Positions 1 to 45,816 of a stretch of 45,816 nucleotides of DNA are shown here, piece by piece. Position 1 is the first letter of the stretch. Each line of letters begins with the position of its first letter. The position numbers were made by a program, and so were the translations under genes. Origin of the DNA: a virus; IMG/VR virus record IMGVR_UViG_3300044695_001680, positions 1-45,816 of that record. The stretch is one strand, 5' to 3'. Below the pieces are notes generated by a model that was not told the origin of the DNA, searched no databases, and saw only the letters and a list, made by a program, of their open reading frames with translations.

Positions 1-2
1 CC

Positions 3-26
3 TTGTGATGCGTCCTTGTGTGTCGT
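3..26. repeat. Terminal direct repeat, left copy
   Basis: These 24 bases are identical to the last 24 bases of the window. The two bases before it differ at one position (cc here, ca at the other end). It is best read as the overlap of a circular or circularly permuted assembly; a real tandem 26-bp duplication at the junction is the alternative. The right copy contains the ribosome-binding site of the gene starting at 45793. Confidence 0.85.
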
Positions 27-44
27 AACGGAATAGTTGAGCAC

Positions 45-71
45 AAAAAAGAAGGGGCGGTGAACCCCTTC
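45..71 (-). terminator. Rho-independent terminator
   Basis: On the minus strand a perfect 7-bp stem (GAAGGGG / CCCCTTC) with a 7-nt loop is followed directly by six T residues. It sits just after the stop codon of the gene at 91-846 and would separate that gene from the small early genes that continue past the contig join at 45793. Confidence 0.85.
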
Positions 72-90
72 ATTTGTTATGTGGAATCGG

Positions 91-846
91 TTAGGCAGCA
101 ATTGCTTTCTTGTTATTGTATCCGCTGAACTGTTTATTCTTGCGGCGTGCAATAATAGCCTTGCCCCAATCGCTACCCTTTGGCTGTGTGCCATGAACTA
201 GTAGCGCAAAGGGTTGATCACCGAAACAATGTGAATCATCATGATCAACTTCTAGGCCCACAGCATTAGCCTGTTCTTCAAACATGAACACCTTGCTATA
301 GCGTTTGAAGTATCCCTGCTCGATCAATTGATCATGCTTGCCACCGTATGATGCGGTCATGTAGAAATTATCAGGCAACGCAAGATCAAGAAAGAATGAA
401 AGACTCTTAGAGTAGCAGTAGAACTTTAAATCAGGGTTGCGTTCTGCTACCCTTACCCATGCTTGAAGATACGCAAGAGAAAAGAAGTCGCCGGACTCAT
501 GAATGCGCACCAGCTGTGTATGCTTGGTTCTGTGTGATGCAATGCTCCTTTCCAAGAGATGTACACAGAGATCAACACTATGAGAGAGAGACTCAACAAT
601 GCGTTGTAGATTCTCAGCGCGAGAATTATAGACTGCGTCATATTGAACCTCAGATGATGCTGCAAAACAACGGAAGATTGTGTCCTTGCTATCTTGAATT
701 GTTTGCTTGCCGTCATCATTAACTACAGCAAACGCCTTGCAATACATTGCGCCAGGACATGTACGTCCTGCAGGTAATGAGAAGATTAGAGTATGCTTGC
801 CGAGCTTTGCATTACCCTTTGAAAAGTTAAGCAATTGGAGAGACAT
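91..846 (-). CDS. Conserved phage protein, possibly GP88-like, function unknown
   Basis: A 251-residue protein. The ATG at 846 is chosen over an upstream in-frame start because AAGGAG lies just before it. The N-terminus has the pattern NFSKGNAKLGKHTLIFSLPAG followed by CPGAMYC, so two cysteines close together after a Gly/Pro turn, as in phage proteins of the GP88 type; the assignment is from memory of the pattern and is tentative. The rest is soluble with no membrane segment. It is the largest gene in the early block and is followed immediately by a terminator. The 37-nt gap to the gene upstream (884-1114) contains a leader motif also found before the 1151-1372 gene. No enzymatic role can be stated from sequence alone. 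Confidence 0.8.
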   Translation of the reverse strand: MSLQLLNFSKGNAKLGKHTLIFSLPAGRTCPGAMYCKAFAVVNDDGKQTIQDSKDTIFRCFAASSEVQYDAVYNSRAENLQRIVESLSHSVDLCVHLLERSIASHRTKHTQLVRIHESGDFFSLAYLQAWVRVAERNPDLKFYCYSKSLSFFLDLALPDNFYMTASYGGKHDQLIEQGYFKRYSKVFMFEEQANAVGLEVDHDDSHCFGDQPFALLVHGTQPKGSDWGKAIIARRKNKQFSGYNNKKAIAA

Positions 847-883
847 CGGTGGGCTCCTTGTTTGTTGTGATGAGTGGAAGTGG

Positions 884-1114
884 TTAAGCAAACTCTAGAA
901 CTTCACAGGCAATAACAAACTCTGATTCAATGCCAAAGAACTCAGCGAGATCATCAGAGTTCATTGATTCAATCAATGCCTCATCCACGTCCTTGATGAT
1001 GACTTGATGTGTGCCATCATCTTGTGGGAATGCTGTATCAAACACACCATCCTCCATGTATTCGGAGATCGGTGCATCTTCGTCTAATGTGAAGCGTAGG
1101 TTGAGTGTTTCCAT
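884..1114 (-). CDS. Small acidic early protein, unknown
   Basis: A 76-residue, strongly acidic protein (many Asp/Glu, e.g. LDEDAPISEYMEDG). Its small size, acidity and place in the presumed first-transcribed block fit an early host-takeover or anti-restriction protein of the DNA-mimic sort, but no family is recognised. The start context AACATGGAAAC is almost identical to that of the gene upstream (1151-1372). The leader lacks a good Shine-Dalgarno sequence. Confidence 0.7.
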   Translation of the reverse strand: METLNLRFTLDEDAPISEYMEDGVFDTAFPQDDGTHQVIIKDVDEALIESMNSDDLAEFFGIESEFVIACEVLEFA

Positions 1115-1150
1115 GTTATTGTGTTGTGATTAATGGATTGAAAGGGTCAA

Positions 1151-1372
1151 TCAGCTTGCAATAGGCTCGCCATAGTATACGTCCTTGAGATGCAACTTAA
1201 GCTCAGCTAGTGTGCCCTTGAAACAACGACCACCACGAAAGTTAGTGATCATGTATTCTTTACCCATGCGATGTAGTAAGAAACCACGGGCTGCTAAATA
1301 CTCATAACATTTAGTAGCAGTGCTGGGCTTAACTGAAACTGGATTAAATACTGCAGTTTCCATGTTGTTCAT
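1151..1372 (-). CDS. Small early protein, unknown
   Basis: A 73-residue basic protein and the first gene after the long non-coding region, so probably the first to be transcribed. The pattern KCYEYLAARGFLLHRMGKEYMI looks like a small winged-helix or clamp-like fold, but this is a guess. A second in-frame ATG at 1363 has the same AACATGGAAAC context as the next gene and may be the true start. A 7-bp hairpin (1389-1408) lies just upstream of the start. Confidence 0.65.
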   Translation of the reverse strand: MNNMETAVFNPVSVKPSTATKCYEYLAARGFLLHRMGKEYMITNFRGGRCFKGTLAELKLHLKDVYYGEPIAS

Positions 1373-1388
1373 GTGATGAGTGGAAAGG

Positions 1389-1408
1389 TTCTCTCATTAA
1401 CGAGAGAA
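1389..1408 (-). promoter_or_regulatory. Hairpin in the leader of the first early gene
   Basis: TTCTCTC and GAGAGAA form a perfect 7-bp stem around a 6-nt loop, 17 nt upstream of the ATG at 1372. There is no T-tract after it, so it is more likely an RNA-processing or translation-control hairpin than a terminator. Confidence 0.5.
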
Positions 1409-1414
1409 TAGGTA

Positions 1415-1457
1415 CGGCAGGGATTCGATCCCATAGCGTCGCGCTACTGGAGTGCCG
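1415..1457. other. Three-way-junction-like inverted repeats
   Basis: Two adjacent perfect 5-bp hairpins share the same triloop (plus strand: GGGAT-TCG-ATCCC at 1420-1432 and TAGCG-TCG-CGCTA at 1434-1446). They are enclosed by a 5-bp outer stem, CGGCA at 1415-1419 with TGCCG at 1453-1457. The first hairpin resembles a tRNA T-arm, but no cloverleaf could be built around it. Confidence 0.4.
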
Positions 1458-1558
1458 CCCATTTAGTTTGATGGTGCGTCCGTGATTAAACCTTAGAAAG
1501 TATGCCCTAACCCGCAGTGCTGGAACCCGCTCGACAGCTGCTGCAGCGGCAGTGACCC

Positions 1559-1587
1559 TCTAAGGTGTGCTTTTATTCTATTGTCAA
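1559..1587 (-). promoter_or_regulatory. Candidate sigma70-type promoter
   Basis: On the minus strand TTGACA (1587-1582, perfect -35) is followed after 17 nt by CTTAGA (1564-1559), a poor -10. It would drive the early genes from 1372 downward. Support is only positional and from the hexamers. Confidence 0.3.
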
Positions 1588-1685
1588 GGTTCTTGGATTG
1601 ATGGCGACTTACTGCGCTGATGGCGGCAGGTCTGGCGGGAAGGATTGGCCGGTGTCGTTCCGGCTTCCTGATCGCTTGTTGCCAA

Positions 1686-1713
1686 GTTACAGGCTATTCG
1701 TGGCATCCGTCAA
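1686..1713 (-). promoter_or_regulatory. Candidate sigma70-type promoter
   Basis: Minus-strand TTGACG (1713-1708), 16-nt spacer, TGTAAC (1691-1686). It is one of three TTGAC elements in this non-coding region, reminiscent of the several early host-polymerase promoters at the left end of T7. Confidence 0.35.
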
Positions 1714-1831
1714 CAGACCGTGACCAGTCTCAAGATTGGCACAGTTCTGCAGCGGGCCTGCAGCGGATCAAAGGAGGAACCGCGCGCGATCTATATATGC
1801 GCGCACAGATCACATGGAATTTAAGGGCTTA

Positions 1832-1848
1832 TTGATAATGATTCTCAA
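1832..1848. promoter_or_regulatory. Fur-box-like dyad
   Basis: TGATAATGATTCTCA at 1833-1847 matches the 7-1-7 Fur consensus TGATAATnATTATCA at all but one position, and the dyad extends by one further pair. It lies within a larger inverted repeat (CTTATTG / CAATAAG) about 120 bp upstream of a candidate early promoter. Binding by host Fur is an inference. Confidence 0.35.
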
Positions 1849-1936
1849 CAACAATAAGGCCAGTCAGCCAGCCACTAGACGGCAAAAACCTAGTTGCCAC
1901 TACTAGATACCATAACTAGCGCGGCATTCTGCATAC

Positions 1937-1968
1937 AAAAGGGGGCCATGGGGGGTATTCAGGCCCCC
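1937..1968 (-). terminator. Rho-independent terminator after the late region
   Basis: On the minus strand GGGGGCC pairs with GGCCCCC (7 bp, all G-C) around a 14-nt loop and is followed by TTTT. It lies about 40 nt after the stop of the YkgJ-like gene at 2009 and would end late transcription. Confidence 0.65.
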
Positions 1969-2008
1969 CCACCACTGGCGAATAGGCTTGAGAAATTTCT
2001 GTCAAAAA

Positions 2009-2326
2009 TCACAGGGAGACAAGAAAGCTCTTATCCAACCCCGCTTCTTTGATCATGTAGTTACAAGCATCAGCATTCTGCCTGTACCAAGTACTTTCAT
2101 CAACTCCCAACACCATTCCACCCAACTTGACATTACACAGGATCGGTCGACTGTCATAAACAGAACACTGACCACTCTCCAGCAACATCTCACAGGCTCC
2201 ATTTTCTCTTGTCGAAAAGGGAAACCGCTCCACCAACTCCTTCATAATCGGATGTTGATGATTAGCCTCTAGGATCGTCTGTATGCGACGACAACACTCA
2301 CCGCACCCAGTACACGGAAACTCCAT
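2009..2326 (-). CDS. YkgJ-type Cys-cluster (zinc/iron-chelating) protein
   Basis: A 105-residue protein. The ATG at 2326 is chosen because GGGAGG lies 8 nt before it; an upstream GTG at 2356 is less likely. The N-terminus has the YkgJ signature FPCTGCGECCRR, then a second cysteine set, NGACEMLLESGQCSVYDSRPILC, which gives the usual spaced Cys ligands of the family. Family members are thought to bind zinc or an Fe-S cluster; their biochemical role is poorly defined. It follows thyX with a short gap and is the last gene before the terminator. Its closeness to a Fur-like site and the presence of a metal-dependent ribonucleotide reductase elsewhere suggest, but do not show, a metal-related role. 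Confidence 0.8.
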   Translation of the reverse strand: MEFPCTGCGECCRRIQTILEANHQHPIMKELVERFPFSTRENGACEMLLESGQCSVYDSRPILCNVKLGGMVLGVDESTWYRQNADACNYMIKEAGLDKSFLVSL

Positions 2327-2359
2327 TACAGGCACCTCCCAGGCCCTTCTAGACACCTC

Positions 2360-3049
2360 TCAGTCATCACTCCACATCGCCTCACAAACATCCGGTATTT
2401 GCGAATAGAGAATGTCTTGAATTTGACCAGCAATCACTGCGTGTTCCTTCTGTGTGCCATTAGCAGTCCTAAGATCACAATAATGCAACCAAGAGCGAAT
2501 CGATCCATTCATGTACAGCTTGGTTGGAGCAGCCAATGGCAGGACTTCTCTGGCACATTCTTTAGCAATACCAGCATCCAGCATGTCTCGATACAACCGA
2601 TAACTATGCACGTAGTGCTTAGCAATCTCAACCTCAAACTTCTTAGCCAACACCTCATCCAGATCATCCACACTGTTCTGTCGATTCTTCAGATCCTGTG
2701 TCCTTAGATGTGGGATCTCTGGCATTTCAGTTACTGCTGCATAGCGTTGACTGAACTCTTGAAAGCTGAAGCTACGGTGTCTAAGGATCTGAGCTGCAAT
2801 ACTGCGAGTTGTCTCAATCTCTACGCACATATTAACCATTTCAAACGGGGACCAATGTTGATGCTCGATTAGATACCTAATGAGTTTTGGTGCTGAGGTA
2901 GTGTTTGATTGGTTAGAGGGGTTAGACACCCTGGCCATGTAAGAGATGAGGTCTTCAGCGTTGGGAGTGATGTGGATGAGTGATGCCGTATGGGTCATTG
3001 AGTAGCTACTGGTTGGAATTTTTAGTAATAAGAATGAATCCTGTATCAT
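2360..3049 (-). CDS. thyX: Flavin-dependent thymidylate synthase ThyX
   Basis: ThyX methylates dUMP to dTMP using FAD, NADPH and methylene-tetrahydrofolate, supplying thymidylate for phage DNA synthesis. The protein (229 residues from this start) carries the diagnostic motif RHRSFSFQEFSQRY near residues 90-103, matching RHRxxSxxxxSxRY, which binds FAD and dUMP. The ATG at 3049 is preceded by GAAGGG at good distance; an in-frame ATG at 2998, without a ribosome site, would remove 17 residues and begin at the conserved core. The ribosome site of the 3049 start lies in the loop and 3' arm of a hairpin (3054-3073), one of three with the same loop. ThyX is common in cyanophages, but its place after terminase, away from the nucleotide genes at 30-33 kb, is notable. 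Confidence 0.95.
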   Translation of the reverse strand: MIQDSFLLLKIPTSSYSMTHTASLIHITPNAEDLISYMARVSNPSNQSNTTSAPKLIRYLIEHQHWSPFEMVNMCVEIETTRSIAAQILRHRSFSFQEFSQRYAAVTEMPEIPHLRTQDLKNRQNSVDDLDEVLAKKFEVEIAKHYVHSYRLYRDMLDAGIAKECAREVLPLAAPTKLYMNGSIRSWLHYCDLRTANGTQKEHAVIAGQIQDILYSQIPDVCEAMWSDD

Positions 3050-3053
3050 TCAG

Positions 3054-3073
3054 ATGGCCCTTCAAGAGGCCAT
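3054..3073 (-). promoter_or_regulatory. Common-loop hairpin 1, over the thyX ribosome site
   Basis: On the minus strand ATGGCC / GGCCAT (6 bp) encloses the 8-nt loop TCTTGAAG. The GAAGGG that serves the ATG at 3049 spans the end of the loop and the 3' arm, so folding would hide it. Same loop as the hairpins at 3145-3166 and 3226-3247, with a different stem. Confidence 0.7.
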
Positions 3074-3144
3074 TCAGATGATCTCGATTCAGTCTTCCTC
3101 TAATTCAATTTCTAATTAATAAATTAAAGGAGATTGGATTAAGA

Positions 3145-3166
3145 GATATCCATTCAAGAGGATATC
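3145..3166 (-). promoter_or_regulatory. Common-loop hairpin 2
   Basis: GATATCC / GGATATC (7 bp, perfect) around the 8-nt loop TCTTGAAT on the minus strand. The stem shares no sequence with hairpins 1 and 3 but the loop does, the pattern expected of a structure kept by selection. Confidence 0.75.
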
Positions 3167-3225
3167 CAAGATCCACTACTAGTTGAATTACTATTTTGTG
3201 TCTTTTGATTTACTAGTACTCACGG

Positions 3226-3247
3226 GATGTCAATTCAAGATGACATC
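3226..3247 (-). promoter_or_regulatory. Common-loop hairpin 3
   Basis: GATGTCA / TGACATC (7 bp, perfect) around the 8-nt loop TCTTGAAT on the minus strand. It lies 110 nt after the terminase stop codon and 81 nt from the centre of hairpin 2. Confidence 0.75.
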
Positions 3248-3356
3248 TATAGAGGGGGAGTTGGGGATCACGTCTACGTGAGACACGACTCCCCATTGTC
3301 TTCCCGCTCCCGCTTATAGTGTCGGGTCAACCAGAAGCCTTCCAATGACTAGTGTC

Positions 3357-5102
3357 TTAAAGTGAGACCCATTTAATACTGCGCCTTGGATTTGTGGCTC
3401 CTCTAGCGGTTCTGCGTTGCTCCAGATCGAAGCCCATCACAAGGTGGTTAGCGGCGCTCTGGGGGTCATCCATCCAGGAGTCGAGCATGTCCTGCCAATC
3501 TTCCATCCGACGTTGTTTCACGGTCTCGTGGGCGCTGATGGACATGGCATCAGTGAAGTATTTAACGCCTTGGGCTAGGGAGTCCAATCTGTCGTCATGT
3601 TTAACGGCACCTTTCTCCCGGCACATGCGGGACATCTGGTAGAAGAGCATGTAGAGCAGGCGATCTTCTGGTGGGGCATCTTTATTGGAGGCGTAATCCC
3701 ACTCCACGACACCACGATCAAAGATCAAGCGGTGTTGGTTCATGACCGGCTCTAGGGCATCGATGATGCGGTCCTCTTTCCTTACATTAGCTCGCACCTC
3801 TTCAACATCTATGGCTTGTTTGGTTTGTTGGAGGTGTTTCTTAAAGAGTTCAGCAACGATGCCATCACCAAAGTTGGTCTCAATGAGCAGTTTGGTGACG
3901 TTATACTTCTTGCAACCTCTCAGGATATCAAGGAGGGTGGCGTCGCTGTAACCATCACGGAATGCACGGACTTCATGGACATAGAGGAAGCCATTGCGTT
4001 GGGAGATGTAGGTAGCTGCTGTTTCGTCAGTACCACGACCTGAGGGGTCAACGGAGCAGATGGTTTCAGTGTATGGACCCCACTCACCTTGGAGTTGCAT
4101 TGGTGAGTAGAAGTAGTCCGCCGGTAGGCCAACTGTAGGCAAGTCTTTGAGGATATTGCGAGGATCGCTGCACCACACCACAGCATCTGGTGCTTGAGTT
4201 GGGTTAACTGAGGTGACAACAAGGTCGGAGAACTTAAGTGGGAACTTCTCAGCGTCACTTAGCGCAGTATCAAGCTGGAATTGAAGCATGAAGTTGCTTC
4301 TACCCATGGCTGCTTCTCGTTCCAGCAGATCATCATCCTTAAATCGATCAGGATCAGTGGGAGACCACTCCTCTACTCCCATCTCGATGTCTTCTACGAT
4401 TTGTGGAGCGAGAAGACCTTCGTATTGGGAGAGCTTGTCTTTACGTGGATACCTAGACGGCCAGACAAAGGGACGGTAGTTACGCTCAGCTAGTTTGCGG
4501 TAGATGGTGAAGGTAGTCTGAGGTGTACCGAGGTACATGATTCGACTGTCCTTCTTTGGTGTGAGGATGGATTCAGCTTCGGTGCAGAGTTGAAGAAGCT
4601 TCTCTCGCATCATTTCAGTCATTGAGTTACCAGGAACTTCAATGTCATCAAGAATCATGAGGTCAGCACGAGAACCCGTAAGTTGTCCTGTAATACCGAC
4701 ACTCTTTACGGAAGGTGCTTGGTGAGGGGAGCAGTTCACATCAAAGGAAATACGAGACCAACGGGAGTCATCCGACTTTGGTTTTAGATGGCTTAGCCAT
4801 GGGGTCTCGATGATCAGCTTCTGAAGGAAGATTGACATGTTGTCAGCTCGTTCCTTAGAGGCTGAGATGATCATGATCTTCTTCTCTGGATTGTTAAAGA
4901 GTGTCCAGAGAACGAAGGCACCAGTGATCCAGCTTTTACCGACTCCTCGGAAGGCTTGGATCTGAAGACGTTTCGGACCGCTTTGTAGGTAGTCAGCGAT
5001 GGCGTATTGAGCACGAGTTGGGGAGGGAAGATCAAGCTGCTGCCACAGGGCTTGGAGAAACAGCTTGAAATCGTCCCTGAGGGCCGTTAAAACATCACTC
5101 AT
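3357..5102 (-). CDS. terL: Terminase large subunit (T7 gp19-like)
   Basis: The packaging motor: an N-terminal ATPase that drives DNA into the prohead and a C-terminal nuclease that cuts concatemers. The Walker A motif FRGVGKSW is near residue 54, Walker B LMILDDIE near 150, and an RNase H-fold nuclease acidic motif SVDPSGRGTDE near 353. About 581 residues from the ATG at 5102, close to T7 gp19. Alternative in-frame ATGs exist at 5114 and 5147; none has a good ribosome site. A stem with a short T-run (5117-5146) lies in the leader if the 5102 start is right and could moderate expression. Preceded by a disordered protein (5176-6471), two HNH-type proteins and the presumed small subunit. Confidence 0.95.
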   Translation of the reverse strand: MSDVLTALRDDFKLFLQALWQQLDLPSPTRAQYAIADYLQSGPKRLQIQAFRGVGKSWITGAFVLWTLFNNPEKKIMIISASKERADNMSIFLQKLIIETPWLSHLKPKSDDSRWSRISFDVNCSPHQAPSVKSVGITGQLTGSRADLMILDDIEVPGNSMTEMMREKLLQLCTEAESILTPKKDSRIMYLGTPQTTFTIYRKLAERNYRPFVWPSRYPRKDKLSQYEGLLAPQIVEDIEMGVEEWSPTDPDRFKDDDLLEREAAMGRSNFMLQFQLDTALSDAEKFPLKFSDLVVTSVNPTQAPDAVVWCSDPRNILKDLPTVGLPADYFYSPMQLQGEWGPYTETICSVDPSGRGTDETAATYISQRNGFLYVHEVRAFRDGYSDATLLDILRGCKKYNVTKLLIETNFGDGIVAELFKKHLQQTKQAIDVEEVRANVRKEDRIIDALEPVMNQHRLIFDRGVVEWDYASNKDAPPEDRLLYMLFYQMSRMCREKGAVKHDDRLDSLAQGVKYFTDAMSISAHETVKQRRMEDWQDMLDSWMDDPQSAANHLVMGFDLEQRRTARGATNPRRSIKWVSL

Positions 5103-5175
5103 AGGGGAAGGCATGGAAAAGCCCCCACAGGCGTGCTGCAGGGGCATATAGAGGGGTCTCAGCGTTAATTAAAGG

Positions 5176-6471
5176 TCAGTCGTTATACCGACGCTTGCGC
5201 CGACCATATTCATTAACCTTCTTTTGGTCAATCTTTTTGGCATCAAGCTTGCTGCCGTCGACCTTGGTGGATGGGCTGTAGAGATCCGACTTGGTATCGA
5301 AGTTTTTAGCAGTCTTTGTTTGATCAGGTGCTTGACCAGGCTTGTAGCCAAACGTCTTTTCAAACAGGTTGCCACGATAGTTCTTATCTTGGTTCTTCAT
5401 GCCTGCATCGGATGACGCCATAGCAGCCCTCAGAGAAGGCCGAGGTAGCGAGCGAGGTGAGGAAGAGCCGCTGGAGGTGGAGGAACCGCTAGAACCGGTG
5501 GAGCGGGTGCGAGCGGGGTCACTAGCTTTTGGTTTTTCAAACCTCTTGTCAGATGAACCGCTATTCATCAGATCGCGTGAAGCAGGGATGGCTGGTTTGG
5601 CCTTTGCTGCGTTGGCTGGTTTGGCACCAGTGCTTGTACCACCACTCTGACGGTAACCGTGGCGCCCACCGGGGGCGGTCTTATCACCGGTTGCTTTGGA
5701 TACGCTTCTGCCGAGCTGTTGCAGAGACGTAAGAAGGTTGTCTTTGGGGTTAGCTACCTTCTTGGCTTGATCCCACGCCGCTGCTGCAGTCCCAAGGAGG
5801 GTGAGTTTGCTGCCAAGCGAACCAGCACCTTTTGCAGCTTTAGCAGCCCCACCAGCCATATCTTTAGCGGATGGGAGCATTGGCCGACTAGGACCGGGTC
5901 GGCCTGTACGCACACCTGATCCACGGACCGTGTCTGCACCTCCAGTGCCACCAGGGAGTTTAGGCGGCGTCTTTGCTCCAGACAGTTTTGTCTGGGATGA
6001 CTGCGGACCAGCTGCAAGCTTGTTGCTATTTCCAAGATCCGTGACCTTCACTTGCCGCACAGGCTGCTCACCCCACGGTTGACTGGAGTTCCCTACCCGA
6101 CTACCACCTTGAATGCTCGGAGGCAGTTGACGACGAGGCCCGATTGGTTTTTGTCCAGTTGTAAGGCCTCCACCAGCACCAGCAGTACGAGTACCAGATC
6201 CACGAGTACCTTCAGCTGCCTTATCAAGTTTATCTTGTGCGTTACCTCGACGGATGAATCCTTCCATCCCACGGCTGATAATCCGCTGGTTATTAGCAGC
6301 TTGAGCGCGAGTAGTATTGGCTCGCTGACCACGAGCTTGACGGCTGTTGCCAGAGCTACCACCGCTGGCTGGGAGTTGCTTGCTGGACGCCTTTTTGACT
6401 TGCTGTTGTTGAGCCCGCAGTTGCCGTTGGCGTTGCAACATGGTGGGCTTTTTAGGTTTATTGGGGGCCAT
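5176..6471 (-). CDS. Large disordered, basic protein of unknown function
   Basis: A 431-residue protein made almost entirely of low-complexity sequence rich in Gly, Ser, Ala, Lys, Arg, Gln and Pro, with no predicted globular domain. A short Ala-rich stretch near residues 210-240 could form a helix, and the C-terminus ends in a basic GRRKRRYND. Its strong positive charge suggests binding to DNA or to the capsid interior. It is coupled to the HNH gene upstream (TAATG overlap) and sits just before terL, so it is probably a late protein linked to packaging or the virion. No family is recognised; the long open frame and tight spacing support it as a real gene. Confidence 0.75.
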   Translation of the reverse strand: MAPNKPKKPTMLQRQRQLRAQQQQVKKASSKQLPASGGSSGNSRQARGQRANTTRAQAANNQRIISRGMEGFIRRGNAQDKLDKAAEGTRGSGTRTAGAGGGLTTGQKPIGPRRQLPPSIQGGSRVGNSSQPWGEQPVRQVKVTDLGNSNKLAAGPQSSQTKLSGAKTPPKLPGGTGGADTVRGSGVRTGRPGPSRPMLPSAKDMAGGAAKAAKGAGSLGSKLTLLGTAAAAWDQAKKVANPKDNLLTSLQQLGRSVSKATGDKTAPGGRHGYRQSGGTSTGAKPANAAKAKPAIPASRDLMNSGSSDKRFEKPKASDPARTRSTGSSGSSTSSGSSSPRSLPRPSLRAAMASSDAGMKNQDKNYRGNLFEKTFGYKPGQAPDQTKTAKNFDTKSDLYSPSTKVDGSKLDAKKIDQKKVNEYGRRKRRYND

Positions 6472-6800
6472 TACTTAATCCAAGATAAAATGAGTTGTTC
6501 CTTTTGTGGGTTCACACCAAACGTAGTTCTCATGAATGAGAGCCAGTTTTGACTTCCTTTTGCCTGATTACACGATCTACAACTTGGTACAAGATTTGAG
6601 GTGAGGTCAGCTCCTCCGAATACTTTGGGTCGTACATGATCAAGTGTGAGTTCATTAGCGTCATAAGTTTCTCCGCAGTAAACGCATTGACAATCAAAGT
6701 GCTCTTTAATAGCACGTCTCCATAGACGCTTGGCTTCGGGAGATGTCATGGTTATTAGGTTTTGGAGATAGTGATCAGGCGTAGGAAACAGTGGGGTCAT
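6471..6800 (-). CDS. HNH endonuclease
   Basis: A 109-residue protein with a classic HNH fold core: CQCVYCG, then LTLDHVRPKVFGG (the catalytic His within DH), then SNLVPSCRSCNQAKGS. The two CxxC pairs form the structural zinc site. Its start overlaps the previous stop (TAATG at 6800) and its stop overlaps the next start. HNH proteins encoded beside terminase genes assist DNA cleavage during packaging in several phages; a free-standing homing endonuclease is the other possibility. The neighbourhood favours a packaging role but does not prove it. Confidence 0.9.
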   Translation of the reverse strand: MTPLFPTPDHYLQNLITMTSPEAKRLWRRAIKEHFDCQCVYCGETYDANELTLDHVRPKVFGGADLTSNLVPSCRSCNQAKGSQNWLSFMRTTFGVNPQKEQLILSWIK

Positions 6801-7045
6801 TACCGCTTACTATTGGTCTTTTGAGCACCTTTGGCACGGTTAACTTTGCGTGGAACAATACGCAAGTTATCCTTTGAGTTATTCATTGGATTGTTATCCT
6901 TGTGGTCGACTTCTTTGCCAGCAGGGATGTCACCAAGAGATCGCCTAGCACGGGCTCTTGATGCATCCTCTTTGCGGTGTGCCTTACGGTAAGACTTCAG
7001 ATATTCAGCTCGTGCCTTATACTCGGCTTTCCAATCTCGTGACAT
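6800..7045 (-). CDS. Small HNH-like basic protein
   Basis: An 81-residue, very basic protein. The segment GKEVDHKDNNPMNNSKDNLR with following RKVNRAKG matches the second half of HNH_3-type nucleases (DH, then N.....NLR..), but the N-terminal zinc cysteines are absent. It overlaps the terS-like gene by 29 nt and the next HNH gene by TAATG. It may be a minimal HNH nuclease or a DNA-binding remnant working with the adjacent full HNH protein. Confidence 0.75.
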   Translation of the reverse strand: MSRDWKAEYKARAEYLKSYRKAHRKEDASRARARRSLGDIPAGKEVDHKDNNPMNNSKDNLRIVPRKVNRAKGAQKTNSKR

Positions 7046-7277
7046 TCATACGGCTCCGTACTAGTTCTGGGTCAATCTTGGGTAGGATCGAAGCAAGTTG
7101 ATCCAGTGGTGAGCCATCCATGGCAACACCAGAGATATTGTTCTTGGATAGCCAGTCACAAGCTGCTTTTAGATCGGCAGTGGTAGCTTCACCTGATTTA
7201 ATCCGACTCAACAACTCTTGAGTGACCATATTGTGGAGTTCATTGAACATGTCCTCCGTTGCTTTCTTTTTAGCCAT
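7017..7277 (-). CDS. terS: Probable terminase small subunit
   Basis: An 86-residue protein. Size and position match T7 gp18 (89 residues), which recognises phage DNA and regulates the large subunit. The sequence SGEATTADLKAACDWLSKNN followed by a predicted helical region is typical of small-terminase proteins of cyanopodoviruses. The assignment rests mostly on position: fibre, lysis genes, this gene, then terL. It overlaps both neighbours (8 nt with 7270-7515, 29 nt with 6800-7045). Confidence 0.75.
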   Translation of the reverse strand: MAKKKATEDMFNELHNMVTQELLSRIKSGEATTADLKAACDWLSKNNISGVAMDGSPLDQLASILPKIDPELVRSRMNVTRLESRV

Positions 7278-7515
7278 TTCTCAGTACAATCTGATCTAGC
7301 TTGTTCTCGATGCGGATCATGTGATCCTCCATCTTTGCAAGGGCGTTGGCGAGTTCTTGACGCGGGACGTACTTCTCAGCAAGACGCAATTCGACACCAT
7401 CAATACGCTTGTCAATTTGATCCATGCGTGAGTTAGAACGTGAATGAAGAGCAGCTACTCCCCCTCCAATGCCAAGAACCAGAGATACAGCTCCCGTGAT
7501 GATCGTTTCAATCAT
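7270..7515 (-). CDS. Membrane-anchored coiled-coil protein, possible spanin or holin
   Basis: An 81-residue protein with one N-terminal membrane segment (about residues 4-23, IITGAVSLVLGIGGGVAAL) followed by a charged coiled coil (MDQIDKRIDGVELRLAEK and a second heptad run to the end). This layout is like the i-spanin T7 gp18.5 or a small class holin. It overlaps the peptidase-like gene at 7508 by 8 nt and the terS-like gene by 8 nt, so it sits in the lysis neighbourhood. The exact role is inferred from topology and context. Confidence 0.75.
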   Translation of the reverse strand: MIETIITGAVSLVLGIGGGVAALHSRSNSRMDQIDKRIDGVELRLAEKYVPRQELANALAKMEDHMIRIENKLDQIVLRNG

Positions 7516-8059
7516 TGATCCGTCTGAATGTCATGAACCAGCCGGTTCGGGGGCCTTCGACTTCCCAGCGTTTCAACCAATTACGCCAGGTGTAGCGAAC
7601 TTCTTTGCCACCAGCACCAACACGGACATAACCACCGTTGACGACATCTAGTTCGCCATAAGGATCCATGAAGATGCCGTATTCACCGCCATCTCCAATG
7701 CATAACATCCAATGACCCCCACCTGTCGGTGCAGAAACAGGGCCGTGGTGAAGAATGCCAGTAGCAACAGGGTAGCCTTTGTTGATTTCAGAGTAGATAG
7801 CAGTCCGACTACCGTTTTGATAGAAGGTAGCAAGGACACCAAAGTCTTTACAAGCTTTGATTTGAGCAGAGGCGTCGGTAGTGTCACCGTATTTGAAGAC
7901 AGTCTTTAAGTATTTGTCATCAGCATTACTACCTTTCAAAGCATCTGGCATCAAGTATTTAACCGCCATAGCACAGGTACTTGAAAAGCACATCCTGTAG
8001 CTATGGCTGGTCAGACTATCTGTTTGAAGGTAGTACTGCTTTACCGGCAGTACCGTCAT
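7508..8059 (-). CDS. Papain-like / C39-type cysteine peptidase domain, possible endolysin
   Basis: A 183-residue protein. Cys in RMCFSSTCAMA (about residue 25), His in GGHWMLCIG and Asp in FMDPYGELD fit the Cys-His-Asp triad spacing of C39_2-like peptidases. No signal peptide is seen, so release would need the nearby membrane proteins. Position between two small membrane proteins (8062-8265 and 7270-7515) makes cell-wall cleavage at lysis the most likely role; T7 instead uses an amidase located elsewhere. The ATG at 8059 is preferred to a TTG two codons upstream. Confidence 0.7.
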   Translation of the reverse strand: MTVLPVKQYYLQTDSLTSHSYRMCFSSTCAMAVKYLMPDALKGSNADDKYLKTVFKYGDTTDASAQIKACKDFGVLATFYQNGSRTAIYSEINKGYPVATGILHHGPVSAPTGGGHWMLCIGDGGEYGIFMDPYGELDVVNGGYVRVGAGGKEVRYTWRNWLKRWEVEGPRTGWFMTFRRIND

Positions 8060-8061
8060 GA

Positions 8062-8265
8062 TCAACCCCGAAATTCGTTCTTGATGCGTTGAATCTTGTC
8101 GTCTTCCTTGCGGAACGGGGCGACATAACGAGCAAATTTGACAACTACTTGAGCAACGCTGTTAGAGCGCAGCTTTTTGTTCAGTCCGATGTATTCAGAT
8201 GCAATAAACAAAGCAAAGAAGGCCGCAGCCTCATACGAGACTTTGGCTCCAAAGATGGTAAGCAT
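8062..8265 (-). CDS. Small membrane protein, possible holin
   Basis: A 67-residue protein with one membrane segment (about residues 9-27, VSYEAAAFFALFIASEYIG) and a very basic C-terminal tail. One membrane helix plus a charged tail is typical of class II/III-like phage holins such as T7 gp17.5, which also follows the tail-fibre gene. Role is inferred from topology and place. Confidence 0.65.
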   Translation of the reverse strand: MLTIFGAKVSYEAAAFFALFIASEYIGLNKKLRSNSVAQVVVKFARYVAPFRKEDDKIQRIKNEFRG

Positions 8266-8271
8266 GATCTT

Positions 8272-8790
8272 TTAATGGTTAGGGGTTTGCAGCTTTGCTG
8301 CGATTTCAGCTTGTTGCTTAAGATATGGCATCCTCTGCTCATACATATCAGGCCAGATGTGCTGGTAGCCGGTGAGGCGCCACAGCAAGGTGCGTAGCCA
8401 GTCTTCGCGTGTCAGGCGCCAGGGCTCGGGGTCACCGTTGCTGCTGGGGTCAGCGTGGCAGCGGATGCCAGTCATGGCGTAGACGATGCTGGCGATGCCG
8501 ATCGAGCGGCGCATGTGGAAGCCATCGGTCACTACGTGTAGATCGGTGGTGTTGAGGTGCTTCACTAGGGCGGCGGTCTTGGTGAAGTTGGTCACCGTGT
8601 CCCACGCTTGGTAGTCGAGGTGGATGCGCTCACGGGGCAGGCCGGAATCAAGCGCGATCTGTAGGCACTGCTGGGCGCCACCCTCGCTGGAGATGATCAG
8701 GTGGGCACCTTGGTAGGTCAGCGCCACACGGCAGGCATGGGGCAGGCGGGCAATGTTGCCGCCCAGCTCGATGATGGTGTGAATGGTCAT
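8272..8790 (-). CDS. DUF218 / YdcF-like protein
   Basis: A 172-residue protein starting at the ATG at 8790, which overlaps the tail-fibre stop (ATGA). The sequence follows the DUF218 pattern: an early beta-strand and GG turn (IIELGGN), then LIISSEGGAQQCLQIALDSG, a conserved acidic DYQAWDTVTNF (the usual E/D...T.N segment), and VVTDGFHMRRS, the conserved TS.yH..R motif in modified form. Bacterial relatives (SanA, ElyC, YdcF) act on the envelope, but their reactions are largely unknown. Translational coupling to the fibre suggests co-expression with the receptor-binding protein. GC content looks higher than in flanking genes, consistent with transfer. Confidence 0.8.
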   Translation of the reverse strand: MTIHTIIELGGNIARLPHACRVALTYQGAHLIISSEGGAQQCLQIALDSGLPRERIHLDYQAWDTVTNFTKTAALVKHLNTTDLHVVTDGFHMRRSIGIASIVYAMTGIRCHADPSSNGDPEPWRLTREDWLRTLLWRLTGYQHIWPDMYEQRMPYLKQQAEIAAKLQTPNH

Positions 8791-10523
8791 GCAGCCTCCA
8801 GCGCGGCGACCTTGGCCTCTAGGGTTTCGATGCGAGCCTGCGCCTCCTGGAGTGCCTTGATGGCCATCCAATACATCTGCTGTTCTTTGATGCCCAACCG
8901 CTCAGGCTGTGCTTCCTGCGCTGGTTCGGTTTCGTTGCCGTCCTCATCCAGAACAGCGTCTTTCGCTTCCTTGGCTTCTTGGAATACGGTGATAACTTCA
9001 GGGCAGCTTTCAGCGACCTGCTGAGCGATGACACCAAGGTTTAGGTCAGCATCGTCGGGCTGATCCTTGTAGCGATAGTTGACAATCTCCCAGTCCTTGA
9101 TGCAGTTCCAGGTGTCCGCAGCGGGGGTGATGTCTTTCTTAGTATTGATGTCCGAGAGGTTGACGTTGTTTGCCTGGAAGTTGGCGAGGCCACCGTTAGC
9201 CCGAATTACGGCTCTTGCTGTTCCACCGGCAGCATTGTCTTGGCAATAAAGAAATTCATTTAATGTGCCGTTTGGCGCAGCATTGGTATAGTTAATTAAC
9301 AACCCATAGCAACTAGCCGCGGTTGCGTCAGTGTTATTGAAATTGCAACGGTTGGCTCCTTGCCATGTAAAAATGTGGTTACCACTAGGAGCGGTGGCGG
9401 TGCCTACATTCAGCAGGCCACCACTTGTAATCCTCATCCTCTCCGTGCCGCCAGGGGCAAAGAAGATGTCCTTTAATGCTCCGGTTCCGCGGAAAGAAGT
9501 ACCAAATCCAAAAGCAGAACCGTTGTAACCAATACCTAGAATAGACTGGTCCGCGCTTGCTTCAATGTGAATTGCAGAAGCAAATGTGGTGTCATTTTGC
9601 TGCTTTAAGCTAATAACAGGGCGTGCAAATGTCCCAGTGGTTGGGTTGGTTGTCGTATTTGCAAGGATTGAGCCGGAGCTGTCGATGCGGAGGCGTTCGG
9701 TGCCGTATGAATTAATACTTCCAGTGAAGAATCGAATCTGGCCAGCCCATCCTCCAAGATTTGCCGCCGAACCTCCTGCGTATAAATCCAGGCATACTAA
9801 TGAACTAGCATCTGTGAAATTGATTCCTCCTGTTTGTTGACGCCGAGAAAGATCAAGCGAATATCCCCGATAGTCTGGCGTACCCCCAGTGTTGTCGCCT
9901 ACATGCAAACTTGGGGTTGTGCCTAAAATATCGAGCCGTGCCCCAGGACTACTTGTCCCAATCCCTACGCTACCAGTCGTAGTAACAGTCTGACTGCCGA
10001 AGTTTGGACTGATCTTTGTACCAGCAATTGCTGCTGTAGCACTGATCTTAGCGTTTGTCAGCGTACCATCTGGAATCTGACCAAGGATGACATTATCCGT
10101 ATATGCCTTATTTGCAGCATCAGTTGATGCAGTTGGTGTCGCAAGGTTCGTGATCTTGTAGTTATTCATGTTGAGGTTATTCAACATGCTTCCATTGTTA
10201 GGATCTACGTTGCGATCACGGGTTTCCTGAGCGATATAAAGAGATTGGTTGAAGTCTGAGTTTAGATCCTGTGCTCGGATGGCAGAGCCTGGAAAGAATG
10301 TCGCCTCAAGAGCCGCATCATCAGTCTCTCGATAAATACGAATAGCTACTCCATTAGCAGGAGCACTCGTAAATTGAACCGTAGTAGCGTTAGCTAGGGT
10401 ATATGCAGTTGTAACCGTCCCATCAAGTGAAACCTTGATGTCAGACGTATTGAGATATGGGAAAGTGAAGGAATAGAGAACGGTAGAACCGTTCCCTGTG
10501 TATGTATTCTGAGTGACAGCCAT
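8787..10523 (-). CDS. Tail fibre protein with C-terminal S74 chaperone domain
   Basis: A 578-residue receptor-binding fibre. Residues 1 to about 105 match the T7 gp17 N-terminal tail-attachment domain (TYTGNGSTVLYSFTFPYL, then QDLNSDFNQSLYIAQE). The middle is a Gly/Ser/Thr-rich beta-structured shaft with repeats such as GIGTSSPGARL and RLRIDSSGS, typical of fibre shafts ending in an S74 domain. From about residue 460 comes a peptidase_S74 intramolecular chaperone (SDINTKKDITP, NLGVIAQQVAESCPEVI), which trimerises the fibre and cleaves itself off. The C-terminal coiled coil (IETLEAKVAALEAA) completes it. The distal part determines host range and is probably the most variable region of the genome. 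Confidence 0.93.
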   Translation of the reverse strand: MAVTQNTYTGNGSTVLYSFTFPYLNTSDIKVSLDGTVTTAYTLANATTVQFTSAPANGVAIRIYRETDDAALEATFFPGSAIRAQDLNSDFNQSLYIAQETRDRNVDPNNGSMLNNLNMNNYKITNLATPTASTDAANKAYTDNVILGQIPDGTLTNAKISATAAIAGTKISPNFGSQTVTTTGSVGIGTSSPGARLDILGTTPSLHVGDNTGGTPDYRGYSLDLSRRQQTGGINFTDASSLVCLDLYAGGSAANLGGWAGQIRFFTGSINSYGTERLRIDSSGSILANTTTNPTTGTFARPVISLKQQNDTTFASAIHIEASADQSILGIGYNGSAFGFGTSFRGTGALKDIFFAPGGTERMRITSGGLLNVGTATAPSGNHIFTWQGANRCNFNNTDATAASCYGLLINYTNAAPNGTLNEFLYCQDNAAGGTARAVIRANGGLANFQANNVNLSDINTKKDITPAADTWNCIKDWEIVNYRYKDQPDDADLNLGVIAQQVAESCPEVITVFQEAKEAKDAVLDEDGNETEPAQEAQPERLGIKEQQMYWMAIKALQEAQARIETLEAKVAALEAA

Positions 10524-10528
10524 TGTTG

Positions 10529-13500
10529 CTACTTAGGCATTGTTAGGAGCTTTTGAACTGATGTATAGTCACCACGCTGCTGAGCTTTCTCTTTCACTGA
10601 CTTCAGAGCAGCATCACGCCGAAGCTTCGGATACTCTGAATACATAATCGCTTCAGCTCGATTCTTTGCTCGACTAAAAGCAAGACGGATAGCACTATGC
10701 ACTCGTGACTTGGCAAGATCCAAGTCTTCACTTGATACATTAAAATCTCTACGTTGAGATGCGTAGAAATCAAGATCGCGCTGAATATCTTTGCGGTTCA
10801 TCAGCTTTGTGATCTCAGTTGGGAGATTTCCGTATTGACCCATGTATCCAGAAATGAGTTCACGTTCTCGCGGTGTGTAATCAATACCACCTGAACTCTT
10901 CTTCAACACAGGCATTGCTTGGAAGTCGGTCTTAATCAACCACTGACGATAGGGTTCAGTCGAGGGGTTGGTCTTAAACGGAAGTGTCGAATTGATGATC
11001 CTAGTCATCGGATCGTAATCACGAATCCGTGAACCATCAAAGTAATCTCGTGCATACGGCAGAGCACTTTCTGGATCGAACGCATCTACCCAGGCATTCC
11101 TGTTCCGCACTAGCTGTTGGAATTCATTATCCACCTCACGCAGTCCTGGGTACATCAGCTGACCAAGCTGGTTGCGAAGGCTTGCATACGGAACAATGTT
11201 GTTGACCTGAGAAGCCATGAACCTCTGGAAGCCAGCTTCATCACCGCTAAGCATGTCATTCAAAGGCGTGAGCCCTTGAAGGAATGTCTTATTGGTGATG
11301 TTCATTGAGAAGGCAAATGCCAACTTACGGAAGAGATCCTCTGTAGTACCGGTTCCCAGATGACCAACGTTGTCACCAATATCTGCTACCAGAGCGAGGT
11401 AGGTAGAGAACGGTTCAAAGGAGTCGTAGCTGTGCCACTCACCAGTAACAGGGTTTCGGATTGAACGCGGCTGCCAACCAGCCTTTGTCCACGCATTCCT
11501 TGCTTCTTTATCGTATGGGCCATTACCTGTCAGACTGCCGCCAAGGTACAGCATAGAAGCTGTCATCGTAGTGAATGAACCGATTGCAATACGGCCTTTG
11601 GTTTCAGCTACAACTTGATCCCACTGCTCCTTAGTAAAGTCTGGAACACCCCTAGTTGCCATGATTTCTTTGATCTCAGCAGGTGTGCTGGCATTGATAA
11701 TTCGATTTGATTCACCCCACACCAATGCAAGCGGGCTGTGCTTATGAGCAAAGCTCAACACATTCATCGATGTCCTAGGGAACAGGATGAACGGACGCAT
11801 CAACGGGAAACGATTCAGCAGAGCAGACAATCCCTGCACCACAGGAGTGTCAAGGTTCAGAGCGATCTCACGGCTGGCGTATTCAACAGCCTTATCCGTG
11901 ATCATTCCATTCGCATCAAACATCTCCGAATACACCTGACCTTGAGCTTTACGAAGAGCTTGGTAGTCAATCGCTCCGCTGGTCTCTCGGGCCATCTGGT
12001 CGTAAGCCCGACCACGAGCCTCTACGTTGGCCAGGAAGCTTCGCACGAAGCCATCACCAGCTGTCATCAGGTTTGCGCTGTAACGGACCCATGGAAGATT
12101 ATTGAAGTCCTGTAGAACTTTGGCGAGGCCTACCATCACACTAGGACCAAGTTCACCTTCAGCAGCTTTTGCTTTGGCGTATTCCTGAAGCACCATCATG
12201 GTGTCAGCATTCTTGATTGCTATGTCTTCCCTAGTTGCATAGGCCACAGAATCTGGATCTTCAATCGACTTCTTCAGAATAAAATTGAAGTGCTGCATAG
12301 CTTTTTGCATATGCTCACCCAGATTTCCAAATTGAACCATTGATCGCTTGAACGTATCAGCATCGCCATTGATTGCTGACCCACCAAGAATCGATACTGG
12401 CTTTAGAAAAAGACCCGTCAGGTTGCCAGTAAGTGCTTTCATTGGTGTCAACGTTGCACTCAGGACAGAGTTGTAATAAGTAGCCCAGGCTCCTTGAATG
12501 ACGACGCTAGGAACCTCAGGTTCACCGTCGATGAATGCTTTGTTGATGACGCCTGTGCTTGACTGAAACCACTTATTCAAACGGTCGATTGAATCGACTT
12601 TGCCATCAGTCAGTTCATACGCACCAATCAGAGGCTTCAGAAACTCAGGGTTCTGATCTTTGATCTCCTGTAGTGTAGAGACAAATTCCTTCGCCTTAGC
12701 AATTCGCTCAGCTGTGGCTTGAGAAATCTCAGCCTCGGCTTCCTTCGCAAACCTTTGGATTGCATTCGGATCCCCAGCTTTAATTACCTCATCCCATGCC
12801 TTCTTATTGTTGAGCGACCAACCAGCAACATATTTGCTGATGCCCATCTCAGCCATTAGGTATTCGATCTTATCAAAGATCATCTCCTGTTGGCGTTTGG
12901 AGTCAACTTCATTCCACACAGCACGAGTGCCTTCGGCAATGTCGGCAACTTCGCCTGCAATAGTCGTTTGCACACGAGCAGAGGCACGAGCAACATCAAG
13001 TCCGATGAACTGATCCATCAGCTTTTTTGTTGCATTCATCGCAGCAGCATACTGACGATCATTGATATACGACGTCTGTGAAATGCCTTCCAAAGACCTG
13101 CTGTCACCAAAGATCTTCCTAACAGAGTCTGCATCACTGTTTGGATCAATGATCTCCTTCAGCATTGAATCAGCTGATTGCATCATCTCCTTTTTGCTGA
13201 TCCTGACACCATCTACGACAGCATCAAAATCACCAGTGTTGCGGATCTCATTCATTACATCCTGAACCAGTGTCCGCTTCTGGAGATTATCAATCTCAAG
13301 ACCATTCTTCTGGGCAGACTCCGTGATGATCGTTGCCATACGACCATTGCTCGTTCCAATGTTTCGTGCAATACGGACACCATCAACCATATTCTGAGGG
13401 ATAGCATCTTGACGAACACCAAGCACTGCCTTCTCAGTTTCATCGAACATTGGAGAGTTGACAGCAGGATGCGGGCCATCCAAGCCCTCAGGATCCTTCA

Positions 13501-14425
13501 TGTACTGCTGCTCAGCCCAACCATCGAGAACCTTCTCTCGGTTCTCTGCAGACCTTACAAGGTAATCAGAAGAGGGGTCATCAGCTTTAGCAGGTCCAGA
13601 CTTACGGCTAGCATCTTCAAAGTATCGAGCAGCCTGCTCATCTTTAGGGACATATTTCGTCCCATCCTTGACCCCTTTAAGGGCACGAGCACCCTTGACA
13701 GCAGCACCTAGTAGATCAATGGCAAAGCCAAAACCTGCGCCCTCTTTGATGTTCTTCTCTCGCTTGATATCAGGAGAGTCGGAGTCAAGTGTTGCGATGT
13801 TATCAGGGATCCAGGGGAAGAAACTCTTTTTGAGGATACCAAGTGCATTATGATCCTCGGATTGACGACTGACAGCATCAACTGCCACACCACTAGCAGC
13901 ATCGATTCCTGAATTACCAAGGAACTTCGTCAACCACGGAGCATTTGCTACTTTCTCTGGGCCTACGACACGCCCAATTCCAGCTGTCACACCTCGCTTA
14001 GTTACGGCGGATAGTGCAACTGTAGGAACAACTACCTCACTGATCGAACGCAAAGCCTTACCCCAAGGCGTTTTGTTTTGTGGGGTCCACTGATCAGGGA
14101 AGTCAAGCCAAGGCAGATTGAAACGTCGGCCTACACCCTCAGCAAAGTCAATAGTTCCACCAACAAGAGCTGTTGGAACCTCGATTCCACCTTGGATACC
14201 CGCACCAATTCGGCCAGCCATGCTATCGGATTGTGCTTTTTTCTGCTTAGCAACCTGTTGACTTGCCTGGGATTCGGAGCGTTTCTGCTCTTCTTCCTCA
14301 CGTTTACGCTGCTCTTCAGCAGCATTCATCTCTTTGACTAGTGCTTCTGATTCTTGTAGAGCAACGGGGTCAACAGAAGCCGCAGTCGTACCATGCAGCA
14401 TATTGTTGAGTGGACTATATGTCAT
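10529..14425 (-). CDS. Large internal virion / ejection protein (T7 gp16-like)
   Basis: A 1298-residue protein, nearly the same length as T7 gp16 (1318), directly upstream of the fibre gene as in T7. In T7 gp16 enters the cell with the DNA and forms part of the trans-envelope channel. The N-terminus has a charged coiled coil (about residues 30-65, KREEEEQKRSESQASQQ), then a Gly-rich amphipathic region; the bulk is helical. Unlike T7 gp16 no transglycosylase motif is seen here; that activity appears to reside in the next gene (14428-17439). The start at 14425 lies 2 nt after the upstream stop. Confidence 0.85.
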   Translation of the reverse strand: MTYSPLNNMLHGTTAASVDPVALQESEALVKEMNAAEEQRKREEEEQKRSESQASQQVAKQKKAQSDSMAGRIGAGIQGGIEVPTALVGGTIDFAEGVGRRFNLPWLDFPDQWTPQNKTPWGKALRSISEVVVPTVALSAVTKRGVTAGIGRVVGPEKVANAPWLTKFLGNSGIDAASGVAVDAVSRQSEDHNALGILKKSFFPWIPDNIATLDSDSPDIKREKNIKEGAGFGFAIDLLGAAVKGARALKGVKDGTKYVPKDEQAARYFEDASRKSGPAKADDPSSDYLVRSAENREKVLDGWAEQQYMKDPEGLDGPHPAVNSPMFDETEKAVLGVRQDAIPQNMVDGVRIARNIGTSNGRMATIITESAQKNGLEIDNLQKRTLVQDVMNEIRNTGDFDAVVDGVRISKKEMMQSADSMLKEIIDPNSDADSVRKIFGDSRSLEGISQTSYINDRQYAAAMNATKKLMDQFIGLDVARASARVQTTIAGEVADIAEGTRAVWNEVDSKRQQEMIFDKIEYLMAEMGISKYVAGWSLNNKKAWDEVIKAGDPNAIQRFAKEAEAEISQATAERIAKAKEFVSTLQEIKDQNPEFLKPLIGAYELTDGKVDSIDRLNKWFQSSTGVINKAFIDGEPEVPSVVIQGAWATYYNSVLSATLTPMKALTGNLTGLFLKPVSILGGSAINGDADTFKRSMVQFGNLGEHMQKAMQHFNFILKKSIEDPDSVAYATREDIAIKNADTMMVLQEYAKAKAAEGELGPSVMVGLAKVLQDFNNLPWVRYSANLMTAGDGFVRSFLANVEARGRAYDQMARETSGAIDYQALRKAQGQVYSEMFDANGMITDKAVEYASREIALNLDTPVVQGLSALLNRFPLMRPFILFPRTSMNVLSFAHKHSPLALVWGESNRIINASTPAEIKEIMATRGVPDFTKEQWDQVVAETKGRIAIGSFTTMTASMLYLGGSLTGNGPYDKEARNAWTKAGWQPRSIRNPVTGEWHSYDSFEPFSTYLALVADIGDNVGHLGTGTTEDLFRKLAFAFSMNITNKTFLQGLTPLNDMLSGDEAGFQRFMASQVNNIVPYASLRNQLGQLMYPGLREVDNEFQQLVRNRNAWVDAFDPESALPYARDYFDGSRIRDYDPMTRIINSTLPFKTNPSTEPYRQWLIKTDFQAMPVLKKSSGGIDYTPRERELISGYMGQYGNLPTEITKLMNRKDIQRDLDFYASQRRDFNVSSEDLDLAKSRVHSAIRLAFSRAKNRAEAIMYSEYPKLRRDAALKSVKEKAQQRGDYTSVQKLLTMPK

Positions 14426-14427
14426 TG

Positions 14428-17400
14428 TTAGACCTTACGACCATGAAGAAATGAGAATGTTCGACCGTCTGGTATCTGAATAATCAGCTTGTCACCATGA
14501 ACAGTCGGTGTATTAGATATGACTTGAGCGCCATTCTTTAGGAAGACACCAGTCCCCTTGGGATATGCATAGTCAATTCCATGCGATCCACGCTTACGGT
14601 GTTCGGCTTGACCGTCAGTTACTACCGTACTGAGTGGTCTACGCTTACCTTTGACATCTACTTCAACGTATTTGTCTAGTTCATATCGACCAAACATGCC
14701 ACCGTATGTGTCTTTCACATCGAGGTGTGGGCCAGTAGACGTAGGACCGATGCTATCAATACGGTACACCAACTTTGGGCGCATAGTGGCAGGATTCCGC
14801 CACACTGAACCACCATTTGGGTTGAAACCGAATGAGGCTGCTGCTTCAAGAACCTTCCTTGGATAGTTACGTGCCTCATCAGACACTCCACCTGGGGATC
14901 TTTGCTGATTGCCTGGGCCTTGGTTGTATGCACGAAGTCCGGCAGTAAGATCTCCGCCGAACGTATCAAGCATTTGTTTGAGGTATCGAGCAGCGCCATT
15001 GAGATTCTCACGAGGATCTCTGCTGTTGAGTACACCTAGCTCTCTAGCTGTACCAGGCATCAGTTGTCCGAGACCCACCGCTCCAGACCTAGACACTGCA
15101 GAAGGATTAAAGCTACTTTCAGTCTTTACCAAACCAGCAAGAAGTCCAGGAGCAATGCCATTCGCACTTGCTACTTCAGCAATCAACTGACCATATCCAT
15201 TAGGGACAAGACTTGCTTGATACTGACCGATACCAGCGTATGACCGCATTGCGCGACGCTCACTCGGTTTATAGATCAACAGCTGACGAATCTTCGGGGA
15301 TACCTGTCGGTCCACAAACTGCATAGGTTCTGGCACAGGAAGCTCCTTCATGCCACTGGCTTTCAACTGACGATTCAATACTTCCCATGAACTTACTTGT
15401 CCACCAAGAAGATTTGAGATGTAGTTGGCAACAGCTGGAGGTTGGTAGTTGGGATTGTTCGCACTACGCATCGCCTCCTCAAGAACTGGTCTTGGAATCA
15501 ACGCATAATGATCAAGTGCTGCAACACCTGCACCACCTCTAAATTTGCTGTTGATAGCACCTAGGTGTTTAGCAGCATCTTGAGTGGTCTGCCTACTTTT
15601 ACCGTAGCCATCAAATCCAAAGCTGGTAAATCCTCGCTCGTCTTCTTGGCTATAAGCGTACTTGCCTTTTGTTCCATCTCCAATGTCGCTGATAACGACA
15701 CGGAGAGCTTCTTGTGCGGCTTGGCTGGGTGAGAGCTTGCCAGCGGATAGCAGGCCAGTTACATCTTTGTTGAACTGAGCCTTCGCTTGTGCAATTGCTA
15801 GAGGAATTGTGTAGTGCTTTGGAGCACCAGTTGCACTGTTCCATTTGGCCGCTGCAAGGACTGCATTTTCAATAGCTTCATTGGCTGCTTTGAAATCACC
15901 AGTCTGACTACGAGCATCACTCTGTTGCTTTGCTACGCTAATCCATCGCTCACGGACACTCCACGGCACCTTAGGATTGGTAACCATTTCAGGTGTCAGA
16001 CGGTTTGATTGAGCAAGCTTTTCAAATTCAGCGTTCAGCGTCTCAGAGTCAATCTTCTCTTGGCTGTAGTTATTAGCGTAGTACTGCAGACGATCATCAA
16101 CAAAGCCATAGTCTTGAAGACTCTTCTTGATCAATTGATCGAATGTCTTCTTGTCAACAGGATTAGATGAGATTTCTGCAATGACCTGATCAGCCCAGCT
16201 CTTGCCTTTCTGCTGCAGTTCAGCATCCTGACGCCTAGAGTCCTCGATGTAGTTGTTTGAGATCTCTTCTCTCAGCTTGCTAAACTCATACGGATACAGC
16301 TCTCCCCAAGTCTTATTTGGTTGGTGGGGAGTGGCTGATGCTTCGATAGCATCCAGAGTATTGGTAGTAATGTCGTTTGCATCAATACCAGCACGAAGAA
16401 ACTCTTGAGCTTTTTCACGAGCAGTCTTAAAGCCAAGGGCATTTCCTCGCTGATCAAGACTCCTGGCAAATGCCTGCACAAGGTTGTTGAAACCAAGACT
16501 AGGATTTGTCTTTAGCTCAGGTACTGCAGCAGCTTTGGCATCATCCAACATTTGCTCAGAGCTTGCTACCGCATAGGACAGCCTCGTCTCTGCAAGCATC
16601 TGCTGCTCAGCCTTCTTCATTTGGCGGAATGCAGGGGCCAGCAACTCTGGCTTCATCCCAAACATCCCGTTGGCTGTTAGGTAGTTCTTCCACAGAACCG
16701 CAGAAGCAGCTGCACGTTTAATGGGGTCATTACTTGCATCAACCGGCGTAAAGCTTTCACCGTTTACTTCAATGACCGTGGTCTTGTTTTCTGTAAACTG
16801 CTTTTCCAACCATGGTCCGTAATGCATGGCAGCCATTTCAGCCACTGCACGCGCCTTTCCCACGGCTCTTGAACCAGAGACCTTACGAAGAGCCATGACA
16901 GCCTCAGGAGGGGCGCCGTTGGCTTGTACAGCGTCTGCTGTGGCTTGCAGCTTTTGATCAGCTCTGGCTAGCAGCTGATACCCAGCCTCCTGCGCTTGCT
17001 CACGCTCAATAGGGAGTCCGTACTCATATGTCTTGGAGTACTCATCCCACATATCATTTTCTGATTGCCTCTTACCAATATCAGTGGCAACCTTTGCAAT
17101 ACTCTGTGAAAACTCAGCAAGAGCATTGAGATTAGCTACGCTTGATCCGGGATCAGTACCCCTTGTTGCTCTGAGGTTGCGTAGTTCATCTTCTTGAATC
17201 CGCCGCCTCTGATCTCTATCATACTGATAGATGTCATTGCGGTTTTGACTCTCTAACTGATTCTTGCGGTCTAGTCCGCTAATGAAGTTCCCCTGAACCT
17301 CAGCCATTTGCTGTTGGCTGTCACGCATGTTCCGTAGAACACGGTCGCCTTGCTGAGCAATCCGGCTTGTAGTATCAGGAACACGAACAGGATCAAAGCC

Positions 17401-17439
17401 AGAACTCTGGGCGTACCCTCTAAACTTTCTAGGCTCCAT
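14428..17439 (-). CDS. Internal virion protein with lytic transglycosylase and M23-like C-terminal domains (T7 gp15 position)
   Basis: A 1003-residue protein in the gp15 position. The first 750 residues are mostly helical. From about residue 760 there is an SLT-type lytic transglycosylase: KTESSFNPSAVSRSGAVGLG with the catalytic Glu, then QLMPGTARELG, and RAYNQGPGNQ near 839. From about residue 925 a second module resembles an M23 endopeptidase: SHGIDYAYPKGTGVFLKNG supplies the His...Asp pair, and GRTFSFLHG stands where the HxH would be, with Phe for the first His. The domains would open peptidoglycan during DNA ejection. In T7 the transglycosylase is instead on gp16, so the wall-degrading activity has moved to the neighbouring core protein. 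Confidence 0.85.
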   Translation of the reverse strand: MEPRKFRGYAQSSGFDPVRVPDTTSRIAQQGDRVLRNMRDSQQQMAEVQGNFISGLDRKNQLESQNRNDIYQYDRDQRRRIQEDELRNLRATRGTDPGSSVANLNALAEFSQSIAKVATDIGKRQSENDMWDEYSKTYEYGLPIEREQAQEAGYQLLARADQKLQATADAVQANGAPPEAVMALRKVSGSRAVGKARAVAEMAAMHYGPWLEKQFTENKTTVIEVNGESFTPVDASNDPIKRAAASAVLWKNYLTANGMFGMKPELLAPAFRQMKKAEQQMLAETRLSYAVASSEQMLDDAKAAAVPELKTNPSLGFNNLVQAFARSLDQRGNALGFKTAREKAQEFLRAGIDANDITTNTLDAIEASATPHQPNKTWGELYPYEFSKLREEISNNYIEDSRRQDAELQQKGKSWADQVIAEISSNPVDKKTFDQLIKKSLQDYGFVDDRLQYYANNYSQEKIDSETLNAEFEKLAQSNRLTPEMVTNPKVPWSVRERWISVAKQQSDARSQTGDFKAANEAIENAVLAAAKWNSATGAPKHYTIPLAIAQAKAQFNKDVTGLLSAGKLSPSQAAQEALRVVISDIGDGTKGKYAYSQEDERGFTSFGFDGYGKSRQTTQDAAKHLGAINSKFRGGAGVAALDHYALIPRPVLEEAMRSANNPNYQPPAVANYISNLLGGQVSSWEVLNRQLKASGMKELPVPEPMQFVDRQVSPKIRQLLIYKPSERRAMRSYAGIGQYQASLVPNGYGQLIAEVASANGIAPGLLAGLVKTESSFNPSAVSRSGAVGLGQLMPGTARELGVLNSRDPRENLNGAARYLKQMLDTFGGDLTAGLRAYNQGPGNQQRSPGGVSDEARNYPRKVLEAAASFGFNPNGGSVWRNPATMRPKLVYRIDSIGPTSTGPHLDVKDTYGGMFGRYELDKYVEVDVKGKRRPLSTVVTDGQAEHRKRGSHGIDYAYPKGTGVFLKNGAQVISNTPTVHGDKLIIQIPDGRTFSFLHGRKV

Positions 17440-17459
17440 TAAACATACTCCTTAAATTG

Positions 17460-18335
17460 TTACTTGATCCACCCTTGATCTAGTCCAGTGTTAATTGTTG
17501 AAGCGATGCCAGATAGACCAGACGTGAGTATTCCAAGCCCACTCGGTCGAGCTGCAGTGTTAACGCCACGCACTGGTGCAGGGCCTTTGACTGGCGCTCT
17601 AGGGTCTTGGAATGTTGCCCGTGGAGTCCTATAAGGAATCGTCGGGTCTGGACCTTTGATTGGCACCAACATCTTATTTGCTTCGGCAGCAGCATCAGCA
17701 CCAAACTTATCAGCTGCAATCTTTCTGATGTTCTTACTTGCTTGAGATTCAGCACTCAGTAAGCTCTCAGCTAGGACAGCCTGATTACGACCAAACTGAG
17801 CCATTGACGCTTGCAGCTGCCGATTCACACTGTTTCCAGAGACACCACGAGCTTGTGCCATCCCTTCTTGCTGCATTAGCTCGATCATCATATCTTGATT
17901 CTCAAAAGCTGTTGCCATCACAGTCTCACGTAGCTTCGCTTTCTCTGACTCTGCGGCTTGCTCTGCTGCTATTTGGTTGAATCCTTTCTGATATCCGTAG
18001 ATCCTGTTGGACTCGTCAAACTGCCTTAGTTGGTTGAAGTAATCATAGTCTCTGATCGCCAAGTTACTCTTGTACTGATCAAGTGACATTTGGTCTTTAA
18101 GACGACCAATTGTCTCCTCTTCAGCTCGACGGATCTGAGTCTGATCTAGAAGGTACTGATAGTCACGCAGGGATTCATCCCAGTTGAACTCATATACCTT
18201 CTGGTCTTGAGCAAGTTGCTGATCCAGCAGTCGATCATTGTCAGCACGCTGTTGTCCGGTTGCATTATTCTGAGCTACAGACCCAGCAATAGTCGCACCA
18301 ATACCAAGAACTGCTCCAATTACAGGCCAAGCCAT
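17460..18335 (-). CDS. Internal core protein (T7 gp14-like)
   Basis: A 291-residue protein with an N-terminal hydrophobic Gly/Ala-rich segment (about residues 4-22, PVIGAVLGIGATIAGSVA), then long helices rich in Gln, Asp and Arg (QQLAQDQKVYEFNWDESL). Position and composition match gp14, which inserts in the outer membrane during ejection. Its start overlaps the stop of the tail-tube gene B at 18335. Confidence 0.85.
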   Translation of the reverse strand: MAWPVIGAVLGIGATIAGSVAQNNATGQQRADNDRLLDQQLAQDQKVYEFNWDESLRDYQYLLDQTQIRRAEEETIGRLKDQMSLDQYKSNLAIRDYDYFNQLRQFDESNRIYGYQKGFNQIAAEQAAESEKAKLRETVMATAFENQDMMIELMQQEGMAQARGVSGNSVNRQLQASMAQFGRNQAVLAESLLSAESQASKNIRKIAADKFGADAAAEANKMLVPIKGPDPTIPYRTPRATFQDPRAPVKGPAPVRGVNTAARPSGLGILTSGLSGIASTINTGLDQGWIK

Positions 18336-20776
18336 TATGAACCTCTCTTATAGTATCTAGGTGAATAATGTCCTTCCCATACCAGTGACAGCAAACTTAC
18401 AGGGAATGGCCCAGCCGCCACTAACTTGATTGTCATGTTTGTAGACTTCTGATGAAGTGGAAGTGTATATCTCTTTGATCCAGACAGCGGTACATCGTTT
18501 GCCAGATACAGGTTGGCATCAGTCACAGCATATGCCTGATCCCATACATCCCTTCCCCTAGCCCTAACCATGAACTCAAAGTCACCACCTAGTCCAGTAT
18601 TGACCTGCATCCGTGAAATAACAACTGATGAAGCAAGATCGCTTATCTGTTTGTTCTCCCCGGAACGGACATACATTTCAGGCAGTTCAACTGTCAAATC
18701 AAACAAGTATCCAACAAATACCTGATCGCCTGTTAGGTCTCGACCATTGATATTCACGTAGTCCCCACCACCATCAGTCAATACAGTCGATGGGATTGTA
18801 ATCAAACCAATGTCCAGGAATGTCGATCCCACAGTAATTGGCTTACCAGAAACTACGCAAACACTAAGGGTAGAGTCGTGCTTGTATGGGAGGTATAGCT
18901 TGGTTACATCAGTCGTGGAGTTGTAGGTTCTTGATGGGTTCAGGCTCCACATATCAAGACGTGGATCAACACTGATCCCACCCTTTGTCTGAATTGCAGA
19001 TACATCAGGACTTTGAACAAGGTCAACTCTTTGCAAGACAAAAGCATCCTCTTGTTTTGTCACCAACCACATCGTATCCTCATTCACTGCGTGGTGATGT
19101 AGATTGCCACTTAGCTGCCACTTAAACCACGATTGCAGCTCTCTTTTCTCTCCTGTTGTGTAGAACCTGAACATGTACAGCACTTTGCTTGTAGCACTTC
19201 CTAGGCTCAGCAATGAGTTCTGAGGACTACTGATCAGTTGGTCTGTAGTACTTGGAATCCATTCAGGGACAACTCTTGAGATATCAACTACAATAGGACT
19301 GTCTTCTGAACCACGTGTCTCCATCTCAAAGACCCTCGTGTAAGAGCTAGTCTTTGTGACAAATGAGACCGTCGTACCCATATCTACAGGCAGCATATCA
19401 GAAGCCATCTCATAGTTTGAAATGGTCTTGATACTCACTCCAGTGGGCGTGAACACACCATTGTCTGAAGTTACAATGAACTGCTGTGTCCTACTAAACA
19501 ACACCAAGCCCTGAGCAGCTGGTAGAGCTGCATACAGGATCGCTGGGCGGGTACTTGACGCAGATATATCAATAGGATCTGACGCTACGAGCGTTGTAGC
19601 TGACTGAGAGAAGAAGTTGAAGTAGTCACCACTTTGGCTGAAAACCACATTCTCCCCGCTCAACATACCAAGACGGTTGTTATAGAAGAATATTTGTTGA
19701 ATGGTGTTTCCAACAAATGACGGGTTTGGGTTGCTTGTAATGTCACCAGTAAGCCGCTCTTCCCATGTGATCTGTGAAAACAGGAAGGTGCCGTCTAGTT
19801 GCTTCACAAGCTGGTGCGGCATCGTTGATGCTTGCAACCCTGGACTGACATCAGGTGCTCTTGTCTCTTCCCAATACCCATCTCCAGCCGTGGTTGCAAT
19901 AAACTTCAAGTAGTAGTCATCTTCAGATGCTTCCGAATTGATAACCCTTACAATGCGATTATTGGCACTTTGATTTGGCAGCCGTGCAATGCTACTAATT
20001 GAATCCTGATATACTGTCAGACCTTCACCACCCTTACCACCTATCCCATTGATAGCAAAGATATTGGTCGATGTCAGTTCTAGTGTTGCTCCTGTTTTGG
20101 TGACAGTCAATCCACTAATGCTAAGTGCATCAATTGCAGTCTTAAGGTCAGTGATGATGTCTTCGTAGTTTAGGACTCGTACAGGAGTTGTCCCTACGGT
20201 ATCACTGTTCCGGGTTGTAATAGCAGCTGTATTGCCATTGATAACCACCTTGTACTGTGCGCTGTACTCGACAGTATTTACCTTGATCGTTGCAACCTTT
20301 GCATAAGTGAAGCTTGGGTTGGCCTGGGCGGCAACAACGGTCGTCTTATTTGTGATGAACGTGTAGTCGTTAATCGTCAGGACTTCGTAGTCTAGCTTGC
20401 TTGCTGACGATAAATAGTTCTTGGCATTTGTCCCATACGCCACAGTTATCGGTGCGCCATCACTGAGTCTCCAAACCTTGATCTCATTGTTTGTAGTTGG
20501 CGACTGGCCACCAATAATTGCTATAAGATACTGATCCGTAGCATCTTGGAATATAGTACAGAACTTTGCTGTGTTGAGTACTGTAGGGTTGATTAGGTTA
20601 TTGCTATTATCCCTCAGCTGCGCTACATACTTTGCGCCTGGTCTCTTGAGAAGTCCAAACGTTGGTTCTGGGTATCCATTGATAATATCACGCACTTGTC
20701 CAACAAACTTCTGATCATCGGTTTGTTGTGATACACCACCTAGAAAGTTTGGAATACGTTGAGATACTGCTGCCAT
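18335..20776 (-). CDS. Tail tubular protein B / nozzle (T7 gp12-like)
   Basis: An 813-residue protein forming the tail nozzle. The N-terminus VSQRIPNFLGGVSQQTDDQ and GLLKRPGAKYV match the gp12 signature (GGISQQPD.., ..KRPP). The ATG at 20776 follows the gp11-like stop by one nucleotide and places the signature at residue 4; a longer open frame upstream is out of keeping with the family. Length agrees with T7 gp12 (794). Confidence 0.93.
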   Translation of the reverse strand: MAAVSQRIPNFLGGVSQQTDDQKFVGQVRDIINGYPEPTFGLLKRPGAKYVAQLRDNSNNLINPTVLNTAKFCTIFQDATDQYLIAIIGGQSPTTNNEIKVWRLSDGAPITVAYGTNAKNYLSSASKLDYEVLTINDYTFITNKTTVVAAQANPSFTYAKVATIKVNTVEYSAQYKVVINGNTAAITTRNSDTVGTTPVRVLNYEDIITDLKTAIDALSISGLTVTKTGATLELTSTNIFAINGIGGKGGEGLTVYQDSISSIARLPNQSANNRIVRVINSEASEDDYYLKFIATTAGDGYWEETRAPDVSPGLQASTMPHQLVKQLDGTFLFSQITWEERLTGDITSNPNPSFVGNTIQQIFFYNNRLGMLSGENVVFSQSGDYFNFFSQSATTLVASDPIDISASSTRPAILYAALPAAQGLVLFSRTQQFIVTSDNGVFTPTGVSIKTISNYEMASDMLPVDMGTTVSFVTKTSSYTRVFEMETRGSEDSPIVVDISRVVPEWIPSTTDQLISSPQNSLLSLGSATSKVLYMFRFYTTGEKRELQSWFKWQLSGNLHHHAVNEDTMWLVTKQEDAFVLQRVDLVQSPDVSAIQTKGGISVDPRLDMWSLNPSRTYNSTTDVTKLYLPYKHDSTLSVCVVSGKPITVGSTFLDIGLITIPSTVLTDGGGDYVNINGRDLTGDQVFVGYLFDLTVELPEMYVRSGENKQISDLASSVVISRMQVNTGLGGDFEFMVRARGRDVWDQAYAVTDANLYLANDVPLSGSKRYTLPLHQKSTNMTIKLVAAGPFPVSLLSLVWEGHYSPRYYKRGS

Positions 20777-20777
20777 A

Positions 20778-21398
20778 TCATCGAGCCAATGTGCGATAAG
20801 GTTGATAGCTGGTGTAGAAATTGCTTCCATTCGGGAAGCCAAAGATTGAGTAGTCTCCTTCGTTGCAGTCAAATTCCATCGCTGCTGCACGGGAGATTGC
20901 TTCTCGTTGACTCAACATCTGATATAGGGTTGCATCACCCACCATCTTGATACAGGCAGAGCTTGATGCCCTTGCTACAATGAAATCACGAATTGGTTGT
21001 GGGATATCAGCAAAGTCAAATCCCCACACGACATCACAGTACACAGGACTAAAGTCAGTCCATTCGTATGTGTGGTTGGTCTTGTTATACAATTTACCTT
21101 CTCTGACAACAGAGTCAATCCCTTTGTTCTCAGGCAGATCACTCAAATCGATGCCAAGTACATTTACGGGAATGACGATCTGATCATCATTGTTGGGTGT
21201 GAACGGATATTCGTATTCTTTGTTAAAGCTCCACCCCTCACCTTGGATCTCACGACTCACCGTAATCAGTGAATCATAAGCAATAGCAACATCAGGGTTG
21301 GTGTCATCAAGAGTAGTAACAGGAGCCTGTCCTACTGCTCCGAGTATTTGATTTACGGCAGCCAGTTCGGTGGCCACTAAAGACGTAGGAAAGGTCAT
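20778..21398 (-). CDS. Tail tubular protein A / adaptor (T7 gp11-like)
   Basis: A 206-residue protein (T7 gp11 is 196). The opening TELAAVNQILGAVGQAPVTTL and the later SREIQGEGWSFN are the conserved adaptor pattern. It joins the portal to the nozzle. It is the first gene after the terminator at 21410-21437. Confidence 0.93.
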   Translation of the reverse strand: MTFPTSLVATELAAVNQILGAVGQAPVTTLDDTNPDVAIAYDSLITVSREIQGEGWSFNKEYEYPFTPNNDDQIVIPVNVLGIDLSDLPENKGIDSVVREGKLYNKTNHTYEWTDFSPVYCDVVWGFDFADIPQPIRDFIVARASSSACIKMVGDATLYQMLSQREAISRAAAMEFDCNEGDYSIFGFPNGSNFYTSYQPYRTLAR

Positions 21399-21409
21399 AT
21401 CATTTAGAT

Positions 21410-21437
21410 AAAAAAAGGGGGACCACTAGGATCCCCC
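21410..21437 (-). terminator. Strong terminator after the capsid genes
   Basis: On the minus strand GGGGGATC pairs with GGTCCCCC (8 bp with one G-T) and is followed by seven T. It separates the capsid cluster from the tail tube genes, in the same place as the T7 terminator T-phi just after gene 10, so it probably sets the high capsid to tail expression ratio. Confidence 0.9.
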
Positions 21438-21451
21438 AAAACATCAAACGG

Positions 21452-21736
21452 TCACGAAGTACCAGAGCGGGTAATCGCCGGAGAGTCAAGCTCAGCACCA
21501 GGATATGCAGTACGCATACCTTGGGTCTCAGAGAACACACCACCGTAGTTCGTAGGAGCAGAGCGGCTAGTACGAGCAACCGAACGACGGACTGCCGTCA
21601 GGTTGGTGATGCTGCCGCTGGAGGTGTTGTAGTTGGAACCGACAGTAAAGGAGAAGGAGCTACGGGTGCTGGGGAGACCAGCAGCACGCACACCACCTAC
21701 ACCGTTACCACCAGCATTAGTTGCAGCGTTAGCCAT
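21452..21736 (-). CDS. Small structural-like protein, unknown
   Basis: A 94-residue protein rich in Gly, Ser, Thr and Ala, with no membrane segment (SSFSFTVGSNYNTSSGSITNL). It lies between capsid and terminator, so is presumably made in large amounts and could be a head decoration or minor virion protein. Composition matches the neighbour at 22242-22463. Confidence 0.7.
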   Translation of the reverse strand: MANAATNAGGNGVGGVRAAGLPSTRSSFSFTVGSNYNTSSGSITNLTAVRRSVARTSRSAPTNYGGVFSETQGMRTAYPGAELDSPAITRSGTS

Positions 21737-21738
21737 GA

Positions 21739-22224
21739 TCAGAAGTTCCGATATTCAAGGAAAGAGCCAGCACGGATGATGGCCGACTGAGCAGCAGTTG
21801 CAGTGTTCTGAGCAAATTGGAAGATCACTTGACCAGCGGTAGTACCGTTGGTAAGGACACCACTCAGGCGCAGAATACCGTTGACGCCACTTGCAAGAAG
21901 AGCGGTGCTGTCAGCTTCAGTGATGATCACAGAGGTGACACCAGCAGTCACATCATCAGCCACGTTGTCGGTGGCAAGACGATACAGTGTCGGGGATGCA
22001 GGAGTATCAACCCGATACTTGAGGTCACCAGTAGCAGTACTGGTGTAGAAGATGGTATAACGGAAGAGAACTCGCTCGTTAGTACCAATAGGAATGGTGA
22101 GCTGGGGCACGGTCACCAGCGTTGCACTGTTGGTTACCGTTTGATCTGCATCAACGATATTACCAAGCTGCATAACATCGGGCTGATATACAGCACCAAT
22201 GTTGCCGTTAAGAGTAAGAGACAT
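21739..22224 (-). CDS. Probable virion protein, beta-rich, unknown
   Basis: A 161-residue protein with alternating hydrophobic and Thr/Asn-rich sequence (VTVPQLTIPIGTNERVLFRYTIFYTSTATGDLKYRV), suggestive of a beta sandwich. Its C-terminal part shares style and phrases with the C-terminus of the 408-residue protein at 23690-24916: both have VTVPQLTI-/ATYEV-type strands followed by GTAG(Q/N)..F(Q)..AQNTATA/ATEVATS.. and end in a short tail after a trimer-like segment. It may be a capsid decoration or head fibre protein. Confidence 0.7.
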   Translation of the reverse strand: MSLTLNGNIGAVYQPDVMQLGNIVDADQTVTNSATLVTVPQLTIPIGTNERVLFRYTIFYTSTATGDLKYRVDTPASPTLYRLATDNVADDVTAGVTSVIITEADSTALLASGVNGILRLSGVLTNGTTAGQVIFQFAQNTATAAQSAIIRAGSFLEYRNF

Positions 22225-22241
22225 TTGTAGTTCCTGATAGT

Positions 22242-22463
22242 TTAGGTTGCAGCAGTGTTGCCAGCAATCGAGCTAGCAGCAGAGGCACGGTCTAGTTCGC
22301 CAGCACCACTCAAACCACGACCAGCTTCCAAAGGAGTGCCAGGATTCAGAGTGAATGACTTGACAGTTCTAGTCGAGCCGAAGATCTTGCCATTGGGAGC
22401 GTTAGGCGCTGCAGACGCACCACCAATGGTCACAACACGCGAGGAGCCAGGAGCGATAGACAT
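22242..22463 (-). CDS. Small Gly/Ala/Ser-rich protein, unknown
   Basis: A 73-residue protein (ASAAPNAPNGKIFGSTRTVKSF) located 18 nt after the major capsid gene. Small, low-complexity, likely virion-associated by position. No family recognised. Confidence 0.6.
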   Translation of the reverse strand: MSIAPGSSRVVTIGGASAAPNAPNGKIFGSTRTVKSFTLNPGTPLEAGRGLSGAGELDRASAASSIAGNTAAT

Positions 22464-22481
22464 TGCTCAATACCTCACTTA

Positions 22482-23498
22482 TCAGGAACGAGCCGACTGC
22501 AGCTCGATAGCAGCAGCAGGGTTCAGGGTGCCACAACCCATTGCCATGCGACCGACAATCACATCGCCTTGATACAGCACGCTGACATCACCACTGGTCA
22601 CTTGCACTTGAGGGCCGACGGCCTCAACCACACCAGCAGCATCTTTGTGATAGATCAGACCACAGTGGGTGCTGAAGTCACCACTGTAGTTGTTGTTCTC
22701 ACCAGTCACGCTGCTAACAGTACCAGCCAGGAAAGGCAGGTTGTTAGAACGCTTGATCTGGATACCAGCAATCTGGTACAGGCCAGAGCCCGACTGCAGA
22801 TCACCAGAGTTGTTACCGTAGTCACGGTTGAGGATGTTGCTATCAACCTGGCTGATCAGGGCATAGTACTGACGCGGAGACAGCACAGCCACACGACCAG
22901 TGTTAGGAACATTCTTTTCATCCAAGATGCTGGCAGCTTCAAAGAAACCGTCAACCAGAGCTTGGGCATCGAACTCCTTCTGCACACCCAGTTGGATCAC
23001 AGAACCACCGGGCTCAGGGCCAGGGGCAGCAGTAATCGGGTGAGCTTCACGAGCAGCTTTGGCGATCATACGGAAGATCTTCTTGTCGTATGCCTCAGCA
23101 AGGGCATAACCGATCTTCTTGGAGATCTCGCCTCGCAAATCATAGTGAGCCAGGGTCTCATCCAGGTCATACACAAAGGCAGAGCTGATGAGCAGGTCAT
23201 CACAAATGATGGTCTTTTCTGCCACCGGGGGATCACCACTACCCAGGATCGGAGTACCAGGGGTGTGGTAACCAGCCTGCATGCGGCCAGTAAAGATAAA
23301 CTGAAGCGACTTACCATTCTTCAAGGTACGACGCATCACAGTGTCACGAGCCACACAAGCGGCTTCGTAAGCTTTGAAGAGTTCACCCGAAAAGAGTTTC
23401 AGGTAAGTTCCGTACTTAGTATCATAAGGCTGTGAACCAGCGGTGTTCGATACAGCCTTATTAATAGCACCAAGTACTGTTTGGTTAGTGTTAGCCAC
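22482..23498 (-). CDS. Major capsid protein (T7 gp10A-like)
   Basis: A 338-residue HK97-fold capsid protein (T7 gp10A 345). Recognisable stretches are the N-terminal arm with LKLFSGELFKAYEA, the E-loop region KSLQFIFTGRMQAGYHTPGT, then ILDEKNVPNTGRVAVLSPRQYYAL. It forms the icosahedral shell. The start is a GTG (23496-23498) with no Shine-Dalgarno sequence close by and no better in-frame start, as a TAG closes the frame just upstream. It is preceded by a 190-nt structured leader. Confidence 0.95.
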   Translation of the reverse strand: MANTNQTVLGAINKAVSNTAGSQPYDTKYGTYLKLFSGELFKAYEAACVARDTVMRRTLKNGKSLQFIFTGRMQAGYHTPGTPILGSGDPPVAEKTIICDDLLISSAFVYDLDETLAHYDLRGEISKKIGYALAEAYDKKIFRMIAKAAREAHPITAAPGPEPGGSVIQLGVQKEFDAQALVDGFFEAASILDEKNVPNTGRVAVLSPRQYYALISQVDSNILNRDYGNNSGDLQSGSGLYQIAGIQIKRSNNLPFLAGTVSSVTGENNNYSGDFSTHCGLIYHKDAAGVVEAVGPQVQVTSGDVSVLYQGDVIVGRMAMGCGTLNPAAAIELQSARS

Positions 23499-23689
23499 TT
23501 TAAGTAAAGAGAGAAGTGTTTTTTTACGTTCTCCCTAACGCGTTAGGAATTCACACGGCAATCCATGTGCATTCAGATATTGTCCTTTGTTGTGGTCTCT
23601 CCCACCGTCAATGGCTACTGGGTATCCTCCGTAGAGGGCCGATAGCCAATAGGAGTCAAGTCCGACATTGAGGTGCCTGACTCCCTATT
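23499..23689 (-). promoter_or_regulatory. Structured leader / probable promoter region of the capsid gene
   Basis: The leader contains a long inverted repeat with one bulge (AATAGGAGTCA at 23648-23658 with TGACTCCCTATT at 23678-23689), a nested pair (TGGCTA 23612-23617 / TAGCCA 23643-23648 enclosing CCTC-CGTA-GAGG), and a perfect 14-bp palindrome CCTAACGCGTTAGG at 23534-23547. On the minus strand the palindrome runs straight into GGGAGA, giving TTAGGGAGA, similar to the initiating end of T7-class phage promoters. In T7 the strongest phage promoter lies exactly here. Confidence 0.5.
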
Positions 23690-24916
23690 TCATGCGAGCC
23701 TTGTCAGTTGCATGGTGGAGCCGATCTGCAGAGTTACTGCTGAAGTGGCCACCTCCGTAGCAAATCGGATCTGGAAGTTTCCAGCGGTGCCACCGTTTTT
23801 GATGATTCCGCTGATCCTTGCTGTGTGGTTGCTGTTGATTGCTGTGACGCCAGTACCAATTACGTTGCCGCTGGTTGTAGCAGCCGCGTTCGGGAACGTC
23901 GTACGGAGCTGTGATGCTGCGGCTGTCGATGTGATCGGCACCACAATTTCAACCATCGGGATGCAACCAGTCGGTGACGTGAATCCCAGGTTGAGGCCGG
24001 TTGTTGTCGCGGCGCTTTGGAACGTCACGAAACAGGCCACTTCATAGGTGGCGTTGGCAGCCAGTGTTCCCACCAGTTGCGTCACGTCAGCAAGCGCCGT
24101 CGCCGTGCTCTGTTGGGTAGAGGTCAGGCTGACAACCTGCGACGATGCAGCTGTTGGTGGAGCCCAGGTTCCGTCAGCTCGCAGGAAGTTTGCAGTACCA
24201 CCACCAGACAGCGGAGCCAAGCCGTTTGCGATACTGGTGAAAGTAGCACTCAACCTAGTGTCATTGCCTTGACAAAAGGTGTTAGCAGTTGTGCCAAAAG
24301 TACCAGTGGTAACTACGCCACTAGTAGTCGTGATAAGAGGCAGGTTGGCAGTAGCACCTATCGCTCCTTGGTTGGTGATGTTACCTAGAGATGGGATATC
24401 AGTGGCAGCAAGTGAACTCCCGGAACTTACACGACCTTTTGCATCAGTTGTGACTTTAGTGTATGTACCAGCAGTTCCAACACTAGCAAGAGTTGCAGCA
24501 AACGAGCCCGTACCACTACCAGTAACGTCACCTGTAAGAGAGATTGTCTGATCACCAGTATTGGTGCCACTACTGGATCCTGAGAATGTACCACTTTGCG
24601 TGGACAAGGAACCAAGACCAAGGGTTGTGCGTTGTGCTGCGGCATTAGCATCATCAATCAGTGCTCGACCTGCAGCAGTACAAACAACCTCTTCAACAAC
24701 ACCAGCACCAGCACTGCTCCTACCTAGAAGCCTGTCAGTTGCTGAGACATTCTGAATCTTACTGTAGGTAACTGAACCACTGTCAATTGTCCATGTAGCT
24801 CCTGCAGCGCTGACAGTGATGTCGCCTTTGTCTCCATCGGTAACACCGCCACCGCCACCACCGCCTACATTATCAATGTCAAAGTTCTGAGTGAACGGGT
24901 TGTACTTATATGTCAT
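23690..24916 (-). CDS. Fibre-like virion protein (Gly/Ser/Thr-rich repeats)
   Basis: A 408-residue protein. After YKYNPFTQNFDIDN comes a Gly7 run, then repeats of the kind found in phage fibre shafts: GDKGDITVSAAGATWTIDSG, VSATDRLLGRSSAGAG, TNTGDQTISLTGDVTGSG and LPLITTTSGVV. From about residue 265 there is a beta-rich C-terminal domain. These are typical of appendage proteins with trimeric beta-helical stalks. It lies between the collagen-like gene and the capsid, so it may be a capsid (head) fibre rather than a tail fibre. Confidence 0.8.
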   Translation of the reverse strand: MTYKYNPFTQNFDIDNVGGGGGGGVTDGDKGDITVSAAGATWTIDSGSVTYSKIQNVSATDRLLGRSSAGAGVVEEVVCTAAGRALIDDANAAAQRTTLGLGSLSTQSGTFSGSSSGTNTGDQTISLTGDVTGSGTGSFAATLASVGTAGTYTKVTTDAKGRVSSGSSLAATDIPSLGNITNQGAIGATANLPLITTTSGVVTTGTFGTTANTFCQGNDTRLSATFTSIANGLAPLSGGGTANFLRADGTWAPPTAASSQVVSLTSTQQSTATALADVTQLVGTLAANATYEVACFVTFQSAATTTGLNLGFTSPTGCIPMVEIVVPITSTAAASQLRTTFPNAAATTSGNVIGTGVTAINSNHTARISGIIKNGGTAGNFQIRFATEVATSAVTLQIGSTMQLTRLA

Positions 24917-24918
24917 TG

Positions 24919-25479
24919 TTAGTTATTTTGCACTGTAATGCCACTCTGAACCCAACCACGTTGTTGCGTAGTTCCTGATTCATTCGTGTGGTAAACACGG
25001 CCAGGGGGCCCAGCTGGCCCTGGTTTTCCTTGTGGACCCGGTGGGCCTTGAATTCCCGGTGGTCCTTGGCGGCCACGTTCACCACGTTCACCACGCTCAC
25101 CTGGTTCACCATCCACACCGTCGTATCCAGGTTGACCCTGGGGGCCAATCATTGAGACACCCATTGGCCAGCCATCGAGACCTTTAGGTCCGTAGATAGT
25201 CCAATGAATGTAGTCAATATAGAACTGTCCAGGAGAGCCGAGTAGTGGTGATGGTGGTGCAGTACCACTAATGATTCCTAGACCATCATGACCATCATTA
25301 CCTGATTCTCCACGTTCTCCACGTTCTCCACGTTCTCCACGTTCTCCACGTTCTCCTTGACAACCTGGAGGACCGGGTTCTCCGTCATACCCCGGCTCTC
25401 CAATTTCGCCTGGTGGGCCAGGTGGTGCATACTCTGGGACAAATGACAGAACCCCAGTAATAGGATTAAGTCTAAACAT
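24919..25479 (-). CDS. Collagen-like protein (Gly-X-Y repeats)
   Basis: A 186-residue protein. A short N-terminal region (FRLNPITGVLSFVPEYA) is followed by Gly-X-Y triplets from about residue 21 to 60, an interruption (residues about 67-105), then a second Gly-X-Y tract (GPQGQPGYDGVDGEPGERG onward) and a C-terminal cap. Such proteins form triple-helical trimeric rods on phage virions. Both this and the next gene begin with an Asn-Pro-(I/F)-T-x-x-x motif (LNPITGVL / YNPFTQNF), which may be a shared capsid- or partner-anchoring tag. The GER run is encoded by a 9-bp tandem repeat (25306-25356). Stop and next start are 2 nt apart. Confidence 0.9.
   Translation of the reverse strand: MFRLNPITGVLSFVPEYAPPGPPGEIGEPGYDGEPGPPGCQGERGERGERGERGERGESGNDGHDGLGIISGTAPPSPLLGSPGQFYIDYIHWTIYGPKGLDGWPMGVSMIGPQGQPGYDGVDGEPGERGERGERGRQGPPGIQGPPGPQGKPGPAGPPGRVYHTNESGTTQQRGWVQSGITVQNN
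25306..25356 (-). repeat. 9-bp tandem repeat coding Gly-Glu-Arg
   Basis: Five perfect copies of TTCTCCACG (plus strand) followed by a partial sixth, in frame in the collagen-like gene. Because the unit is a multiple of three, copy-number change would lengthen or shorten the rod without a frameshift. Confidence 0.95.
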
Positions 25480-25700
25480 CAGGTGATACGAGTTACGCCA
25501 GTAAGGAATCCATTCCCGTCGTAGGTCATATTTACAGTAGACACAATCTGTCCACTAGGCCCACCTGCCCTATACACGACGGTCGTGGGATTACCGTTGA
25601 CATCATTGGTAATCCCGATGTAGTCGTGCTCAGGAACACTAAGGCCAGATTCTACCTGACGAGCAGAGAAACGGCCTGTTTTAATGTTCTGATCAGCCAT
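25479..25700 (-). CDS. Small protein, unknown
   Basis: A 73-residue protein (NIKTGRFSARQVESGLSVPE, then TYDGNGFLTGVTRIT). Its stop overlaps the collagen-like start by one base (TGATG), so they are probably translated together; it may be a partner or base of that appendage. No family recognised. Confidence 0.7.
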   Translation of the reverse strand: MADQNIKTGRFSARQVESGLSVPEHDYIGITNDVNGNPTTVVYRAGGPSGQIVSTVNMTYDGNGFLTGVTRIT

Positions 25701-25703
25701 GTA

Positions 25704-25886
25704 TCACCAAGGAGGAGTTGTAGTAAGAGTGCCCGGTTGGCAGACCTGACCCTTAGGTGACAGTTCAACCAGGGTAGTCTCAGGACCGTAAGGAATCTGA
25801 AAGCCGTTGTTATTGGATGTAGGGGTGCAGTACAGAACTGAAGTTACAGAGCTGACTTTTGGATCAAACGGATTTGCACGAGCCAT
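25704..25886 (-). CDS. Small protein, unknown
   Basis: A 60-residue protein starting at the ATG at 25886, one base after the stop of the RlpA-like gene. It opens ARANPFDPKVSSV, again with an Asn-Pro-Phe motif like the collagen-like and fibre-like proteins, so it may belong to the same appendage set. Two cysteines. No family recognised. Confidence 0.65.
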   Translation of the reverse strand: MARANPFDPKVSSVTSVLYCTPTSNNNGFQIPYGPETTLVELSPKGQVCQPGTLTTTPPW

Positions 25887-25887
25887 G

Positions 25888-26193
25888 TCATTTAATAGGA
25901 GTAATGGATACTCGACCAACACCCTCACTTTCTAGGCCAATTGATCGCGCAGCAGCACGACTGAGATCAAGCTCACGACCAGGAATAAAGGGGCCACGAT
26001 CATTGATTCTTACAGTTGTACATTGGGCATTGCGTGTATTGCATACACGTAGTTTTGTTCCAAACGGAAGGTAACGATGTGCAGCAGTCATGGAGTTCAT
26101 GTTGTAGATCTCACCAGAAGCGGTGCGCCTACCGTGATAAGGAACGCCATACCAAGAAGCTAGTGAAGCGAGAGTAAGTGTCAGAGAAAGCAT
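25888..26193 (-). CDS. RlpA-like double-psi beta-barrel protein
   Basis: A 101-residue protein from the ATG at 26193; an in-frame TTG at 26259 would add 22 residues and give a longer hydrophobic N-terminus. It follows the RlpA DPBB pattern throughout: ASWYGVPYHGRRTASGE, then MTAAHRYLPFGTKLRVCN, VRINDRGPFIPGRELDLS with the catalytic-type Asp near residue 67, and AARSIGLESEGVGRV. The start of the protein is hydrophobic (LSLTLTLASLA), like a signal peptide. RlpA proteins cleave naked glycan strands at the septum. In a phage this could serve as endolysin or as a virion wall-penetrating enzyme; its place among head/appendage genes favours the latter. Confidence 0.88.
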   Translation of the reverse strand: MLSLTLTLASLASWYGVPYHGRRTASGEIYNMNSMTAAHRYLPFGTKLRVCNTRNAQCTTVRINDRGPFIPGRELDLSRAAARSIGLESEGVGRVSITPIK

Positions 26194-26265
26194 GGGTAAA
26201 TAGCAAAGGACATTGATATTGCTTACGCTTCTATGCTTGCTACCACTCGTTGATAGCAAGACTTC

Positions 26266-26475
26266 TTATGCGCCTTTGAGGAAACCAGGGAGATCTTGTC
26301 CACCTTTGTTCTTCATCTTCCGTTCCTTAAGACGACGCAGCATTTCAGGCGATGCGTTTGGCACACCCTCATAGCTCTGTCCACCAGGAACATACGGAAC
26401 ATTCAGATCAAAGCTTCTACCTTGAGAGATCTTCAGACCCTGATTTGCTCTGCGCTTCGTTGCAGAACGAGCCAT
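26266..26475 (-). CDS. Small basic protein, unknown
   Basis: A 69-residue basic protein (ARSATKRRANQGLKISQGRS, later MLRRLKERKMKNKGG). Located 2 nt after the scaffold gene. Highly charged and probably nucleic-acid or capsid associated; no family recognised. Confidence 0.7.
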   Translation of the reverse strand: MARSATKRRANQGLKISQGRSFDLNVPYVPGGQSYEGVPNASPEMLRRLKERKMKNKGGQDLPGFLKGA

Positions 26476-26477
26476 TT

Positions 26478-27257
26478 CTAGAACTGTAGATTTGAACGGT
26501 CGAGTTTATCAAAGATGTCCTGTCTATATGCAGGATCATTGTCGTACCTAGGGTCACTCATCGCCCTAACTACCTCAGCTTGACTACGGAACACATCAGA
26601 AGACTGTGTAGTCCTGCCAGTCAGTAGCCTACCTTCATTCCCAACAGAATCCTGATACTTATTGTTCAATGCCTGTATTGCAAAGTAAATGGCTTGCGGA
26701 TCACCTTTATCCATGACCGAGTCATAGATTGCAATCTCTTGTGGGGGGAGGTTCTCAGCAGCCCAACCAATCATTTGGTTGTATGCACTGTCTCCACCAA
26801 CAATTGATTTGAGAGAGGAGACTTCTTCACTTGAGATTGGTTCATACTGCTCAGGCTCTGGTTGCTGTGCTCGATATGCCAAGAACATCTCAGCAATATC
26901 AGAAGCATTCATGTTGCCCAATGCATCGAGAGTCTCTTGAGAGAACTCACCACCATCCGCTTCTTCTGCGAGTTGATTCAAGAATGTGTAATCAACATCC
27001 TCAGTCAGTTCCTCTTCAGGTTCCTCCTGTGGCTGCTCTTCACTTTCGTCTTCTTCGTTAGAGCGGGAGCTGTATTTCCTTTGAAGCTCAATGTAAGCTT
27101 TCTCTAGATCCTCAGCATTGCGGTACTTGCCAGCAAGCAGCTCTTGTTGCTCCTGTTCAAGCTGTTCTCCAATTGCATAACTCTCAGCATCAGTAGCCTC
27201 TTGAGCAGCGATTGCTTCAGGATCCCCACTGGGATCATACGTCAAGTTGATTGCCAT
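26478..27257 (-). CDS. Capsid assembly / scaffolding protein (T7 gp9-like)
   Basis: A 259-residue, strongly acidic, mostly helical protein with a Glu-rich middle (SNEEDESEEQPQEEPEEEL) and a C-terminus ending in a conserved-style FDKLDRSNLQF. Position between portal and capsid, acidity and length fit gp9, which directs shell assembly and then leaves. It overlaps the upstream small gene by 23 nt. Confidence 0.85.
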   Translation of the reverse strand: MAINLTYDPSGDPEAIAAQEATDAESYAIGEQLEQEQQELLAGKYRNAEDLEKAYIELQRKYSSRSNEEDESEEQPQEEPEEELTEDVDYTFLNQLAEEADGGEFSQETLDALGNMNASDIAEMFLAYRAQQPEPEQYEPISSEEVSSLKSIVGGDSAYNQMIGWAAENLPPQEIAIYDSVMDKGDPQAIYFAIQALNNKYQDSVGNEGRLLTGRTTQSSDVFRSQAEVVRAMSDPRYDNDPAYRQDIFDKLDRSNLQF

Positions 27258-27480
27258 AACTAGTGATTGTTTTTAACCCACCAAGACCAACACGTTCAAC
27301 GCGATTAACGTCAACGCCAATCTTTGGCTTACCAATCCTTTTGGATGGTGCGTATTTATCAGTGTCAAATGATGTAGGTTTAGCAACTGCTACATCATCT
27401 GCAATTGGAACATCAGGCTCCAAGAGCTGGGGCTTGTTGGGCTTGACCCGCTGCGGGCGGCTGGGCGTTTGATTGTCCAT
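27235..27480 (-). CDS. Small protein between portal and scaffold, unknown
   Basis: An 81-residue, Pro/Lys/Val-rich protein (RPQRVKPNKPQLLEPDVPIA). It overlaps the portal 3' end by 68 nt in another frame and the scaffold start by 23 nt. The clean ATG and middle open stretch support it; no function can be assigned. Confidence 0.65.
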   Translation of the reverse strand: MDNQTPSRPQRVKPNKPQLLEPDVPIADDVAVAKPTSFDTDKYAPSKRIGKPKIGVDVNRVERVGLGGLKTITSYGNQLDV

Positions 27481-29032
27481 TCAGTAGATTCATTGCATCA
27501 GGATTTTTGCTGGGATCAAAGAGTGGTGTTCCAGCAAGCTGTGCGGTTTGATTAACCAACGACATCTGGGTCTGCATCTGCATATTGTTCTGCATCTCCA
27601 TCTGTTGGTGCTGAGCTGTTTTGATCAGATTCAGTACATCAATACCTTGAGCAGCAGCCAATCGTTTGATTGCTTCTTCAGGGCTGACATACTTACCAAG
27701 TGCTTCAGGTCCAATGGTCTGGGCTACGGTCGTTAGGAATGCAGTCAGACTTTCACGATCCTGACCCCGACCCAGTGCATTGATGCCAGCAACGATTGTT
27801 GGCCTCACCAGATTCTTGGGAAGACGAGTGATCTCACCATTCCGTTGCATCACTGAGAGTTTACGATTCAGATACGGAATAAGAAACTCAACAGTCAACA
27901 GGGAGAATAGTCCACCCAACTGTTGCTCCAGTTCCATCTGAGTCATACGAACTTCTTCAGCAGTTGTTCGTTCAGATTGTCGGACATTAAGCACCAGGAA
28001 TGCTTCGCTGATCCTCCGCTCTAGTGTTGCTGCCATCTCAGCAGCAGTACGGAAGTCAGCCGTCTTTCCGACCTGAATGACACCAATATCATCAGGCCTA
28101 CCTTGAACGATTGCCCCATTACCCGCCTGAGCGATGGTGGAGGGCTTTGTCGTCGAGCTAGGGCTGACGGTAAAGATCACCTTTGCAGCTGCTGCAGAGC
28201 CTTCTACGAGGGCCTGCATCAACGCTTCAAGGGATCGTAGATCTCCCAGGAACTCCTCTACCCGACCACGACCGAAGCACTCACCATCAACAGTGTTGAA
28301 GCGGAGCACCAGCCATGGGCTTGTATCAATAGGAGCTTTACTACGAGAGCTTGGAATGACCTTGTCATACACCTCTTGATGCCAAAGCCATCGATTGTTA
28401 TCGCGCCTGACATGAGTGTAGACATCAATCTCTTCTTCATTACTAGAACCATCATCACCAGGAGGATTAGTATCTTTGAACTCAGCTGCGAGTTCTTCTG
28501 CTAATAGCTTCTTGGCAATTCGTTCTTTGGTGACAATCTCAATTACATTGCCGTTGCCATCTCGATCTACCACGTACCGATTCAACGGGTACAGCTTGAG
28601 GCCATCCTTACCCATGTAGACCAGTGCATTACCACCGACCACAAGATGCTTGATTGCTTGGTGAATTACAACTCGATCACTGCTTGCAGCAATAGAATCC
28701 ATCACCATGCGCTCAAGCTTCGCAAAACTCAGATCCAATTCGGACCTTGCTTCTGCAGGCAAATCAACGCCAAGCTTTGAATCATTCACCTGTAGCTTAA
28801 AGAAGCTGGTTTGTGGAGGTAGGAGAGCCAACATCAACTTTGATGCAAGCGTAACTACCCCCTTGGCTCCAACGCTTTGCCACGGTGTGATCAACCTCTT
28901 CCATGAACTACGGTTCGACAGCTCATCTTCCTGAATTAGATAAGGAAGAGTGAGCTTTGAACACTGTACGGCTACGTCTAAAAACTGGGAACGAAAACGT
29001 GTGAGATAGTCATACCTAGTCTTGGCTGTCAT
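27413..29032 (-). CDS. Portal (head-tail connector) protein (T7 gp8-like)
   Basis: A 539-residue protein (T7 gp8 is 536) forming the dodecameric DNA channel. Matches include TRYDYLTRFRSQFLDVAVQC, then TPWQSVGAKGVVTLASKLML and ERTTAEEVRMTQMELEQQLG, all characteristic of T7-type portals. The C-terminus is Gln/Met/Ala-rich (QMEMQNNMQMQTQM). Confidence 0.95.
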   Translation of the reverse strand: MTAKTRYDYLTRFRSQFLDVAVQCSKLTLPYLIQEDELSNRSSWKRLITPWQSVGAKGVVTLASKLMLALLPPQTSFFKLQVNDSKLGVDLPAEARSELDLSFAKLERMVMDSIAASSDRVVIHQAIKHLVVGGNALVYMGKDGLKLYPLNRYVVDRDGNGNVIEIVTKERIAKKLLAEELAAEFKDTNPPGDDGSSNEEEIDVYTHVRRDNNRWLWHQEVYDKVIPSSRSKAPIDTSPWLVLRFNTVDGECFGRGRVEEFLGDLRSLEALMQALVEGSAAAAKVIFTVSPSSTTKPSTIAQAGNGAIVQGRPDDIGVIQVGKTADFRTAAEMAATLERRISEAFLVLNVRQSERTTAEEVRMTQMELEQQLGGLFSLLTVEFLIPYLNRKLSVMQRNGEITRLPKNLVRPTIVAGINALGRGQDRESLTAFLTTVAQTIGPEALGKYVSPEEAIKRLAAAQGIDVLNLIKTAQHQQMEMQNNMQMQTQMSLVNQTAQLAGTPLFDPSKNPDAMNLLNGQSNAQPPAAGQAQQAPALGA

Positions 29033-29035
29033 TTA

Positions 29036-29944
29036 TCAAATACCTATGTTTAATCCCGACGATCTCGGCACACTTGTTCCGACTCTCTTACTGATAGACA
29101 GGTTCGCTGTGCCTCTGCTTATCTTCCCTGCGCTGCGAAGAGATGACGCTTTGCGTCTAAAGCCCGTCGCATTGTCATTGACCATCGTTGGGCTAGAGAT
29201 CTTCAATTGTTTATCCCTTTCCTCTGCTGCCTTGGCAAGAGCACTTATTTGCTCTCTGTAGCTTGTGTTGGAGTCGTCAATTAGCTTCTTAAGGTTTGTG
29301 TTTGACTCATCAAACATTTGCCTGTAAGTGCTATCTGACTGCGCCATCTTGTCGTAGAAGCCCTTTGTCAACGCTTGAAAGTTGGCGTCGCTAGAAGAAA
29401 TCCTGTCGTTCAAGCTGGTACTAAGGCTCCCCAGAGATTCACCTTGTCGTTGAATAAGTGCATTCAACGCACCTTGCCAGCTCTTTGCGTTCTCAGCACC
29501 TGAATCCTGTATTGCTTTAATCTGATCACTCAAAGAGCTGATCTGCAATCCATTCTTCTGGTAGTCGTTGATCCTGTCCTCTAGTGCTTTGATCTGCAGA
29601 CTGTATGGCGATTGCTGATCAGCAGATCCTTGACCTAGAGATCCAGGTAGAAGTGGTATTGGATCCTGTGCTTGCACCTTTGGTGGGGGTGCAGGTGCCG
29701 GGGGTGCAGGTGCCGGGGGTGGTGGCGGTGGTGCGGGAGGCCCGTCGTATCGCCACTGACCAACGGTCATGTTGGTACTGCCAGTGCGGGGGTTTGTTGT
29801 CTGGTAACCTCGGTTGCCTGCGAAGCTCCAGCCAACGCCGGGCGAGTTTCCACCTTCAACAATGTCTCCAGGGTTGAAAGAGCTGATCGCTAAACCATTT
29901 GCGTCTCGTATTCCATAAGTGTCCCGGTTGAAATAAGTTGCCAC
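29036..29944 (-). CDS. Proline-rich / coiled-coil virion-type protein, unknown
   Basis: A 302-residue protein in three parts: an N-terminal 65 residues with Gly/Asn/Tyr-rich beta-like sequence (GYQTTNPRTGSTNMTVGQW), a proline-alanine linker (about residues 69-90, PPAPPPPPPAPAPPAPAPPP), and a long coiled coil (about 110-250, with KALEDRINDYQKNGLQISSL). The C-terminus is basic and Ser-rich. Located just upstream of the portal; in cyanopodoviruses this position often encodes a head-associated protein. Coiled-coil plus linker suggests an elongated trimer, perhaps another appendage. Confidence 0.75.
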   Translation of the reverse strand: MATYFNRDTYGIRDANGLAISSFNPGDIVEGGNSPGVGWSFAGNRGYQTTNPRTGSTNMTVGQWRYDGPPAPPPPPPAPAPPAPAPPPKVQAQDPIPLLPGSLGQGSADQQSPYSLQIKALEDRINDYQKNGLQISSLSDQIKAIQDSGAENAKSWQGALNALIQRQGESLGSLSTSLNDRISSSDANFQALTKGFYDKMAQSDSTYRQMFDESNTNLKKLIDDSNTSYREQISALAKAAEERDKQLKISSPTMVNDNATGFRRKASSLRSAGKISRGTANLSISKRVGTSVPRSSGLNIGI

Positions 29945-29997
29945 CAGATCAACCTCTCAAGGAAACGAATGAATATGTGCTTTTCATTTTTTTAGTG

Positions 29998-30192
29998 TTA
30001 CTCCTCTTCAGTTATTCGATTAGCAACCCACTCGACCACACTCCTCTGACCACTTTTGTACATGATCGTGTTTGTTGGATCACCAGGCTGCGGCAGAAAC
30101 GAAGGAAAGTTCTCCTCCAGTTCTGCCAACAGACGCTCTACAGTTAGCCCAAGACTAAGCGTATTGTGGGAGGTTTGGATTAGCATGTTCAA
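29998..30192 (-). CDS. Small protein downstream of nrdB, unknown
   Basis: A 64-residue acidic protein (LTVERLLAELEENFPSFLPQ, then YKSGQRSVVEWVANRITEEE). It overlaps the end of nrdB by 38 nt in another frame. Helical, soluble. It could be an accessory factor of the reductase or a separate late gene; not recognised. The 53 bases after it (29945-29997) hold no gene. Confidence 0.6.
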   Translation of the reverse strand: MNMLIQTSHNTLSLGLTVERLLAELEENFPSFLPQPGDPTNTIMYKSGQRSVVEWVANRITEEE

Positions 30193-30868
30193 AGAATGCG
30201 GGCATGCGAGCCCGTTGTGTATCCAGCAGACCTTCAGCTTTACCTGAATACATCAGGCTGTCACTTTGATCCAACCAGAACTGTTTATCAAGATACTTAT
30301 TGTCTGATCGTTTGAGGGGTTGCATCACCCAAGCAATCGTTGCCTTCCGCAACTTATCCAGTGATGGAGATACAGTCAGACCAAGCTCACGACACACCAA
30401 GCTATTAGTTGCTACGTGGACTTGTTCATCTCGACTGATGTCTGCACTTACAGTTCGGAGACCAGCGTCACCATTAAACCGAAAGAACGGCAGTAGTACA
30501 AAGAAGATTGCACGCTCGGCCACCATTGCTTTCAGGACCGTGTGATCAGGATGCGTTTCCCAAGCAGTGCGAAGTCGGAGTGCTTCTTCTTCTGCCTGAC
30601 GATCTGTGCCAATTGCGTTGGCAATGTAACCGAGAGCCAGGTCGTGGTTCTCTTCATCCTTGATGTTGGATCGAAGTAAGTCTTTCGATAGCTCTGGAAC
30701 TTCATTCCTCAAGGCTTCTTCAATGAACTCGCCAACAGGAAGTTCCATGTGGCGAAGGGCAAGAGCCCGGAAGATAGTCTCCTCCGAGCCCTCTTTGAGT
30801 AGGCCAGCAGTTGTTTGGACTGGAGACCACTTACGTTTACGATTAGCTAGTTTCTGATAGGGATTCAT
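30155..30868 (-). CDS. nrdB: Class I ribonucleotide reductase small (beta) subunit
   Basis: A 237-residue ferritin-like protein. Its ATG overlaps the nrdA stop (ATGA), fixing the start. Metal-ligand motifs are present: KDEENHD (ExxH, about residue 72), MVAERAIFF (Glu, about 125) and SRDEQVHV (ExxH, about 148). The residue four after the first motif's His, which is the radical Tyr122 in E. coli NrdB, is Leu here (EENHDLAL), so no tyrosyl radical can form at the usual place. The protein is shorter than cellular NrdB (about 375). It supplies the oxidant for NrdA. Cyanopodovirus reductases of this kind, once annotated class II, were later recognised as class I and possibly a new subclass. Confidence 0.88.
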   Translation of the reverse strand: MNPYQKLANRKRKWSPVQTTAGLLKEGSEETIFRALALRHMELPVGEFIEEALRNEVPELSKDLLRSNIKDEENHDLALGYIANAIGTDRQAEEEALRLRTAWETHPDHTVLKAMVAERAIFFVLLPFFRFNGDAGLRTVSADISRDEQVHVATNSLVCRELGLTVSPSLDKLRKATIAWVMQPLKRSDNKYLDKQFWLDQSDSLMYSGKAEGLLDTQRARMPAFFEHANPNLPQYA

Positions 30869-32247
30869 TCGCCGCAATTGCACTGTGGTGCAGGATCATT
30901 TAGAATTGAATCCAAGTAATCGTCGACCTCAGCCTCATCCAATGCAGCGTATGCGCTGGACTTATCCTGAACGTCTCCCATCACTTGGAGTGAATAGTAG
31001 AGAGAAGTTTGGGGGCTATCCAGCCACTCCTCAATAAAGTCTTCGTCATAGCTGATCACATCAGACCAGCTATTGAACGAATACCCATGAAGAAGACCCG
31101 TTTTTTCCAGCATCCGAATGACGCCATTTACTACATTGAAGTAGTCATCCCAGCCAACTTCTGACGCGATCTCAACCGGACCGTAGTCAAAGCTCTGGAC
31201 ACCAAACGTCCCACTGTCGCGGTCCACTTGGCGGGCAATGGGAGGTGCGATCTCAGGAGTGGTGGTGTACCCATCGAGATCCTTGTAGCGGTAGCTGCAC
31301 GAGGCAGTAGGAGCGATAGCAAAGGCACGCACCATACCAGCAAACTTGGCGATCTGTGCAGCCTCTTCAATGCCTGCCTGAATCTCCAGTGCAAGCTCAG
31401 CAGCAGGAGTTCGATGGAGCGGTTGGCGATTGTTGATCGCTTCAAGTGCTGCACCAAACTCTTTGTATGTCACCCCTTGGCGACGGAGCAGGTTGGCAAG
31501 CCCAAGCATTCCGAGACCGACCTGGCGATCAACCTCTGGAGTGAGGTATTCCCCACTGTCTCCAACACCTGTCTTGGCATGGAGCGCACACAGCTCTGAC
31601 ATTCCGTAGACAAACGCACTCCGAATGTCATTGAAGTTGCATCCGCCAAGGTTGACATGCTGCAGTAGACAGGTTCCCCGTGAGGGCAGGTACACTTCCA
31701 GACAAACGTTTCCATAAATACGATTGCCAGATTTGTCTACCTTTGTTTTGTTCAGCCAGATGTCACCTTTACGGATTCCTTCCAGCAGTGCTTCTTTGAC
31801 CTCTTGTGTTGCTTCACTCCACCAGTGCGGGTTGATGTTGACACAACGCTTGACCCAAGGAAGATCAGCCCTACTAGCAGTGACAAACTCAAGGACATCA
31901 GGATGGTTGAGATCCAAATGACATACGACAGCACCATTCTTATACACTCCACCCCTACGGAGAATTTCATTCAGCGTTGAGTAGATCTTGGCGAATGACA
32001 CAGGGCCTGACGCCACCAATCCTCTTCCATTCTCGCTGCCTCGTTCACGGAGTTTAGAAAGGTGTACAGCAACTCCAGCTCCGAATCGGAGAGCATGCGA
32101 GACGAACCTCCAACTGGCTTCGATTCCATTCGGCCCCTCCATTTCATCTTCAACGACAAACACAGTGCAGGACACTGGTAGTCGAGAGTTTGGATCATCA
32201 ATCCAACTTTGTACACGGCCAGTGCGTGCAATCAGTTCTTTATTCAC
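30865..32247 (-). CDS. nrdA: Class I ribonucleotide reductase large (alpha) subunit
   Basis: A 460-residue catalytic subunit that reduces ribonucleotides, supplying dNTPs for replication. It is much shorter than cellular NrdA (about 750) and lacks an ATP-cone regulatory domain. Catalytic residues are visible: Cys in LPVSC (residue 27), the Asn-Cys-Glu motif in GNVCLEV (about 182), the partner Cys in GTCLLQHVNLGG (about 192), and a C-terminal CNCGE redox tail. Start is a GTG at 32247, 3 nt after the mazG stop; no ATG start is available. It is coupled to nrdB. The missing ATP cone suggests escape from dATP inhibition. Confidence 0.93.
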   Translation of the reverse strand: MNKELIARTGRVQSWIDDPNSRLPVSCTVFVVEDEMEGPNGIEASWRFVSHALRFGAGVAVHLSKLRERGSENGRGLVASGPVSFAKIYSTLNEILRRGGVYKNGAVVCHLDLNHPDVLEFVTASRADLPWVKRCVNINPHWWSEATQEVKEALLEGIRKGDIWLNKTKVDKSGNRIYGNVCLEVYLPSRGTCLLQHVNLGGCNFNDIRSAFVYGMSELCALHAKTGVGDSGEYLTPEVDRQVGLGMLGLANLLRRQGVTYKEFGAALEAINNRQPLHRTPAAELALEIQAGIEEAAQIAKFAGMVRAFAIAPTASCSYRYKDLDGYTTTPEIAPPIARQVDRDSGTFGVQSFDYGPVEIASEVGWDDYFNVVNGVIRMLEKTGLLHGYSFNSWSDVISYDEDFIEEWLDSPQTSLYYSLQVMGDVQDKSSAYAALDEAEVDDYLDSILNDPAPQCNCGE

Positions 32248-32250
32248 AGT

Positions 32251-32631
32251 TCAAACAAGATCAATCAGATTAGGTTCGTAGTAGTTCGGTCCCTTAAGAA
32301 CCTTGCCGTCTTCACGGCGGATAGGTTTGCCATCCTCACCAAGCTTGCTCATGTTGCTGCCGTGAACACGGTTGTAAGCAACCTGAAGATCCCACCCAAA
32401 GCAGGCTGCCATCTGGTGACACACATACACAAGGTCAGCCAGCTCCTTCAGCATGTGCTCTCGTGCTTGCTTGTTTGTGATGTCCTGCCTCAGGAACATG
32501 TAGGCATGAGCTAGCTCAAGGTGTTCCTCATCGATCAAATTCTGCTGCAGATTCAAAGAGGAAGTCGTCAGCCCAAGCGGCTGCTCGTACTTCATCCTGA
32601 ATTCGTGTGCTGCGCTCTCGTAGAAACTCAC
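32251..32631 (-). CDS. mazG: MazG-like nucleotide pyrophosphohydrolase
   Basis: The protein has the MazG metal-binding pattern: a helix with DEEHLEL (EExxE) followed by KELADLVYV (ExxD), which binds Mg and hydrolyses NTPs or alarmones. Cyanophage MazG is thought to alter the host nutrient state or recycle nucleotides. The conserved N-terminal helix EFRMKYEQPLG requires a start upstream of the ATG at 32595; the GTG at 32631 is used here (126 residues) and an ATG at 32670 is another choice. None has a good ribosome site. The whole 5' part overlaps the DUF3310 gene out of frame (about 104 nt). Confidence 0.85.
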   Translation of the reverse strand: MSFYESAAHEFRMKYEQPLGLTTSSLNLQQNLIDEEHLELAHAYMFLRQDITNKQAREHMLKELADLVYVCHQMAACFGWDLQVAYNRVHGSNMSKLGEDGKPIRREDGKVLKGPNYYEPNLIDLV

Positions 32632-32809
32632 GTTCGTTTTCAAGGTAATGGATTGCTTTGGTGAGATCATCAATGGGGTCTGCTGTGGCTTTCTTCCCAC
32701 ACCGAGCGATGTACTTGACAGCATTACCCAAGTGGAAACTCAGCCCTTGTTCTCGGATGAAGTCTCCGACTTTCCAACTACTCCCGTAGTGCTCTGGATT
32801 AGTGGCCAT
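32528..32809 (-). CDS. DUF3310 protein (T7 gp1.7 / nucleotide kinase related)
   Basis: A 93-residue protein with the DUF3310 core: NPEHYGSSWKVGDFIREQG, then LSFHLGNAVKYIARCGKK and DDLTKAIHYLENE. In T7 the related region belongs to gp1.7, a nucleotide kinase; stand-alone DUF3310 proteins are common in phages and have no firm function. It overlaps both the 32740-32952 gene (70 nt) and mazG (about 104 nt), each in a different frame. Confidence 0.9.
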   Translation of the reverse strand: MATNPEHYGSSWKVGDFIREQGLSFHLGNAVKYIARCGKKATADPIDDLTKAIHYLENEREFLRERSTRIQDEVRAAAWADDFLFESAAEFDR

Positions 32810-32952
32810 TGTCTGACAAGGTTCGATACGGTATTTGAAAGGACAAAGTTCTGATGTTGCAATGCAAGGAGAACAGTAATGATGTCTTCCTTTCTTGCAT
32901 TAGGCAGCAGATCCTGCAGCCGTCGCATCTTGAATTGTTGCTCCACTGTCAT
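32740..32952 (-). CDS. Small protein overlapping exonuclease and DUF3310 genes, unknown
   Basis: A 70-residue helical protein (TVEQQFKMRRLQDLLPNARK, then ITVLLALQHQNFVLSNTVS). Starts at the ATG at 32952, inside the exonuclease gene in another frame; earlier in-frame ATGs at 32991 and 33006 are possible. The unique stretch between the neighbours (32810-32899) is open and protein-like. Function unknown. Confidence 0.6.
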   Translation of the reverse strand: MTVEQQFKMRRLQDLLPNARKEDIITVLLALQHQNFVLSNTVSNLVRQWPLIQSTTGVVGKSETSSENKG

Positions 32953-33694
32953 CTCCACTACTGGAGCTGGGGGTCCAAAGGATTGGCTCATTGTTTTCGT
33001 GGTCATAGTCGGTGTATTGGAGGATCCGAGCTAGCCGTGCATTAAGCAACGCATCCTCTTCAGTCATTCCCCGTTCTTCAAAGACCTCAACAACGGTCTG
33101 CCACTTGCACCCTTTCTTCTCAAAGATTGCATCAGCACGTTTGATGCCAATGCCGGGTGCTCCTGCGTAACCGTCTGTCTGATCCCCACTCATCGTTTGA
33201 ATCAGATGCCAACGATCCCCCATTTCCTTGGTGATCTCAATCACAGGATTTGTTAGGTCATACAAGAGACCAGGGATCTGCTTCATGTCTTTATCAGGTG
33301 AGCAAATGATGTGCTCACACCCGTATTCAATTGGATCTGTTGCGTAGATACCAATCGCATCATCAGCTTCCAGATTGTCCACTACTATCGTGGTGTAGTT
33401 ATCACCGCACCAGTTCAGCAGACGTTTGTAACCGCAGGGTTTCTTGCGGTTTCGATGACCCTTGTAATCGGGGTAAATTTTTTTCCTAAAATTCTTCGGG
33501 CTAGAGAAGAACAGGATCACATCATCAAACACCCCCATGCATTGCACAATGGATGTCAGCTCTCTCTGGAACATGTCCAGCACTTCAGAGAAGCGACTTG
33601 TGACAACGATTACATCATCGTTGAAGTCGATCTCATCTTCACATGCAGCACAGGTCTTGTATGCGAGGTAGTCAGCATCAATGAGTAGTGTCAT
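32900..33694 (-). CDS. 5'-3' exonuclease (T7 gp6-like)
   Basis: A 264-residue FEN/PIN-type nuclease. Visible elements: LLIDADYLAYK with the first Asp, then FRKKIYPDYKGHR, the acidic cluster DNLEADDAIG, SPDKDMKQIPG, and the helix-hairpin-helix-like SGDQTDGYAGAPGIGIKRAD. It degrades host DNA and removes primers. The C-terminal Ser/Gly/Ala tail overlaps the next gene. Coupled by ATGA to the 46-residue gene upstream. Confidence 0.95.
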   Translation of the reverse strand: MTLLIDADYLAYKTCAACEDEIDFNDDVIVVTSRFSEVLDMFQRELTSIVQCMGVFDDVILFFSSPKNFRKKIYPDYKGHRNRKKPCGYKRLLNWCGDNYTTIVVDNLEADDAIGIYATDPIEYGCEHIICSPDKDMKQIPGLLYDLTNPVIEITKEMGDRWHLIQTMSGDQTDGYAGAPGIGIKRADAIFEKKGCKWQTVVEVFEERGMTEEDALLNARLARILQYTDYDHENNEPILWTPSSSSGDDSGATIQDATAAGSAA

Positions 33695-33831
33695 TTCCCT
33701 TGACCAATACGCAGTTTTCGTGTGCCTTTAGGAAGTGATCGACGACCGTTCCCCTGGTGCGTGTGTTTGAACTTAGATCGAGATTCAAATTGTTTCTTGG
33801 CTAGGTTTGTTTTCGATTTCTGTGGGGGCAT
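33691..33831 (-). CDS. Small very basic protein, unknown
   Basis: A 46-residue protein (starts PPQKSKTNLAKKQFESRSKF, later HQGNGRRSLPKGTRKLRIG) with about one third Lys/Arg. Its stop overlaps the exonuclease start (ATGA), strong support for translation. It overlaps the end of the endonuclease VII-like gene by 47 nt. Likely nucleic-acid binding. Confidence 0.7.
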   Translation of the reverse strand: MPPQKSKTNLAKKQFESRSKFKHTHQGNGRRSLPKGTRKLRIGQGK

Positions 33832-34249
33832 TGGTTAAATAGTTCACAGCCGCCATCAAGCCAGCTAGGTTGTCTCCTAATTGACCTATGGCACGATTAC
33901 ATTGATTACACAGCCAACCACGATGTCTTTTGGTGGTATGGTCGTGATCAAAACACAGTGCGTATTTCCTTGAACCACATACAGGGCATGGAGTTCCTAT
34001 TGGAGGTGGAGTTGGATTACCTGCTAGATGTTTCGCCATTGCCAGTGCCTGTCCAGCAACTGACTCACACGCCTTACACCTTGATCTACGATGACTTGAA
34101 TCACCCTTTCGCCAAGGTGAATACTCGTGCTGGGGTTTTAGCTGCTGACATTCAATGCACTGAGTAAAAGTCTGGTCCGACTTTCCCGGTTGCTTCGATT
34201 GGGCAGCGCAGTTTGTATAGTTCCCCAGCAGCTCTAGCTGCGTATTCAA
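33785..34249 (-). CDS. Endonuclease VII-type HNH nuclease
   Basis: Up to 154 residues. The C-terminal half is the recombination endonuclease VII pattern: GTPCPVCGSRKYAL, then CFDHDHTTKRHRGWLCNQCN and AIGQLGDN, with the zinc cysteines and the catalytic DHDH. The N-terminal half carries another Cys set (QCIECQQLKP and RCKACES). To keep QCIEC the start must lie inside the polymerase gene; a TTG at 34249 is the only candidate seen, giving a 98-nt overlap. T4 endo VII resolves branched DNA; many phage relatives are free-standing homing nucleases. Its wedge between polymerase and exonuclease favours a mobile origin. Confidence 0.85.
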   Translation of the reverse strand: MNTQLELLGNYTNCAAQSKQPGKSDQTFTQCIECQQLKPQHEYSPWRKGDSSHRRSRCKACESVAGQALAMAKHLAGNPTPPPIGTPCPVCGSRKYALCFDHDHTTKRHRGWLCNQCNRAIGQLGDNLAGLMAAVNYLTNAPTEIENKPSQETI

Positions 34250-35423
34250 GTATGAACTTCATGTTGTCGGCTTCAGCCGGGGGGCATTCGTAGAACAAAG
34301 CATCGTGAATGAAGGCCAGTTGCTGACTTTCCATCTTTTGCTCTTTGATCATTTGATTGATCATCACCATCCACCGTTTGGCAACTACACCAGCGCTGGA
34401 CTGCAGCAAGTAGTTCAATCCCTTGTGGGGTTGATCGATAGAGATACGCCTTCCATCAATTGAATTGACGTGCTTCTCTTCTTGAACTTTTTTCTTGACT
34501 GCATTAACAAGATCACTAAGACCTTCAATTGCATCCAGATACGCTTTCCTAATTTCAGCCCCTTTCTTTTTTGCCTTATCGGCTGAAAGCTGAGGGTCAT
34601 AGGAGAGTCCAATCTTTTCGTTCCCAGCCCCGTAAAGAAAAGCGTAGGTAACGGTTTTGACGAGCTTACGACTAATGCCAATCTTGTCGGCATTAACTTG
34701 GTGGATATCACCGTTAAGCAAGATCTGAGCATATCTGCCATGATCATACTTACTAAGGTAATGCGCGAACATCCGCAGCTCGATGCCGCTAAAATCGGCC
34801 CCAGCCATGACCATTCCTGGAGTTGCCTGGAATAGTCGCTGGAATCGTTCTCCACTTGGTATTTGGGATACGTTTGGATTTCGATGGGCACAGCGATGGG
34901 TGTTAGTTGCAACTGAACAGTGATGATGAATTCGTCCCTTGCGGACAAGCTTTAACCAGGCATTGGCGCCTTCCGACAGCATGCCAAGTTGCTTGCCAAT
35001 CTCAAGACAACTCAAGAACTCAAGAGCAATGGGTGTACCAATGTCTTTGAGTACTACTTCATCAATCGTTGCCTTACCCTTTTCTGTGAATTGATTAGGA
35101 GTCCACTTGTAGTGCTCCTTCATCACCCATGCAATGTGATCTCGACTGGTTGGGTTAAGATCCTTGAGGCGCGTAAAAGCGCATCCAGGGAGATATCCTC
35201 GGGACGCATTAGCACGACTAGGAGTAAACTCGTTTCCCGCAACGAAAGGGTGCCGTTGTCTAATAGATCCTTGCAGCGATTCAAGTGTACATCGAAGTTC
35301 CGATTCCAACTCATGAGCGGATCGTTCATCAAAGTACCATCCATGTAGTTCTTGTTTCGTCAGGATCTGAGCTACTTCGTGCTCCAGACTGACCCATCCA
35401 GGTATTTCTGGAAATGCTTCCAT
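34152..35423 (-). CDS. DNA polymerase, family A polymerase domain (separate frame)
   Basis: 423 residues from the ATG at 35423. It matches T7 gp5 from the end of the exonuclease domain onward. Motif A is ADFSGIELRMFAH (about residue 210), motif B VKTVTYAFLYGAGNEKIG (about 256), with Tyr at the position of T7 Tyr526 / E. coli Phe762, and motif C IHDALFYECP (about 373). Motif C has Ala where HDE is normal. The frame overlaps the exonuclease frame by 52 nt (-1 relative). No slippery heptamer is seen, and the ATG lacks a ribosome site, so coupled translation, an indel in the assembly and an unusual frameshift all remain possible. Confidence 0.93.
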   Translation of the reverse strand: MEAFPEIPGWVSLEHEVAQILTKQELHGWYFDERSAHELESELRCTLESLQGSIRQRHPFVAGNEFTPSRANASRGYLPGCAFTRLKDLNPTSRDHIAWVMKEHYKWTPNQFTEKGKATIDEVVLKDIGTPIALEFLSCLEIGKQLGMLSEGANAWLKLVRKGRIHHHCSVATNTHRCAHRNPNVSQIPSGERFQRLFQATPGMVMAGADFSGIELRMFAHYLSKYDHGRYAQILLNGDIHQVNADKIGISRKLVKTVTYAFLYGAGNEKIGLSYDPQLSADKAKKKGAEIRKAYLDAIEGLSDLVNAVKKKVQEEKHVNSIDGRRISIDQPHKGLNYLLQSSAGVVAKRWMVMINQMIKEQKMESQQLAFIHDALFYECPPAEADNMKFILEYAARAAGELYKLRCPIEATGKVGPDFYSVH

Positions 35424-35923
35424 AGTTTGTGGGTAACTTGTACATCTTGAACCATGTAGTCCTCCATCTCTTGGGACCACTCCTTCCAGTCTGTTGTCTT
35501 TGCAAAGCTACCTTTGTACTCACCTAACCTGTAGCCATAAGCTTCAAGAGAGTGTCTGCCAAGTAGTTGCAGTGGCATGTGCTTCCAACGGCAAGTAGTC
35601 TTACCGTCAGCATCAACCTTCCGATCTAGGGCTAGTAGGTCAGGATGATAGAGACGACTGAGGATGAGGGTATCCAACGGACGTTTATGCGTAAACCATG
35701 GGTAGAACTTCTGGATTACTGGGATATCAAATCCGATTGCGTTGTGACCGATGATCGTCTCTGCCCCTTCCAGCATCGTGATAGCACGCGCAATGGGGTC
35801 ACGACTACCTTGATCGTTGAAGACATAAGTCTCATTGTTACCAAGGTCTTTGATAGCAACACAATGAATTCGGGATACAGTGTTGTACAGGCCGTCGGTC
35901 TCTAGGTCAAAGAGAAGGTTCAT
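35372..35923 (-). CDS. DNA polymerase, 3'-5' exonuclease domain (separate frame)
   Basis: 183 residues forming the proofreading domain of a T7-type DNA polymerase. Exo I is LFDLETDGL (Asp6, Glu8), Exo II IGHNAIGFDIP (about residue 61) and Exo III DYMVQDVQVTHKL (about 158), so all four metal-binding acidic residues are present. The frame ends in YLDGSVWSTK then a TAG, just where the polymerase domain begins in another frame. Together the two parts (about 600 residues) match the length of single-chain cyanopodovirus polymerases. Confidence 0.93.
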   Translation of the reverse strand: MNLLFDLETDGLYNTVSRIHCVAIKDLGNNETYVFNDQGSRDPIARAITMLEGAETIIGHNAIGFDIPVIQKFYPWFTHKRPLDTLILSRLYHPDLLALDRKVDADGKTTCRWKHMPLQLLGRHSLEAYGYRLGEYKGSFAKTTDWKEWSQEMEDYMVQDVQVTHKLWKHFQKYLDGSVWSTK

Positions 35924-35930
35924 TCATTTC

Positions 35931-36050
35931 TCAATTTGAAGGCAACCTCAGCAGCAACGGCAGCAGGCGCACGAAGATCGCCTTGATGCACAGCTCACCC
36001 GCTGCGCCGAGGGCGAGCAGGAGGGCGAGGGCGAGCAGGGCGTCAGTCAT
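35931..36050 (-). CDS. 39-residue membrane protein
   Basis: A tiny, very hydrophobic protein (TDALLALALLLALGAAGELC and a second Leu-rich half with RLLPLLLRL). Starts at an ATG that overlaps the previous stop by 8 nt. GC-rich, like the gene upstream. Perhaps two short membrane helices. Function unknown. Confidence 0.55.
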   Translation of the reverse strand: MTDALLALALLLALGAAGELCIKAIFVRLLPLLLRLPSN

Positions 36051-36312
36051 TGCCACCCTCCAGCTCGGCGGCGATGGCGAGGATTTCGTCGCGGATACGC
36101 TCGTTGGCATCGGTAAACCCGTCTTGCCACGCGGAATCATTCGGGAAACGGGCCGCACATTCTTCCGGCACCACCTGATCAGCAACAGCTCGCAGGGCGG
36201 CGGCCACTTCCAATCGCGTGCATTGAAAAGCAACGACTTCAGTTTCCGGGTGACAAACGGAAATTGCTGCATCCAGCACCGCCTGCGCGGCGGGGGAGAG
36301 AAGTTCAGTCAT
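36043..36312 (-). CDS. Small cyanobacterial/cyanophage-type repeat-family protein
   Basis: An 89-residue protein from the ATG at 36312. The phrases LLSPAAQAVLDAA, AAALRAVADQVVPEE and RIRDEILAIAAELEG belong to a family that I recall from marine Synechococcus and their phages, often several per genome. Helical, acidic, GC-rich. No biochemical function known to me. Overlaps both neighbours by 8 nt. Confidence 0.75.
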   Translation of the reverse strand: MTELLSPAAQAVLDAAISVCHPETEVVAFQCTRLEVAAALRAVADQVVPEECAARFPNDSAWQDGFTDANERIRDEILAIAAELEGGND

Positions 36313-36490
36313 CGTAGTGCGGGTAACAAAAGAGTTTTTCAATACGTCCAACCTCAATCTCAAATTGTTCAGCCATATTAAACGGCTGGCAATCATGAGT
36401 TTCGGCCAGGTCGCTTAACTGGAGACACGTCACCTCGCGGAGTTTCTCAAGAAGAAAGCAACGGAGAGCCCGTTTATGCTCTGGCTTCAT
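36305..36490 (-). CDS. Small protein, unknown
   Basis: A 61-residue protein (KPEHKRALRCFLLEKLREVT). Overlaps the gene upstream by 17 nt and downstream by 8 nt. Its base composition is less GC-rich than the flanking mini-genes. Not recognised. Confidence 0.6.
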   Translation of the reverse strand: MKPEHKRALRCFLLEKLREVTCLQLSDLAETHDCQPFNMAEQFEIEVGRIEKLFCYPHYDD

Positions 36491-36674
36491 TCAGGAAGCG
36501 CCTCCAGTGCGCGGCGGAAGAAAGGTTAGTCATTTCCAAATCTTCTTTACGGCGGCGAATACCTTCAACTTTGCAAATGAAATCTGTAGAACCCTCAATT
36601 AGCTCTTCTCGGAGTAAGGGGTCAGCCAAAATAGCTTTGATGTCAACTCTGTTGTGCGTTAAAGGTTTAGTCAT
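36474..36674 (-). CDS. Small protein, unknown
   Basis: A 66-residue protein (ILADPLLREELIEGSTDFIC, then KVEGIRRRKEDLEM) resembling short helical proteins seen repeatedly in cyanophage mini-gene clusters. Its start overlaps the upstream stop by 4 nt (36671-36674). Function unknown. Confidence 0.6.
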   Translation of the reverse strand: MTKPLTHNRVDIKAILADPLLREELIEGSTDFICKVEGIRRRKEDLEMTNLSSAAHWRRFLNEARA

Positions 36675-36979
36675 TCAGGAAGCTCCTTCAGTGCGCGGCG
36701 GATAAGTTCAAGTTCTTCAGGTCCAAACGTGACATAAGCACCTTCTGTTCCTGCTGGCCTTGCTAGTTCCAGCGCCTGCTCCTTCAAGCTCGGCGGCTTG
36801 GGGCGGCGGGCGGCGCGGAGATGTACTCCACTGGCCGGCGTTTCCATCATGACCCACTCACAGCACGCCTCCAGCTCCTGGTCGGCGCCTGCTCGGTAGG
36901 CAAGTGCAATCGCGTCAAGATTGCCGAGATCTTGTAGCTTTTCTACCAGCTCCGGCGGTGGGGTAATCGAATCAGTCAT
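36671..36979 (-). CDS. Small cyanobacterial/cyanophage-type protein (AARRPKPPSLKEQAL family)
   Basis: A 102-residue protein with the ordered phrases TPPPELVEKLQ, YRAGADQELEACCEWV, LRAARRPKPPSLKEQALELA and ELELIRRALKELPE. I recall this architecture as recurrent in marine Synechococcus and their siphoviruses and podoviruses; its function is unknown. GC-rich and coupled by TAATG to the gene upstream. A member of the same mini-gene island as 36043-36312. Confidence 0.8.
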   Translation of the reverse strand: MTDSITPPPELVEKLQDLGNLDAIALAYRAGADQELEACCEWVMMETPASGVHLRAARRPKPPSLKEQALELARPAGTEGAYVTFGPEELELIRRALKELPE

Positions 36980-37125
36980 TACAACAGCACCTCAGCGTGA
37001 AACAGAGCGTCAGAGCCATCAACGCCAGCCAGGGATGGTTGGCAATCACCAGCGCAGTCGTGGCGATCAACAGACCCCAGATAATTAAATACATCGTTAA
37101 TAGCAACGTTTTCAGTAGACATCAT
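36979..37125 (-). CDS. Small protein, unknown
   Basis: A 48-residue protein from the ATG at 37125, preceded by GGAG at 5 nt. Contains VFNYLGSVDRHDCAGDC and ends DALFHAEVLL. Overlaps the upstream gene by 14 nt and the next by TAATG. Not recognised. Confidence 0.6.
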   Translation of the reverse strand: MMSTENVAINDVFNYLGSVDRHDCAGDCQPSLAGVDGSDALFHAEVLL

Positions 37126-37279
37126 TTGGGCTCCAATGTGGATCAACGTGGTAGTGATCACATAGAACCTCAAAGAGACTCTTCATCTCCAACACATATC
37201 CATTTGGGCCAATCTCACCTCTTGCATGCATCGCAATCAGCTCTTCTTCTGTGCAAATGATGATCGGGCTATCATCCAT
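37112..37279 (-). CDS. Small acidic protein, unknown
   Basis: A 55-residue protein (DDSPIIICTEEELIAMHARG, then LEMKSLFEVLCDHYHVDPHW). The ATG at 37279 overlaps the stop of the 56-residue gene upstream (ATGGATGA), which supports it over an in-frame ATG at 37312. Confidence 0.65.
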   Translation of the reverse strand: MDDSPIIICTEEELIAMHARGEIGPNGYVLEMKSLFEVLCDHYHVDPHWSPNDVY

Positions 37280-37442
37280 TGAACTGCTGCGTAGGATGTT
37301 TGATGATTGCATCCATCTGAACGATGTCTGCTCGGAATGGTTGTGCTCGCTTGACCATCTCAGCAGTTGGTGCCTTAGGTCGGTTGAGCTTTTGTTCGTA
37401 CTCAGAAGTCTGGGTTCGTGTCGAACACTGATGCGATGTCAT
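37272..37442 (-). CDS. Small basic protein, unknown
   Basis: A 56-residue protein: TSHQCSTRTQTSEYEQKLNR, then PKAPTAEMVKRAQPFRADIV. The ATG at 37442 lies inside the primase-helicase 3' end (41-nt overlap) and follows TTGAAG. Open and protein-like across the gap that would otherwise separate the primase from the next gene. Confidence 0.65.
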   Translation of the reverse strand: MTSHQCSTRTQTSEYEQKLNRPKAPTAEMVKRAQPFRADIVQMDAIIKHPTQQFNG

Positions 37443-39000
37443 CTTCAATAAAACGGCAAGTGTTTAGGTCGTACTTCAACGTGCATGCGACGCCAACTTC
37501 GCCTGAATAGCGATTCTTGAGGACTCGCACAGTCGTATCAGTTCCTCCAGATGTGCTCTGTTGGTTTCTTTCAAGGGCAATAACTGAGTCAGACAGCTGT
37601 GCAATTGCTGCAGATCCCCGCAGCTGTCCCAAATGCACGCGGGCACCTTCTTCATGGTTTGTGTCACCTGATGTTCTCCGCAAATGTGAAACCAGAAACA
37701 AGGAGATCCCTGTTCGTTCAACCAATGAGCGGAGGCGTGTCATGGTGACGTCAATCATTCGACGTTCATCACCATCAAGACCACTGAGCAAGATACTCAA
37801 GTGATCAAGGAAGATAATCTTGACATCAAGACCTTGGGCAAGATACTCCACACGGTTGTAAATAACATCGGGATCAAAACTACCGAAGCCATCAAAAAGG
37901 TAAAGCGGCCAATGCTCAAGGGTTCTGGAGTAGACATCTGTCAATTCAGTACGTGAGTGTTCACCAATGTGAAATGGCTTATTGGCCGCCACGGACATCA
38001 GTCCCAGGGCGGTTCGACGGTTACTTTCCTCTAGAGCTAGGTATCCAACTCGTTCTCCCTTATTCAGAAGATGAGTGGCCAGCTCTCTACAAAAAGACGA
38101 TTTCCCGATTCCAGATCCAGCGGTAATCGTCACCAGCTCGTTTGATCTTATGCCGTGAAGCTTGGCTTGAAGTCCTTTGAAGGGATACTCATGTTGTCCT
38201 ACATCATTAGGAGTAAGTATCTGTTCTAGAAGGCTTTTCGCTTCGACAATACCGTCTGGGCGATACGGGGATGCGTTCCAAATTGCCTCCCTAATCGATT
38301 GTGCCTCGCCTGCCTGTAGTGCATCGGAAGCATCCTTCCAATCATTGAGGCGAGCGATCTTAACTTTGCCTGGTGGCAATACGCTTGCCGCCTCCTTCGC
38401 TGCCTCCTGGCCTGCATTGTCCATGTCGAAGAACAGGACAATCTCCTCGTAGCCCTGGAGCCACTCAAGCTGCCTCTGGATGCACCGTTTGGCAGACTTG
38501 GCACCATCTGGTATTGATACCATCGGCCAATTCCCCGAGTAAGCTTCAAAACATGAAACCGCATCGAGTTCTCCTTCGGTGATAACCACTCTCTTTCCAC
38601 TGCTAGGGAAGAGATGCTGTCCAAAGAATGTTTCTGCATGAGTTCCTTCCCAGTAGAACTGCTTGTCTTGGGTCTTTACCTTGGCTCCGATGCACTTACC
38701 ATCAAGGTCGAAGTAATGGAAGTAAAGAAGCTTGCCTTCCCGATGGATTCGGTACTTCTGACAAACCTCTTCACTGATCTTCCGTTTGGGTAGTGTTACA
38801 GCCTCACCTTTAAGAGTGAATGTCACCCGTTGTTTTGTCGAAGGACGTAGGTAATCTCCATACCCAGGCTCCCAATACTGACAACCAAAGCAATAGCCAT
38901 GGCCATCGTCGTAACGGCCGAGATTGTCTCTCGATCCACAAGCTGGGCAAGGTTCATGGTCAATACATTTAGTGGTTTCTGTATCGCGAGATGACTGCAT
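37402..39000 (-). CDS. Primase-helicase (T7 gp4-like)
   Basis: A 532-residue bifunctional replication protein. An N-terminal zinc ribbon (CPACG at 18-22 and CFGC at 37-40) recognises primer sites; a TOPRIM core includes VITEGELDAVSCFEA and VLFFDMDNAGQEAA; the C-terminal RecA-like helicase has Walker A AGSGIGKSSFC near residue 295, Walker B KIIFLDHLSIL, and QLRGSAAIAQLSD. It unwinds DNA as a hexamer and primes the lagging strand with the polymerase encoded at 34-36 kb. Confidence 0.96.
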   Translation of the reverse strand: MQSSRDTETTKCIDHEPCPACGSRDNLGRYDDGHGYCFGCQYWEPGYGDYLRPSTKQRVTFTLKGEAVTLPKRKISEEVCQKYRIHREGKLLYFHYFDLDGKCIGAKVKTQDKQFYWEGTHAETFFGQHLFPSSGKRVVITEGELDAVSCFEAYSGNWPMVSIPDGAKSAKRCIQRQLEWLQGYEEIVLFFDMDNAGQEAAKEAASVLPPGKVKIARLNDWKDASDALQAGEAQSIREAIWNASPYRPDGIVEAKSLLEQILTPNDVGQHEYPFKGLQAKLHGIRSNELVTITAGSGIGKSSFCRELATHLLNKGERVGYLALEESNRRTALGLMSVAANKPFHIGEHSRTELTDVYSRTLEHWPLYLFDGFGSFDPDVIYNRVEYLAQGLDVKIIFLDHLSILLSGLDGDERRMIDVTMTRLRSLVERTGISLFLVSHLRRTSGDTNHEEGARVHLGQLRGSAAIAQLSDSVIALERNQQSTSGGTDTTVRVLKNRYSGEVGVACTLKYDLNTCRFIEDDIASVFDTNPDF

Positions 39001-39181
39001 TGATCAGCTTTTCATAGATGTCAGCAGTGTCTTGAAAGTACTGATGCTGCTCAGTCAATGCCTCAGCGAAAGCGTTGACCACTTCATCGCATGTAAGCTC
39101 ACCTGATTTGATGTGATCCTCGACATCCATCAAGGTGTCAGCAATGTTGTCCTTGATAAACTTCTTGTGTTTGTCACTCAT
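38969..39181 (-). CDS. Small helical acidic protein, unknown
   Basis: A 70-residue protein (HKKFIKDNIADTLMDVEDHI, later EKLINAVISRYRNH). Overlaps the primase start by 32 nt and the gene upstream by ATGA. Possibly a paralogue of the next upstream protein (39178-39327): both are short, helical, with I.DIATNL / IADTL and a similar length. Role unknown. Confidence 0.7.
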   Translation of the reverse strand: MSDKHKKFIKDNIADTLMDVEDHIKSGELTCDEVVNAFAEALTEQHQYFQDTADIYEKLINAVISRYRNH

Positions 39182-39327
39182 TGTTGGGTGTGAAACCTGT
39201 TGATCAACTCTTCGTAGCTGTCCAGTGCTGCTTCAACACCCTCGATGATGTCATTCGGTGACGAATGCTTATCAAGAGCCATGATCAGATTGGTAGCTAT
39301 GTCTTTAATCAGTTCTACGTCAGCCAT
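39178..39327 (-). CDS. 49-residue protein, unknown
   Basis: ATG at 39327; DVELIKDIATNLIMALDKH, then IIEGVEAALDSYEELINRF. It overlaps the endonuclease I stop by 13 nt and its own stop overlaps the next start (ATGA). Helical and acidic. Both overlaps support it as a coupled gene of the replication operon. Confidence 0.7.
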   Translation of the reverse strand: MADVELIKDIATNLIMALDKHSSPNDIIEGVEAALDSYEELINRFHTQQ

Positions 39328-39668
39328 TCAATCGGGATGGAATGAAAAGCACACCAAAGGAAGCCGTGTTTCTCAGCCCACTTGGAGTACGTGGTTTTTG
39401 ATCCTTTGTAGATCTTGTTATACGGGGATTGAAAGACAAACCGAATATCAAGGTCAGGGTTCGCAGCCTTTACTGCCTTCATCTTGCGACGATCTTCCTC
39501 CGTCAGATGCCCCTTAGTTTCAAGGTAGATACCATTAGGAAGAAGAAAGTCTGGTGTGTAATTACACTGCAAGATATATGGAACCTTGGTTGACTCGTAC
39601 TCGTACTTAACCCCCAGGTTGGTGAGAAGATCAGCAACCTTCTCTTCCAACCCAGAGCGGAAAGCCAT
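39315..39668 (-). CDS. Endonuclease I / Holliday junction resolvase (T7 gp3-like)
   Basis: A 117-residue protein. AFRSGLEEKVADLLTNLGVK, then YTPDFLLPNGIYLETKGHL (the active-site Asp, Glu, Lys set) and YKGSKTTYSKWAEKHGF correspond closely to T7 gp3. It resolves branched DNA and helps break host DNA. Slightly shorter at the C-terminus than T7 gp3 (149). Confidence 0.96.
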   Translation of the reverse strand: MAFRSGLEEKVADLLTNLGVKYEYESTKVPYILQCNYTPDFLLPNGIYLETKGHLTEEDRRKMKAVKAANPDLDIRFVFQSPYNKIYKGSKTTYSKWAEKHGFLWCAFHSIPIEWLT

Positions 39669-39670
39669 GA

Positions 39671-40240
39671 TCAGAAGTCGTCGTCGAAACTGGCAGCAGC
39701 AGTCGGGGTCACGTTCGGATCATCCGACTTAAATCCTTTGGTCTTGCCAAACAGTTCAGCGATGTTCTCAGCATCCATGTCACCCGTATCCACACCAGCA
39801 GCACTTGAAAGACTGATGATCTGAATTCCTTTCAGCTTCAAGCTGGTGCCGTAGGTGACACCATCCTTGAGGATGTAAGGCTTCTGGAAGAATGCCAGCT
39901 TCACCGTAGACCCCGAATAGACCGGCAGATTGGTGTTAGTAACAACCGTACCTTCACTATCCACCACAGTGGGCATGTTCTCTTCATTCCACGAGAACTT
40001 GACTTTGAACTTACCCTCATCAACTTCTTCCCAAGGTTCAGGCTTGAGAGTTGATCGTTTCGGGTTCTTCAGTTTCGACTCACACCACTTCAAGCTTTCG
40101 GTTCGATCTTCCTCAAGCTTCTTAATGAGATCATCGGTAAACACAGTAGCAAGTGAGTAGCCAAACTTGCTTGGTTTCATCACAGCCTGATAGCCTTCAA
40201 GAACAACAGGTTTTTCAGTGACGATAGTTTTGGTGGCCAT
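39671..40240 (-). CDS. Single-stranded DNA-binding protein (T7 gp2.5-like)
   Basis: A 189-residue protein from the ATG at 40240 (TAATG with the RNA polymerase stop). OB-fold-like beta segments (FKVKFSWNEENMPTVVDSEG, TNLPVYSGSTVKLAFFQKPY) and an acidic C-terminal tail ending in ASFDDDF, the aromatic-terminated tail of gp2.5 that docks onto polymerase and helicase. Confidence 0.93.
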   Translation of the reverse strand: MATKTIVTEKPVVLEGYQAVMKPSKFGYSLATVFTDDLIKKLEEDRTESLKWCESKLKNPKRSTLKPEPWEEVDEGKFKVKFSWNEENMPTVVDSEGTVVTNTNLPVYSGSTVKLAFFQKPYILKDGVTYGTSLKLKGIQIISLSSAAGVDTGDMDAENIAELFGKTKGFKSDDPNVTPTAAASFDDDF

Positions 40241-42573
40241 TAACAAAAAAAGTAGGTTGATTCAAGGACGGAATCGAGATCCAAATCACCAATGACTGGT
40301 GGCTCGGTCTCGGCGCCAATTGCCTTAGCAAATTCAATCAATGGATTGCTTTCGCTAAAGATGTCGTAGTAGGTCTCCCGTACTACACGATTGAGTTCAC
40401 CCATGTCTGTTGCCCTGCAAAGGACTGAGTCATGGATGACAGTGAACGGAGCGTTGAACTTCAGGAATGCACGATGCAGGATCGATGCATCGATTGAGTG
40501 GATCAGGTTTGGTGCTGTGCTGGATTTGTGACCATTAACATCTGGGCCTTCAGGACTATCTTCAAGTTTGATCTTGCATGTCCCTAGGATTTCCAGTTCA
40601 ACTCGTTTGTACGAGTACTTCCGCCTGTTCTGCTTAACGACAAATCCAGACGGTGTCACCCATTGCAATCGGTCTACTCCACGCTTAAACGCAGCACCCA
40701 CCTCCTGTTTGATCCAATCCATCACCCGCATCGGGCCAGGCACAACCTCATACATCGCTTCTCTGACTGCGTTGACAATGAGTGTCAATTCATCAGGAGT
40801 AAACTCAGCACCCTTTTCTTTCAGTGCCTCACGGATGTAAGCCCTGTTGGAATGCTTTGTAGCGTTGTATGGGATGGTCATGACTGTTCTCTTTGTGACC
40901 TTCCGATCTAAGAGAGCAGCGAGGTGTTCAGGCAGCTTCGGCTTTGCTGCTTCTGCTACCACCTTGTATGCATCACTAGGACAGTCTGCTGGTAATACAT
41001 TGACCAGTTGTGCTGTCGATTGATCTCTAGCTAAACCTGCAAGAATCTGTAGGCCGCTACAGGTTGCATCGACTGCAACTGGTAATGATGTCCAACTTCG
41101 TGAGCACTCAATGACACACGAGTTGTATTCTTCGCAAGCTGCAATGAACTGCCAGGGTTCAGATACCCCTTCCCATTCACATAAATTGCCAAGTGGATCG
41201 GTTGCGACACGAGAGATCAGGCTGTGATTGGCCGTGACCCACTCCTGTCGTTCCTGCATTGTGGCCTTGTCTAGGCCGTATGTCGTGGCAACCTGGAAAG
41301 CCAACCAGCCTTCAGCTTCGTCAGTCATGAAGCTTGGTTCAGCAAACTTCAACAACGACTTGCCAAAGTCTGTATCGTGTGGGGTAAGAAATGCAGGGAT
41401 GAAATAGCATCTCCCTCTGTAGTCAAAAGACGCAGGTAAGTAGAACCTCTCTTTCTCCTTGAACATCCCCACAGTCTGCATGGTCATCCTCGTTCTGCAG
41501 GAGCGTTTAAAACTCGCTGCATTCTGATTCATGACTTCCGCTGCAGCACGACGGTATTCGTGCCTGGCTTCCTCATTCTCCGCAATGTCCCAAGGTTTGT
41601 TGGGCAGCGGTAGCTCCACAATTGGTAGGAACTTTCCCACCTTGCAGCCTCGCTCAAGTAGCGTCTCAGCTACCTCGATCACAAATGTGTTGAGCGTGTA
41701 GGCGACCTTCTGGAGCTTGTTCAGAAACAGGAGAGGTGTGTTCCCCTGTATTAGTGTCGGGTCTCCCCTGCGGACCATTTCATGACCGTTCATGACCTCA
41801 TTGGTCAGGTATCCACCGGACTTGATCGGTGACCAATCTCGCGGTGGGACCAGCATGGGCCACGCCATCGGAGCGAACATCAACGCATCCTTCATCAGCT
41901 CCTCTTTCTGCATCGCAAATAGGAGTGATGGCACCACCAATGTCGGTGTGCCCTTGCCTCTGACCACTGTGATGCGATCAAACCAGCCTGTGGTACGCAT
42001 CACGCAGTCCAGCAGCCAGCCGCCCAGCTTGGCCCGCACAATGCCTCCCCACGTCTGCCAGTGGTAGTCATTGCGGTTCATCATTGTTCTGGCCACCGTG
42101 GCCTTCTGCTGGGTGCCACAGGCGCTGTGCCAGTAGCTCCTCCTGATGCGGTCCATCAGATCCGCATCTTGATTTTCGTACCACCGGATCTGTGCTTCCT
42201 GCTCTAGGGCATGTCCGATCCCGTTGATCACATTGGCAATCTCATTGGCTCGGTCCTTGGGGGAGAAGACCTTGTCGAACGTGAGCTTGAGAGCAATCGT
42301 GGCGGCAGCTTCAGGTTCGATCTGCTCCAGGTACTGGTGGATCGTTGCAAAGTCCCGCCCGTTGTGCCCTTTGTGGATCCTCTGCACCGTCTCCTCAATG
42401 GTCTTGGCCACCTCCGGTACGGCTGCTGAGATGCTGGCGCAGCCATAGACGGTGGCTGATGCGTAGGTGCGTTCCTCCAATTTGCGGGTGTTATCCAGGA
42501 GACGCTCACGGCCACAGGCAATGGCGCGGCGCTCCAATGCGAGCTGCTCATCGATCTGAGCTGGTGTTGGCAT
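40240..42573 (-). CDS. Single-subunit RNA polymerase (T7 gp1-like)
   Basis: A 777-residue phage RNA polymerase, shorter than T7's 883. Palm motif A is PVAVDATCSGLQ (about residue 500, catalytic Asp), the fingers motif VTKRTVMTIPYNA (about 564, with the Lys and Tyr of T7 K631/Y639), and motif C VIHDSVLCR (about 712, catalytic Asp). It transcribes the replication and structural genes downstream. Preceded by the attP-bearing gap; its own stop overlaps the SSB start. Confidence 0.97.
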   Translation of the reverse strand: MPTPAQIDEQLALERRAIACGRERLLDNTRKLEERTYASATVYGCASISAAVPEVAKTIEETVQRIHKGHNGRDFATIHQYLEQIEPEAAATIALKLTFDKVFSPKDRANEIANVINGIGHALEQEAQIRWYENQDADLMDRIRRSYWHSACGTQQKATVARTMMNRNDYHWQTWGGIVRAKLGGWLLDCVMRTTGWFDRITVVRGKGTPTLVVPSLLFAMQKEELMKDALMFAPMAWPMLVPPRDWSPIKSGGYLTNEVMNGHEMVRRGDPTLIQGNTPLLFLNKLQKVAYTLNTFVIEVAETLLERGCKVGKFLPIVELPLPNKPWDIAENEEARHEYRRAAAEVMNQNAASFKRSCRTRMTMQTVGMFKEKERFYLPASFDYRGRCYFIPAFLTPHDTDFGKSLLKFAEPSFMTDEAEGWLAFQVATTYGLDKATMQERQEWVTANHSLISRVATDPLGNLCEWEGVSEPWQFIAACEEYNSCVIECSRSWTSLPVAVDATCSGLQILAGLARDQSTAQLVNVLPADCPSDAYKVVAEAAKPKLPEHLAALLDRKVTKRTVMTIPYNATKHSNRAYIREALKEKGAEFTPDELTLIVNAVREAMYEVVPGPMRVMDWIKQEVGAAFKRGVDRLQWVTPSGFVVKQNRRKYSYKRVELEILGTCKIKLEDSPEGPDVNGHKSSTAPNLIHSIDASILHRAFLKFNAPFTVIHDSVLCRATDMGELNRVVRETYYDIFSESNPLIEFAKAIGAETEPPVIGDLDLDSVLESTYFFC

Positions 42574-42650
42574 GGTGTCTCATGTGGAATGGTTGTCGCT
42601 AGATCCGTCGCTACTTCAATTAGCTGAGTGGAATCCAGTAACCAAAGGGA

Positions 42651-42672
42651 AAGCCGGGTGTTACCCCGGCTT
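42651..42672. terminator. Bidirectional hairpin, possible terminator
   Basis: Perfect 8-bp stem AAGCCGGG / CCCGGCTT with a 6-nt loop. On the minus strand it is followed by TCCCTTT, on the plus strand by CTTGG, so the T-tract is weak either way. It lies between the tRNA-like half and the RNA polymerase gene and could attenuate host-polymerase transcription. Confidence 0.45.
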
Positions 42673-42703
42673 CTTGGCATCGATCAAAACAAGTCGAAGC
42701 GCC

Positions 42704-42743
42704 TACCTGAAACTAGCGCGTCTACCAATTCCGCCACATCCGC
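42704..42743 (-). other. Putative attP: 5' half of a tRNA-Leu (CAG anticodon)
   Basis: Reading the minus strand from 42743, the sequence begins GCGGATGTGGCGGAATTGGT, continues AGACGCGCTAG and reaches the anticodon loop TTTCAGG, then departs from a tRNA fold. This is the acceptor 5' strand, D-arm and anticodon 5' arm of a bacterial tRNA-Leu; there is no variable or T-arm. It lies 105 nt after the integrase stop. Cyanopodovirus P-SSP7 has a comparable stretch (about 42 bp) of its host's tRNA-Leu next to int, proposed as attP. Confidence 0.85.
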
Positions 42744-42848
42744 GTGGGGATTCCAGCGATGGGACTCGTGAGAGTTGCCCGTCGCCCGGTGCTCAAAGAG
42801 CGTATCAGACGGGGTGCTAGACGCGCCTAGATCGGCGCTTAGGCGGAC

Positions 42849-43727
42849 TCATATCGCTTTGATCGCGTCGACCCTGGCCTGGTCCGTAACCTTTGCATAT
42901 CGTAACGTTGTTTCAATATTGGCATGTCCCATCAGACCCATCAGCGTTCTTAATGGAACACCCGCTTCCGCGCACCATGTGGCAAAGGAATGGCGCAGGG
43001 AATGGAAGGCCCAACTGTCGTCTTTCTTTACAGAGTAATTCCTTACTTTTTTGAACGCACGAATCAGCTGATCCTTGCCACCAGGCCAATCATCTCCAAA
43101 CACCAGTGTGTCCCTGCGGGCATATTCGCAGCGGTGATGCAATAGCTCCTGGATGCGTGCATGAATCGGCACACTGCGGAAGTTCTTGGCTTTCGTTTCA
43201 AAGCCCTCCCGACCACCGACATACAACTGCTGGGTGCCCAGATCAATATCCTGCACCCTGAGCTTCAATAGCTCTCCCTGACGCAATCCGGTGTACGCAG
43301 CCGTCACGACGATGGCCGCCACATCATCACGCTCGTAGGGGTCGATGGCGGCCTGGTAGAGCGTCTCCACCTCCGGCTTGGTGAACCATGTCAGCCGGTG
43401 CTCCCCCTCCTTGCGGCGTTGGAACCGCGGGGGTGTGAACTCGATCACGCCCATCGCTTGGCAGTGGTTCAGCACGGTGGAGACCGCACTGATCACCCGG
43501 TTGATGGTCGAGCTGGACATCTGCCGCTCATCTTCCAGATCAATCGCCACCTGATTGATGACAAGTGGTGTGATTTTTATGAGTGGAAATGAATTGCCAA
43601 TCGCATTGGTGATGTGCTGGCAGTTGTACATGTTGGTCGGCCGTGAATTGCCGTGTCGCCAGGCGTCCCTGGTCTTGAAGGTGAAGTCGACCGCTTCCCC
43701 CCATGTCTTGACTGGTTCAGTTCTCAT
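42849..43727 (-). CDS. int: Tyrosine site-specific recombinase (integrase)
   Basis: A 292-residue lambda-type integrase. The N-terminal half has a core-binding helix bundle; the catalytic domain has Arg in AAYTGLRQGELL (about residue 146), HSLRHSFATW (about 244, His and Arg), GLMGHAN (His, about 266) and the nucleophile in LRYAKV (Tyr, about 276). All catalytic residues are intact. It would recombine the adjacent tRNA-Leu half with the host gene. Its start overlaps the MarR-like gene by 11 nt. Confidence 0.96.
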   Translation of the reverse strand: MRTEPVKTWGEAVDFTFKTRDAWRHGNSRPTNMYNCQHITNAIGNSFPLIKITPLVINQVAIDLEDERQMSSSTINRVISAVSTVLNHCQAMGVIEFTPPRFQRRKEGEHRLTWFTKPEVETLYQAAIDPYERDDVAAIVVTAAYTGLRQGELLKLRVQDIDLGTQQLYVGGREGFETKAKNFRSVPIHARIQELLHHRCEYARRDTLVFGDDWPGGKDQLIRAFKKVRNYSVKKDDSWAFHSLRHSFATWCAEAGVPLRTLMGLMGHANIETTLRYAKVTDQARVDAIKAI

Positions 43728-44085
43728 TGAGAATCTCCTTGATTTGGTTGACCATGATCTGACCCTTTGGTGTTAAGCCCACAAGCCTCAGCCGGTAATC
43801 AAATGGGTCTCTCTTTTTATAGATCAAACCCATCCCAGGCTTACCCAGACGATGATGCGAGCTTAACCAATCAGTGTTTCGACTTGTGCTATTTGGTGAT
43901 AGACCAAGTGCTTGCTGTATCGCTTGTAAATTACAAGGATTATGCGAGGCAATGAAGCAAAACACGGATACCAACTGGCCTGGTACTTCAGTGTCTTGTG
44001 TGCGAAACAACTCGTGGATTCGGCATAGTTTCCACATTGTATCGTCCGTCCTCAATTTGAGGAGTGGATTCAAAGTTTCGGACAT
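43717..44085 (-). CDS. MarR-like winged-helix regulator
   Basis: 122 residues from the ATG at 44085; a GTG at 44109 is possible. Pattern of a MarR-type winged helix: LVSVFCFIASHNPCNLQAIQ, QALGLSPNSTSRNTDWLSS (recognition helix), a basic wing KKRDPFDYRLRLVGLTPKG and a C-terminal helix. It lies directly before and overlaps int, so it may control the choice to integrate or the early to middle switch. Confidence 0.8.
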   Translation of the reverse strand: MSETLNPLLKLRTDDTMWKLCRIHELFRTQDTEVPGQLVSVFCFIASHNPCNLQAIQQALGLSPNSTSRNTDWLSSHHRLGKPGMGLIYKKRDPFDYRLRLVGLTPKGQIMVNQIKEILNEN

Positions 44086-44227
44086 TAGGATCTCTGAAGA
44101 ACCAATCACATCCTAACAGTAACCGTCCCACCTGAACCTGAAAGGCTCCGCTGTAGACATGCAGCAGCCATGCAGCACCGCAGCGGTCCCAGCCAACATA
44201 AATCCCAAAGCCGTCGAGCAGTGTCAT
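43988..44227 (-). CDS. Small early protein, unknown
   Basis: A 79-residue protein; the first half (GFGIYVGWDRCGAAWLLHVY, SGAFQVQVGRLLLG) looks like a compact beta-structured domain, while the second half overlaps the MarR-like gene by about 98 nt in another frame. No ribosome site is clear. Not recognised. Confidence 0.6.
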   Translation of the reverse strand: MTLLDGFGIYVGWDRCGAAWLLHVYSGAFQVQVGRLLLGCDWFFRDPNVRNFESTPQIEDGRYNVETMPNPRVVSHTRH

Positions 44228-44278
44228 GGAATAATCCGAGGTCTCCTTGCGTTGTAGAGCCAGTGTAGTACAGGTCTA

Positions 44279-44419
44279 CTAATCTGGCTCGTCATCGCTG
44301 GGGCGCTGCTCGGCGCTGAACACACTGTCCCAGTCATCACCCCAGGCGTCCCTGTATTCCTGGGCTGTGAAATAAGAACCCTTGAAGGCAGGTTCTCCTT
44401 GAATTTCAAGAATCGTCAT
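44279..44419 (-). CDS. 46-residue acidic protein, unknown
   Basis: From the ATG at 44419, overlapping the previous stop by 14 nt. TILEIQGEPAFKGSYFTAQE, then YRDAWGDDWDSVFSA and an acidic tail DDEPD. Typical of small early phage proteins. Confidence 0.65.
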   Translation of the reverse strand: MTILEIQGEPAFKGSYFTAQEYRDAWGDDWDSVFSAEQRPSDDEPD

Positions 44420-44711
44420 CGCTGCTGTAGTTGATTGTACCGATGAATTGTTGGGTAAGGATAGTAAGCTCATCACCTTGTGTTGCCAACTCCATGATCT
44501 TTGCCTGCGCTACACTCTCTCGCTTGTACGCATATTCCTTGAGTTGATTATCCTTTCGGTTATACGACCGGATGACACAAATAAATGGATCTGGCAACTC
44601 CCAAACAACTGAGTCTTCCAGCACATGAATGAATGGTGGCGACTCAAAGTCATCATCTTCCAACTCAAATACGTCCTGCCAATTATTGGGGAACGGATCT
44701 TTCTTAGCCAT
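44406..44711 (-). CDS. Conserved-looking acidic early protein, unknown
   Basis: A 101-residue protein (KKDPFPNNWQDVFELEDDDF, then IRSYNRKDNQLKEYAYKRES). GAGG precedes the ATG by 9 nt. Acidic N-terminus, helical C-terminal half. It overlaps the upstream gene by 8 nt. Not recognised. Confidence 0.75.
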   Translation of the reverse strand: MAKKDPFPNNWQDVFELEDDDFESPPFIHVLEDSVVWELPDPFICVIRSYNRKDNQLKEYAYKRESVAQAKIMELATQGDELTILTQQFIGTINYSSDDDS

Positions 44712-44859
44712 TATGTTCCAACCTCATCTGTCTGCGTTCACAGTCTTGGATACACCGCAAGGCGTCCTTGTAGCTTGGGTCGTAACGCTCTAGCTGTTGA
44801 AAATGCAGACACATCAGCAACAGCGCATCAAGGTAAGTTACTTCATCAAGTGAATACAT
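44704..44859 (-). CDS. 51-residue protein, unknown
   Basis: ATG at 44859: YSLDEVTYLDALLLMCLHFQ, then ERYDPSYKDALRCIQDCERR. Helical, four cysteines including the CxxxxC-type RCIQDC. Stop overlaps the next start by 8 nt, with the next gene's ribosome site GAGG inside this gene. Confidence 0.65.
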   Translation of the reverse strand: MYSLDEVTYLDALLLMCLHFQQLERYDPSYKDALRCIQDCERRQMRLEHNG

Positions 44860-44960
44860 TTAGTACAACAATGTGCTAGATCATGCGATCCAGCGGGTAC
44901 AGGCACAAGCAAAGGGGCGGGCTGCGTCCTCGTAGAATTGTCTGCATTTGGGTTGTTCAC
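44860..44960. other. Gap with only very short open frames
   Basis: Two weak candidates on the minus strand: a TTG-start frame overlapping the previous stop and ending at 44881 (27 residues, with FACACTR), and a GTG-start frame of about 40 residues. Neither has a ribosome site, so no gene is called. Confidence 0.4.
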
Positions 44961-45104
44961 TCAAATAATCGGGTGTTCCTCCACTGTGAAATGTGAATCA
45001 GGTGACTCCCTCATTAACACTTCTGCGTACGCCAGTGCCTGCTTGTTATCCTTAAAGCAAGCAATGATATGCATCCATGTATCAAGAATGACAAACACCG
45101 TCAT
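44961..45104 (-). CDS. 47-residue protein, unknown
   Basis: ATG at 45104 overlaps the upstream stop (ATGA). TVFVILDTWMHIIACFKDNK, then QALAYAEVLMRESPDSHFTV. One hydrophobic strand then a helix; similar to small proteins of cyanophage early regions. Function unknown. Confidence 0.65.
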   Translation of the reverse strand: MTVFVILDTWMHIIACFKDNKQALAYAEVLMRESPDSHFTVEEHPII

Positions 45105-45226
45105 TTCGATGCCTCCATGCGACCTTGATTGACACTGGGATCAACACCTAAGGCTCCGTAGAACGTCAGTGATGACATCATCACCATCATCAATGCAACA
45201 ACAAAGCTCTCAAACATAGTCTTCAT
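45101..45226 (-). CDS. 41-residue membrane protein
   Basis: ATG at 45226, two bases after the upstream stop. One membrane segment (FVVALMMVMMSSLTFYGAL) followed by a short polar tail. Stop overlaps the next start. Possibly an early membrane effector; unknown. Confidence 0.6.
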   Translation of the reverse strand: MKTMFESFVVALMMVMMSSLTFYGALGVDPSVNQGRMEASK

Positions 45227-45228
45227 GA

Positions 45229-45411
45229 TCAGATCACCTCGTTTGGTTTGATGTATTCATCAACGTAGAGAACTTTCTCAGTGCGTGAACACATTCCTTT
45301 CGCCATAGTCCAGGCTTCTTCAAATGAACGAGCATGAACAAAGTCCGTCCCTGTGATACGCTTGCCTCCACGCATTAAGTCATAACCGAAAGTGATTGCA
45401 TAAGTCTTCAT
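45229..45411 (-). CDS. 60-residue early protein, unknown
   Basis: The ATG at 45411 has GGGAGGA five nt upstream, so it is preferred over a TTG at 45423. KTYAITFGYDLMRGGKRITG, then ARSFEEAWTMAKGMCSRTEK. Alpha/beta, small, overlapping the upstream stop by ATGA. Confidence 0.75.
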   Translation of the reverse strand: MKTYAITFGYDLMRGGKRITGTDFVHARSFEEAWTMAKGMCSRTEKVLYVDEYIKPNEVI

Positions 45412-45557
45412 GAGTCCTCCCAATCAGTGTCGTGAACAATCATCCGAATTGCATCATCAGGAAATAACTCCCTCACGCTTAGGTGTGCGTCCGTGATTGA
45501 CTTGGCAAGCAGAACAATCACACCCGTCTCTGTATAGGCTCGATAAACTGATACCAT
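45408..45557 (-). CDS. 49-residue acidic protein, unknown
   Basis: ATG overlaps the upstream stop (TGATG) and the stop overlaps the next ATG (ATGA), good evidence of coupled translation. VSVYRAYTETGVIVLLAKSI, then RELFPDDAIRMIVHDTDWED. The ribosome site of the next gene lies in its last codons. Confidence 0.7.
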   Translation of the reverse strand: MVSVYRAYTETGVIVLLAKSITDAHLSVRELFPDDAIRMIVHDTDWEDS

Positions 45558-45793
45558 CACACACCAAGTGGGTAATAACGTGGTGCAATCTTCTTATCGT
45601 GCCTGTAGCGAATCACAGCGATCTTGTTGCGTTCTTCCAAACGTTCAACAATGTGCTTTGTTCCCCAGCTGTGGTGTGATTGCAGAGTATCTGCATCGAT
45701 TTGATACAACCTACATCCAGGGTTGTTCCTGATGTATTTGAGTACAACCTGATCCAATGCAAACAGACTAAGTGAGGCAAATAGTTTGGTCAT
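45557..45793 (-). CDS. Small winged-helix-like protein
   Basis: A 78-residue protein with AAGGA 9 nt before the ATG. FALDQVVLKYIRNNPGCRLY, then WGTKHIVERLEERNKIAVIR and a basic RYRHDKKIAPRYYPLG look like helices followed by a beta wing, so DNA binding is plausible. First gene after the terminator at 45-71 once the contig is closed. Confidence 0.7.
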   Translation of the reverse strand: MTKLFASLSLFALDQVVLKYIRNNPGCRLYQIDADTLQSHHSWGTKHIVERLEERNKIAVIRYRHDKKIAPRYYPLGV

Positions 45794-45816
45794 TGTGATG
45801 CGTCCTTGTGTGTCGT
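45793..45816. repeat. Terminal direct repeat, right copy
   Basis: Identical to 3-26. It overlaps the first base of the start codon at 45793 and contains the AAGGA ribosome site of that gene. Confidence 0.85.

Follow-up and report, generated by a model that had tools for sequence, protein, structure and literature searches.

Covarying hairpins behind terL in T7-like cyanophages, a candidate RNA punctuation element

Three hairpins lying between terL and thyX of a T7-like cyanophage, whose closest relatives are S-SRP01, DSL-LC07 and S-CBP3, are real and far above chance, and comparison with relatives suggests that the fold itself is under selection. While the structure is established by covariation, the function is one that we infer, and we tentatively favour a role in RNA punctuation. 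The window, that is, the whole stretch of 45,816 nt that was analysed, carries on its minus strand terL (T7-type terminase large subunit, Pfam PF22530) at 3357..5147, the upstream neighbour of the hairpins, and thyX (Pfam PF02511) at 2360..2998, their downstream neighbour in this genome, which probably starts at 2998. On the same strand, hairpin A (3226..3247, GATGTCA-TCTTGAAT-TGACATC) comes directly after a terminator-like hairpin, and hairpin B (3145..3166, GATATCC-TCTTGAAT-GGATATC) has an outer stem, TGGAT/ATCCA, that extends the element to 3135-3175. Hairpin C (3036..3090) is built in three tiers, GAATC/ATCAT/ATGGCC-TCTTGAAG-GGCCAT/ATGAT/GATTC, with internal loops of 3-4 nt; its inner core at 3054-3073 reads, in the sense direction, AATGGCC-TCTTGAAG-GGCCATC, with six pairs and an A-C end (3053/3074).

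The original prediction of three hairpins in this gap is thus confirmed at 3226-3247, 3145-3166 and 3053/3054-3073/3074, with the announced spacing of 81 and 92 nt from start to start, and a scan of the remaining window likewise found no other copy. Chance is excluded by shuffling, since 200 dinucleotide shuffles of the full window sequence gave no local triple with at least 7 of 8 loop bases in common, and 20,000 shuffles of the gap alone never yielded even three such hairpins. The 293-nt leader folds with a z of -5.3. Searching Rfam with the whole window gave 0 matches, a relaxed search returning just one miRNA model, by chance and well under its cut-off, and no description of the element turned up in the literature covered, outside which most subscription papers fall. 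The view that the three stems are unrelated has to be abandoned: in the mRNA sense GATGTCA, GATATCC and AATGGCC are each one or two symmetric changes away from RATGTCC, and RATGTCC...GGACATY is the stem of most relatives, of which A, B and C are symmetric-substitution variants.

Pairing was followed through the terL-thyX gaps of relatives and 173 terL-downstream regions, 117 of them distinct. Hairpin A is flanked in relatives by a C-rich T-run before it and by CTGTRAGTAC after it, and when anchored on these flanks it shows 7/7 Watson-Crick pairs in 67/67 distinct regions, with seven arm pairs; the anchor itself required R-A-T and A-T-Y ends, and the independent evidence is therefore that of the inner four pairs only, on which pairing was not imposed. 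Among 30 elements from loci not fetched by motif, all 120 of 120 inner pairs are Watson-Crick, over six arm sequences. The flank pattern went unmatched in 50 of the 117 regions, several of which have other hairpins at that place. For hairpin C, where a MAFFT alignment of all elements misaligned the stems and a narrower set was used instead, the middle and inner stems of 15 flank-anchored relatives are 100% paired and three pairs carry changes on both sides. The inner stem of C is even exchanged among relatives, from ATGGCC/GGCCAT to GATCAAC/GTTGATC or ATGGTC/GACCAT, and its outermost stem, judged by eye only, seems to covary too (GAATC/GATTC, GGAT/ATCC). When 19 distinct hairpins, chosen partly by their pairing, are pooled, the inner stem is paired in 96.2% of cells against at most 44% in slid comparisons, and 5/7 pairs are changed on both sides. 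Compensatory changes, the mark sought of a structured RNA, are hence found at independently anchored homologous positions in both A and C, which upholds the predicted selection on pairing; loss of pairing was not seen wherever flanks anchored A (67 regions) or C (15 relatives). Because relatives alter the letters yet keep the pairing, it is the fold itself that appears to matter.

The loops tell a different story. One loop at all three positions is indeed what the window has (TCTTGAAT, TCTTGAAT and TCTTGAAG on the minus strand, which is the coding sense), but the claim does not extend to the family. The most common loop at A in relatives is CTGGGAAT, others including CCGGGAAT, TCGTGAAT and CCGTGAAT, while TCTTGAAT is found at C in a few relatives. 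One relative (L155) carries CCGTGAAT at both A and C, another (L075) keeps TCTTGAAT at C through an exchanged stem, and in most relatives the loops of A and C differ from each other. Loop drift, named beforehand as an argument against the element, has thus partly taken place, with loops varying between phages and replaced in some A elements by loops of 17-37 nt. Given this drift, invariance of the TCTTGAA loop is a local trait of this lineage, and pairing is the feature of the family. A scan of viral sequences with a 14-base TCTTGAAT pattern gave mostly chance matches among those listed, of which few (L198, L218, L283) were true and linked to terL. The complement of the loop, ATTCAAGA, occurs on the sense strand at few sites (692, 2415, 17192 and 32928). 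In L021, otherwise near-identical to the window, the B loop is interrupted between TC and TGAA by a palindrome of 22 nt; inserts of this kind, for instance AGCGAACGAAGTGAGCGGG and AGCGAGGCGTAAGCCGAGCGGG, occupy this place in L021, L008, L075 and L082, and L010, L011 and L085 also have, in their gaps, GCGAAGC-type sequences that resemble them.

The gene that the element tracks is terL. In an IMG/VR search with the consensus, 75/76 matches lay just 3′ of terL and on its strand; tblastn detected no thyX on several contigs with hairpin A, some of them short, and no full-quality copy was found outside the terL-downstream gap in four whole genomes scanned. Riboregulation of thyX was consequently rejected as the main reading, as hairpin A also lies behind terL on such contigs without detected thyX. 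A host-derived element was rejected as well, since searching 257 Gb of genomes gave 16 matches, about as many as chance would. The match in a cyanobacterial contig of Synechococcus sp. UW140 (NZ_UCOB01000003.1, L313:4643-5128) is not host-derived, since it is a decayed piece of the phage terL-thyX region, a cyanopodovirus fragment containing the 3′ end of terL, the promoter-like site, the hairpins and the 5′ end of thyX.

The window contains TTGACCCGACACTATAAGCGGGAG (3307..3330, minus strand) some 25-30 nt past the terL stop; judging from its sequence, this is probably a promoter used by the phage RNA polymerase. A second promoter-like copy, GACCCGACACTAATACAGGGG (41742..41765, minus strand), is located inside the RNA polymerase gene. 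Such pairs, with one member in the gap (25-35 nt past the terL stop), one in the polymerase gene and no other close copy, are present in four genomes (the window, S-SRP01, S-B28 and S-CBP3), the word varying between phages and matching within each, to the extent of 18 shared nt in S-CBP3. T7 has a phage-RNA-polymerase promoter, phiOR, behind gene 19 (terL) and near its right end. On sequence grounds, a probable promoter of this kind is found behind terL here too; the two regions are alike in this position near the right end, their sequences are unrelated, and we know of no comparable covarying hairpin array described at T7 phiOR. In Syn5, ATTGGGCACCCGTAA, which we take to be the 15-nt sequence of one of the two promoters of that phage, stands right behind terL, in the same place as the promoter-like site of the window, and is followed by CAAGAGA-AGTGGTGC-TCTCTTG and a terminator-like hairpin; a RATGTCC-type hairpin A was not found in Syn5. 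P-SSP7 has the same order of promoter-like site, hairpin, terminator-like hairpin and AATATC-CGTGAAT-GATATT, ~1.3-1.4 kb from its right end. The position of the array just 3′ of the promoter-like site, together with these two layouts, puts it in the leader of what is probably a right-end transcript. The Syn5 report (PMC3950665) gives only two promoters for that phage's polymerase, and the passages of it that were covered do not discuss the hairpins.

Between the promoter-like site and A, a promoter-proximal G+C-rich hairpin (3254..3294, minus strand; GGGGAGT...ACTCCCC then CTCTAT) stands where relatives have their terminator-like hairpin, in which the T-run is better; a canonical T-run is absent from it and a simple terminator scan made no call there. 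In 98 of the 117 distinct regions (L010, L016, L299 and others), a hairpin with the loop (A)AGGGTGGA lies directly behind the promoter-like site, within ~100 nt after terL. Its loop is invariant, its stem is variable and covarying, and a terminator-like hairpin with a T-run follows, the whole looking in outline like a short phage RNA. This hairpin is missing from the clade to which the window belongs.

Whether the folded molecule is RNA or DNA is not decided by the inner stems of A, B and C, since they contain almost no wobble pairs (G-U intermediates in 1 of 133 cells). Such scarcity is unusual for RNA and equally compatible with DNA folding, and it stands against the RNA reading; moreover, both strands of the element fold similarly. 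In the 5′ hairpin with the loop AGGGTGGA, present in most relatives, the non-Watson-Crick pairs of 64 distinct stems, read on the sense strand, comprise 42 G-U against 11 A-C, a wobble pattern that favours sense RNA for the whole segment. The outer stem of A shows 50 G-T against 6 A-C, counts that reflect conserved sequence and not many independent changes.

The reading that we favour, though with less than even confidence, is structured RNA punctuation in the right-end transcript, placed between the late and the right-end transcripts; RNA would be the folded molecule, and processing or stability its presumed role. In this view, the right end of T7-like cyanophage genomes would hold a conserved, untranslated stretch with a defined structure, to which hairpins A to C belong. 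The right-end transcript would start at a second phage-RNA-polymerase promoter, ~30 nt behind terL, and late transcripts that begin at the promoter within the polymerase gene would read through the same stretch, the order in both being promoter-proximal hairpin, terminator-like hairpin, then A, B and C. Hairpin A and the terminator-like hairpin may mark and protect the 3′ end of late mRNA, and A to C, with AU-rich spacers between them, may protect the downstream (thyX) mRNA on its 5′ side once an endonuclease has cut. Among the roles suggested in the original prediction, the location agrees best with a processing signal where late mRNA ends, while an sRNA sponge and a protein-binding array gained no positive evidence. 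We also count in favour of RNA punctuation that the MarR protein of P-SSP7 raises host RNase E (PMC9692554). An array of intrinsic terminators is not what A, B and C look like: they are followed by CCGTGAG, TCTTAA and CTGAAT, without the T-run that should come directly after a G+C-rich stem, and a terminator scan found none among them. A terminator role of the hairpins is in any case uncertain, because Syn5 RNA polymerase passed a T7 terminator in vitro (PMC3950665). It is also conceivable, although we hold it to be unlikely, that the 5′ hairpin with the loop AGGGTGGA, the terminator-like hairpin and A with its copies make up an undescribed ncRNA module behind terL, driven by the phage RNA polymerase, shared by T7-like cyanophages and acting in trans or in packaging or replication.

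The main rival, doubtful but deserving attention, is a DNA right-end element, in which a promoter and AT-rich hairpin-forming DNA would, like T7 phiOR, act in replication as a secondary origin or take part in concatemer processing or packaging, the hairpins forming in single-stranded or cruciform DNA and being recognised by phage proteins. It would account for a position that follows terL and not thyX, for the near-perfect Watson-Crick pairing without G-U and for the phage-promoter-like site; the AT-richest 250 nt of the window (3001-3250) lie there, and in P-SSP7, whose termini are known from experiment (PMC3350473), ~1.4 kb separates the end of terL from the right one. Yet in S-CBP3 and S-B28 the gap is not the most AT-rich part of the genome and cumulative GC skew makes no consistent turn at it, and the adjacent 5′ hairpin has the RNA-like wobble pattern. 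A replication origin deduced from AT-richness or GC skew was itself rejected as inconsistent across relatives. The palindromes could alternatively be selfish or mutational, kept perfect by template switching in replication (quasipalindrome correction) and functionless, and both the perfect pairing without wobble intermediates and the AGCGAACGAAGTGAGCGGG-type inserts in the B loop agree with this; their constant place behind terL with conserved flanks in many distinct phages, the constraint on outer stems and internal loops, and the lack of further full-quality copies in the four whole genomes scanned make it quite improbable.

Recognition of the TCTTGAAT loop and stem on the thyX transcript by one phage or host RNA-binding protein, in a nut/boxB-like or operator-like array, seems improbable, if less so than a mutational origin. 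The loop common to three positions in this genome, the two CCGTGAAT loops of L155 and the TCTTGAAT kept in L075 despite its exchanged stem would suit such a protein, but not the differing A and C loops of most relatives, the 17-37-nt loops of some A elements or the occurrence of the element on contigs without detected thyX. MarR dimers bind palindromes, and the dyads might thus be dimer sites in double-stranded DNA for a phage MarR-type regulator; the window, at 43717-44109, and S-SRP01 both encode a MarR-like protein homologous to one annotated as MarR-family in S-CBP3, the window protein having no Pfam match. This is very unlikely, as S-B28 has two perfect dyads and no homologue of the protein at E < 1. 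Besides, the arms vary (AATGTCC, AATGAAC, AATGATC, AATGGTC, GATCAAC) while symmetry stays exact, the opposite of what a sequence-reading dimer needs, and no dyad copies lie near marR.

As in RNase III/RNase E punctuation, where bacterial and phage hairpins stabilise or process mRNA, the array places stem-loops and AU-rich spacers between two operons, but it differs in having two or three conserved tiers and in being linked to a promoter by its position. With lambda boxB/nut it shares short conserved-loop hairpins in a phage leader, whereas its loops drift between relatives and no N-like protein is known. T7-like cyanophages occur widely in the sea and in fresh water, and the literature searched describes no role for a conserved folded segment at their second promoter; the array may offer a defined target for the study of late-transcript ending, right-end transcript start or genome-end marking in these phages.

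Further features were observed in the window and in relatives. The word AGACACAA, at 3203 on the minus strand, recurs near terL in the gaps of relatives; considered as a primase-site array, it is gap-enriched, but present in only about half of the gaps. An ORF matching Pfam GP88 (gene product 88) lies near the low end of the window (91-891, minus strand). In L009, L024, L026, L034, L039, L047, L070 and L084, a small ORF with the start MSRT(Y/H)R is located between hairpin C and thyX.
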